Shown: positions 1-52,770 of the stretch, piece after piece
Numbering within the stretch: the first letter of the stretch is position 1
Layout: every line of letters begins with the position of its first letter
Assembly (NCBI GenBank): GCA_011526285.1
Contig: WTJU01000044.1
Location: 1 to 52,770 of the forward strand
Source of the DNA: Candidatus Arcticimaribacter sp.
Lineage (GTDB): Bacteria; Bacteroidota; Bacteroidia; Flavobacteriales; Flavobacteriaceae
DNA: 52,770 bases
Reading direction: 5' to 3'
Made by a program: the position numbers and the translations under genes
Notes under the pieces: generated by a model
What the model saw: only the letters and a program-made list of their open reading frames with translations
Database searches by the model: none
Told to the model about the DNA's origin: nothing

Positions 1-1425
1 GCTCATTTTGAAGAGGAACTAGCACCAAAAGAAAAAAAGGAGAACGCTAAGCAATATCCAGACCCCGTTGCGGTGACTTATCCCAACAATGGTTTTGGGT
101 TTGCAAAACGACCAACTGCACAAAACGTAATCTTTAAAAACGCTACCGTTTGGACCAATGAAGCTGAAGGAATTTTAACCAATACCGATGTATGGGTTGA
201 AAATGGAAAAATTAAAGCTGTAGGAAAAAACCTTTCCGCCAATGGTGTAAAAGAGATTGATGCCACTGGAAAACATCTAACAAGTGGTGTAATTGATGAA
301 CATTCACACATTGGCGCTTCAAGCATTAATGAGGGGGGACACAATTCTTCTGCTGAAGTAACCATTGAAGATGTTATCAATCCAGATGATATTAACCTGT
401 ACCGCAACCTCTCGGGAGGAGTGACTACGCTTCAAATTTTACACGGTTCTGCCAATCCAATTGGTGGTCGTTCAGCCATCATTAAACCAAGATGGGGAGA
501 AAGTGCAGATGGTCTGCTTTACAAAGGAGCAGATCCCTTCATAAAATTTGCCCTTGGAGAAAATGTAAAACAGTCTAACTGGGGAAGTTATTCCCGTTTT
601 CCACAAACCCGAATGGGAGTAGAACAAGTATTTGTAGACTATTTTCAACGTGCAAAAGAGTACCAACAAAATTGGAAAACCTACAATGCACTACCCAAAA
701 AAGTTAAAGCCAGAACCCCAGCCCCTCGCTATGATATTGAAATGGAAACCTTGGTGGAAATTCTCAATGGAGAACGCTTTATTTCTTGTCACTCCTATGT
801 GCAAAGCGAAATTAATATGCTCATGAAAGTGGCAGAGCGTTTTGGTGTTACCATCAATACCTTTACCCACATTCTTGAAGGCTATAAAGTGGCCGATAAA
901 ATGAAAGAGCACGGTGTAGGTGGTTCAACATTTTCCGACTGGTGGGCGTACAAATATGAAGTAAACGATGCTATCCCCTTCAATGGCGCCATTATGCACA
1001 GCCAAGGAGTTACGGTTGCCTATAATTCTGATGATGCAGAAATGTCTCGTCGCTTAAATCAAGAAGCAGCCAAAGCTGTAAAATACGGTGGTGTGTCTGA
1101 AGAGGATGCTTGGAAATTTGTCACCCTAAACCCTGCAAAACTATTGCATATAGATGATGAAGTAGGTAGTGTGAAAGTGGGAAAATCAGCAGATCTTGTC
1201 GTGTGGAACGACCACCCTATGTCAATCTATGCTGTAGCAGAAAAAACAATGATAGAGGGCGTTTTCTATTACGAATTAGACCGAGCGACTGCACAAGTTG
1301 ACGTAATTCAAAAAGAGCGTAATCAACTCATTCAACAAATGCTTACCGCTAAAAACGGAGGCGCACCAACCCAAAAAGCACCTAAGAAACAAGCACGTGA
1401 ATTCCATTGTGAAACTTTAGACTAA
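1..1425 (+). CDS. amidohydrolase family protein (imidazolonepropionase-like), 5' end outside window
   Basis: Frame is open from base 1 (AHFEEELAPKEKK...), so the listed GTG start at 73 is not the true start. Motifs DEHSHIG (HxH), CHSY, THILEGYK, NSDDAE, GKSADLVVWNDHP. Confidence 0.85.
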   Translation, partial: AHFEEELAPKEKKENAKQYPDPVAVTYPNNGFGFAKRPTAQNVIFKNATVWTNEAEGILTNTDVWVENGKIKAVGKNLSANGVKEIDATGKHLTSGVIDEHSHIGASSINEGGHNSSAEVTIEDVINPDDINLYRNLSGGVTTLQILHGSANPIGGRSAIIKPRWGESADGLLYKGADPFIKFALGENVKQSNWGSYSRFPQTRMGVEQVFVDYFQRAKEYQQNWKTYNALPKKVKARTPAPRYDIEMETLVEILNGERFISCHSYVQSEINMLMKVAERFGVTINTFTHILEGYKVADKMKEHGVGGSTFSDWWAYKYEVNDAIPFNGAIMHSQGVTVAYNSDDAEMSRRLNQEAAKAVKYGGVSEEDAWKFVTLNPAKLLHIDDEVGSVKVGKSADLVVWNDHPMSIYAVAEKTMIEGVFYYELDRATAQVDVIQKERNQLIQQMLTAKNGGAPTQKAPKKQAREFHCETLD

Positions 1426-1430
1426 CAACT

Positions 1431-2720
1431 ATGAAAAAGATATTATTTACCCTTAGTTGCGTGTGCAGTTTAGCGATTGCTACCGCACAACAAACCCCAG
1501 CGGCTAATCAAGCCAAAAGCATATTAATTCAAGGGGCTACCCTCCACATTGGAGATGGAAGTGTTCTAGAAAACGGAATGCTTGGAATCGATAACGGAAA
1601 GATTGTTGAATTGGGAGAAGCTGGAACAGAACAAAACAGCTATGCTACGACCATTGATGCAAAAGGGAAACACCTCTACCCAGGTTTTATTGCTGCCAAC
1701 AGTACCGTTGGTATGGTTGAAATTGACGCTGTTCGTCCGACCAATGATTTAAATGAAATCGGAACATTTTTACCACACATAAGAACCATCATTGCGTATA
1801 ATGCAGAATCAAAGGTTGTAGAATCACTCCGACCCAATGGTATTTTAACTGCTCAAATTGTTCCAACACGTGGTCGAATTGCAGGAAGCTCTTCTGTTGT
1901 TCAACTTGATGCGTGGAACTGGGAAGACGCGAGTTTAAAAACAGATGAAGGAATTCATGTGTATTGGCCGCGTTCCTACCGTCGTGGTAATGCCTCTAAA
2001 GGGGAAGATCCCTTGGTGTATGACCAAAAAAACTACAGCAAACAAGTTGATGAGCTTAAGCAATATCTCGTGAAAGCAAAAACTTTCCAAAAAGGAGAAC
2101 GTCCTAAAAGTTTACCCAATGCAGCTTTAGCTGGGGTATTCACGGGAGCGCAACAAGTTTACCTGCACGCCAAAGAGAAACGTCAGATTTTAGACGGTAT
2201 TGAACTCTTGAAAAAACAAGGAATACAACACATTGTTCTTGTGGGAGGTGATGATGCTCATCTTGTTCTCCCCTACTTAAAAGAGCACAATATACCTGTG
2301 ATACTCTCACGCCCTCACCGTTTACCAAACACCGCAGACGAGGACGTTAAACTTCCCTTTAAAATGGCAAAGCTATTGATGGATGCTGGCTTGACCATTA
2401 CAATAGATGTAAGTGGTAGAATGGAACGTATGAATACGCGTAACTTACCTTTCTATGCTGGAACATTTGCTGCTTATGGCGTTGCAAAGGAAAAAGCTGT
2501 AGAAATGATTACACTAAATGCTGCAAAGATTTTAGGAATCGATGAGCGTTTAGGGAGCCTTGAAGTTGGAAAAGACGCCACTGTATTCATTGCTGAAGGT
2601 GATGCGCTCGACATGCGCACCAACCAATTGAGTCACGCCTTTATTCAGGGAAGAGAAATTAGCCTAGAAACGCATCAAACAGAACTGTGGAAGCGTTACA
2701 TGGAAAAATTTTCACGCTAA
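1431..2720 (+). CDS. secreted amidohydrolase-like protein with degenerate metal site
   Basis: Signal peptide MKKILFTLSCVCSLAIATAQ; C-terminal LNAAKILGIDERLGSLEVGKDATVFI typical of amidohydrolases; HxH motif replaced by AANST. Confidence 0.8.
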   Translation: MKKILFTLSCVCSLAIATAQQTPAANQAKSILIQGATLHIGDGSVLENGMLGIDNGKIVELGEAGTEQNSYATTIDAKGKHLYPGFIAANSTVGMVEIDAVRPTNDLNEIGTFLPHIRTIIAYNAESKVVESLRPNGILTAQIVPTRGRIAGSSSVVQLDAWNWEDASLKTDEGIHVYWPRSYRRGNASKGEDPLVYDQKNYSKQVDELKQYLVKAKTFQKGERPKSLPNAALAGVFTGAQQVYLHAKEKRQILDGIELLKKQGIQHIVLVGGDDAHLVLPYLKEHNIPVILSRPHRLPNTADEDVKLPFKMAKLLMDAGLTITIDVSGRMERMNTRNLPFYAGTFAAYGVAKEKAVEMITLNAAKILGIDERLGSLEVGKDATVFIAEGDALDMRTNQLSHAFIQGREISLETHQTELWKRYMEKFSR

Positions 2721-2724
2721 GAAT

Positions 2725-3507
2725 ATGCTACTGATTTCCAGTCCGCAAAATGCACACTTTAAACGAGTTAAATCGTTACAAGAAAAAGCGCGCAAGCGCA
2801 AAGAAGAGCAGTGCTTTGTCATTGAAGGGGAAAAGGAAATCTTACACGCCCAGGCAGGAGGTTTCGAATTAATTCAACTGTACCTAAAAGAAGGGCATCA
2901 ACCCGATAGTAGTATAAATCATTCAACTAAAACAGAGGACATCAAAATGGTGTCCTCTCTTTTTGAACGCTTGTGTTACCGCACTACCTCAACAGTATTG
3001 GCAATTGCAAAATGTAAATCTCACGCACTAGCAACATTAAAATTACCACAAGAGAATTCCCTTATTTTAATTGCTGAGTCGCCTGAAAAGCCAGGAAATA
3101 TTGGTGCTTTATTACGCACAGCAGATGCCATGGCCGTTGATGCAGTCATACTCGCTGCGCCTAAAACAGAATTATATAATCCCAATGTAATTCGTTCTAG
3201 CGTTGGGTGCATTTTTTCTGTTCCAATTGCGGTAACTGATCGGAAAGAATTATTTCACTTTCTGGCACAAAAAGAAATCCCTGTTTACAGCGCTGCTCTA
3301 GCAGAATCGTCTAAACCCTACACCATGTTCGATTATTCGAAAGCTACAGCTATCGCTGTGGGAACAGAAGATACAGGTCTTTCCCCAGAATGGATGATGG
3401 AAAAAAGCACACCCATTATTATTCCTATGCTTGGAAAAAATGACTCCCTAAACGTATCGGTAGCTGCTGGCATTCTTCTTGCAGAGGTTCAACGTCAAAG
3501 AAACTAA
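2725..3507 (+). CDS. TrmH/SpoU-family RNA methyltransferase
   Basis: SPQNAHFKRVKSLQEKARKR N-terminus; PGNIGALLRTADA, NPNVIRSSVGCIF, LSPEWM, IPMLGKNDSLNVSVAAGILL SPOUT motifs. Confidence 0.9.
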   Translation: MLLISSPQNAHFKRVKSLQEKARKRKEEQCFVIEGEKEILHAQAGGFELIQLYLKEGHQPDSSINHSTKTEDIKMVSSLFERLCYRTTSTVLAIAKCKSHALATLKLPQENSLILIAESPEKPGNIGALLRTADAMAVDAVILAAPKTELYNPNVIRSSVGCIFSVPIAVTDRKELFHFLAQKEIPVYSAALAESSKPYTMFDYSKATAIAVGTEDTGLSPEWMMEKSTPIIIPMLGKNDSLNVSVAAGILLAEVQRQRN

Positions 3508-3552
3508 AGCCATACGTTCGCCGCTTAAAAAAGAATTGCGTAAATTACTACT

Positions 3553-5754
3553 ATGCTTGTTGATGAAGAAATAGAAAATAAAGAGATAGCGAAACAGTAT
3601 AAGGAGCTACTGCGGATTAGTTATTTGCAACTAACAAATGAAGACAAAAAACTCATACGTTTAGCCTTCAATACAGCTGTTGATGCACACAAGAACCAAC
3701 GTCGAAAATCAGGGGAAGCTTACATTTTCCACCCAATCGCTGTTGCTAAAATAGTCGCATCAGAAATTGGCTTAGATGCCACCTCAATCGCAGCTGCACT
3801 TCTTCACGATACTGTTGAGGATACAGAATATACCCTTAACGATATTGAACGTTTGTTTGGCAATACGGTGGCTAAAATTGTTCATGGGCTTACAAAAATC
3901 TCCCACCTCAAGAAAGACACGGATATTTCCTTACAAGCAGAGAACTTCCGTAAAATGCTTTTAACGCTTAATGATGACATACGCGTTATCATTATAAAAA
4001 TTGCAGACCGTTTACATAACATGCAAACCATGGATGCCATGCCTGAATACAAACAGGTAAAAATAGCATCTGAAACACTTTACATCTATGCTCCTCTCGC
4101 CCACCGCATTGGAATGTATAACATCAAAACTGAGCTTGAAGACTTAAGTCTTAAGTATACAGAACCTCAGCGTTTTGATGCAATCAAAAACAAAATTGAA
4201 GAAAGTCAAGAAGAACAGAATAAATACATTAAATCATTCTCTAACTTTTTGAAAGACTCCCTTGATAAAGAAAAACTCAATTATTTCATCAAAGGGCGCA
4301 GTAAGTCCATTTTTTCGATTCACAAAAAAATGCAGCGGCAAAACATTAGCTATGAACAGGTTTTCGACAAGTTTGCCATTCGCATTGTGTATAAATCATC
4401 ACCTAAAAACGAGAAATTTTTAGCCTGGAAGATCTACTCTATAATTACCGATCACTTTACCCCCAACCCAACCCGACTGCGCGATTGGATCTCATCACCA
4501 AAATCAAACGGGTATGAGTCGCTGCACATTACCGTTATGGGGCCCAATAACAAATGGGTAGAAGTTCAAATTCGATCAGAGCGAATGCATGAAATTGCCG
4601 AGAAAGGTTATGCAGCTCATTACAGATACAAACAAGGAGAAGAAAAAGAAACGGGAATTGATGTTTGGCTCAATCGTTTACAGGAAGTCTTAGAATCAAA
4701 AGACTCAAACGCCGTTGATTTTGTAGAAAACTTCAAGCTCAATCTCTACGCCGAAGAAATATTTGTCTTCACCCCTCAGGGAGACTTAAAATCACTCCCA
4801 CAAGGTTCATCAGCGCTAGACTTCGCATATTCAATTCACACAGAGATTGGCGGAAAAACAAGAGGGGCAAGAGTGAATGGAAAATTAGTTCCGCTTTCCC
4901 GCACACTTAAAAGTGGAGACTTGGTTGAAATCATTACTTCTTCTACGTCTAAACCCACTGCCAACTGGCTAGACTATGTAATTACCTCTAGGGCTAGAAA
5001 TAATATAAAATCTGCGCTAAACGAAGAAAAAAAGAGAATTGCCGAAGAAGGAAAAGAAATTTTACGCAGAAAATTAAAGCATTTGCGAATAAATATGGAC
5101 GATAAATCCATTCGTCAATTGGTCATTTTCTTTAAAGTGAATTCTAGTCTTGACTTGTTTTATCGCGTTGGTCTAGGAACTATAGACAACCGCAAACTAA
5201 AAGAATTTGCTACGACATTTAACAACACCTTCTTAAATTTCTTCAAGAAACGTTTACGAAGTTCATCCCCTCCAAAAACAGTTGATAATGATGAGTTTGT
5301 TTCGCGCTATGACAAGCTAGTTTTTGGGAAAGAACGCGAGGAATTACCCTACAAACTTTCGCCTTGTTGTCATCCTATTGCCGGAGACAAAGTATTTGGT
5401 TTTGTTACCATAAACGAAGGAATAAAGGTGCACAAACACAATTGTTCTAACGCTGTGGCCATGCAATCAAACTTTGCCTACCGCATTGTTCCTGCTTGGT
5501 GGGTGGACTCGAGTGAACAAGAATTTACGGCAGAATTAGAACTTAGTGGCATTGATCAAAAAGGATTGGTCAATCAAGTAACACGGGTTATTTCAAACAA
5601 TCTTAATGTCGACATCAAGAAAATAAACTTTCACACCGAAGAAGAACTGTTCAAAGGCATTATTACCATGCGGGTAAACAATAAAGGCACCCTCAAAAAG
5701 CTCAAACAACAGTTGATGAAAATCAACGGAATTGAAAAGGTAAGTCGCCATTAA
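3553..5754 (+). CDS. spoT: bifunctional (p)ppGpp synthetase/hydrolase, RelA/SpoT family
   Basis: HD domain (FHPIAVAKIVASEIGLD...LLHDTVEDT), synthetase domain (KSNGYESLHITV), TGS (FVFTPQGDLKSLPQGSSALDFAY), C-terminal ACT. Confidence 0.95.
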   Translation: MLVDEEIENKEIAKQYKELLRISYLQLTNEDKKLIRLAFNTAVDAHKNQRRKSGEAYIFHPIAVAKIVASEIGLDATSIAAALLHDTVEDTEYTLNDIERLFGNTVAKIVHGLTKISHLKKDTDISLQAENFRKMLLTLNDDIRVIIIKIADRLHNMQTMDAMPEYKQVKIASETLYIYAPLAHRIGMYNIKTELEDLSLKYTEPQRFDAIKNKIEESQEEQNKYIKSFSNFLKDSLDKEKLNYFIKGRSKSIFSIHKKMQRQNISYEQVFDKFAIRIVYKSSPKNEKFLAWKIYSIITDHFTPNPTRLRDWISSPKSNGYESLHITVMGPNNKWVEVQIRSERMHEIAEKGYAAHYRYKQGEEKETGIDVWLNRLQEVLESKDSNAVDFVENFKLNLYAEEIFVFTPQGDLKSLPQGSSALDFAYSIHTEIGGKTRGARVNGKLVPLSRTLKSGDLVEIITSSTSKPTANWLDYVITSRARNNIKSALNEEKKRIAEEGKEILRRKLKHLRINMDDKSIRQLVIFFKVNSSLDLFYRVGLGTIDNRKLKEFATTFNNTFLNFFKKRLRSSSPPKTVDNDEFVSRYDKLVFGKEREELPYKLSPCCHPIAGDKVFGFVTINEGIKVHKHNCSNAVAMQSNFAYRIVPAWWVDSSEQEFTAELELSGIDQKGLVNQVTRVISNNLNVDIKKINFHTEEELFKGIITMRVNNKGTLKKLKQQLMKINGIEKVSRH

Positions 5755-5793
5755 GAAAAGAAACACTACTTTTACTTTAGATATTTTGGGAAT

Positions 5794-6234
5794 ATGGCTG
5801 AAGAAAAAGACCAACAAGAAATTGTCAAAAATGTTTTCATTGGATTTCTGGATCAACACAAACACAGAAAAACACCTGAACGATTTGCCATTTTACATGA
5901 AATCTACGAACACAACGACCACTTCGATATAGAATCACTCTATATCAAAATGAAAAACAAAAACTACCGTGTGAGTCGTGCAACACTATACAATACCGTA
6001 GATCTCTTGCTAGAATCTGGATTAATTCGAAAACATCAGTTTGGAGCACAAGCACAATATGAAAAATCGTTTTTTGACAAGCAGCACGACCATATTATCA
6101 TGACAGATACAGGAGAAGTGAAAGAGTTTTGCGATCCTAGAATCCAGTCAATAAAAAAAACAATTGAAGAGGTGTTTAATGTTGATATTCACCACCATTC
6201 TTTATACTTTTACGGCACCAAAAAAGAATCTTAA
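5794..6234 (+). CDS. Fur-family transcriptional regulator
   Basis: [68 protein letters not shown]. Confidence 0.9.
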
Positions 6235-6248
6235 ATACCCACTACCAT

Positions 6249-7520
6249 ATGTCGGTTGATTTACTTCTAGGACTCCAATGGGGAGACGAAGGAAAAGGAA
6301 AAATTGTTGATGTCCTTACCAAAGATTACGATATTATCGCACGATTTCAAGGTGGCCCCAATGCTGGGCACACCTTAAAATTTGATGGGATCTCACATGT
6401 GCTACACACCATTCCCTCAGGAATATTTCACCCAACAGCACTTAATATAATTGGCAACGGAGTTGTCATTGATCCCGTTATCTTCAAGGGAGAGCTCGAT
6501 AAACTAGCCGATTTTAAGATCGACTTCACCAAAAAGCTTTATGTCTCTAAAAAGGCACACCTGATTTTACCCACACATCGCTTACTCGATGCCGCATCAG
6601 AAGCCGCTAAAGGGAAAGCAAAAATTGGTTCAACCCTAAAAGGAATTGGTCCAACCTATATGGACAAAACTGGAAGAAACGGTATACGTGTTGGGGATAT
6701 TTTACTGGACGATTGGAAAGAGCGGTACGCTACACTTCGCGATAAACATTTAAAAATGTTATCGAATTATGACAGCAATATAGAGTATGACCTCACCGAC
6801 CTAGAAGCTACTTTCTTTGAAAGCTTAGAGACATTAAAAACACTACCTCTCATTGATAGTGAACATTTCTTACATACCGCCCAAAAGGAAAATAAAAAGA
6901 TTTTAGCTGAAGGAGCGCAAGGTTCCCTCCTAGATATTGACTTTGGTACCTACCCTTTTGTCACCTCATCTACCACCACAGCTGCAGGTGCTTGTACCGG
7001 TCTAGGCATTGCCCCTAATGCAGTAGGCGAAGTATTCGGGATTTTTAAAGCCTACACTACCCGTGTAGGTAGCGGTCCATTCCCAACAGAGTTGTTTGAT
7101 GAAGTGGGAGAAACAATGGGGCGTGTTGGACATGAATTTGGCGCCACCACCGGACGCGCAAGACGCTGCGGCTGGATTGATCTTGTAGCCCTTAAATATG
7201 CCATACGTGTAAACGGTGTAACACAACTTATGATGATGAAAGGCGATGTATTGTCTGGTTTTCCAACTATCAAAGTTTGCACCCAATACAAAACAAAAGA
7301 GGGTAACATTGAGCATTTCCCATTCTCTATTGAGCCCAATAATGTAACTCCAGAATACATTGAACTTCCCGGTTGGAAAGAAGATCTAACACAAATGAGC
7401 ACAGAAGAAGAATTCCCTGCAGAATTCAATGCTTACATTGCGTTTTTAGAAAAAGAACTGGAAACTCCCATTAAAATTGTCTCGGTAGGGCCCGACAGAA
7501 AACAGACCATTTTTAGATAA
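6249..7520 (+). CDS. purA: adenylosuccinate synthase
   Basis: LLLGLQWGDEGKGKIVD, FQGGPNAGHT, GSTLKGIGPTYMDK, TTGRARRCGW, VGPDRKQTI. Confidence 0.97.
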   Translation: MSVDLLLGLQWGDEGKGKIVDVLTKDYDIIARFQGGPNAGHTLKFDGISHVLHTIPSGIFHPTALNIIGNGVVIDPVIFKGELDKLADFKIDFTKKLYVSKKAHLILPTHRLLDAASEAAKGKAKIGSTLKGIGPTYMDKTGRNGIRVGDILLDDWKERYATLRDKHLKMLSNYDSNIEYDLTDLEATFFESLETLKTLPLIDSEHFLHTAQKENKKILAEGAQGSLLDIDFGTYPFVTSSTTTAAGACTGLGIAPNAVGEVFGIFKAYTTRVGSGPFPTELFDEVGETMGRVGHEFGATTGRARRCGWIDLVALKYAIRVNGVTQLMMMKGDVLSGFPTIKVCTQYKTKEGNIEHFPFSIEPNNVTPEYIELPGWKEDLTQMSTEEEFPAEFNAYIAFLEKELETPIKIVSVGPDRKQTIFR

Positions 7521-7532
7521 GCCTCCTAAGCT

Positions 7533-9119
7533 GTGAAAAAAGCGCTTTCACATTTTGTCCTGCTAATCCTCTTCTTAAGCGGAGGTCAGTTAATGGGACA
7601 GGAAAAACGTGTTATCACCATTCAACAAGCTGGCTCTTTTGGGAAAGATGAAGCCAATTTCCCCGGTGCAAACATCCTGCTTAAAAAAGATAATATTCGT
7701 GTAAAATTATTCCACCAAGGCGCATTAATAGAATCTGATAAATCTTTTTTTTACTCAAAGAAAAACGCCTTTAAAGCACAAGGTGAAGTCATTTTCACAC
7801 AAGGAGACAGTATTCGAATGACCAGCGCATTTATGGAATACGATGGTGAAACAGGAAAAGCCAAGGCTTGGGGAAATGTTTTTTTAGAACAACCCGATAT
7901 GACCTTGGAAACCGACACGCTTTTTTTAGACCGCTTTGATGATTTGGCTTACTATGAAACACCAGGTACAATTATCGACAGCGCGAGTGTTTTAAAAAGC
8001 AATCGTGGGCGCTACTATATGAAAGAAAAAAAATATCGCTTTCTATCAAACGTACGTATCAAAAACCCAGAGTACCAAGTTACCTCTAGCCAGTTGGACT
8101 ATTACACCGAGTCGAACAAAGCCTTCCTTTACGGACCAACAAAAATAATTGGGGAAGATTATGATATCTACTGTGAAAAAGGGTTCTATGACACCCAAAA
8201 CCAAAGGGGATATTTTAACCGCAATGCGGAGATTTTATACAACAATAAAATCATTAACGGTGACAGTCTCTACTTTGAAAACAGTAGAAACTACGCAGCA
8301 GCTACCAATAAAGTTGAAATTACCGACACCATCAATAAATCCATCATTCGAGGGAATTATGCTGAAATATTTAAAGCGAAAGACTCGGCTATTATTACGC
8401 GAAGAGCAGTAGCAATTAACATCATAGAAAATGACTCGCTTTACATTCATGCCGATACCTTGGTTGGAACTGGACCCTCAGAGGCGCGCATACTTAGGGG
8501 GTACTATGGTGTGAAAATATTAAAACAAGACCTAAGAGGTAAATCTGATTCCCTCTATTTAGATGAGACCATTGGTCGGATTGAATTACTCAAGCGCCCC
8601 TTGTCTAAAAAAGAGGCCCAAGTACTTTCAAGCGAAGAAAAAAACAAGCGCAACCCTGTTATGTGGTTCAATCAAAGTCAAATGAGTGGCGAAGTCATTT
8701 ATATGAAAACTGATTTTGAAACAAAAAAACTCGATTCGCTCTTTATTTTTGGAAACGCATTCATCGTTGAAAAAGACAGTTTAAGTAGTGACGGATATAA
8801 TCAAATTGTAGGCACTGAACTCTATGGCGATTTTCTAGATGGAGCATTAAATGAACTCGATGTGATAAAAAACACACAAGTACTCTATTATCTGTATTCA
8901 GACAGTGGGGAGCTAGTGGGTATAGACAAGACCATTTGTAGTGCTCTAAACATTACTTTTAAAGAAAATGAAATTGAAGATATTTCATTTTACGTAAGCC
9001 CTGAGGGGGACGTTTTCCCAGATAAAGAACTCGATCCAAACCTTCGAAAATTGGAAGGGTTCCTTTGGCGCGAGGAAGAACGTCCGAAAACCCTAGAAGA
9101 CTTATTTAAAAAAGATTAA
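7533..9119 (+). CDS. OstA-like / LptA-domain protein, probable LPS transport or assembly
   Basis: Signal peptide; repeated OstA-like pattern (FKAQGEVIFTQGDSIRMTSAFMEYDGETGKAKAWGNVFLEQPDMTLETDTL). GTG start. Confidence 0.75.
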   Translation: MKKALSHFVLLILFLSGGQLMGQEKRVITIQQAGSFGKDEANFPGANILLKKDNIRVKLFHQGALIESDKSFFYSKKNAFKAQGEVIFTQGDSIRMTSAFMEYDGETGKAKAWGNVFLEQPDMTLETDTLFLDRFDDLAYYETPGTIIDSASVLKSNRGRYYMKEKKYRFLSNVRIKNPEYQVTSSQLDYYTESNKAFLYGPTKIIGEDYDIYCEKGFYDTQNQRGYFNRNAEILYNNKIINGDSLYFENSRNYAAATNKVEITDTINKSIIRGNYAEIFKAKDSAIITRRAVAINIIENDSLYIHADTLVGTGPSEARILRGYYGVKILKQDLRGKSDSLYLDETIGRIELLKRPLSKKEAQVLSSEEKNKRNPVMWFNQSQMSGEVIYMKTDFETKKLDSLFIFGNAFIVEKDSLSSDGYNQIVGTELYGDFLDGALNELDVIKNTQVLYYLYSDSGELVGIDKTICSALNITFKENEIEDISFYVSPEGDVFPDKELDPNLRKLEGFLWREEERPKTLEDLFKKD

Positions 9120-9130
9120 ACTGCTGTGTG

Positions 9131-10324
9131 ATGCTACTCGAAGATTTTTTGCACTATCAAGCTAAGACAACACCCCAACCAATGGGTATGGTGGTTAAAA
9201 GCGCCAAAGGATCTTATATCACAGATAGCAATGGTAAGAAGTACCTAGACTTTGTTGCTGGGGTCTCGGCCTGTAGTTTAGGGCACCGTCATCCTGCAGT
9301 TGTTCGTGCAATCAAAAAACAACTCAAGCGTTACTTACACGTTATGGTTTATGGGGAATATGCACAAGCCCCTGCGGTTGAACTGTGCAAGCTATTGGCG
9401 AGTCAACTTCCAAAATCATTAGAAGTTACCTACTTAACCAACTCGGGTACAGAAGCTATTGAAGGCGCCATGAAACTCGCCAAACGTGTTACCGGAAGAG
9501 AAGAATTTATTGCAGCACACCAAGCCTATCATGGAAGTACACAGGGAGCACTAAGTCTATTGGGGGTTGATGCTCAAAAAAAGGGGTACACACCTTTACT
9601 TCCCAAAGTCAACTTCATCCATTTCAATGCAAAAGAAGAAGTAGACAAAATCACGACAAAAACAGCCGCAGTCATTCTCGAGACCATTCAGGGTGGTGCA
9701 GGCTTCATTGTTCCAGAGAAAGACTATCTAAAAGCGGTTAAAGCGCGTTGTGAAGAAGTGGGTGCGTTGCTAATTTTAGACGAAATTCAACCGGGCATTG
9801 GCCGTACTGGTAGCCTATTTGCTTTTGAGCAAGAAGGAATTATTCCTGATATATTGGTTATTGGTAAAGGCCTCGGGGGTGGATTACCCATCGGTGCATT
9901 TTCTAGTTCCAGTTCTATGATGGAACAATTAACCCATAATCCTGCGCTAGGTCATATCACTACTTTTGGTGGAAACCCTGTGATTGCCGCAGCAGCCCAT
10001 GCTACACTTCAAACACTACTCAAGAAAAAATTGATGGAACAGGTAGCGGAAAAAGAACACCTTTTTCGAAGCTTATTGGTCCATCCAAAAATTAAAGAAA
10101 TTCGAGGTCGTGGACTTATGCTTGCCCCAATTTTAACAGCAGATGTTGATTTGGGTAAAGTGGTTCAACGCTGCCTAGAAAGAGGATTAATTCTCTTCTT
10201 TCTCCTCTGGGAAAAAAGGGCACTCCGCATCTCCCCTCCATTGACTATTAGCCCAAGAGAAATAAAAAAGGGCTGTGGCATCATACTTGATGTACTCAAT
10301 GAGGACATCAATAGTGTTGATTAA
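9131..10324 (+). CDS. class III PLP-dependent aminotransferase (acetylornithine/ornithine aminotransferase-like)
   Basis: LTNSGTEAIEGAMKLAKRVTGR, LLILDEIQPGIGRTG, DILVIGKGLGGGLPIGAF (PLP lysine), TFGGNPV. Confidence 0.9.
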   Translation: MLLEDFLHYQAKTTPQPMGMVVKSAKGSYITDSNGKKYLDFVAGVSACSLGHRHPAVVRAIKKQLKRYLHVMVYGEYAQAPAVELCKLLASQLPKSLEVTYLTNSGTEAIEGAMKLAKRVTGREEFIAAHQAYHGSTQGALSLLGVDAQKKGYTPLLPKVNFIHFNAKEEVDKITTKTAAVILETIQGGAGFIVPEKDYLKAVKARCEEVGALLILDEIQPGIGRTGSLFAFEQEGIIPDILVIGKGLGGGLPIGAFSSSSSMMEQLTHNPALGHITTFGGNPVIAAAAHATLQTLLKKKLMEQVAEKEHLFRSLLVHPKIKEIRGRGLMLAPILTADVDLGKVVQRCLERGLILFFLLWEKRALRISPPLTISPREIKKGCGIILDVLNEDINSVD

Positions 10325-10404
10325 TTTGTTAAAAACAATAAGTGGAGTTCTTTCGCTTTCAACAGCTTAGTCCCTAAATTTATTTAAACCAACACGCACT
10401 GCCT

Positions 10405-11781
10405 ATGTACCGTGAATTTTCGCAAAATGCTGATGCAGCTGTATCGCGATTCGAACAAATGCTCAAAAGCAACCAACTATATTTCTTTGACGCGTCTGAA
10501 TTTGAAACGATCATTCAATATTACATCGATACAGGTGAAATAAACCTCGCGAAAAAAGCCTTGGAGATGGCGATCAATCAACACCCTTTCCACTCTGATT
10601 TACTATTACTAAAATCAGAAGTAATGATTTTTGATGGCCAAATGGAAGAAGCAAGTGTTTTGTTGGATACCATAGAAGAAATGGAGCCAAGCAATGAAGA
10701 AGTTTACATACAGAAAGCTACCATTAACTCTAAACAAAAGAACCATGTAGCTGCCATTGAGTATTTATACAAAGCATTAGACTTTGCCGAAGACCTAAGC
10801 GAAGTATGGTGCCTTTTAGCCATGGAATACATGGTGCTAGAAAATTATACAGAAGCTAAAAACTATTTCCGCCGATGCATTGAAGTAGATCCTGATGATT
10901 TTCAAGTCCTCTACAACCTTCTTTTTTGCCTTGAATACCTTAAAGCACATGAAGAAGCTGTAGAAATTTTGAATGGCTTGCTCGAAAAAAACCCATACAA
11001 CGAAATTGCTTGGTTAGAAGTGGGCAAGCAATACCTGCAACTAGACAAAAAAGAAGAAGCCCTAGGGGCTTTTGACTTTGCGATTATTAGTGAAGATACC
11101 TTTACTGGAGCATACATTGAAAAGGCAAAACTTCTAGAGTCTCTAGGACACATCAACAACGCCATAGAACAATATGAATGCGCGTTGAAACTAGAAGATC
11201 CGTCCTCTTACCTGCTAGTGCGTATTGCGCACTGCCACGAAGCGTTAGGCAATGAACAATTGGCGGTACAATTTTTCAAAAAAGGAATTAACCACGATCC
11301 TTCTTATGAGAAAGCGTGGACAGGAATTATTGATTTTTACCTGAATAAAGGACAAAATGACAAGGCGCATTACTACTGCGAAAAAGCATTACAGATAAAT
11401 GAAAATTACCTCGCTTATTGGAAGCGAAGTGCACTTCTTAACAAAGCCTTGGGGCGTTATGCAGAAGCAGAAATTGCATTTCAAAACACCATTGAATTAG
11501 GCAATTATGAACTATCGGTTTGGATGGAATGGATTGACACCTTGATCTTTTTAAATGAATGGGAAAAAGCAACATCAATAGGACAACAGGCAAAAGAGTT
11601 TTATCCTGAACAAGAAGAACTCGATTTTCGTTTAGCCGGTTGCTTCCAACAATTAGGCAAGAGTATTGAAATGGAGTATTACCTCCAAAACATCAATCAA
11701 AAAAACAATGCTATTGATGAAGCTTTACTTGAGTTGTTTCCTACATTGGCAAAAAAAATCCAATCTTCTGTAAGGCAATAA
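10405..11781 (+). CDS. tetratricopeptide repeat protein
   Basis: Multiple TPR units, e.g. AWLEVGKQYLQLDKKEEALGAFDFAI, SYLLVRIAHCHEALGNEQLAVQFFKKGINHDP. Confidence 0.9.
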   Translation: MYREFSQNADAAVSRFEQMLKSNQLYFFDASEFETIIQYYIDTGEINLAKKALEMAINQHPFHSDLLLLKSEVMIFDGQMEEASVLLDTIEEMEPSNEEVYIQKATINSKQKNHVAAIEYLYKALDFAEDLSEVWCLLAMEYMVLENYTEAKNYFRRCIEVDPDDFQVLYNLLFCLEYLKAHEEAVEILNGLLEKNPYNEIAWLEVGKQYLQLDKKEEALGAFDFAIISEDTFTGAYIEKAKLLESLGHINNAIEQYECALKLEDPSSYLLVRIAHCHEALGNEQLAVQFFKKGINHDPSYEKAWTGIIDFYLNKGQNDKAHYYCEKALQINENYLAYWKRSALLNKALGRYAEAEIAFQNTIELGNYELSVWMEWIDTLIFLNEWEKATSIGQQAKEFYPEQEELDFRLAGCFQQLGKSIEMEYYLQNINQKNNAIDEALLELFPTLAKKIQSSVRQ

Positions 11782-11793
11782 GCCTTAAGCGCT

Positions 11794-12720
11794 ATGCAAA
11801 AACCATTTATACTTTACTTAAAAGGCCTTCTCATGGGGGCAGCAGATATTGTACCCGGTGTGTCTGGAGGAACAATGGCGTTGATTACAGGAATCTACAG
11901 TGAATTAATTCAAAGCATAGACAATCTTCGTCTTCAACAACTTAATCTTCTTCGCAAAGGTAAATTCAAAGCATTTTGGAAAGATGTCAATGGCGGGTTT
12001 TTACTCCCCTTAGCATTCGGGATAATTAGTGGTATTCTTTTTTTATCAAGTGGCATTACTTTCCTTTTAGCGCATCACCCTATCTTGCTTTGGTCCTTTT
12101 TCTTTGGTTTGATTATCGCTAGTATATTCCTATTAATCAACCAACTAAAAGAACGTAAATGGAATCACTTTTTGTTCTTGTTGTTTGGATTTCTAGTCGC
12201 TTTTGGCATTACTAAACTCCCACCAACAGCTGCCGCAGATAACCTTGCTTATCTTTTTTTCTCTAGCATGATTGCCATCATTGCTATGATACTCCCCGGT
12301 ATCTCTGGTGCATTTATATTCATCCTTTTAGGAGTTTACGAAGAGGTACTCCAAACCGTTAAAGGGAGTGTAGCAGTTCTTTTCAATTTTAATTGGGTTG
12401 AATTTCAAACTGTCTACACCAAAGTTATCGTTATTGCTTTGGGAATAGTAACCGGATTGAAAGTGTTTTCAAGAATACTCACTTGGTTGTTCAACCACAA
12501 GAAAGAAGCTACCCTAAGTGTGCTTATTGGTTTTATGATGGGAGCCTTGCCAAAAATTTGGCCTTGGAAAACAGCAATTGAGAAAAATGGGGAGATAGAT
12601 TGGATCAACACCAATCCGTTAAATATGGGAGTAGATGCACAATTTTTACCTGCTTTTGCTCTTTTAATCACAGGCGCTTTGAGTATGCTATTGATCGAAC
12701 GCTATGCCCCAAAAAAGTAA
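11794..12720 (+). CDS. DUF368 membrane protein (PopT-type polyprenyl-phosphate transporter family), copy 1
   Basis: KGLLMGAADIVPGVSGGTMALITGIYSELI signature plus second half MILPGISGAFIFILLGVYEEVL; many TM segments. Confidence 0.88.
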   Translation: MQKPFILYLKGLLMGAADIVPGVSGGTMALITGIYSELIQSIDNLRLQQLNLLRKGKFKAFWKDVNGGFLLPLAFGIISGILFLSSGITFLLAHHPILLWSFFFGLIIASIFLLINQLKERKWNHFLFLLFGFLVAFGITKLPPTAAADNLAYLFFSSMIAIIAMILPGISGAFIFILLGVYEEVLQTVKGSVAVLFNFNWVEFQTVYTKVIVIALGIVTGLKVFSRILTWLFNHKKEATLSVLIGFMMGALPKIWPWKTAIEKNGEIDWINTNPLNMGVDAQFLPAFALLITGALSMLLIERYAPKK

Positions 12721-13720
12721 ACACATTACCCCTGTTCGAAACTGGAGTGACCGACTATTACTCGTTTTTAAAGGAATGGCAATGGGAATGGCCAATAAAA
12801 TCCCTGGAGTTTCTGGTGGGATTGTAGCCCTTGCAGCAGGCTTCTATGAGGAACTCATCTATTCCTTTTCTCGTCTCGACGGAAAAGCATTGAAAATTCT
12901 ATTTAAACAAGGTTTCCTCCCTTTTTACGCACATATAAACGGACGCTTTCTTCTTCTTCTTTTTAGCGGAGTCGGACTGAGCTTCTTTAGTGTTTCCCTT
13001 CTATTAGATTTTCTTTTAGACCATTATCCGCGTCACGTAATGGGTAGTTTTTTTGGGATGATTTTAACTTCAGTTTTTTACATCTGGAGGGATCTGCCAA
13101 AATACAGCAGTAAGGAATACTTGGGGAGTGTTTTAGGGTTACTCTTTGGTTTAACGCTGTTATGGGTTAACCCCGGAACAGAAAATGACCATTGGTTATT
13201 TGTCATTTTTTGCGGTATGGTGAGTATTACTGGCATGACCCTACCGGGACTTTCAGGCTCCTTACTGATTCTTATTTTGGGGAACTACAACCTCCTTTTA
13301 GTCGATTGTGTTAATGGTATCTTTTTTATGTTAAAAGATGTATTGACTGGAAACGGTTGGGGACTTGAAGATCCTGAACGAAAGCGACTGTTAGGCGTAT
13401 TTATCTATTTCACCTTAGGATCAACCATGGGGTTAATTTTATTTTCAAAATTATTAGAACAGCTAATAAAACACTACAAAAGCATTACAATTTCTACCCT
13501 TGTTGGTTTTATCTTGGGTTCTTTAGGAGCCGTTTGGCCCTGGACCGCAAAAACAATAGAACAACACGACAAACTTCTAATGCTTTTGAACAGCCCGAAC
13601 AATCAATTTTATTTTCCCGATCTCTTTCGTATCGATACCCTAATCGTTTGCTTTTTTATACTTTTGGGTAGCTACATTGTGATACAACTTGAACGCTATG
13701 GAAAACAGCAAAAAACTTAA
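12704..13720 (+). CDS. DUF368 membrane protein, copy 2
   Basis: KGMAMGMANKIPGVSGGIVALAAGFYEELI and MTLPGLSGSLLILILGNYNLLL; overlaps the end of copy 1 by 17 nt in another frame. Confidence 0.88.
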   Translation: MPQKSKHITPVRNWSDRLLLVFKGMAMGMANKIPGVSGGIVALAAGFYEELIYSFSRLDGKALKILFKQGFLPFYAHINGRFLLLLFSGVGLSFFSVSLLLDFLLDHYPRHVMGSFFGMILTSVFYIWRDLPKYSSKEYLGSVLGLLFGLTLLWVNPGTENDHWLFVIFCGMVSITGMTLPGLSGSLLILILGNYNLLLVDCVNGIFFMLKDVLTGNGWGLEDPERKRLLGVFIYFTLGSTMGLILFSKLLEQLIKHYKSITISTLVGFILGSLGAVWPWTAKTIEQHDKLLMLLNSPNNQFYFPDLFRIDTLIVCFFILLGSYIVIQLERYGKQQKT

Positions 13721-14447
13721 GTTTGGACTCTTAGGTAAACAGATTGACTACTCTTTTTCTAGGGGTTATTTCGCTGAAAAATTCAAACGAGAAAACCTGC
13801 TGCATTGCCAGTATGACAATTATGATTGCGACAGTGTTGAAGAAGTACACAAAACCATTTTACGCAACGACATTAAAGGACTAAACGTCACCATTCCGTA
13901 CAAAGAAGAAGTTGCAGAGGTCTTAGATGAACTTAGCCCTCAAGCCGCTCAAATTGGTGCGGTAAACACCATTGTTTTTACACAAGACGGAAAACGTATT
14001 GGGCACAATACAGATGCCTATGGCTTTGAAAAATCCTTATTTGATCAGTGGCAGGGTAAAGCAGAGAAAGCCCTAATCTTAGGAACTGGAGGAGCTTCAA
14101 AAGCGGTAGAATATGTTTTAAAACAACATGGCATTAGCCCACAATTTGTCTCAAGAAAATCCAGTGAAAAAAGCATTAGCTATGATGAGCTTTCTGCGGA
14201 TATCATTGCCCAACACCACCTTATTGTAAACTGTACCCCTTTAGGCACCTTTCCAAAGGTAGAAAATGCCCCTGAAATAAACTACAACGCCTTAACACCA
14301 AAGCACTTCTTGTTTGATTTAATTTACAACCCAGAGGAAACGCGTTTTTTAACCTTAGGGAAAGCACAGGGAGCAGGGATTGCGAATGGATCTAAAATGT
14401 TGATCCACCAAGCAGAAGCAGCTTGGACGCTTTGGATGGCGCAGTAG
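13698..14447 (+). CDS. aroE: shikimate dehydrogenase
   Basis: FGLLGKQIDYSFSRGYF, GLNVTIPYKEEV, IGAVNTIV, GHNTDAYGF, LGTGGASKAV. ATG at 13698 preferred over the listed TTG at 13689; overlaps upstream gene. Confidence 0.93.
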   Translation: MENSKKLKFGLLGKQIDYSFSRGYFAEKFKRENLLHCQYDNYDCDSVEEVHKTILRNDIKGLNVTIPYKEEVAEVLDELSPQAAQIGAVNTIVFTQDGKRIGHNTDAYGFEKSLFDQWQGKAEKALILGTGGASKAVEYVLKQHGISPQFVSRKSSEKSISYDELSADIIAQHHLIVNCTPLGTFPKVENAPEINYNALTPKHFLFDLIYNPEETRFLTLGKAQGAGIANGSKMLIHQAEAAWTLWMAQ

Positions 14448-14493
14448 AGCAATTATATTTTTTGTAAGTTTATAGGTAGAAGAATCGATCTAA

Positions 14494-14501
14494 TACCTTT
14501 G
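14494..14501 (+). promoter_or_regulatory. -7 element candidate abutting the DUF349 gene start
   Basis: TACCTTTG-TC-ATG; TTTA 21 nt upstream as a possible -33. Confidence 0.5.
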
Positions 14502-14503
14502 TC

Positions 14504-16399
14504 ATGCAAATGGAACCTACCTTATCACCTGAAGAAAATCAAGAACAACAGCAAGCTGCAGCAGAAGAAAGTGTGGAAAATTCTACAAATGATAGTGAAG
14601 CCGCAGAAGCTGTCAAAGAAGATAAAAAGACAGGCCCCAACCTTGAGGAACTGTCATTAGAAGATTATCCAACGGCCATTGAAAAAATTCTCAAAGATGA
14701 TCAATGGATGAAAATGGGCGCCAATGTACGAGCCCTACAGGAGAGTTTTGATCAAAAATTCTTAAAGGTACTTCAAGAAAAAAAAGACGCATTTATTGCT
14801 GAAGGTGGGAATGAAATTGACTTCTTCTTTCAACCGGACTACAAAAAGAACTTCAGTGGCTTAATTCGGGAATACAAAAACCGAAAAAGCAAACACTTTA
14901 AGGAACAAGAGGCTGCCCAAAAAGCCAACCTCAACCGAAAGCGGGAAATCATTGAAGAAATTAAACAATTGATTGACGATAGTGTTCACGACAATAACAG
15001 CTACCGCCAGTTCAAAAACCTGCAAGAAGCCTTCCACAACACAGGACAAGTTCCGCGCAATGAAAGCAACAATATTTGGCAAACCTATAAATTTCATGTT
15101 GAGCGGTACTATGACTTTCTTCACCTTAACCGTGATTTAAGAGAGGCAGATTTTAAACACAACTATGCTGAACGATTAAAAATTGTAGAGCGTACAGAAG
15201 CATTAGCTGCGCTGCAAGATATCCCTGCTGCCATTCGTGAACTCAATACACTTCATCGACTATGGAAAAATGATTTAGGTCCAGTGGCACGGGAAGAAAG
15301 AGAACAATTGTGGAGTAGGTTTCAAGCCGCTACTAAAGTTATTCATGAACGAAAAAATGAATACAATAAAAACATCGATGAAATCCAAGCAAACAACAGA
15401 GCGCAAAAAGAAGAGCTCTTAGTGTTGATTGAAAAAGAAATAGAACAGCCGCCCCAGAACCACAATGCATGGCAAAACAGTATGCGCAAGGTAAATGAGC
15501 TTAAAGAAAAATTCCAAGCGATAGGTCGAGCGCCAAAGGCAGATAACCGTCGTTTGTGGAATCGTTTTCGTGAAGTTAGTCGTTCGTATAACCATGCAAA
15601 AAATCAGTTCTACAAACAGCACAAACAGGAAGAACGCACCCATATTGAAGCAAAAAAAGCGCTCATCGCAGAGGTCGCTACAATTTTAGACGATCCCAAC
15701 TGGCGAGATCATGTGGGGCGCATGAAAAGCGTTCAAAACGATTGGAAAAAAACAGGACGAATCTCCAGACGTCTATCCAATAAACTCTGGGAAGAATTTA
15801 AAAGTTTGACCAATCTCTACTTTGATCGTCTAAAAAATAAAGTAGAAGCCTTAAGTGCCGAAGATCAAGCCAAACTAAGCGCCCAAAACAATTTTGTGGC
15901 AGAATTAGTGAAAAAAGAAGCCCCTACTACACCTAAAAAGCTAGAACAATTCATTGATGAGCAAGTAGAACAATGGCTTGGACTCGAACCAAACAATAAC
16001 AGTCCGGCGCAAAAGAAAATGCTCCAACACCTTGTAGGGCTATGGGAGGCTACCTCGCTTTCTAAAAAAGAAAAAACAGCGCAACAGTTTGCCACACAAC
16101 TTAGTTGCATTAAAGAAGATGCGCAAGGACTCAACAAAGAACACAGTCAATTAAAAAAGCAGTTGGAAGAAATCGCTCAAGAACTCATTCAATTGGAAAA
16201 CAACCTACAATTCTTTAGCAGCAGTAGCGAAGACAATCCTATGTTGAAAGAAGTGAACCAAAAAATAGCACAACTCAATCAGCAAAAGTCAAACCTAGAA
16301 GAAAAAGCCAATGCTGTAAAGTCGCTCAAAAGGAAATTAATCAAACAAAACGTAGCGGAAGAAGAAACGCAAGAAGCAGGAGAAAACTCTGACGAATAA
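14504..16399 (+). CDS. DUF349 domain-containing coiled-coil protein
   Basis: Repeated DUF349-type units (LHRLWKNDLGPVAREEREQLWSRFQAATKVIHERKNEY...). The second ATG at 14510 is an alternative start. Confidence 0.85.
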   Translation: MQMEPTLSPEENQEQQQAAAEESVENSTNDSEAAEAVKEDKKTGPNLEELSLEDYPTAIEKILKDDQWMKMGANVRALQESFDQKFLKVLQEKKDAFIAEGGNEIDFFFQPDYKKNFSGLIREYKNRKSKHFKEQEAAQKANLNRKREIIEEIKQLIDDSVHDNNSYRQFKNLQEAFHNTGQVPRNESNNIWQTYKFHVERYYDFLHLNRDLREADFKHNYAERLKIVERTEALAALQDIPAAIRELNTLHRLWKNDLGPVAREEREQLWSRFQAATKVIHERKNEYNKNIDEIQANNRAQKEELLVLIEKEIEQPPQNHNAWQNSMRKVNELKEKFQAIGRAPKADNRRLWNRFREVSRSYNHAKNQFYKQHKQEERTHIEAKKALIAEVATILDDPNWRDHVGRMKSVQNDWKKTGRISRRLSNKLWEEFKSLTNLYFDRLKNKVEALSAEDQAKLSAQNNFVAELVKKEAPTTPKKLEQFIDEQVEQWLGLEPNNNSPAQKKMLQHLVGLWEATSLSKKEKTAQQFATQLSCIKEDAQGLNKEHSQLKKQLEEIAQELIQLENNLQFFSSSSEDNPMLKEVNQKIAQLNQQKSNLEEKANAVKSLKRKLIKQNVAEEETQEAGENSDE

Positions 16400-16442
16400 T
16401 TAATAAGTCAAGGCCTTACTTCAACGCAAATTTTATTTTGAC

Positions 16443-17216
16443 CTATTGTTTCTTAGCCTCTTCCCAAAAGACATCCATCTCTGCTAGGCTCATTTCGTGT
16501 AGTGATTTCCCCAACGCCTGCGCTTTTGCTTCGAGATAATTAAAACGTTTGGTGAATTTTTGATTGGTGCGTTCTAAGGCGGTGTCGGGATTTATTTTCA
16601 AAAATCGCGCATAATTAATCAATGAAAAAAGCAAGTCTCCAAATTCAGCTTCCATTGCATGCGTATCGCCCTGATCAACTTCTGCCTTAAATTCTGCCAA
16701 TTCTTCTTGTACCTTTTCCCAAACCTGCTCGGGTTGCTCCCAATCAAATCCTACCCCAGCTACCTTATCTTGAATACGTTGTGCTTTCACTAGTGCAGGT
16801 AGGCCTTTAGGTACGCCAGACAATACACTTTTCTTGCCTTCTTTTAGCTTTAGCGCCTCCCAGTTTTTCTTTACGTCTTCTTCATTTTCTACCTTAACAT
16901 CACCATAAATGTGTGGATGACGGTGAATGAGTTTCTCACTAATACTGTGCGCAATATCAGCCATATCAAAGGCCTTTTCTTCACTCCCTAGCTTGGCATA
17001 AAAGGCAATGTGCAAGAGTAAATCTCCTAACTCATTTTTAATTTCTTCTAGGTTGCGGTCTAGAATAGCATCACCCAACTCGTAGGTTTCTTCTATGGTT
17101 AAATGCCGAAGTGATTCAAAGGTTTGCTTTCGGTCCCAAGGACACTGCTCACGCAACTCATCCATAATGGTGAGTAGGCGGTCTACCGCAGCCAATTGAT
17201 CTTTGCGACTATTCAT
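16443..17216 (-). CDS. mazG: nucleoside triphosphate pyrophosphohydrolase MazG
   Basis: LREQCPWDRKQTFESLRHLTIEETYELGDAI, IKNELGDLLLHIAFYAKL, second MazG half FGDLLFSLINYARFL. Confidence 0.95.
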   Translation of the reverse strand: MNSRKDQLAAVDRLLTIMDELREQCPWDRKQTFESLRHLTIEETYELGDAILDRNLEEIKNELGDLLLHIAFYAKLGSEEKAFDMADIAHSISEKLIHRHPHIYGDVKVENEEDVKKNWEALKLKEGKKSVLSGVPKGLPALVKAQRIQDKVAGVGFDWEQPEQVWEKVQEELAEFKAEVDQGDTHAMEAEFGDLLFSLINYARFLKINPDTALERTNQKFTKRFNYLEAKAQALGKSLHEMSLAEMDVFWEEAKKQ

Positions 17217-17634
17217 CAGCTTGGGTTACATCTTCTTCTACCTCCTCGGTAAACACCTCAGGTGCTTTTTCCACTAAAATATTATACCATTGGATAATTT
17301 TCTTAATGTCGGAAGGATAGACACGGTCTTCATCGTAATCTTGAAAGACTTCAAAGAAAAAAGCCTCCAACTCATCAGCGGGTGCTTTTGGTTTTACCGC
17401 ACATGTTTTTCCTTCCTCCTTCTCGAAAATTCGTTTGAGGATTTCCCGAAGCGGCACCTCTTTGTCCAATCCGTAAATATTGATTTCTGACAAGAGACTA
17501 ACTTGGTTTCTAACAGAAGCGTTAATGCGTTTCCCGTCTACCAAAGAAGTAGCAACTACTCCTGTACGGGTTTGTAAAGCAATTTCATAAAGTCCAGGAC
17601 GGCCACCAATGGCAATGATTTGATCGAGTTGCAT
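17209..17634 (-). CDS. DUF5606-family conserved Bacteroidota protein
   Basis: MQLDQIIAIGGRPGLYEIALQTRTGVVATSLVDGKR; located between def and mazG. Confidence 0.75.
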   Translation of the reverse strand: MQLDQIIAIGGRPGLYEIALQTRTGVVATSLVDGKRINASVRNQVSLLSEINIYGLDKEVPLREILKRIFEKEEGKTCAVKPKAPADELEAFFFEVFQDYDEDRVYPSDIKKIIQWYNILVEKAPEVFTEEVEEDVTQADE

Positions 17635-17636
17635 GT

Positions 17637-18227
17637 TTATCTTTTTTTAGATTGTAAAGGAAACTTCATTTTATAATCTACATGGACCTTCCCCTTACTG
17701 ATGTTCGTTAATTTTCCTTTTATCAACCGCTTCTTGAGGGGAGAAAGTTTATCGGTAAACAAAATCCCTTCAATGTGGTCGTATTCGTGCTGAATTACTC
17801 GTGCTGCCAGACCCGAATAACTTTCGGTTACGCGTTTGCCTGCTTCATTTTGATAACTGATGGTCAGTTTATCCTGTCGTTTCACGTCTTCACGTACATC
17901 AGGAATACTCAAGCAACCTTCGTTAAACGTCCATTCTTCACCACTTTCTTCTTCAATAACTGGATTGATAAAGGCTTTCTTAAAATCTTTTAACTGTGTT
18001 TGTTCTTCCAGACTCAAGTCTTCATCTTCAGCAAAAGGAGAAGCATCTACCACAAAAAGCCGAAGACCTAGACCCACCTGTGGTGCAGCTAAACCAACAC
18101 CGCTAGCGGCATACATGGTTTCCCACATATTTTCTAGTAGTGTTTCTAATCCCTCATAATCCTCAGGGATATCTACAGCTTTCTTTTTTAAGACAGGGGT
18201 ACCGTAAGCAACAATCGGTAAAATCAT
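17637..18227 (-). CDS. def: peptide deformylase
   Basis: SGVGLAAPQVGL, EGCLSIP, QHEYDHIEGILF metal-binding motifs. Confidence 0.97.
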   Translation of the reverse strand: MILPIVAYGTPVLKKKAVDIPEDYEGLETLLENMWETMYAASGVGLAAPQVGLGLRLFVVDASPFAEDEDLSLEEQTQLKDFKKAFINPVIEEESGEEWTFNEGCLSIPDVREDVKRQDKLTISYQNEAGKRVTESYSGLAARVIQHEYDHIEGILFTDKLSPLKKRLIKGKLTNISKGKVHVDYKMKFPLQSKKR

Positions 18228-18659
18228 TTAGTTCTTTTTCTTTGAATGCAAAGATGCATCTAAATAGGATTGTAACAAAAGGGTTGCGCTAATCTTATCA
18301 ACGAGCCCCTTATTTTTTCGTTGTTCTTTCTTTAAACCCCCATCCAACATGGTTTGAAAAGCCATCTTTGAGGTAAAACGCTCGTCGTAACGGTCAATTC
18401 TTAGGTTAGGAAGAGCGGTTTGCAGACGTTGAATGAATGCTTTAATTTTTGGTTCAACTTCTGATGGGGAATTATCCATTTGCTTTGGCTGTCCAATCAC
18501 GCACGTCTGTACAGCATTCGCCGAACAATAATCAACCAAAAAAGGAATCACCTCTTTTGTAGGCAAGGTAGTTAAGCCCGATGCAATGATTTGCATAGGG
18601 TCTGTAACAGCAATACCGGTGCGTTTTTCCCCAAAATCTATCGCTAGAATTATTCCCAT
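18228..18659 (-). CDS. ruvX: Holliday junction resolvase-like RuvX/YqgF
   Basis: MGIILAIDFGEKRTGIAVTDP, IGQPKQMDNSPSEVE, YDERFTSKMA. Start trimmed from 18968 to the ATG at 18659, because the longer ORF runs antisense into dapD. Confidence 0.93.
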   Translation of the reverse strand: MGIILAIDFGEKRTGIAVTDPMQIIASGLTTLPTKEVIPFLVDYCSANAVQTCVIGQPKQMDNSPSEVEPKIKAFIQRLQTALPNLRIDRYDERFTSKMAFQTMLDGGLKKEQRKNKGLVDKISATLLLQSYLDASLHSKKKN

Positions 18660-18662
18660 ATG

Positions 18663-18670
18663 CAAATATA
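18663..18670 (-). promoter_or_regulatory. -7 element candidate abutting the ruvX start
   Basis: Minus strand TATATTTG-CAT-ATG. Confidence 0.45.
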
Positions 18671-18724
18671 CGCCTCCCAAAGGTGTTCCTTGGGATTCTT
18701 GTATAAAAAGTGGACAAGAAGCCC

Positions 18725-18732
18725 TAAATTTG
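18725..18732 (+). promoter_or_regulatory. -7 element candidate for dapD
   Basis: TAAATTTG 18 nt upstream of the dapD ATG; weak TTG 23 nt upstream. Confidence 0.5.
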
Positions 18733-18750
18733 TCCTTCAAAATTTTTACC

Positions 18751-19557
18751 ATGAGAGCTATCATTGAAGCCGCTTGGGAAGATCGTTCCCGCTTAGAACA
18801 AGAAGAAACACAAAGTGCTATTCGCGCTGTAATTGAGCAATTGGATTTAGGACAATTGCGTGTGGCAGAACCTACAGCCAACGGTTGGCAGGTGAATGAA
18901 TGGGTGAAAAAAGCTGTGGTCTTGTATTTCCCCATCCAAAAAATGGAAACCCTCAACGCGGGGCCCATGGAATTTCACGATAAAATGCCCCTAAAAAAAG
19001 ACTATGCCGCCAAGGGAATTCGTGTGGTACCCCACGCTGTGGCACGTCAGGGTGCTTACATTTCATCTGGGGTTATCTTAATGCCCAGCTATGTGAATAT
19101 TGGCGCCTATGTTGACGAAGGTACCATGGTAGACACTTGGGCCACAGTAGGAAGCTGTGCGCAAATAGGAAAAAACGTTCACCTTAGTGGAGGTGTTGGT
19201 ATTGGAGGAGTTTTAGAGCCCTTACAGGCTGCTCCTGTAATTATTGAAGATAATGCCTTTGTGGGCTCTCGCTGTATAGTGGTAGAAGGTGTTCGTGTAG
19301 AGAAAGAAGCTGTGCTTGGTGCCAATGTTGTTTTAACTGCTTCTACAAAAATTATCGATGTTACGGGAGATGAACCGGTTGAAATGAAAGGACGTGTTCC
19401 TGCCCGTTCAGTTGTTATTCCGGGGAGTTATACCAAAACATTTCCTGCTGGAGACTTTCAAGTACCTTGTGCTTTAATCATAGGAAAGCGCAAAGAGAGT
19501 ACTGATAAAAAGACTTCCTTAAACGATGCTTTAAGAGAACATAACGTAGCTGTATAA
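18751..19557 (+). CDS. dapD: 2,3,4,5-tetrahydropyridine-2,6-dicarboxylate N-succinyltransferase
   Basis: Left-handed beta-helix: RQGAYISSGVILMPSYVNIGAYVDEGTMVDTWATVGSCAQIGKNVHLSGGVGIGGVLEP. Start trimmed to the ATG at 18751. Confidence 0.95.
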   Translation: MRAIIEAAWEDRSRLEQEETQSAIRAVIEQLDLGQLRVAEPTANGWQVNEWVKKAVVLYFPIQKMETLNAGPMEFHDKMPLKKDYAAKGIRVVPHAVARQGAYISSGVILMPSYVNIGAYVDEGTMVDTWATVGSCAQIGKNVHLSGGVGIGGVLEPLQAAPVIIEDNAFVGSRCIVVEGVRVEKEAVLGANVVLTASTKIIDVTGDEPVEMKGRVPARSVVIPGSYTKTFPAGDFQVPCALIIGKRKESTDKKTSLNDALREHNVAV

Positions 19558-19565
19558 GTAACACC

Positions 19566-20132
19566 ATGAAAACCGATACTGTTCTTTTTTCAGAAGCACT
19601 TCTTGCGCTTCAACAAGAAGGAACCCTTCTCTACCCTACCGATACCATTTGGGGAATTGGAGGTGACGCACGTTCTACAACTGCTGTAGAGAAAGTGTAT
19701 GAATTAAAGCAACGTGAAGACAGTAAAGCACTTATTTGTTTGGTGGCTAACCGCACAATGCTAGAAGAATATGTGGGAGCAGTTCATCCGAACCTTCTGC
19801 TCTACCTTGAAGAAGAACGCCCAACCACAGTCATATACCCCAAAGTGAAAGGCATCAGCCCACGTTTATGTGCAGCTAACGGTAGTGTGGGCATGCGCAT
19901 TGCAAAAGATGACTTTTGCCAAACACTCATTGAAGCCTTAGGTGCTCCAATTATCTCTACTTCTGCAAACATTAGTGGCCAGCCAAGCCCAACGTCTTTT
20001 GCAACGGTAGATGAAGCAATAAAACAAGGGGTAGATCATGTTGTGCAGATAAGACAACAAGAACGTCAAAACAAAGCCTCACGAATAATTCGTCTGAATG
20101 AGGACAACACAATTGAAATCCTGAGAGACTAA
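19566..20132 (+). CDS. L-threonylcarbamoyladenylate synthase (Sua5/YciO/YrdC family)
   Basis: [47 protein letters not shown]. Confidence 0.92.
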
Positions 20133-21574
20133 TGCAATTGAATACAGATTTTAGCGCAGTATTAAACCAAGCTGTCTTTCAACACCTAAAAGCTGCTGCT
20201 GCAGAATTAGGCGTAGAAACGTATGTGGTTGGTGGGTTTGTGCGCGATTATCTGTTGGGACGAAAAAAAGAAGTAACAGATATCGACTTTGTTTGTGTTG
20301 GTTCAGGCATTGAACTAGCAAAAACAGTGCAGAAGCGACTACCAAATGCCGCTAAAATCTCCATCTTCAAAACCTATGGTACGGCCATGATTAAATTTGA
20401 AGGGATGGCGTTAGAATTTGTTGGTGCACGAAAAGAATCTTACCACAAAGAAAGCCGCAATCCTGTGGTGGAAGCTGGAACCTTAAAAGACGATCAAAAT
20501 AGACGTGATTTCACTGTTAATGCGCTAGCGGTTAGCTTAAATGAAAGTGACTTTAGCACACTAATCGATCCATTTAACGGATTGGAAGACCTTAAAAAAG
20601 GGGTGCTTCGTACGCCCTTAGATCCTGTCGTTACTTATTCAGATGATCCACTTCGTATGTTGCGCGCCATTCGCTTTGCCACACAATTGGATTTTGAAAT
20701 TGAGTCAAACTCCCTAGAGGCAATTGTTCAAGAAAAGAAACGGATGGAGATCATTACCAAAGAACGAATTGTAGATGAACTCCATAAAATAATGGCCACC
20801 CAACAGCCTTCTAAAGGGTTTTTACTGCTCGACCAGGTGGGGCTTTTGGAGGATATTTTACCTGAACTCACTGCGCTAAAAGGAATTGACGAGGTTGAGG
20901 GGCAAACCCATAAAGACAACTTCTACCACACCTTAGAGGTGGTAGACAATATCTGTGAAAACACAACCAATTTGTGGCTACGATGGGCGGCTTTGTTACA
21001 CGATATCGGTAAGGCACCCACCAAAAAGTTCTCCAAAACAAATGGTTGGACCTTTCATGCGCACGAATTTGTGGGTGCTAAAATGGTCTACAAATTATTC
21101 AAGCGCCTAAAAATGCCGCTCAATGAAAAGATGAAGTTTGTCCAAAAAATGGTGTTTATGAGCTCTCGTCCTATCGTTTTAGCCCAAGACATCGTAACTG
21201 ATTCTGCAGTACGCCGATTGGTCTTTGATGCTGGAGATCATGTTGACGATTTACTCACCCTTTGTGAGGCAGACATTACCACTAAAAATCCAAAACGCTT
21301 TGCCCGCTACCATCAAAACTTTAAACTGGTACGTGAAAAAATTGTTGAAGTTGAAGAACGCGATCGGGTACGAAACTTCCAACCACCCGTGAGTGGGGAA
21401 TTGATCATGCAAACATTTGGTCTAAGCCCCTGTAAAGAGATTGGGATTATTAAAGAAAAAATTAAAGAAGCTATCTTAGAGGGAGAAATCCCCAATGAAT
21501 TTGAAGCGGCAAAGCTTTTGATGGAGAAAGAAGGAAAAGCCCTAGGGCTAAAGAAAGTTGCAAATGAAAAATAG
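20132..21574 (+). CDS. CCA tRNA nucleotidyltransferase / poly(A) polymerase family with HD domain
   Basis: [63 protein letters not shown] overlap with upstream gene. Confidence 0.93.
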
Positions 21575-22592
21575 ATTTCGTTTTTGGGTAGGAGTTTCAT
21601 TGGTACTGGTTTACGGAGTAATCGCTGCGGGGGCAATTGTTCGTATGACAGGAAGTGGCATGGGCTGTCCCGATTGGCCTAAGTGTTTTGGCTATCTTAT
21701 CCCACCAACAGAACGCAGCCAGTTGGACTGGAAACCGCAACACGACTATAAAGAAGGAGAAGTGATTATTGTTAATGAAGCCTTACAAGTAGCCAAAAGT
21801 GATTTTCAATCGAACGCCAATTTTAATGAAAACAATTGGGCAGATTACACCAAACACGATTATGCTACTTTTAATTCCCTACACACCTGGATTGAATTCT
21901 TAAATCGCCTCTTGGGTGCCTTGGGCGGTTTGGCCACGCTTGTTGTTGGGGGATTATCATTTTGGCAATGGAAGCGAAACAAATGGATTCTTGTACTGTC
22001 TTGGCTCATTGTTTTTGGTATGGGCTTTCAAGCTTGGCTCGGGAAGACAGTAGTCGATTCGAATTTATTGCCCTTCAAAATCACCATTCACATGGTCATG
22101 GCACTCGTTATTGTGGGGCTACTCCTTTACCTCTATTATATTTCAAAACAAAAAAATGAGCTCCCCAACCCAAGTAAAGTAACCAAACAACTGGCAGTTA
22201 TCGCTTTGGTGTTAACCCTGATACAAATTGCCATGGGTACACAAGTACGTCAATTTGTCGATGAGCAAATTAACCGTTTAGGAGAAGAAGCACATGCGCT
22301 ATGGCTCGATCCTGCACCGCTTTTATTTTACGTGCACCGAAGTTTCTCCCTTTTGGTCACCGCTTTAAATGTACTCCTGTTTTTCCTATTGAAAAAAATG
22401 AACTATCCGCTTCAAACCATGTACTATGTTTTAGGCATGATTGGTTTAGAAATTCTTACAGGAATTGCAATGTATTATTTTGATTTTCCATTTAGCACAC
22501 AGCCCTTACATTTGCTTTTTGCTTCCCTACTGTTTGGGGCGCAGAGCTATTTATTATTTCATATCTTTCAACCCAAGCATAACAACACATGA
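21564..22592 (+). CDS. ctaA: heme A synthase, COX15/CtaA family
   Basis: [38 protein letters not shown], polytopic membrane protein. ATG at 21564. Confidence 0.93.
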
Positions 22593-23083
22593 TCTATCGT
22601 TTCCGCATTATTTTAGATGCTCAAGAAGACATTTTCCGCGATCTTGAAATAGAAGCCAACGCAAGCTTAGAAGACTTTCACTACGCCATAGCGCAAGCCT
22701 TTGGATTTGGCGGAAGTGAGATGGCCTCCTTCTATACTACCAATGAAAATTGGGAACAAGGAGAAGAACTTCCCCTATTGGATATGGGTGAGGGTACTAC
22801 ACCTATGGCTGGAAAAAGCTTAGATCAATTCTTCAATGCAGAAAACCATCACCTAATTTATGTCTATGATTTTTTAGCCCTGTGGACCTTCTTTGTTGAA
22901 CTCATGGAAGTTGGAGAGAAACAACCCACTATGCTTTATCCTAATCTAGTTTTTGCACAAGGAGAAGTGCCAGAAGAAGCACCTGAAAAAGACTTTGAAA
23001 GCCAAGGAGGCACGCTAGATTTCGAGGACGATGATGATGATGAAGAAGGCCTGCTCGATTATGACGATGCCGACTTTTATTAA
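22589..23083 (+). CDS. plasmid pRiA4b ORF-3-like domain protein
   Basis: [40 protein letters not shown]...HHLIYVYDFLALWTFFVELMEV; acidic C-terminus. Confidence 0.75.
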   Translation: MIYRFRIILDAQEDIFRDLEIEANASLEDFHYAIAQAFGFGGSEMASFYTTNENWEQGEELPLLDMGEGTTPMAGKSLDQFFNAENHHLIYVYDFLALWTFFVELMEVGEKQPTMLYPNLVFAQGEVPEEAPEKDFESQGGTLDFEDDDDDEEGLLDYDDADFY

Positions 23084-24150
23084 GAAGACTGTATGAGTTT
23101 CGTCATGTTGAGATTCTCATAATGACGACGTACATAATCAAAAGAAGCTTCCATCACCTCCCCAACATTTTTCACTGCTAAAAAAGCATCGTCTTTTGTA
23201 AACTTAAAGATTTCTTCACTCAAATTTTTGAGGTAGTCAGTGCGCGTTAAATCATCTTGCTTCATGATGGTGACTAAATTTTGTAGACGTGCCCCAGAAC
23301 TAATAATTCTACGTGCAACAATTGAGCGTTCTTCAATCTTGTATTGATTCACAGAATTGAGGGTCAATTTATCCTTTACAATCTCTACCATGGGGAAATT
23401 TTCTTTAAAAAATTGCGGACGGTAGACCTTAAATTTCCCTTCATAGCATTGCTGGTCAAAATCAATGGCGCGAATTTTATACACCACCTGATCAAAGTCA
23501 TGTGTTGGCACCACCACATAGTTATACGCCCGCATGTCGCCCAATAGGCGAATCATACAGCGCTCATTAAACTTCACATATTCTTTGGCAATTTGCGCCT
23601 GTTGTGCAGGAGAACACTCGCCCAAAAACTCTTGTATAAAGACATCTCCCGGTATACCTGCAATATGCTCCTCAATCAAGGTAGTATCGTTCACCAAAAA
23701 GTTTAAGTTATGGGGCGAAAGCATGTGCTCAAACTCTAGCCCATAAACACGCGATGCATCGGTGCGTTTCACATAAAAATAGGTGAAGTTGTCATTCAAA
23801 ATATTCCTTATTTTAATCCGGAAAGGTTTTGAGTTCCCAAACGTACAATAGTCAATGGCATCTACATTTAAATAGGGAATTGAAGATTCATTCCCGTCTG
23901 AATGCAACAGGGCATAGATTTTTTTTAGGTTATAATCAATGTCGTTACGTTCACTGTCGGTGTAATAGACCCTTACCCAAAGGGTGTCTTGTTCATTTTC
24001 ATCATAAACCACCACAGACCCTGAAAACCGCAGTAAATCTTCATAAAAAATTGGGGTAAACACCCAGCGATTGTATTGTTTCAGGTAAGCTGTTAGCTCT
24101 GAAATAATGGGAAAAAAGGGCTTTTTCTGGGAAATGAGTTTTTCTTCCAT
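23080..24150 (-). CDS. conserved hypothetical protein with kinase-like GD-N/DFD signature
   Basis: Full-length ORF with its own -7 element; RLLGDMRAYNYVVV...YKIRAIDFDQQ resembles the catalytic loop and metal-binding segment of APH/protein-kinase-like folds. Confidence 0.7.
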   Translation of the reverse strand: MEEKLISQKKPFFPIISELTAYLKQYNRWVFTPIFYEDLLRFSGSVVVYDENEQDTLWVRVYYTDSERNDIDYNLKKIYALLHSDGNESSIPYLNVDAIDYCTFGNSKPFRIKIRNILNDNFTYFYVKRTDASRVYGLEFEHMLSPHNLNFLVNDTTLIEEHIAGIPGDVFIQEFLGECSPAQQAQIAKEYVKFNERCMIRLLGDMRAYNYVVVPTHDFDQVVYKIRAIDFDQQCYEGKFKVYRPQFFKENFPMVEIVKDKLTLNSVNQYKIEERSIVARRIISSGARLQNLVTIMKQDDLTRTDYLKNLSEEIFKFTKDDAFLAVKNVGEVMEASFDYVRRHYENLNMTKLIQSS

Positions 24151-24164
24151 AACGCGGGTTTTCT

Positions 24165-24172
24165 CAAAAGTA
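24165..24172 (-). promoter_or_regulatory. -7 element candidate for the kinase-like gene
   Basis: Minus strand TACTTTTG 14 nt upstream of the ATG at 24150. Confidence 0.45.
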
Positions 24173-24214
24173 GAAGATTTAACGGAGAAGCCCGAATAAA
24201 TATAGAAGAATGGC

Positions 24215-24222
24215 TAATTTTG
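24215..24222 (+). promoter_or_regulatory. -7 element candidate for uvrB
   Basis: TAATTTTG 18 nt upstream of the ATG at 24241. Confidence 0.45.
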
Positions 24223-24240
24223 AGGTTTGATACAATTGCT

Positions 24241-26229
24241 ATGCCGTTTCAATTAGAATCTGAGTTTTCGCCCACTGGAGATCAGCCCGAAGCCATTAAA
24301 CAACTGGTAGACGGTTTTCAAGGGCAAGAAAAATTTATGACTTTACAGGGAGTTACAGGTTCAGGAAAAACCTTTACCGTGGCCAACGTAGTAAAAGATT
24401 TACAGCGCCCCACCTTAGTTCTAGCGCACAATAAAACGCTAGCGGCACAGTTGTATTCAGAGTTCAAGCAATTCTTTCCCAACAATGCGGTAGAGTACTT
24501 TGTTTCTTACTACGACTACTATCAACCCGAAGCCTATATCCCTGTTACGGGAACCTATATCGAAAAAGATTTATCCATTAACGAAGAGATTGAAAAACTT
24601 CGCTTAAGCACTACCTCTTCCCTCCTCTCAGGACGACGAGATGTATTGGTGGTAGCCTCTGTTTCCTGTCTCTACGGTATTGGTAATCCTGTAGAATTTC
24701 AGAAAAACGTTATCACCTTAGAACAAAACCAAGTCATCTCACGCACTAAATTGTTGCACCGCTTGGTACAGAGTTTATACTCACGAACTACAGCCGACTT
24801 TAACCACGGGAATTTTCGTGTAAAGGGAGACGTGGTAGATATCTATCCCAGCTATGCTGACACCGCTTTTCGCGTTCATTTTTTTGGCGATGAAATTGAA
24901 GAGATTGAAGCCTTTGATCCCATTAATAATCAAACCATTGAACGCTATGAGCGGCTAAATATTTACCCCGCCAATATGTTTGTGACCTCCCCTGATATTT
25001 TGCAAAATGCCATTCACCAAATTCAGGATGATTTGGTTAAACAAATTGATTTTTTCAGAGAAGTAGGCAAACCTTTGGAAGCAAAACGCTTGGAGGAACG
25101 CACAAATTTTGACTTAGAAATGATTCGTGAATTGGGGTACTGCTCTGGGATAGAAAACTATTCCCGCTATCTAGACGGAAGAGCACCCGGAACGCGGCCT
25201 TTCTGCCTGCTGGACTATTTTCCAGACGATTATTTAATGGTGATAGACGAAAGCCATGTCACCGTCTCACAGGTACATGCCATGTACGGCGGAGACCGAA
25301 GTAGAAAGGAAAACCTTGTCGAATATGGCTTTCGCCTACCTGCGGCTATGGACAACCGCCCCTTAAAATTCGAAGAATTTGAAGGCCTGCAAAACCAAGT
25401 GCTATTTGTAAGTGCCACCCCAGCCGATTATGAACTGGAAAAATCGGAAGGAATTTTTGTCGAACAAATCATCCGCCCCACCGGCTTGTTGGACCCTATC
25501 ATAGAAGTTCGTCCGAGTGAAAATCAAATTGATGACTTGATTGAGGAAATTCAGCAGCGGGTAGAAAAAGATGAACGTACGCTTGTTACTACCCTAACCA
25601 AACGCATGGCCGAGGAGCTGACCAAATACATGAGTCGTATTCAAATTCGCTGTCGCTACATTCACAGCGATGTAGATACCTTAGAACGGGTGGAGATCAT
25701 GCAAGACCTGCGCAAAGGACTGTTTGATGTCCTCATTGGGGTTAACCTCTTGCGGGAAGGTTTGGACTTACCCGAAGTTTCGCTTGTCGCAATCTTAGAC
25801 GCCGACAAAGAAGGTTTCCTTCGCTCCAACCGTTCCCTCACCCAAACGGTAGGGAGAGCCGCACGTAACATTAACGGAAAAGCCATTATGTATGCGGATA
25901 CCGTGACCCGCTCCATGCAGGAAACCATTGACGGTACCAACTACCGCAGGGATAAGCAAATGGCCTACAACAAAAAGCACAAGCAAGTACCCAGGGCCTT
26001 AAACAAGTCGTTAGACAATGCCTTGTCAACCAACTCTGTTGCGACCTACGCCCAAGAAAAGGCGGAGCGTAAAGCCGCAGAAGAAGCTACGCGCTACCTT
26101 ACCAAACCACAAATTGAGCAACGCATTCGTGATGTGCGTAAGGCCATGGAAAAAGCCGCCAAAGAATTAGACTTTATTGAAGCTGCACGCCTACGCGATG
26201 AAATAAAAAGCCTACAAGAGCAGTTGTAA
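24241..26229 (+). CDS. uvrB: excinuclease ABC subunit UvrB
   Basis: FSPTGDQPEAIKQL, GVTGSGKTFTVANV, HNKTLAAQLYSEFKQFFPNNAVEYFVSYYDYYQPEAYIP, C-terminal UVR motif. ATG at 24241. Confidence 0.97.
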   Translation: MPFQLESEFSPTGDQPEAIKQLVDGFQGQEKFMTLQGVTGSGKTFTVANVVKDLQRPTLVLAHNKTLAAQLYSEFKQFFPNNAVEYFVSYYDYYQPEAYIPVTGTYIEKDLSINEEIEKLRLSTTSSLLSGRRDVLVVASVSCLYGIGNPVEFQKNVITLEQNQVISRTKLLHRLVQSLYSRTTADFNHGNFRVKGDVVDIYPSYADTAFRVHFFGDEIEEIEAFDPINNQTIERYERLNIYPANMFVTSPDILQNAIHQIQDDLVKQIDFFREVGKPLEAKRLEERTNFDLEMIRELGYCSGIENYSRYLDGRAPGTRPFCLLDYFPDDYLMVIDESHVTVSQVHAMYGGDRSRKENLVEYGFRLPAAMDNRPLKFEEFEGLQNQVLFVSATPADYELEKSEGIFVEQIIRPTGLLDPIIEVRPSENQIDDLIEEIQQRVEKDERTLVTTLTKRMAEELTKYMSRIQIRCRYIHSDVDTLERVEIMQDLRKGLFDVLIGVNLLREGLDLPEVSLVAILDADKEGFLRSNRSLTQTVGRAARNINGKAIMYADTVTRSMQETIDGTNYRRDKQMAYNKKHKQVPRALNKSLDNALSTNSVATYAQEKAERKAAEEATRYLTKPQIEQRIRDVRKAMEKAAKELDFIEAARLRDEIKSLQEQL

Positions 26230-26487
26230 CCCTTCTATACTCAATAGACTAGGCCTTTTCGAACACTAACTATTTTTTTGTAGTTTAGTTGTAAACGATC
26301 CCAAATCTGTTCTACTAGCATGATAAACCTACGGCATCTACCCGATAGATTTCGAAAACAAATGATCATCCATGCAGTCTTGGGGTGTGATGAGGTGTTG
26401 CTGAAAAAAAATAAAACAAAAAGGATAAAGGTGATATATCGTATCCTGTTCTGATATACAGTAGTTATGTAGGATTAAAACAAAAGA

Positions 26488-27552
26488 ATGACAAAAGAAC
26501 CAGAATTTAAAAGAGGAGAGAAAGGTTATCTTAAAAGATTTGTGAACCTTTTTCAGTCAGATGCTGAAATTGCTCTAAATGATTTTAAGTCTAAAGCTAG
26601 ATCGAGCATAGCAGAAGTAAATGAAATTAAAGCAACACTTCATAAACAAATAGAATTAGTGAAGGGGACTATAATAACGTTAGCTTCGAATCAAGAAAAA
26701 ATTGATGTCAAACTCACCGAAGTAAATGAATACTACAGGTCTATTTTTAAGAAAAATGAAGAGGGAATTGTTGTTACAGATGAAATAGCAAGTTATTCTG
26801 ACAGGTTTATTGAATACAAAAATGAAGTGGAAGAGCTAAAAAAAGATATTGATGAATATAGAAAAGAATTATTTGGCTCAGAAGACGGAAAGGGAAAAAA
26901 AATCCCTGGTGTGGAACATAAAATTCAAGGTTTAAAAACAGATTTTCAAAAGAATATTAAAGTAAGTCAATCAGAAATTGACACTTTCATTACGACTAAT
27001 AGTCAAAGAAAGGACGAACTTTTTGACAAAATAGAAGGACTATTAAAGGGAGCAAGCACAGTTGCCTTAGCCAAGGCCTTTAAAGAGCATAAAGATTCTT
27101 TTAAATTTTCAAATTGGATTTGGTTAATTCTCTTTATATCATCAGTAGGTTCTATGATGGCATTGTCAGTTTGGGGATATAAACAATCAAATTTTGAGTT
27201 AGAAAATATGTGGAAATTTACGCTTGGAAACTTGCCGTTTATTGGTGGAACAATTTGGTTAGCAATATTTTCAAGTAAGCAAAGAAGCCAGAATAAAAGA
27301 TTACAGCAGGAATATGCATACAAAGAAGATATTGCTAAAATATATTATGGCTTGAAACAAGAAATAGACGAATTAGGAGAATCGGAGTTAGGCAAGAAAT
27401 TGAACGAATCTGTGTTAAAACTTGTAATTGATGTGGTTGGTCTTAATCCGAGCGAGTCTTTGGAAAGCAAAGCTCATAATGATAATGGACCCGTTTTAGA
27501 AGGACTAAAAAGTATTGGAGAAACTATAAAAACAATCAAAAACCCAACATAA
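26488..27552 (+). CDS. orphan coiled-coil membrane protein, putative accessory gene
   Basis: 354 aa; long charged helical N-terminus, two hydrophobic segments (WIWLILFISSVGSMMALSVWGY; LGNLPFIGGTIWLAIF), helical C-terminus. AT-rich; all 9 Arg codons are AGA/AGG. Confidence 0.75.
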   Translation: MTKEPEFKRGEKGYLKRFVNLFQSDAEIALNDFKSKARSSIAEVNEIKATLHKQIELVKGTIITLASNQEKIDVKLTEVNEYYRSIFKKNEEGIVVTDEIASYSDRFIEYKNEVEELKKDIDEYRKELFGSEDGKGKKIPGVEHKIQGLKTDFQKNIKVSQSEIDTFITTNSQRKDELFDKIEGLLKGASTVALAKAFKEHKDSFKFSNWIWLILFISSVGSMMALSVWGYKQSNFELENMWKFTLGNLPFIGGTIWLAIFSSKQRSQNKRLQQEYAYKEDIAKIYYGLKQEIDELGESELGKKLNESVLKLVIDVVGLNPSESLESKAHNDNGPVLEGLKSIGETIKTIKNPT

Positions 27553-27697
27553 TAATATATATGAAATCATAGTTCCCTGTGGTCACTACGCTTCATATAT
27601 TAAACGTAAACCTAACTTACATTACCTTAAACCCCCTGACAAACAACTTTAACTTTACCACAACATAGGTACCTAAAGGATTTTTTACCTTTAAGGC

Positions 27698-29206
27698 ATG
27701 AAAAAGATAAGGCTTTGTCTCTTCCTTTTTGGGTGTGTTTTTGGCGCGAAAGGCCAAGAAATACAAGGGCAGTTGTTAGACAGCCTCACCCAAGAGCGCA
27801 TTCCCTTTGCTACCGTATTGAGCAATTTTGGAGAGAATACCATTAGCAATGAAGAAGGGAAATTTCGTTTGATTCGCGGAACTGCCTTTCAGTCTAGTGA
27901 CTCATTATTCATATCCTGTATGGGCTATAATGAAAAACGCTTAGCCATTACAGAGCTCGCAGATTCTTTACTCTACCTCAGCCCAAAGGAAATCGAGCTC
28001 AATGCAGTTATCCTCTCCCAGCAGAACTTGAGTGCAGAAGAAATTGTGAAAAGAACCCGAGAAAATGTGGCGCAGAAATATGATTTAGGCCTCAGTAAGA
28101 AAACGTTCTTCCTTCGGGAATCTTTTTCTCAGCGTTGGTTACAACGCGATATGGCGATTAAAAAATCAACCATCAATGAGTTTAAACAAAGCTTTTGGGA
28201 TTCCCTGTTTCGCACCATTCCCGAGAAAGACACTTGGCACACAGAATCCTTAGGTGAATTGGCGGGGGATTGGTCGGAAGAACAACAAAAACTTCATCTG
28301 TTACGCGCAGTCGATTTAGCCGATACGGTAAATGCCAAAGGCTATGAACAAATAGAAGAAAAAATCACCTCTATTTTAGATGAAAGCGTTAAAGAAAATT
28401 CCTACTTCAAGTTCAAATCAGGAATTTTTAGCACCAAAGTAGACCGTGATGAAGTGATTGAAAAAGAATTGGATACCCTTAGTTTGCCTGAAAAAGAACA
28501 GGAAGAAAAACGCAAAGCCGAACAAGAACAAAAAGAGGGATTTTACAAAGGACGTAAAAACCGATTGACAGAAATTTTCACCTCCCTCATCAAGCGAGAT
28601 CGCTTGGATATTGATGTGCTTACAAAAAGTCATCTGTACAATTATGAACTGGTCAATTTCACCTACCGTGAGGATTTACCGGTCTACCATATTCGTTTTA
28701 CACCAAATAGCAGTAAAGGAAAATATCAAGGAAGTATGTATGTGGATGCTGACAGTTTCAGCTTGATTCAACTCGAATACGACAACGTGCAAAACCTACG
28801 TGATTTTTCATTGATGGGGTTTTCTTTTTCTGCTTACGGACGAAGTGTTAAGCTCAAGTTTTCCTCCTTTAATAAAGCGCGGTATCAACTGGCATTTTTA
28901 ACCGTAGAAACAAAATTTAAGACGGGGATTGATCGCCCCATAAAAATTGTGGAGAAAAATAAGTTTGTAAAAGGGCGAAGAAAACAAAATGAATTAAAAG
29001 GAGAAGTGCACTTTAAGCTCGATCAAAAGAGCAGCGTTACCTTGGTGATCTTTAACAGCGAGACCGTCTCAAAAGAAGGTTTTGAAAACTTTGAAGAAAC
29101 CAAAGTATTTAAAGCCGCACAACGCAATGCCTATGACCCAAAATTTTGGGAAGGCTACACCATCATTGAGCCAAATGAAGCCATAAAGGCCTTTACTACC
29201 AACTAA
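27698..29206 (+). CDS. carboxypeptidase-like regulatory domain-containing protein
   Basis: Signal peptide followed by EIQGQLLDSLTQERIPFATVLSNFGENTISNEEGKFRL (CarboxypepD_reg-like). Confidence 0.82.
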   Translation: MKKIRLCLFLFGCVFGAKGQEIQGQLLDSLTQERIPFATVLSNFGENTISNEEGKFRLIRGTAFQSSDSLFISCMGYNEKRLAITELADSLLYLSPKEIELNAVILSQQNLSAEEIVKRTRENVAQKYDLGLSKKTFFLRESFSQRWLQRDMAIKKSTINEFKQSFWDSLFRTIPEKDTWHTESLGELAGDWSEEQQKLHLLRAVDLADTVNAKGYEQIEEKITSILDESVKENSYFKFKSGIFSTKVDRDEVIEKELDTLSLPEKEQEEKRKAEQEQKEGFYKGRKNRLTEIFTSLIKRDRLDIDVLTKSHLYNYELVNFTYREDLPVYHIRFTPNSSKGKYQGSMYVDADSFSLIQLEYDNVQNLRDFSLMGFSFSAYGRSVKLKFSSFNKARYQLAFLTVETKFKTGIDRPIKIVEKNKFVKGRRKQNELKGEVHFKLDQKSSVTLVIFNSETVSKEGFENFEETKVFKAAQRNAYDPKFWEGYTIIEPNEAIKAFTTN

Positions 29207-30693
29207 TATTTAGCCGATTTCCCATTGGGATTGGACGCTTTTAAGAAGGCACGAATGTCTTCGTTGGCTTGTTCGAGATCGGCTCTTCGCAGGTACATCA
29301 TATGCCCACTTCGGTAACCTTTAAACGAAAAACGGTCGCGTAATTTCCCACTAGGATCCATTTGCCATTGCGAAAATTTAGCCGCAAAATAGGTAGTAGC
29401 TCCGTCATAATAGCCCGACTGGGTCATCACTTTGAGGTAAGGGTTTTGCGCCATGGCCTGGCGGAGGTTGTCACGGGTATTATCGTTTTCATTATTCCAA
29501 GGACGCACAGGGCCAAACATGTTGTATTTAATGTCTGTTTTAAATTTCAATTCCTTGCGAATGTAGTGGTTGATAGCGGGAGTGAATGAATGTAACCAAG
29601 AGGTCAATTCTGCACTATAATCCGGGCCATCGCCTGTTTCTTTTTTGTCGATGCCTAAATAACGTGAATCCAATCGACCAATGGTTTTCCCTTGGTCACG
29701 CAATAGTTCTTTCCAAAAATAACGTGTGGGTAGGTCGAGGTTGTGTTGAAGTATTACGCTTGCCGCTACGCCCGAAAAATAGGCCATGCGTTCGGCAATT
29801 TTTGTTTTTTCTTCCAGCGAAAGAAAGCCTCCCTTAGCGAGTGCAGGAATGAGGGTGTTAATGGCAAACTCTTCGGCAGGAGGTAAAACCTCGAGTAAAT
29901 CTTTGTTTTGTAAATCAGCTGGAAGTTGTTTGTGATACCATGCTGCTGCTGTATAATACGGCAGGTTCAAGGCCGAAGATACGGGCCCTCCGGTGCGAAG
30001 GGTTTTATAGTCGGCTGGGGAAACCATTATAACGCCATTGAGGTACATCCATTGTTGATTTTGCAAGGCGAGAGAAAGTCCCATAACACGAGTACCGCCA
30101 TAACTTTCACCAATCAAGTATTTGGGTGACTCCCAGCGCTGTTTGCGACTAACAAAGGTGGTCATCCACTCTGCTAGGTATTTTATATCGGCATTGATGC
30201 CAAAAAATTGTTCGCGGTCTGGAAGTTTCCCATCGACTTCTACCCTACGGGAATAGCCTGTATTGACGGGGTTGATGTAAACGATATCAGCGACATCTAG
30301 AATAGAATAGGGATTGGCTTCAAAACCATAGGGCTGTACAGGATAGCCTTCATCGTCGATTTTTAAAACCCGTGGTCCGGTATAGGCGACATGCATCCAC
30401 ACAGAAGCCGAACCCGGCCCCCCATTGAATGAAAAGATCAATGGACGTTCGTTTCCATTGTTGACATTCGTGCGCTTGTAGTAGGTGTAAAATAAAGAGG
30501 CAATGGGTTTTCCTTTATCATTCCATACCGGTTGAGTACCCGTCTCCGCACGGTAGTTGACTGTAGTTCCCTTAATGGTTGTTTTGTGATTGGTGACTAC
30601 CAAGGTGTCTACCGGTAATTTTCGTTGCTGTGCTAGTGTGTTATTGAAACAAAAAACACTAACAAGTACGACTACAATTCGCATATTCCACAT
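29203..30693 (-). CDS. S10 family serine carboxypeptidase-like peptidase, secreted
   Basis: Signal peptide; LIFSFNGGPGSASVW, YINPVNTGYSR, YLIGESYGGTR (nucleophile), SGYYDGATTY, YRSGHMMYL. Confidence 0.92.
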   Translation of the reverse strand: MWNMRIVVVLVSVFCFNNTLAQQRKLPVDTLVVTNHKTTIKGTTVNYRAETGTQPVWNDKGKPIASLFYTYYKRTNVNNGNERPLIFSFNGGPGSASVWMHVAYTGPRVLKIDDEGYPVQPYGFEANPYSILDVADIVYINPVNTGYSRRVEVDGKLPDREQFFGINADIKYLAEWMTTFVSRKQRWESPKYLIGESYGGTRVMGLSLALQNQQWMYLNGVIMVSPADYKTLRTGGPVSSALNLPYYTAAAWYHKQLPADLQNKDLLEVLPPAEEFAINTLIPALAKGGFLSLEEKTKIAERMAYFSGVAASVILQHNLDLPTRYFWKELLRDQGKTIGRLDSRYLGIDKKETGDGPDYSAELTSWLHSFTPAINHYIRKELKFKTDIKYNMFGPVRPWNNENDNTRDNLRQAMAQNPYLKVMTQSGYYDGATTYFAAKFSQWQMDPSGKLRDRFSFKGYRSGHMMYLRRADLEQANEDIRAFLKASNPNGKSAKY

Positions 30694-30776
30694 GATCTTA
30701 AGCTTTGTTTAAATGTACATAAATTTATTAGTTGAAAACGAGTAGTTTTCCTTTCGGCCGCTCTTTTTATCAAAAA

Positions 30777-30802
30777 AAATCGGCCCCTTTCGGAGCCGAT
30801 TT
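30777..30802 (-). terminator. Rho-independent terminator downstream of hsp20
   Basis: On the minus strand AAATCGGCTCC-GAAA-GGGGCCGATTT: 11-bp stem (one G-T), GAAA tetraloop, followed by a T run. Confidence 0.88.
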
Positions 30803-30826
30803 CCAACAAAAACAAATAATTAATCC

Positions 30827-31246
30827 TTAATCGATAGCAATCCTTTTTGTAGGTTGAGGCAATGCCTCCTTTCGTTTTGGTAATTCTACGGTGAGAATAC
30901 CGTGGATGTAGTTTGCTTTTATTTTTGAAACGTCTACGGTGTCGGGCAAGGTGAAGGCACGCTTAAACGCACTGTAGTTGAATTCTTTTCGGGTGAAGAG
31001 ATCATTGGTGTCCTCTTGCGCATCAACTGCTGAAATTGTTAATACTTCTTTGTCCAATTCAATATCGAAATCACTTTTTGATTTTCCCGGTGCGGCTAAG
31101 GCTAAAACGTAGGCTTTTTCGGTTTCTTGCACGTTAACTGCAGGAACTGAATGATTACGATGGGTTAGAAAAGGCCATTCGTTTCTAAAGATTTCATCTA
31201 AAAAAGACGTGGCTATTGGACGTTGTGTAAAATGAACTAAACTCAT
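30827..31246 (-). CDS. small heat shock protein, Hsp20/alpha-crystallin family
   Basis: PAVNVQETEKAYVLALAAPGKSKSDFDIELDKEVLTISA...ANYIHGILTVELPKR. Confidence 0.95.
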   Translation of the reverse strand: MSLVHFTQRPIATSFLDEIFRNEWPFLTHRNHSVPAVNVQETEKAYVLALAAPGKSKSDFDIELDKEVLTISAVDAQEDTNDLFTRKEFNYSAFKRAFTLPDTVDVSKIKANYIHGILTVELPKRKEALPQPTKRIAID

Positions 31247-31309
31247 AACAAAAATTTTTAAAGGTTATACGCTTTGTACGTGTCAAAGTGTGTACCATTA
31301 GAAATTAAA

Positions 31310-31322
31310 TGTCATATTGGCA
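31310..31322 (-). promoter_or_regulatory. imperfect dyad upstream of hsp20, candidate heat-shock regulatory site
   Basis: TGTCA-TAT-TGGCA (one mismatch from a perfect TGYCA-N3-TGRCA dyad), about 63 nt upstream of the hsp20 ATG. Confidence 0.35.
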
Positions 31323-31353
31323 GTTAAATTTCAAAAAATAATGTCAAGTTGTC

Positions 31354-32547
31354 TTATCCGATGGCTTCTTGTACTTTATCTGCTGCTTCTTGGAAAGCAG
31401 TTGCTGAAAGTACATTGAGCCCTGAACTGTCGATTAGTTCTTTAGCAATATCTGCATTGGTTCCTTGCAAACGCACTATAATGGGAACTTTAATTGCATC
31501 TCCCATGTTTTTATAAGCATCTACAATCCCTTGTGCCACGCGGTCACAACGTACAATTCCACCAAAAATATTGACTAAAATTGCTTCAACAGCAGGGTCT
31601 TTAAGAATTAAACGGAAGGCTGTTTCCACGCGTGCTGCATCAGCAGTTCCACCAACATCGAGGAAGTTTGCTGGAGAACCACCTGCTTGCTTAATCAAGT
31701 CCATGGTGGCCATGGCTAAACCAGCTCCGTTTACCATACAACCCACATTTCCGTCTAAATCAACATAATTTAATCCAACCTCACCTGCTTCTACTTCAAC
31801 GGGGTTCTCTTCTCTTTTATCGCGCAGTTCAGCGTAGTCTTTGTGGCGGTAAAGCGCATTATCATCTAGGGTAACCTTAGCATCTACCGCGATGATACGA
31901 TCATCAGATGTTTTTAGTACGGGGTTGATTTCAAATAGGGAAGAATCTGATTCAACATAAGCGGTGTAAAGCGCTGTAATGAACTTGGTCATATCTTTAA
32001 AAGCTTTACCACTTAGCCCTAGGTTAAAGGCTACCTTTCGGGCTTGGAATCCTTGAATCCCAACTGCAGGATCTATTTCTTCGGTGAATATCAAATGGGG
32101 CGTTTCTTCTGCTACTGCTTCAATGTCCATACCACCTTCTGTAGAATACATGATCATATTTCTACCGGTAGAACGATTAAGTAAAACGGAAACATAAAAT
32201 TCGCTGGGTTCACTTTCTCCCGGGTAGTACACATCTTCTGCAATTAATACTTGGTGTACAGGCTTCCCCTCTGGAGGAGTTTGTGGTGTAACCAACTGCA
32301 TCCCAATAATCTGATCTGCAATGCTTTTTACTTCATCAAGGTTTTTGGCTAATTTAACGCCCCCGCCTTTTCCGCGTCCTCCGGCATGAATTTGTGCTTT
32401 GATCACATGCCAGCCCGTGCCTGTTGTTTCGGTGAGTTTTTTTGCGGCTTCTACTGCCTCATCAGCTGTTTGTGCAACTAAACCGCGTTGAACACCAACG
32501 CCAAAACTAGCGAGTATTTCTTTTCCTTGATATTCGTGTAAATTCAT
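31354..32547 (-). CDS. sucC: succinyl-CoA synthetase (ADP-forming) beta subunit
   Basis: MNLHEYQGKEILASFGV, AQIHAGGRGKGGGVKLAK, LFEINPVL, NGAGLAMATMDLI, FLDVGGTAD, NIFGGIVRCD. Confidence 0.97.
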   Translation of the reverse strand: MNLHEYQGKEILASFGVGVQRGLVAQTADEAVEAAKKLTETTGTGWHVIKAQIHAGGRGKGGGVKLAKNLDEVKSIADQIIGMQLVTPQTPPEGKPVHQVLIAEDVYYPGESEPSEFYVSVLLNRSTGRNMIMYSTEGGMDIEAVAEETPHLIFTEEIDPAVGIQGFQARKVAFNLGLSGKAFKDMTKFITALYTAYVESDSSLFEINPVLKTSDDRIIAVDAKVTLDDNALYRHKDYAELRDKREENPVEVEAGEVGLNYVDLDGNVGCMVNGAGLAMATMDLIKQAGGSPANFLDVGGTADAARVETAFRLILKDPAVEAILVNIFGGIVRCDRVAQGIVDAYKNMGDAIKVPIIVRLQGTNADIAKELIDSSGLNVLSATAFQEAADKVQEAIG

Positions 32548-32566
32548 ATTGGTTGTTTTCGTTGCA

Positions 32567-32574
32567 CAAAAATA
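32567..32574 (-). promoter_or_regulatory. -7 element candidate for sucC
   Basis: Minus strand TATTTTTG 19 nt upstream of the sucC ATG; no clear -33 element seen. Confidence 0.5.
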
Positions 32575-32691
32575 AAAAAAGATCGCTGCTTGACCTATAG
32601 GCTTGGGAAAAGGTTTTTGTTTTATTTAAAACATTTTTTGATATTTTTAAATTAATCTTTTAAGCCCTTTATTTTATTGACTGAATAACCC

Positions 32692-32699
32692 TATTTTTG
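32692..32699 (+). promoter_or_regulatory. -7 element candidate for lysA
   Basis: TATTTTTG 14 nt upstream of the lysA ATG. Confidence 0.5.
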
Positions 32700-32713
32700 A
32701 AAAAAATTTAAGG

Positions 32714-33952
32714 ATGAATACTGCTGATTTAGTCAAAATCGCTGAAGGTGCCAATGGGCCCGTTTATGTTTATGATGCCGAAAAAATTAAACGTCAATAC
32801 GAACGCTTAACGAGTGCGTTTAGCGGGGTTGGGAAATTGCGTTTGCACTATGCGACTAAAGCACTAAACAACATCTCCATTCTTAAGTATATTCAGGGCT
32901 TAGGCGCAGGTTTAGACACTGTCTCTATTCAAGAGGTACGCTTGGGAATTCAAGCTGGTTTTGATCCTGCTACTATTATCTTCACACCCAATGGTGTATC
33001 GCTAAATGAGATTGAAGAGGTCGCTAAGTTGGGGGTACAAATCAACATCGACAACCTTTCCATCTTGGAGCAGTTTGGTAGTAAATATCCCGATATTCCT
33101 GTCTGTATCCGTATCAATCCACACGTTATGGCGGGTGGAAACAGCAATATATCTGTTGGGCACATTGATTCTAAATTTGGGATTTCAATTCATCAAATTC
33201 CTCACCTACTCCGAATTACCGAGAATACCAACATGCGCATTAACGGTATACACATGCACACCGGTAGTGACATTCTAGACATTGATGTTTTCTTGCACGC
33301 AACCGAAATACTATTCGAAACAGCTAAAAACTTCCGCAATCTAGAATTTATTGACTTCGGTTCTGGATTCAAAGTTCCTTATAAGCAAGGTGATATTGAG
33401 ACGAATATTGAAGAGTTGGGTGAAAAGTTAACAGCAAAATTCAATGCGTTTTGTAGCGAATACGGACGTCAACTCACCTTGGCGTTTGAACCGGGTAAAT
33501 TCTTAGTGAGTCAAGCAGGCTACTTTTTAACCAAAGTGAATGTGGTAAAACAAACCACTTCTACTGTATTCGCACAGGTAGACAGCGGCTTTAATCACCT
33601 TATTCGTCCTATGCTTTATGGTTCTCATCACGAAATTGAGAATATTAGTAACCCTAACGGACGTGAGCGCTTTTACTCTGTGGTGGGCTACATTTGTGAA
33701 ACAGATACTTTTGGGAGTAACCGAAAAATTGCTGAAATAAGTGAAGGAGACTTTTTGGCTTTTCACAATGCTGGTGCTTACTGCAATACCATGGCAAGCA
33801 ATTATAACTCGCGCTACCGCCCTGCAGAGGTGTTGTGGATTAACAATGAAGCACACCTAATTCGCGCGCGTGAAAATTTTGAGGATATTTTACGAAATCA
33901 GATTGAATTAGACGCCTCAATTTTATCAGGGAAAGCTACTGTAGAGGCTTAG
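32714..33952 (+). CDS. lysA: diaminopimelate decarboxylase
   Basis: [27 protein letters not shown] (PLP lysine), [47 protein letters not shown]. Confidence 0.95.
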
Positions 33953-35139
33953 GAGATCACACCAGACCCTAGCAATTCATCGCCTAAATGCCACGCCACA
34001 AATTGGCCTTCGGCTATGGCCGATTGTGGTGCATCAAAGAGCACAAATAACCCTTCTGCTTCTCGGAAAAGGGTTGCCTTTTCTAGTGGTTGGCGATAGC
34101 GAATACGCGCTAGTACTTCTTTTTGCTCCCCAATTTCCATACATAGGTCTTCACGCACCCAATGAATATCAGCGGTTTTAACTAAAAGTCCACGTCGGTA
34201 GAGCCCGGGATGGTTTTTCCCTTGACCGGTATAAATTATATTTTCCTTGACATCAGTGGCGATAACAAATAGCGGCTCTACGGTTCCGCCAACCCCCAAG
34301 CCTTTGCGTTGACCTTTGGTGAAATAATGCGCCCCTTGGTGCTGCCCTACCACTTGTCCATCTGACTTAGTGTAGTGCATTTTTCCGCTATGGTGAAGTA
34401 ATAAATGCTGCTGACTATCAAAGCTATTTGGGGTGTTTTGATAGGCTTCTAAACTCGCAGGAACTTCAACAATATCGCCTACTTTTGGTGCCAATTGTTG
34501 CTGTAAAAAGTCGGGCAAACGCACTTTCCCAATAAAACATAAGCCTTGGGAATCTTTTTTTTCTGCTGTTATCAGGCCTTGTGCTGCGGCAATTTTACGC
34601 ACTTCAGCTTTTTGCAAATGCCCAATGGGAAAAAGGACTTTGGCAAGTTGTGCTTGGGTGAGTTGACATAAAAAATACGATTGATCTTTATTGGCATCTG
34701 CTCCAGCAAGCAGGTGATGGATTTTCTTTCCCTCTACTTCTGAGGTGCTTCGCTGGCAATAATGACCGGTAGCAACAAAGTCAGCGCCCAACTCTAAGGC
34801 GATAGCTAAAAATACATCGAATTTAATCTCTCGGTTACAGAGAACGTCTGGATTGGGTGTTCGTCCGTTTTTGTATTCTTCAAACATATAATCAACAATA
34901 CGTTCTTTGTATTGTTCACTTAAATCAACTGTTTGAAAAGGTATCCCCAGCTTTTCAGCCACTATCAAGGCATCGTTGCTGTCTTCTAACCAAGGGCATT
35001 CTGCAGATATGGTCACGCTTTCATCATGCCAGTTTTTCATGAATAGACCAATCACATTGTAGCCTTGTTCTTTTAAAAGATAGGCGGCAACACTAGAATC
35101 TACTCCTCCAGAAAGTCCAACAACAATGGTTTTTGCCAT
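33949..35139 (-). CDS. mnmA: tRNA-specific 2-thiouridylase
   Basis: [73 protein letters not shown]. Confidence 0.96.
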
Positions 35140-35143
35140 GCTG

Positions 35144-35151
35144 CAAAGGTA
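35144..35151 (-). promoter_or_regulatory. -7 element candidate abutting the mnmA start
   Basis: Minus strand TACCTTTG-CAGC-ATG. Confidence 0.5.
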
Positions 35152-35178
35152 GGAAATGTTTGGAAGGAAATGGTGTGT

Positions 35179-36999
35179 TTATCGCTTGCGCTTTTGATTT
35201 GCGCGTTGTTGCTTTTCAGCTTCCTCCATTGCCTTTTGAAGGCGTGCAGTAAATCCACCTGCCTTTTTGGGTTTCTTCTTATTTTCCTCTATTTGAGCAA
35301 AAATCTTGTCTTCACTAATCACAAAGTTTTTGATGACCAACATCAAGATTATGGTAAGAAGGTTTGACACAAAATAATATAAACTCAAACCACTCGCGTA
35401 GTTGTTGAAGAAGAACAACATCATTAATGGCATGAGGTACATGATAAATTTCATGTTGGGCATGCCCGGTTGTTGTGGGGCTTGCTGTTGCCCCATGGTC
35501 ATCATGGTATAAAAGAAAATAGCAACAGATGCTAGTATAGGAAAAAGACTAATGTGATCACCATAGAACGGGATATTAAAAGGCAATTCATAAACTGAGT
35601 CATAAGAAGATAAATCGTCTGCCCATAAGAAGCTTTTTTGACGCAATGCAAATGCTACAGGGAAGAAGCTAAACAACGCATAAAACACAGGCAACTGGAG
35701 CAATGCAGGTAAACAACCAGACATTGGGTTCGCACCTGCTTTGTTATACAGCGCCATGGTCTCTTGCTGACGTTTTACTGCATCGTCTTTGTACTTCTTG
35801 GTGATTTCATCTACTTCTGGCTTGAGGACCTTCATTTTTATTTGCGATACATAGGAACGATAGGTTACCGGAGACATGGCTAATCGCACAATAATTGTCA
35901 TGATAATAATGGCGATACCAAAGGGCAAGAATGAGCTTAAGAAGCCAAATAAAGGAATGAATACCGATTTGTTTATCCAGCCAAAAATCCCCCATCCAAA
36001 GTTGATGCTTTTCTCAATTCCTAAATCGTATTTCGCCAATGTCTTGTATTCTGATGGTCCAAAGTACCACTGAAATGTATGGTTGAGTTCTCCTTGGTTT
36101 TTTAATGCAAAAGCAGTGGTATACTGCTTGGTATAGTTTTGATCAAGTGATTCATCATCAACCAAACTCTTTGAGGTTAATGCCACCTCGTTTAAGGGGT
36201 TGCTTGGAATTAAAATGGAATTAAAGAAGTGTTGCTTGTAACCAATCCATTGAAGCTCATTAATCAATTCATCATCTTCTCCAGAGATGGAAAGCTCGTT
36301 CACTTTTTCTTCCTCATAACCATAGGTTAATTCGGTGTAACGATTCTCATATTCGATGCTTCTAGAATTGCGGAAAGCTTGTAATTCCCAATTGAATTCT
36401 TGTGCAATATTCTGGTTTATTACTGTTTGTAGCCCTTGTGTTTGTATGGAAAAGTCGAGCATGAAGTCATTCTCATCCAATGCATAACGATAAGCAATAT
36501 ACTGTGAAGAATTAAGCGCTGCTTTTAACCACAACACTTTCTTTCCTTGTTCTTGTGTCTCGTTAATGGAAAAATAAAGATCTTCTGTGTTAAGCGTTCT
36601 TCCATCTAAGGTGGTAAATCGAAAATTGATGCGTTGGTTATTATCGATCAAATTAAGGGGTTCACCTAGGTAATTGGTATAGCCTTTTAAGTGGGCTTTG
36701 GTCATTTGTCCCCCTTTGTTGGTAAACTCAAATGAAAGTGATTGGTTTTCGAAAACAACACGTTTTTCTGCTCTTGGCTGTACCAAATCTGCAAAAGAAC
36801 CGTAGGTCGCTTGATTTTGTAATTGTACAATTGAGTCGGTCAATTGAACTGGAGCAGGGGTTGTTTTTGCTTCAACAGTAGTCGTGTTTTCAGCTGTGGC
36901 TTCTTCTACTGGGGGTTGATTCATCAACATCCAAGTCATGATTAAGGCAATCAAAATGAAGCCGATGAGTTGATAGGGGTCAAATTTTCTTTCTTCCAT
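35179..36999 (-). CDS. yidC: membrane protein insertase YidC
   Basis: N-terminal MEERKFDPYQLIGFILIALIMTWMLMNQP; C-terminal 60KD domain (YRSYVSQIKMKVLKPEVDEITKKYKDD..., NPMSGCLPALLQLPVFYALF). Confidence 0.97.
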   Translation of the reverse strand: MEERKFDPYQLIGFILIALIMTWMLMNQPPVEEATAENTTTVEAKTTPAPVQLTDSIVQLQNQATYGSFADLVQPRAEKRVVFENQSLSFEFTNKGGQMTKAHLKGYTNYLGEPLNLIDNNQRINFRFTTLDGRTLNTEDLYFSINETQEQGKKVLWLKAALNSSQYIAYRYALDENDFMLDFSIQTQGLQTVINQNIAQEFNWELQAFRNSRSIEYENRYTELTYGYEEEKVNELSISGEDDELINELQWIGYKQHFFNSILIPSNPLNEVALTSKSLVDDESLDQNYTKQYTTAFALKNQGELNHTFQWYFGPSEYKTLAKYDLGIEKSINFGWGIFGWINKSVFIPLFGFLSSFLPFGIAIIIMTIIVRLAMSPVTYRSYVSQIKMKVLKPEVDEITKKYKDDAVKRQQETMALYNKAGANPMSGCLPALLQLPVFYALFSFFPVAFALRQKSFLWADDLSSYDSVYELPFNIPFYGDHISLFPILASVAIFFYTMMTMGQQQAPQQPGMPNMKFIMYLMPLMMLFFFNNYASGLSLYYFVSNLLTIILMLVIKNFVISEDKIFAQIEENKKKPKKAGGFTARLQKAMEEAEKQQRANQKRKR

Positions 37000-37004
37000 G
37001 TGAT

Positions 37005-38696
<1,692 letters not shown>

Positions 38697-40421
38697 TTAT
38701 TTCTTGATCTCTACGATCTCGTAGTCTTGGTGCTGCAATAAATAGTGCCCTTTGTTGGTATATCCGCCTTCAGGATGGGTGTCATACAAGAAACGATTTT
38801 CCAAGTAATCGGTTTCTCCAATTTCGGGAGCGTAGAGCGATTCTTTTACAGCTAGACGAAGCAAGACATCAAGGGTTAAATCGTACGCTCGAATTGCTTC
38901 TCTGGTAGGGAAATCACCAAAGCGTTTTTGAAAGGCATTTTTAAATGCTTCACGTTTTTCGTTTTCTTGTGGGTGGGTTCCCGCTAGATAAGTAAACCGC
39001 AGGTTACCCAAATGTTTTCGGGAAATGTTATCGTTGTCGTAAATCGAGGTGCGCCAGGTGGTAAATAATTGGACATCACGCGTTTTTGAAATTTGCGCAT
39101 TCAACAATGAGGTAACGTTTGCTGCTAAATTTAAGTCTTGTGATTCAAAAATGACTTTGTTGGGCAGCGAATCAATTAAAAGAGAGTCGATTAGATCTGG
39201 CATTACAAAGCCCCCTTCTTCTGGTCGCACTCGGTGGGCAAATGGATATTTTTCTTCAAAAGATTTTACAAAAGTAGCATTAAGGGTATCTGCGATTATC
39301 ATCACGTTTTGTGTGGTGTCTAGTTTTTGGTCTAGATAATCAACCATTTTATTGCGAAGTGCTTCTAAATCTACCACAGACTGAACAACATTAGGGCGTT
39401 GTTTCACGGCTTTTGAAGACAAAGGCGCCACCATCATTAGTTGGCGTAATGCAAGTAGCTGAGCAGCAAAATCAAAATTTGAGGGTACCAGCGGTCCTAT
39501 CATTACATGAATACCGTCCCATTTAAAATTTTCAACAGCCTTTTTTATTTCCCCTTTTTTATTTTGTGAGTCAAAAATTGTCAGATTGGTAACAATCCCT
39601 AACGAATCGGCTTTTTCAACCGCCATGGCCATTCCCATATAAAAGTCTAGGGCTATGGTGTGGATATTGCGTTTTTTGAGTAGTGCTTTGGTCTTTTCAA
39701 CTGAATCTAACTGAACTGCTGCTGCTTTAAAGGGAAGAAAGGCAGCCAGTTGGAGGTAGTTGTTTACAATTAAAGAGTCTTCTAAATGAACTTTTTCAAC
39801 CAATAGGTCATCTTCAATTTTTAGATCCCCTGTTTTTTGTGGGGGGATTTTTAATATCATTCCTTCTTGAAGTCCTGTGGTAGGAAGTGAAGGATTGAGC
39901 GCAATTAAATCTGCTTGAGATACTCCGAGTTTTTTCTCTAGGCGGTAAAAGCCTTCTTTTGGTTTTACTTTATAGTAGTTAAACGCCTCTTCTAGTGCCT
40001 TGGTTTCACTTGCTTCTCTTTTGGGAACGACAATTTCTTGACCAATTTTTAATCCCTCTTTTATTTGTGGATTAAGTTCTTCTAGTTCTTGAATGGTAAC
40101 GCCATAGCGGTAGGCTAAGCGCCACTTAGTTTCTTTAGGTTGTACTAGGTATTTTTCTAATCCTTCTTTTAGGGGAACTGCTTTGGGTTCTTCAACTACT
40201 GCATAAACGGGAATTTGAAGTTGCATTTTTTTCTTCAACCCTATTTTATCAATCAGAGGATTGTATTCCTTTATTTGCTCAATGGTAACATTGTATTTGC
40301 GTGCAAGACCATAGAGGGTTTCTTTTTTCTTGACTTTGTGTTCAACAAAACGCAAGGGCGTTTCCTGCCCGTAAGATTGAAGGATTACTAAAAAGGTTAG
40401 AAAAAAGAGTAGTCTTCTCAT
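38697..40421 (-). CDS. LysM (three repeats) plus periplasmic-binding-fold protein
   Basis: Three LysM-like repeats (HKVKKKETLYGLARKYNVTIEQIKEYNP; YLVQPKETKWRLAYRYGVTIQELEELNP; YKVKPKEGFYRLEKKLGVSQADLIALNP), then a type-1 PBP-like domain. Start trimmed to MRRLLFF at 40421. Confidence 0.82.
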   Translation of the reverse strand: MRRLLFFLTFLVILQSYGQETPLRFVEHKVKKKETLYGLARKYNVTIEQIKEYNPLIDKIGLKKKMQLQIPVYAVVEEPKAVPLKEGLEKYLVQPKETKWRLAYRYGVTIQELEELNPQIKEGLKIGQEIVVPKREASETKALEEAFNYYKVKPKEGFYRLEKKLGVSQADLIALNPSLPTTGLQEGMILKIPPQKTGDLKIEDDLLVEKVHLEDSLIVNNYLQLAAFLPFKAAAVQLDSVEKTKALLKKRNIHTIALDFYMGMAMAVEKADSLGIVTNLTIFDSQNKKGEIKKAVENFKWDGIHVMIGPLVPSNFDFAAQLLALRQLMMVAPLSSKAVKQRPNVVQSVVDLEALRNKMVDYLDQKLDTTQNVMIIADTLNATFVKSFEEKYPFAHRVRPEEGGFVMPDLIDSLLIDSLPNKVIFESQDLNLAANVTSLLNAQISKTRDVQLFTTWRTSIYDNDNISRKHLGNLRFTYLAGTHPQENEKREAFKNAFQKRFGDFPTREAIRAYDLTLDVLLRLAVKESLYAPEIGETDYLENRFLYDTHPEGGYTNKGHYLLQHQDYEIVEIKK

Positions 40422-40441
40422 TGGTACTGCAATATCAACAA

Positions 40442-41971
40442 TTATTCCCATTCTATGGTTGCCGGTGGTTTTGAACTGATGTCGTAGACCACGCGGTTTA
40501 CACCTTTGACTTTATTTATAATATCGTTGGATGTTTTTTGGAGGAATTCATACGGTAGGTTAACCCAGTCTGCGGTCATACCATCTGTAGAGGTAACAGC
40601 GCGCAAGGCAACGCATTTTTCATAGGTGCGCTCATCGCCCATTACACCAACACTATTAACTGGAAGTAGTATAGCGCCTGCTTGCCAAACGTCGTTGTAT
40701 AAGCCTGCATCTTTAAGGCCTTGAATGTAAATGGCATCTACTTCTTGCAACATGCTCACCTTTTCTGGAGTTATATCCCCTAAAATGCGAATGGCCAATC
40801 CGGGCCCAGGGAATGGGTGTCTTCCTAGTAATTCTGGGTCTATGCCTAAACTTTTGCCCACACGACGCACTTCGTCTTTAAAAAGCATACGCAAGGGTTC
40901 TACAATTTTTAGTTTCATGTAATCGGGCAATCCCCCAACGTTGTGATGGGATTTGATTGTCGCAGACGGTCCGTTAACTGAGATGGATTCAATCACATCA
41001 GGATAGATCGTTCCTTGTGCCAACCAGGTAGCCCCTTCTATTTTTTTCGACTCATCATCAAAAACATCAATAAAGGTGTTTCCAATGATCTTTCTTTTCT
41101 TTTCAGGATCAGACACACCCGCGAGTTGATCTAAAAAACGCTTGCTCGCATCTACTCCTTTTACATTGAGCCCCATGCCATGGTACTGCTCTAAAACACT
41201 TGAAAACTCGTCTTTACGTAAAAGTCCGTTATTAACAAATATACAGGTGAGTTGGTCTCCAATAGCTTGATGTAGAAGTACTGCGGCCACGGTAGAATCT
41301 ACCCCACCAGAAAGTCCTAATATTACTTTCTCGTCTCCTACTTGGGTTTTCAAATTTTCAACGGTCATAGACACAAACGAATCTGGTGTCCAGTCTTGTT
41401 TCACTTTTGCGATATGTACCAAGAAGTTCTCGAGTAGTTGTTTCCCGTCGGTAGAATGATATACTTCTGGATGGAATTGTATGGCATAGGTTGTTTCACC
41501 CTCAATGGCATAGGCTGCATTTTCTACATCTGCAGTACTGGCCAAGCGCTTACCATTGGTTGGTAGTTCTTTTATGGTATCACTATGACTCATCCAAACT
41601 TGACTTCCTACTTCTATCCCTTCAAATAAATCACTTTTAGGTGTTATGGAAGAAAGGTTTGCGCGACCGTATTCTCGTGTGGCAGAAGGGCTTACTTTTC
41701 CTCCTGAAAAATGGGCGAGATACTGTGCACCATAACACACTGCTAAAAGGGGTTTTTTTCCTCTTATTTCAGTCAAGTCTGGATGCGGAGCATCTTCTGC
41801 ACGAACAGAGAAGGGCGACCCTGACAAGATTACTGCTTTAAAGGGGCTAATATCAGCTGGAGGGTTGTTGTAAGGATGTATTTCGCAATAGATGAAAAGC
41901 TCACGTACACGACGGGCGATTAGTTGGGTGTATTGCGATCCAAAGTCAAGAATAAGTACTTTTTCTTCCAT
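40442..41971 (-). CDS. guaA: GMP synthase (glutamine-hydrolysing)
   Basis: [50 protein letters not shown]-terminal [18 protein letters not shown]. Start trimmed to the ATG at 41971. Confidence 0.98.
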
Positions 41972-41974
41972 GCC

Positions 41975-41982
41975 CAAAAATA
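41975..41982 (-). promoter_or_regulatory. -7 element candidate abutting the guaA start
   Basis: Minus strand TATTTTTG-GGC-ATG. Confidence 0.5.
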
Positions 41983-42035
41983 CAACTATTCGGTTGTAGA
42001 GAACCAAGGGACACAAAAGATTTTCAACAAATTAT

Positions 42036-43643
42036 TTAGGGGAGTTCTATCCAGCTAAACTCAAGTTTTAATGGGTCTAGATTTTCGAAGAGATGCGGGA
42101 GTAAGGTGTCTCCGTAGTCTAAGTAGAATTCAAAGAAATTCGCCTGCCTTTCTTGCAAACTTTCATGCGGAAAAAGTAACTCGTGTAGGGCTGTTAAACG
42201 TTCTACATGATCTACAAGTTTCTTTTTTTGGGCATTTAATAATCGTTTTTCTAAACGGTCAATTCCTTTGAATTGTTTTTGTTTTTGGGCGTTCACTGTT
42301 CCCTCAAAAGAAGGATCGGTTTCTGCCACCAAGCCTTCCAAGTAATCGAACTGTTCAGTTAACTTTTCTTTGAACGGTTGAAGGTCTAAGTCAATGTTAC
42401 TAATCTCCCGAATTTTTTTGTTGATGAGTGGTGTCCGCTTTAAAAACATCGTTTCAGGATCAAGCCCTAAACGCGCTAATTTCTGATTGTTTTTTTTGCT
42501 AACAATTAATGCAGAATTTCGCAATAGCAAGAGTGGAAATGGGATGTTCTCAGCTTTAAAATAATTTTTTAATTGAAGCCAATAGGCAATTTCTCCTCCT
42601 CCACCTATATAACATAGGTTGGGTAAAAGTACTTCTTGGTAGAGGGGTCGCATTAATACATTGGGGGAAAAACGCTCCGGATAGTTATCCACTTCCGCCA
42701 ACAATTCTTCTGCTGAAAATGTTTTTTCACCATCGGCTAATGCAAACCCACTGGTGGTGTTTACAATGCGTTCTCGCTTTTCATCGGTCAGGTAAAATAA
42801 ATTTATCTCCCGAGGATTGACTTGTGGGCTATACGCTTTATTGTACTTATCCTTTAATTCTTGAATGGATTGATTGACCACTTTCTCGCAGGTATTTTGA
42901 GTTAATTCATTTTTGATGTAAGGGATGAATTTCTCTTTTAAATGGGGGTTGTCTGCATCGAGTATTACCAAACCATAATCAGCAAAAAGTTCATGCACCA
43001 AGCGAAGGGTTGCCTCTGCTAATGTTGAAGCAGATTGGTACGTCTGTTTTATCCACTGTTTTATTTTGTTGGCAGATTTACTTTCGCCCAATTCTTGCTC
43101 AAAACGATGCAAGAGGGGTGCAAGTTCTTCTAGGCTTAAACGACCTACTGCCCCGCTGCTTTCTTGTGACCATTTAATTTTTTTCCCTTTAAAATTAAAA
43201 AAGGAAATTTCATCAAAGTCGTGATCTTCTGTTGCCATCCAATAAACGGGAACAAAATCGTGTTTAGGGTATTTTACTTTTAGTTGTTGACACAGCTTAA
43301 TGGTCGAAATGATTTTATAGACAAAATATAAAGGGCCCGTAAAAAGGTTTAACTGATGGCCAGTGGTTATGGTAAAGGTGGTCGGTACTGTTAGTAATGC
43401 TATATTTTGATTTACCAATTCGCTGTCTGGTAATTCTTGGTACTGTTGCTTCAATGCCTTAACCAGAAGCTGTCGAGCACTTTCTGAAAAATGCGCTTCT
43501 TTATGTTTAATTTGCGCCTTAAAGGCATCGCTATCAATTGCTTTGGTTTGGAACGCCTCCAAAGCTGGATGCTGATCGACAAGATCACAAATGAGTGGAG
43601 AAAAATAGCCGGTATTACGATATGGAATACGGGTCAAAGGCAT
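42036..43643 (-). CDS. bshC: bacillithiol biosynthesis cysteine-adding enzyme
   Basis: FTITTGHQLNLFTGPLYFVYKIISTI, FVPVYWMATEDHDFDEISFF, LPNLCYIGGGGEIAYWLQLK. Confidence 0.93.
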   Translation of the reverse strand: MPLTRIPYRNTGYFSPLICDLVDQHPALEAFQTKAIDSDAFKAQIKHKEAHFSESARQLLVKALKQQYQELPDSELVNQNIALLTVPTTFTITTGHQLNLFTGPLYFVYKIISTIKLCQQLKVKYPKHDFVPVYWMATEDHDFDEISFFNFKGKKIKWSQESSGAVGRLSLEELAPLLHRFEQELGESKSANKIKQWIKQTYQSASTLAEATLRLVHELFADYGLVILDADNPHLKEKFIPYIKNELTQNTCEKVVNQSIQELKDKYNKAYSPQVNPREINLFYLTDEKRERIVNTTSGFALADGEKTFSAEELLAEVDNYPERFSPNVLMRPLYQEVLLPNLCYIGGGGEIAYWLQLKNYFKAENIPFPLLLLRNSALIVSKKNNQKLARLGLDPETMFLKRTPLINKKIREISNIDLDLQPFKEKLTEQFDYLEGLVAETDPSFEGTVNAQKQKQFKGIDRLEKRLLNAQKKKLVDHVERLTALHELLFPHESLQERQANFFEFYLDYGDTLLPHLFENLDPLKLEFSWIELP

Positions 43644-43645
43644 AG

Positions 43646-43653
43646 CAAAATTA
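43646..43653 (-). promoter_or_regulatory. -7 element candidate abutting the bshC start
   Basis: Minus strand TAATTTTG-CT-ATG. Confidence 0.45.
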
Positions 43654-43735
43654 ATTCTGTTAAAGATATTCCATCTGCCAAGAATAGAAAAAAATATCTT
43701 AGAAATTATATCTTTACCCTACATAGATATATCAC

Positions 43736-46183
43736 ATGAAAAAGCTATTCATTGCGCTAAATTTCTTAGCAATCAGTTCCCTATTTGGTCAAGTTCAATC
43801 TCCTGAAACCTTTTTAGGCTATGCATTGGGCACCCAATTTAGCCGCCATCATCAAGTTATTGATTACGTAAAGCACGTGGCTGCAGCCTCTGCGCATGCA
43901 AAAACCAAATCTTATGGTAAAACTTACGAAGGAAGAACGCTACAACTAGTATACCTTTCATCTCCTGAAAATTTAGCACAACTAGAGGCTTTACGAAAAG
44001 ATCATCTACGCAGTATAGGCTATGAAACTGGGGCGCGAGAAACCACAAAAGAATTTAGTGTGGTTTGGTTGAGTTACAACGTTCATGGAAATGAATCAAC
44101 CAGTACAGAGGCAGCAATGAAAACGCTCTACACCCTAGTTACTGAAAAACAAGAATGGCTTGAGAATTTAGTTGTCATTATGGATCCATGTATTAACCCT
44201 GACGGACGTGATCGCTATGTTAACTGGTACAACCAAGTGAAAAGCACCCCTTTTGATATTGATCCTAGGGCAAACGAGCATTTTGAAGATTGGCCGGGAG
44301 GACGTTACAACCACTACTACCATGACCTTAATCGTGACTGGGCATGGTTAAGCCAAATAGAAAGTCAACAACGCCTACCAGAATATTTATCATGGATGCC
44401 ACAAATTCATGTCGATTTTCATGAGCAAGGCGTAGATAGTCCCTATTATTTTGCTCCCGCAGTTGAACCCTATCATGAAGTACTCACAGATTTTCAACGT
44501 GAATTTCAAATAACCATTGGAAAAAACCATGCACGTTATTTTGATGAGGAGGGCTGGCTATACTTTACTGATGATGTTTTTGACTTGCTTTACCCGGGCT
44601 ACGGAGACACCTATCCCATGTTAAACGGAGGTATTGGAATGACCTATGAGCAAGGAGGTAGCGGTCGCGCAGGACTTGGGATTCTAAACAGTGTTGGGGA
44701 TGTGTTGAGTTTGAAAGATCGAATTGCGCACCACTATACCAGCGGTCTGTCAACCGTAGAGGTTGCCTACAATAATGTGGCGCGTTTAAATCAAGAATTT
44801 CAAGCCTTCCATGCGAAACAAAAAGGGAAATATGCCCATTATGTACTCAGTGGAAATGACGATAAATTAAAAGGATTAAAAGATCTTTTGGCCCAACATC
44901 AAATTCCAGTTAAAGCCTTGGCCCAAGATACCAACATAAAAGGAATTGAGTACAGCAATCAAAAAACAAAAAGCACCTCTTTTTCTTCTGGGGCTTTAGT
45001 CATTAACGGGAATGATAAAAAGAGTCGACTTATTCAAGCGTTGTTTGAACCAAGAACAGCTTTCTCCGATTCGTTGACCTATGACATTACCTCGTGGTCG
45101 CTACCTTATGCGCATGGGCTTAAAGCAATCGCCACAAATCAAAAACTAACCACTGTTGCTTTTAATGAAAAAACAGCAGAAACGCAACTCAATCCAAAAG
45201 CCTATGCCTATGCGGCAGAACGAAAGTCATTGACAGATGGAAAATTTCTTGCTGGGTTAATGAAAGCTGGACTGAGGGTTTATTACAATAGTGTTCCATT
45301 AACAAACGGAGGAAAATTATGGGATCGCGGGAGTGTTTTTGTGCTTCGAGGTGAAAACCGACAAACAGAAAATTTGGCGCAAACCATCGAAAATATTGCT
45401 GCAGCGACTGGACAAGAAGTTACTGCATTGGCTTCTGGCTTCTCAGATGCTGGTCCTGACTTAGGGTCCAACAAAATGCAATTCATTTCAAACCGTAAGG
45501 TGGGTATTTTAAAAAGCGATCAAGCAACACCTGCAGCTTATGGGGAGGTGTGGCACTTTTTTGAGCAACAACTTCACTACCCTATACGCCAGCTTAGCGA
45601 AGACCGTTTAACGGAGCGTTTTTTGAATGAGCTTGATGTTTTAATCGTTCCTTCTGGCTATTATGGAAACCTGCTAGACAATGAAGGTAAAGGTGCACTA
45701 ATGCAATGGATTCGCAAAGGGGGACGTGTAGTAGCCATTGGTAATGCTGTTCGATCATTTGCTAATCACGATGGCTTTTCTCTAACGCGAAAAGACACCG
45801 ACGAGGAGGAAGCAAAAACACCATATGGAGATCAAGAGCGAGAATCCATTCGCTCTTCTATTTATGGAAGTATTTACAAAGCGACTGTTGATGCTACTCA
45901 CCCACTTGCAGCTGGTTATAGCTCAAATTATTTTAGTCTAAAAACGAGAGCAACGGCTTATAATTTGCTCGAAGGGTATGGCACTGTTGCTTATTTACCC
46001 AAAAATGCTCAGCCTTTTGCTGGCTTTAGCGGAGACAAAGCAATAAAAGCACAAAGTGAATCTTTACTGGTTGGTACAGAACGCTACGGAAGAGGCTCTG
46101 TTGTTTACTTGGTGGATAATCCTTTGTATCGTAACTTTTGGGAAAACGGGAAGTTGTGGCTGGTTAATGCTATCTTCATGTAA
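43736..46183 (+). CDS. M14 family zinc carboxypeptidase, secreted
   Basis: Signal peptide; VVWLSYNVHGNESTSTEAAMKTLY (HxxE), MDPCINPDGRDRYVNWYN, QIHVDFHEQG. Confidence 0.9.
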   Translation: MKKLFIALNFLAISSLFGQVQSPETFLGYALGTQFSRHHQVIDYVKHVAAASAHAKTKSYGKTYEGRTLQLVYLSSPENLAQLEALRKDHLRSIGYETGARETTKEFSVVWLSYNVHGNESTSTEAAMKTLYTLVTEKQEWLENLVVIMDPCINPDGRDRYVNWYNQVKSTPFDIDPRANEHFEDWPGGRYNHYYHDLNRDWAWLSQIESQQRLPEYLSWMPQIHVDFHEQGVDSPYYFAPAVEPYHEVLTDFQREFQITIGKNHARYFDEEGWLYFTDDVFDLLYPGYGDTYPMLNGGIGMTYEQGGSGRAGLGILNSVGDVLSLKDRIAHHYTSGLSTVEVAYNNVARLNQEFQAFHAKQKGKYAHYVLSGNDDKLKGLKDLLAQHQIPVKALAQDTNIKGIEYSNQKTKSTSFSSGALVINGNDKKSRLIQALFEPRTAFSDSLTYDITSWSLPYAHGLKAIATNQKLTTVAFNEKTAETQLNPKAYAYAAERKSLTDGKFLAGLMKAGLRVYYNSVPLTNGGKLWDRGSVFVLRGENRQTENLAQTIENIAAATGQEVTALASGFSDAGPDLGSNKMQFISNRKVGILKSDQATPAAYGEVWHFFEQQLHYPIRQLSEDRLTERFLNELDVLIVPSGYYGNLLDNEGKGALMQWIRKGGRVVAIGNAVRSFANHDGFSLTRKDTDEEEAKTPYGDQERESIRSSIYGSIYKATVDATHPLAAGYSSNYFSLKTRATAYNLLEGYGTVAYLPKNAQPFAGFSGDKAIKAQSESLLVGTERYGRGSVVYLVDNPLYRNFWENGKLWLVNAIFM

Positions 46184-46193
46184 ACCGTGGCAT

Positions 46194-46201
46194 TAATTTT
46201 G
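46194..46201 (+). promoter_or_regulatory. -7 element candidate for the LVIVD lipoprotein
   Basis: TAATTTTG 25 nt upstream of the ATG at 46227. Confidence 0.4.
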
Positions 46202-46226
46202 TTGATTTTATAATAAAACCGTCAAA

Positions 46227-47549
46227 ATGAAATTATTTTCCCTTTCTTTCCTGCGCCTATTTTTAGTTGGTCTCTTGTTTTCGAGTTGCATTATCTTCCA
46301 CGAGGAAGTTATAGATGATGAAGACCTAGTAGATGTTACTTACATCTTACCTGTTTATGAGACCACTTCACAACTCGTTCAAAAGGTAAGTGTTGATGCG
46401 CCAAAAGATTATGCAGAAGCAGGAAAGATAGTGACCTATCAGCACTATATATTTATTAATAAACCTCAAGAAGGGATTCATGTAGTAGACAATAGCGATC
46501 CTGCCAACCCGCAGAATCTTCACTTTATTTCCATTCCGGGTTCTTTAGATATGAGTATCATAGACGATCATTTGTACAGTGATATGTATTCTGCATTGGT
46601 GGTCTTTGATATCAGTGAAATTACTTCCCCTGAACTGATTGAAGACTACACAGTTGAAGAGGTATTTTACTACGATCCATACATTACCTTAGACGCATCG
46701 GTTAACTTCGCTGAAATTGGAGAATATACGCGTTATGAAGGCATTGACACTAGTTTAGGAATTGTTACTAGCTGGAGAACAGAGATTAGAAGAGAGCCGC
46801 TTGAAGATCAACAACTGCGCTATCTCACATTAGAAAGTGCTGATGTAGCTGCTACCTCATCTGGAGAAGATTCAGCTTTTGGAGAGGTGTCTACTGCAGG
46901 TTCTATGACCCGTTTTCTTCCTATTGATCGTTTTTTATACACCATCAATTTTAATGAATTGATGTTGTTTTCAATTGCAGACGATTATCGTCCGAGTCGT
47001 TTCGCGCGTCTGGACACTAGCACACAAGCCGAGACCCTTTTTCAACTGAATGATCTTCTCTTTGTTGGATCAACTACAGGGATGTTAATGTATGATGTTT
47101 CACGTCCAGACAACCCAAATTACATTAACAGCATTGAGCACTTCAGAAGTTGCGACCCTGTTGTTGCAGACCTGAGTTATGCCTATGTAACGCTTCGTGG
47201 GGGAACCAATTGCTTTACCGAAACGAACGAATTACAAATTATAGACATTCGAGATCCTCAAAACTTAACTGTGGTTTCACGACAAGTGATGTTTAATCCA
47301 CATGGCTTAGCCATTCATGACGATTTTTTATTGGTCTGTGATGGAAGTGCAGGCATTAAAGTTTTGGATGTTAGTGACCGTGAAAACCCCGAAGTAGTGA
47401 CCACCGAGAGTGTTCCGTTTGCTTATGATATAATTGTAGACTATCCCAGTGCAGTAGTGGTTGGAGAAGGGGTTATTTATCAGTATGATCTAAGCGCTTT
47501 ACCTGCCATAACAAAGACAGCAGAATTAACGCTAAGCACTAAGCAATAG
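46227..47549 (+). CDS. LVIVD-repeat lipoprotein
   Basis: Lipobox LLFSSC followed by acidic stretch; repeats GIHVVDNSDPANPQNLHFI, LMYDVSRPDNPNYI, LQIIDIRDPQNLTVV, IKVLDVSDRENPEVV. Confidence 0.82.
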   Translation: MKLFSLSFLRLFLVGLLFSSCIIFHEEVIDDEDLVDVTYILPVYETTSQLVQKVSVDAPKDYAEAGKIVTYQHYIFINKPQEGIHVVDNSDPANPQNLHFISIPGSLDMSIIDDHLYSDMYSALVVFDISEITSPELIEDYTVEEVFYYDPYITLDASVNFAEIGEYTRYEGIDTSLGIVTSWRTEIRREPLEDQQLRYLTLESADVAATSSGEDSAFGEVSTAGSMTRFLPIDRFLYTINFNELMLFSIADDYRPSRFARLDTSTQAETLFQLNDLLFVGSTTGMLMYDVSRPDNPNYINSIEHFRSCDPVVADLSYAYVTLRGGTNCFTETNELQIIDIRDPQNLTVVSRQVMFNPHGLAIHDDFLLVCDGSAGIKVLDVSDRENPEVVTTESVPFAYDIIVDYPSAVVVGEGVIYQYDLSALPAITKTAELTLSTKQ

Positions 47550-48843
47550 GCTCTGCATACAAATCAAAGTCTGACGCCTCGGTGACTTTAAGATTGACAA
47601 ATTCACCTTGTTTTAAGTAATGCTTTTGGGCGTCAACCAGTACTTCGTTGTCTACGTCTGGAGAATCCATTTCTGTTCTACCAACAAAGTAATTGCCTTC
47701 TTTACGGTCGATGATACAACGATAGGTTTTTCCAACTTTTTCTTGATTAAGTTCCCACGATATTTGTGATTGAATCTCCATAATTTCAGAAGAACGTCGC
47801 TGTTTTTCTTCTTCTGCTACATCGTCTTCCAATTGGTAGGCATGGGTGTTTTCTTCGTGTGAATAGGTAAAACAACCCAGACGTTCAAAACGCATCTCTT
47901 TTACCCATTGTTTAAGTTCTTCAAAATCGGCTTCACTCTCACCTGGGTACCCTACAATCAAACTAGTACGAAGGGTAATTCCGGGAACTGCTGCTCTAAA
48001 TTCGTTTAAAAGAGCTGTTGTTTTTGCTTTTGTGGTTCCGCGGCGCATCGATTTTAAGACACTATCAGAAATATGCTGTAATGGAATGTCTAAATAATTG
48101 CAAATTTTTGGTTCGCGCTTCATTACTTCTAGCACCTCCATAGGAAAACCGGTAGGGAAAGCGTAGTGCAAACGAATCCACTCGATGCCTTCTACTTTCA
48201 CTAAAGCTTCTAGTAATTCTGCTAGGTTGCGTTTTTTGTATAGATCTAAACCGTAATAGGTTAAATCTTGTGCAATTAGAATGAGCTCTTTCACTCCGTC
48301 TTTTGCCAAATTTTCAGCTTGTTTCACCAAGTCTTCAATGGGTGTAGAACGGTGTTTCCCGCGCATTAAAGGAATCGCGCAGAAAGAACATGGGCGATCA
48401 CACCCTTCTGAGATTTTAAAGTAAGCGTAATTCTTAGGAGTAGTTGTCATGCGCTCCCCCAACAATTCGTGTTTATAATCTGCTTCGAGTGCTTTTAGTA
48501 ACTCTGGTAATTGACTGGTACCAAAATATTGATCTACTTGTGGAATTTCAGCCTCAAGATCGGGCTTGTAACGTTCACTCAAGCAACCGGTAACATAGAC
48601 TTTATCTAGCTCTCCTGCTTCTTTTCGCTTAATGTTTTCAAGTATGGTATTGACAGATTCTTCTTTGGCATTGTCAATAAAACCGCAGGTGTTAATTACA
48701 ACTATATTTCCGTCCTCTTCATGTACAACATCTTTACCACTTGCTTTGAGTTGCCCCATTAACACCTCTGAGTCGTAGATGTTTTTAGAGCAACCTAGGG
48801 TGATCACGTTGATTTTATTCTGCTTGGTCGTTTTTGTCCGCAT
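47539..48843 (-). CDS. rimO: ribosomal protein S12 methylthiotransferase RimO
   Basis: INVITLGCSKNIYDSEVLMGQL, ISEGCDRPCSFCAIPLMRGKHRS (radical SAM CxxxCxxC), TRAM-like C-terminus. Confidence 0.96.
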   Translation of the reverse strand: MRTKTTKQNKINVITLGCSKNIYDSEVLMGQLKASGKDVVHEEDGNIVVINTCGFIDNAKEESVNTILENIKRKEAGELDKVYVTGCLSERYKPDLEAEIPQVDQYFGTSQLPELLKALEADYKHELLGERMTTTPKNYAYFKISEGCDRPCSFCAIPLMRGKHRSTPIEDLVKQAENLAKDGVKELILIAQDLTYYGLDLYKKRNLAELLEALVKVEGIEWIRLHYAFPTGFPMEVLEVMKREPKICNYLDIPLQHISDSVLKSMRRGTTKAKTTALLNEFRAAVPGITLRTSLIVGYPGESEADFEELKQWVKEMRFERLGCFTYSHEENTHAYQLEDDVAEEEKQRRSSEIMEIQSQISWELNQEKVGKTYRCIIDRKEGNYFVGRTEMDSPDVDNEVLVDAQKHYLKQGEFVNLKVTEASDFDLYAEPIA

Positions 48844-49828
48844 AATTTAATACGCGCTGGAGAAACTCCAGCGTGGCTTCTTTTACTTCGTGATGATTGT
48901 CGGTTACGAGTGCTGAGGCAATTTCATGTGCACCTGCATTGGGGAAAGCTTGCTCGTGTTTCAGGGCATTAGGTGTTCCAAGGGCTTTAAACATCTCGCG
49001 CATGGCGGCTACTGAAACAACGGGGTCTTGGGCTGTTTCATTTTTGTAATAAAAACCTGAAAACACAGGAACGGTTACTTTATTAAAGGTTGCAGGAACC
49101 ATAGCAGTTTCTAACAACTTTTGCATTTGCACTGGGGCTTCTAAACGATATTTTGTGGTCCAATACTGTTTTTTTGTCTCTGACGGATTGACCATTTGGT
49201 GGTATAGTCCGCCTTCAACCTGACGAATAATTTGTAATCCCCACGGTAAGGTTGCTACAAAATCTAAGGGGTGGTTTATTCGGATATTAGGCGCATATAA
49301 AACCAAAGCCGCTAAATCTGGATGGGAAGCTGCTAGGGCTAAAGCCAATGTGCAACCGGTTGATGTTCCCATTAAGATTACTTTTTTACCGAGTAATTTG
49401 CCTACTGCCAACGCCTCTCTGGCACTGTCTAGGGATTTTTCACCGGTATACTCTAGCAGGCCTTCTGCTGAGTCTAAACCGTGCGCATAAAGTCGCGGAA
49501 GATAAATATTCGCTCCCATGGCTTTTGCAACTTCAAGGTGAACGGGTGAACCGTCTGCAGTACTTCCTGAAAATCCGTGAAGATATACAATAGCATAGTC
49601 TGTTTGCTGCGGAATAGAATCGGCAAAGATTAGCTTGGACTCATTATCGGGTTTTATGTTTGGATAGGCGGCGTTTTGGCTGGCTACCCAATTGGGTAAT
49701 TCGGCTAAGGAAAGGTTTAATTCCGGTACAGGTTTCTCAATAACAGGAGCCTCTACTGTAGGCCCCATAAAGAAAATTACAAGTAATAATAATAGTACGC
49801 CTAAAAAGGCTTTCAAGATTTTTTTCAT
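48815..49828 (-). CDS. alpha/beta hydrolase, membrane-anchored or secreted
   Basis: AIVYLHGFSGSTADGSP, ILMGTSTGCTLALALA (GTSTG nucleophile elbow). Start trimmed to MKKILKAFLG at 49828. Confidence 0.85.
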   Translation of the reverse strand: MKKILKAFLGVLLLLLVIFFMGPTVEAPVIEKPVPELNLSLAELPNWVASQNAAYPNIKPDNESKLIFADSIPQQTDYAIVYLHGFSGSTADGSPVHLEVAKAMGANIYLPRLYAHGLDSAEGLLEYTGEKSLDSAREALAVGKLLGKKVILMGTSTGCTLALALAASHPDLAALVLYAPNIRINHPLDFVATLPWGLQIIRQVEGGLYHQMVNPSETKKQYWTTKYRLEAPVQMQKLLETAMVPATFNKVTVPVFSGFYYKNETAQDPVVSVAAMREMFKALGTPNALKHEQAFPNAGAHEIASALVTDNHHEVKEATLEFLQRVLNYADKNDQAE

Positions 49829-49832
49829 TGAC

Positions 49833-50783
49833 TTAATTAAAAAATGAATGAACAAAGGCAGCACTATCAAAGATTTTTAGGTCTTCAATGCCTTCACCTA
49901 CGCCAATAAATTTGACTGGAATTTGAAATTGATCAGAGATTCCCATAACAACTCCACCTTTTGCTGTTCCATCTAGTTTGGTAATTGCTAAGGCAGTCAC
50001 CTCTGTCGCTGCGGTAAATTGCTTTGCCTGCTCAAAGGCATTCTGTCCGGTTGAACCGTCTAGCACTAAAAGAACTTCATGGGGTGCGTTGGGTACAATT
50101 TTATCCATTACACGTTTCACTTTAGTCAACTCATTCATGAGATTAACTTTATTGTGTAATCGCCCAGCGGTGTCGATCAGCACCACATCGGCTTGCTGTT
50201 TCACTGCCGACTGTAAGGTGTCGAATGCAACAGAAGCGGGATCGCTTCCCATTTCTTGTTTCACCAAATTAACCTTAGAGCGATCTGCCCAAACTTGTAG
50301 CTGATCAATTGCGCCGGCACGAAACGTATCGGCTGCGCCCAAAACAACTTTCTTTCCCGCTTGGGAAAACTGATGCGAAAGCTTTCCTATGGTGGTTGTT
50401 TTCCCCACGCCATTAACTCCTACTACCATAATGACATGCGGTTGATGCCCATAGTCTTGTGCGAAGTTAAAATCACTTTCTTTTTCTTGTGCTGCTAAAA
50501 TAGCCATGATTTCTTCTTGCAAAATCTGTCGTAAAGCATCTGTCCCCAAATATTTGTCCTTGGCAACACGTGCTTCAATTGCATCAATAATTTTTAAGGT
50601 AGTAGGCACACCTACATCAGCAGTAATAAGTACTTCCTCCAAGTCATCTAGCACAGCTGCATCTACCGAAGAGCGTCCTGCTATAGCAGTGCTAAACTTA
50701 GAGAAAAAGGACTTCTTGGTTGTCTCTAGTCCTTTATTCAATTGAGGGTCTTCTCCTGAAAATAGTTTTCCTAAAATGCTCAT
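49833..50783 (-). CDS. ftsY: signal recognition particle receptor FtsY
   Basis: VVGVNGVGKTTTIGKLSHQ, AADTFRAGAIDQLQVW, LIDTAGRLHNKVNLMNEL, TKLDGTAKGG. ATG at 50783 (MSILGKLF). Confidence 0.97.
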   Translation of the reverse strand: MSILGKLFSGEDPQLNKGLETTKKSFFSKFSTAIAGRSSVDAAVLDDLEEVLITADVGVPTTLKIIDAIEARVAKDKYLGTDALRQILQEEIMAILAAQEKESDFNFAQDYGHQPHVIMVVGVNGVGKTTTIGKLSHQFSQAGKKVVLGAADTFRAGAIDQLQVWADRSKVNLVKQEMGSDPASVAFDTLQSAVKQQADVVLIDTAGRLHNKVNLMNELTKVKRVMDKIVPNAPHEVLLVLDGSTGQNAFEQAKQFTAATEVTALAITKLDGTAKGGVVMGISDQFQIPVKFIGVGEGIEDLKIFDSAAFVHSFFN

Positions 50784-50795
50784 GGTCTTGTACAA

Positions 50796-50822
50796 AAAAA
50801 GCTACTGTAAAAGTAGCTTTTT
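50796..50822 (-). terminator. terminator hairpin downstream of rpmB-rpmG-DUF4295
   Basis: AAAAAGCTAC-N7-GTAGCTTTTT inverted repeat between the DUF4295 stop and the ftsY start; A/T flanks make it potentially bidirectional. Confidence 0.75.
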
Positions 50823-50845
50823 CTAAACAACTAAAAGGTTGTGAA

Positions 50846-50998
50846 TTATTGTTTGCTCAACCAATCATTCGCTTGGTCTGGAGCTGTAATGGTTTCAACG
50901 AAAGAATATGATTTTGAATCACCTTTCTTTACCATTTTAATTACTTTGGTTAAACGCTTTGAACCTGTTTGTAAGGTTGCAACTGATTTCTTTGCCAT
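50846..50998 (-). CDS. DUF4295 family small protein (50 aa), missing from the supplied ORF track
   Basis: Manual translation MAKKSVATLQTGSKRLTKVIKMVKKGDSKSYSFVETITAPDQANDWLSKQ; immediately downstream of rpmG. Confidence 0.88.
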   Translation of the reverse strand: MAKKSVATLQTGSKRLTKVIKMVKKGDSKSYSFVETITAPDQANDWLSKQ

Positions 50999-51000
50999 AA

Positions 51001-51183
51001 CTATTTAATTTCTTTGTGAACAGTCATTTTCTTCAAGATCGGGTTGAATTTTTTAATTTCTAAACGATCAGGAGTATTCTTTTTATTTTTTGTCGTGATA
51101 TAACGAGACGTTCCTGGTTGTCCAGAGGCTTTGTGCTCTGTACACTCTAAAATAACTTGAACGCGGTTTCCTTTTTTTGCCAT
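51001..51183 (-). CDS. rpmG: 50S ribosomal protein L33
   Basis: [52 protein letters not shown]. Confidence 0.97.
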
Positions 51184-51193
51184 GGTAAATAGT

Positions 51194-51427
51194 TTATAGT
51201 ACGCCTTGGGCCTTAGCTTCTTTTAATACCGCTGAGATCCCTTTACGGTTAATCGTTTTCAAGACAGAAGTAGAAATTTTTAATGTTACCCACTTGTCTT
51301 CTTCTGGAATGTAAAAGCGCTTCTTGATCAAATTTACTTCAAAACGACGCTTGGTTCTGTTCAACGCTTTTGACACGTTGTTCCCAAACTGTGCGCGTTT
51401 TCCACTAATTTCACAAACTCTTGACAT
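51194..51427 (-). CDS. rpmB: 50S ribosomal protein L28
   Basis: [39 protein letters not shown]. Confidence 0.97.
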
Positions 51428-51462
51428 AATTGTAGTTTTTACTGTTCCTTATAAACAGGATG

Positions 51463-51492
51463 CAAATTTAATTTTTTTTATTGAGTTACAAA
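51463..51492 (-). promoter_or_regulatory. Bacteroidota sigma-ABfr-type promoter for rpmB
   Basis: Minus strand TTTG-N18-TAAATTTG, an exact match to the TTTG / TAnnTTTG consensus with permissible spacing; 35 nt before the rpmB ATG. Confidence 0.75.
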
Positions 51493-51555
51493 ACTCTTGC
51501 ACTTAAAAAATTTAGTAGTTTTTTTGATTTAAAATAGCGGCATTCAACAATTTTA

Positions 51556-51563
51556 TATCTTTG
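51556..51563 (+). promoter_or_regulatory. -7 element candidate for the HEAGH lipoprotein gene
   Basis: TATCTTTG 20 nt upstream of the ATG at 51584. Confidence 0.5.
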
Positions 51564-51583
51564 TGTTCTTGTTACTATATGCT

Positions 51584-52189
51584 ATGAAAATGAACCGTTT
51601 TTTATCCCCCTTCTTGTATGTTTTAATTGCTAATCTATTGCTATTGAATTGTAGTTCTGAAGAGCCAGATCCTGTTATGGAAGAAGAGGAGGAAGAGGAG
51701 TATGTAATTACAGATCCGTTTTATGCAGACATTGATAACGACACTACGCTTGATGAATATTGGGAGATTTTTCGTCAAGACGCTATGCGATCTGGTAAAA
51801 CTGATCCTGGTTTAGATCGAAATATTTTTGTGTTCTATGGTACTGAACCCGATTTTGCATCTGGTGTAACTGCAGAGCATGCTGGTCGTGCGTACACCAT
51901 TTGTGATGATACTGACATCCGTTTTGAAATCATTCAGTCGTTTTGGGAAGATTTCACCATAGTGCAACGCCTGTATACTTTTTACCACGAAGCTGGTCAT
52001 GCCCGTTACAAGTACCGCCACCCCTGTGAATCAAATGAAATTTGTGGCGTTAACACAGAGGACCTCCCCATTATGTGGCGTTCTATCCCTCCTGGTGATA
52101 CCACCATCGAAGAATTTGTAAAGGATAAGAATAACTTTTTTGCTCGCCGTTGGGAGGGAATTCGTTATTTCAACTGCGGTACGAACTAG
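51584..52189 (+). CDS. lipoprotein with HEAGH zinc-metallopeptidase motif
   Basis: Lipobox LLLLNC, acidic run EEEEEEE, HEAGHARYKYRHPC. Start trimmed from GTG 51563 to ATG 51584 because a -7 element ends at 51563. Confidence 0.75.
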   Translation: MKMNRFLSPFLYVLIANLLLLNCSSEEPDPVMEEEEEEEYVITDPFYADIDNDTTLDEYWEIFRQDAMRSGKTDPGLDRNIFVFYGTEPDFASGVTAEHAGRAYTICDDTDIRFEIIQSFWEDFTIVQRLYTFYHEAGHARYKYRHPCESNEICGVNTEDLPIMWRSIPPGDTTIEEFVKDKNNFFARRWEGIRYFNCGTN

Positions 52190-52194
52190 ATGCA

Positions 52195-52710
52195 ATGCAC
52201 GTTTCAATTGAAAAAAGTTCACCCGCTGACATAGCAAGTATTTTTGAACTTTATAATGCGGCTGCAAATTTTCAACGATCAAAAAAAACAGTGGTTGTTT
52301 GGCCAGAATTTGAGGTTGCTTTAGTTAAGCATGAAATTGCAGAAGGTCGACAGTTTAAACTTTGCATTGGAGGTGAGTTAGCTTGTGTGTGGGCAGTTGC
52401 CTTTAGTGATCCCCAAATATGGGAAGAACGCGATAAAGACCCTTCAATTTACATCCATCGAATTGCTACTGCTCCCCGTTTTAGAGGGTTACGCTTAGTA
52501 AAACAAATTGTTGATTGGGCAAAAGAATATGCCAAAGCCAACATGAAAAAGTTTGTTCGCCTAGACACTTTGGGAGAAAACACCCGCTTGATTAACTACT
52601 ACCAAGAAATGGGTTTTTCTTTTTTGGGAATGTTTACTTTAAATGACACAAAAGGTCTGCCTCCTCATTACCATCAAGCACCCGCCTGTTTGTTTGAAAT
52701 TAAATTATAA
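52195..52710 (+). CDS. GNAT family N-acetyltransferase
   Basis: IYIHRIATAPRFRGLRLVKQIVDWAKEYAKANMKKFVRLDTLGENTRLINYYQEMGFSFLG. Start trimmed to MHVS at 52195. Confidence 0.85.
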   Translation: MHVSIEKSSPADIASIFELYNAAANFQRSKKTVVVWPEFEVALVKHEIAEGRQFKLCIGGELACVWAVAFSDPQIWEERDKDPSIYIHRIATAPRFRGLRLVKQIVDWAKEYAKANMKKFVRLDTLGENTRLINYYQEMGFSFLGMFTLNDTKGLPPHYHQAPACLFEIKL

Positions 52711-52748
52711 TATGGTTTGAATTTTGTACCTTGGTTAAAACTCAAATC

Positions 52749-52770
52749 ATGAAAAACCTCACTCCTATTT
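52749..52770 (+). CDS. start of a further gene, truncated by the window edge
   Basis: ATG AAA AAC CTC ACT CCT ATT at the window edge; only 7 codons visible. Confidence 0.35.

Follow-up and report, generated by a model that had tools for sequence, protein, structure and literature searches.

The gene that follows uvrB in this 52,770-nt stretch of Candidatus Arcticimaribacter DNA (hereafter the window) raises the question of where it came from and what its product, a membrane protein of 354 residues, may do for the host. An earlier note on the sequence had described it as a codon-atypical, AT-rich orphan, acquired recently as a one-gene module and perhaps serving in phage defence. The ORF, its coordinates and its ATG were given correctly there, and upstream of the ATG at 26488 the frame stays open for just three more codons. 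The gene is AT-rich as claimed, with both GC (0.316; mean of the 41 other window ORFs 0.409, sd 0.021, z -4.3) and GC3 (0.240; mean 0.363, sd 0.034, z -3.6) being the lowest among the 42 window ORFs, and all nine arginine codons are indeed AGA or AGG, compared with 95 of 682 (14%) elsewhere in the window (p ~2e-8). The synonymous codon likelihood of the gene given its amino acids is, however, within the normal range (z +0.9), and its signal is thus one of AT-richness and arginine codons, not of general codon atypicality. The promoter motif TAnnTTTG, reported as missing, is absent from the 258 bp upstream, but this is uninformative as a distinguishing mark, as it is also absent at six of eight other plus-strand starts (250 bp upstream of each).

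Across most of the genus uvrB has 87-96% identity, and in five congeners it runs straight into the same downstream gene, with gaps of 96 bp (G007), 44 bp (G011), 48 bp (G005), 61 bp (G003) and 61 bp (G014) against 1468 bp in the window, and about 1.4 kb has therefore been inserted here (Table 1). The right border of the insert is fixed, since window positions 27625-27664 align, with a score of 33, to the G007 intergenic sequence that begins 22 nt behind uvrB, where 100 shuffles reached 23 at best, while the left border is placed only to within ~22 nt. The 354-aa gene is the sole gene assigned to the inserted stretch. A search with the protein itself found homologues in none of the 18 congeners and in none of 41 further relatives; the genomes for this genus are in part incomplete, and the empty sites behind uvrB were read directly from sequence. 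The ends of the insert are marked neither by terminal repeats nor by a tRNA or Rfam RNA, and no convincing target-site duplications were found. The comparison of the uvrB-downstream locus across sister genomes (no homologue in any of the 18 congeners, an empty site in five) supports the recent acquisition of a one-gene module, and neither conserved synteny in the genus nor a housekeeping family, which would have spoken for vertical descent, was found. The gene is thus very probably horizontally acquired. The inserted leader upstream of it contains a 44-aa ORF (26320-26454, plus strand; MINLRHLPDRFRKQMIIHAVLGCDEVLLKKNKTKRIKVIYRILF), which is perhaps a donor remnant and perhaps a chance frame.

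Table 1. Features of the locus behind uvrB and of the protein encoded in the inserted segment (positions in the window)
Feature	Position	Strand	Basis
uvrB, left flank of the insertion	24220..26229	+	Protein 96% identical to nearest sisters
Inserted segment, ~1.37-1.4 kb, from uvrB stop to next conserved gene	26230..27624		Sister comparison and border alignment
Membrane coiled-coil gene, phrog_34659-like	26488..27552	+	Intact ORF, 354 aa, ATG start
Residues 13-206, long helical coil with small beta hairpin at tip (130-140)	26524..27105	+	AlphaFold2 model; variable part
Juxtamembrane collar, residues 181-206, conserved; L194 invariant within GASTVALAKAF	27028..27105	+	Mean pairwise identity 0.49, 43 members
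TM1, residues 207-232	27106..27183	+	Hydropathy above 1.2; inside unbroken model helix
TM2, residues 249-265, invariant W257	27232..27282	+	Hydropathy, model, alignment
Signature helix RLQQEYAYKEDIAK, residues 266-300, best conserved part of the family	27283..27387	+	Mean pairwise identity 0.55
C-terminal helices, residues 301-354, invariant N320 (NPS motif)	27388..27549	+	Alignment, model
Conserved downstream gene, right flank	27698..29206	+	Stands directly behind uvrB in sisters

The two transmembrane segments behind a long helical coil, as read earlier from the translation, are confirmed by hydropathy (approximately residues 207-232 and 244-265) and by an AlphaFold2 model (mean pLDDT 82, pTM 0.43), which is all-helical with a long coil and contains helices at residues 13-87 and 96-129, one unbroken helix at 142-233 passing through TM1, and a helix at 249-295 carrying both TM2 and the signature; the relative placement of these helices is unreliable because of the low pTM. 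Eight residues are invariant in 43 members (L194, W257, L272, E275, Y276, K279, E280 and N320), of which L272, E275, Y276, K279 and E280 belong to the signature helix, while G130, in the beta hairpin, is near-invariant. Mean pairwise identity is ~0.20 up to residue 140, 0.27 for residues 141-180, ~0.2 in TM1 and the loop, and 0.45 in TM2, compared with the higher values of the collar before TM1 and of the helix behind TM2 (Table 1). The hairpin loop between the transmembrane segments has ~16 residues in the window protein and is poorly conserved. Lys/Arg-rich stretches flank both segments on the coil side and on the C-terminal side, and by the positive-inside rule both ends of the protein are therefore likely to be cytoplasmic, the coil (residues 13-206) presumably being a cytoplasmic sensor. 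The protein shows no enzymatic domain, whether nuclease or other, a Foldseek search of the model against the PDB (E 0.001) gave no similar solved structure, and a viral structure library gave one weak match, which is unnamed.

The description as an orphan of no recognised family holds only for curated libraries, as Pfam, NCBIfam and PADLOC contain no entry for the family and, like the PDB, return coiled-coil chance matches only, whereas profile searches reveal a widespread family. The sole label found for it is phrog_34659 (PHROGs v4), which is of function-unknown type. A direct hmmscan of the window protein against phrog_34659 matches residues 251-311 only (E 1e-7), while a profile-profile comparison (hhalign) with a phrog_34659-type alignment, consisting of six proteins of which none is shared with the window-family alignment, gives 99% probability (E 4e-19). 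The superfamily core is present, namely the GLA.AF collar, two transmembrane segments, the helix R/K-L-x-[QE]-[ED]-Y-x-x-K (x represents any amino acid) and the NP motif. Members picked up by a core profile are scattered over different genera of the family-level group and across the phylum, the weakest matches of this profile, such as those with internal stops, being attributable to chance, and tblastn against plasmids adds distant relatives from Leptospira, Acinetobacter, Vibrio and Campylobacter. The seed alignment search yields 73 genome loci and 9 viral contigs, the former spanning Bacteroidota, Pseudomonadota, Campylobacterota, Verrucomicrobiota and candidate phyla. A separate match, L003 in G205, contains stop codons and was rejected as chance. 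In a tree of 64 members the window protein falls in a clade with 100/100 support together with L142 from Flavobacteriaceae (59% identical over the core), L129 from Crocinitomicaceae and L131 from Flavobacterium. That the window gene belongs to a real and widespread family is hence close to certain. The window protein itself had no tblastn match among phages, and the genome and viral scans with the initial query were empty because that query is too divergent. In the literature, supplements and the newest defence databases apart, no name or test of the family was found by accession or description, and it was not identified, supplements again apart, among the tested systems in parts of the articles of Rousset (PMC9122126) and Vassallo (PMC9519451). 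Members also occur in candidate-phyla bins (L109 and L112; Moraniibacteriota, Parcubacteria), and the gene preceding the L109 member resembles, by eye, a Cas2/SinR-like protein.

Homologues of the window gene were found inside operons for restriction-modification (R-M), within defence clusters and at defence hotspots of prophages. In 8 of 75 distinct loci (L113, L117, L128, L133, L150, L155, L156 and L168) hsdS immediately precedes the family gene in the same orientation, and in seven of these, L156 being the exception, hsdR then follows, either at once (L117, L128 and L155) or after one or a few genes (L113, L133, L150 and L168). The family gene of L117 overlaps both hsdS and hsdR, the identity of the latter being confirmed against the PDB. 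Pfam Methylase_S is found in 8 of 139 immediate neighbours, whereas among 140 distant genes from these loci no more than one has it (p 0.003-0.018), and relatives of R-M and Abi genes make up 26 of 256 genes within 1.5 kb and 0 of 315 beyond 4.5 kb in a seed search, which is biased in favour of such a result, as its seeds were drawn mostly from near neighbours, whereas the Pfam test is free of that bias. Other types of R-M system are also represented: in L129, from the window's own clade, the gene follows a type III Mod gene at a distance of 20 bp, and Res lies upstream; in L090 its neighbours on one side are an NgoFVII nuclease and two cytosine methylases and on the other an Eco57I-type system; in L099 it overlaps a type IIG-like gene; and in L101 it stands behind an N6/N4 methylase. 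By the seed search most of the 75 loci lack an R-M or Abi gene, and no such gene adjoins the window copy, whose flanks are uvrB and the conserved chromosomal gene. An Abi_2 family gene (L150:10161-11090) lies between the family gene and hsdR, so that a single slot of this type I operon holds two accessory genes; a 522-aa protein (GAGAETGYGLPSGG...; L168:6522-8090) without a PADLOC match is an embedded accessory in the same position in a Cellvibrio type I operon; and in a Sulfurimonas type I operon (L113:4855-7985) the stretch from the family gene to hsdR contains, by eye, NTPase-like, HTH-like and toxin-like genes.

Apart from R-M systems, the gene adjoins AbiGi and AbiTii in L089, precedes Septu PtuAB and a CBASS cyclase with a TIR effector in L108, and lies on a conjugative element ~4 kb from Septu PtuAB in L142, which belongs to the window's own clade. 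Sister-subfamily copies are found in P2-like prophages of Klebsiella and of 12 E. coli genomes, where they stand, in the two prophage sites viewed, between the replication endonuclease and the portal gene; this slot is the P2 tin/old hotspot, which two articles describe as home to several validated systems (PMC9519451, PMC9122126). Family copies are also carried on conjugative plasmids, and some members have ordinary chromosomal surroundings or lie in phage structural regions. In Wohlfahrtiimonas and a viral contig (L159, L181 and L160), the immediate neighbour of the gene is a phage tail GPD-like gene, and this prophage slot differs from the P2 hotspot. A membrane protein of 278-307 aa is encoded 25-45 bp behind the family gene in loci of Comamonadaceae type and in a viral contig (L121:9931-10785, L152:9742-10575 and L178:3830-4750) and may be a conserved partner within one subfamily; DUF6216 is matched by three immediate neighbours, which are apparently the same proteins.

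As the family stands repeatedly inside R-M operons and phage-defence clusters, it is probably a horizontally spread defence accessory linked to R-M and other phage defences, as judged from sequence and gene order. The phage-defence guess made earlier is thus supported by genomic context, the role being putative. The best explanation of the whole, to which a probability of roughly 0.5 is given, is that the window gene encodes an acquired, stand-alone and mobile inner-membrane defence protein that would act as an infection-sensing membrane effector. The effector step taken separately, in which activity would be triggered once the coil detects infection or a failure of restriction, is tentative and carries somewhat less than even odds, as it draws on topology, conservation pattern and analogy, there being no enzymatic domain and no matching solved fold. 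Both termini would be cytoplasmic, and the variable coil would sense infection or the failure of restriction, upon which the conserved collar and the membrane hairpin would assemble and perturb the membrane, and growth would be halted before the phage matures. Such a protein would form a second line of defence like PrrC/RloC beside R-M enzymes, with the membrane as its target instead of tRNA. Rather doubtful is a broader proposal for this cross-phylum family, namely that it is a common R-M accessory whose coil would monitor restriction or phage proteins, while the hairpin with its RLxQEYAxKE collar would depolarise the cell or keep restriction enzymes where DNA enters.

The protein may instead be a membrane tether, which would recruit restriction complexes or nucleases to the inner membrane at phage DNA entry and would not kill the cell. 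Its gene lies inside type I operons, with overlaps in L117, and has type I, II, III and IIG neighbours, and SNIPE, a membrane-bound nuclease acting during injection, offers a precedent (PMC13190303); a tether is nevertheless unlikely, as the partners are mutually unrelated (type I, type III, Septu, Abi or none), many copies including that of the window stand alone, and the coil is the variable part, whereas a shared partner predicts a conserved docking face. Less probable again is superinfection exclusion, where a membrane protein spread by phages and plasmids would block DNA injection or the entry of rival elements, as might be expected from its membrane location and from the copies in P2-like and other prophages and on conjugative plasmids; this would leave the placement inside hsd operons unexplained, and the short, poorly conserved outer loop would give little to act on incoming phage. 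A similarly low probability is assigned to a gene for the maintenance or physiology of mobile elements (partition, membrane stress or plasmid biology) that merely shares hotspots with defence genes: such hotspots also hold non-defence cargo (PMC9122126), several loci have no defence neighbour, and the Vibrio plasmid copy is near parA/parB, but the positional decay of R-M/Abi neighbours and the operon-internal positions exceed what shared hotspots by themselves would suggest. It is highly improbable that an old gene of the genus was lost elsewhere and is AT-rich through its coiled-coil composition, for although a Lys/Glu-rich coil lowers GC and overall synonymous usage is normal, GC3 and arginine codons deviate too, the congeners have no copy and five an empty site, and the nearest relatives belong to other genera and families.

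Extra defence modules are already known inside R-M operons and P2 hotspots; what is new, with respect to the libraries and literature searched, is a nameless membrane protein common to type I, III and IIG R-M neighbourhoods, abortive-infection loci and prophages. The closest named relative is phrog_34659, which includes the protein WP_001003256.1 of a P2-like prophage in E. coli HS and shares the C-terminal architecture of the window protein (GLA.AF collar, two membrane segments, RLxEDYxxK signature helix and NP motif), but has a longer and different N-terminal coil and the signature ED-Y-x-[FY]-K in place of QEYA[HY]KE; the E. coli HS copy, at NC_009800.1 926128-927519, offers direct access in a laboratory host. 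Among known effectors, the SLATT proteins resemble the window protein in their two-TM hairpin with flanking helices, and weak viral fold matches are annotated SLATT; membership was rejected, as there is no Pfam match and hhalign against small SLATT sets gives 0.7% (SLATT_1) and 0.3% (SLATT_4). ZorA likewise combines a membrane part with a long coil and gives a weak PADLOC match (E 0.003), but Zorya was rejected too, as this 14.8-bit match covers the coil only, Pfam MotA is not matched and no ZorB-like partner stands beside the gene. YaxA/xenorhabdolysin-type pore toxins were set aside because their weak sequence matches have no fold support. SNIPE, considered together with PD-lambda-1 (DUF4041; PMC13190303, PMC9519451), cuts phage DNA during injection (PMC13190303) and contains a nuclease domain, whereas the window protein has no Pfam DUF4041 or nuclease match and is not a member. 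DarTG2 is positioned between hsdS and hsdR (PMC12255303) and is thus an extra defence module in the same type I operon slot, but it is a two-gene ADP-ribosylating toxin-antitoxin system of unrelated protein sequence. PrrC and RloC, R-M-linked anticodon nucleases and the proposed second line upon failure of restriction, are likewise encoded by accessory genes inside type I/III R-M loci and yet often stand alone, PrrC being silenced by its linked type I R-M system and woken by the anti-restriction peptide Stp (PMC2610378). The window protein is unlike them in being a membrane protein of unrelated sequence without ATPase or nuclease motif, and it is excluded from that family by its all-helical membrane model and the absence of Pfam/NCBIfam matches to ABC ATPase or ACNase. 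As only 8 of 72 RloC copies lie in type I or III loci (PMC2610378), the present family may also be an R-M-style second line though most of its copies stand alone, and if this is true, a membrane-acting partner is added to the PrrC-style second line behind restriction.
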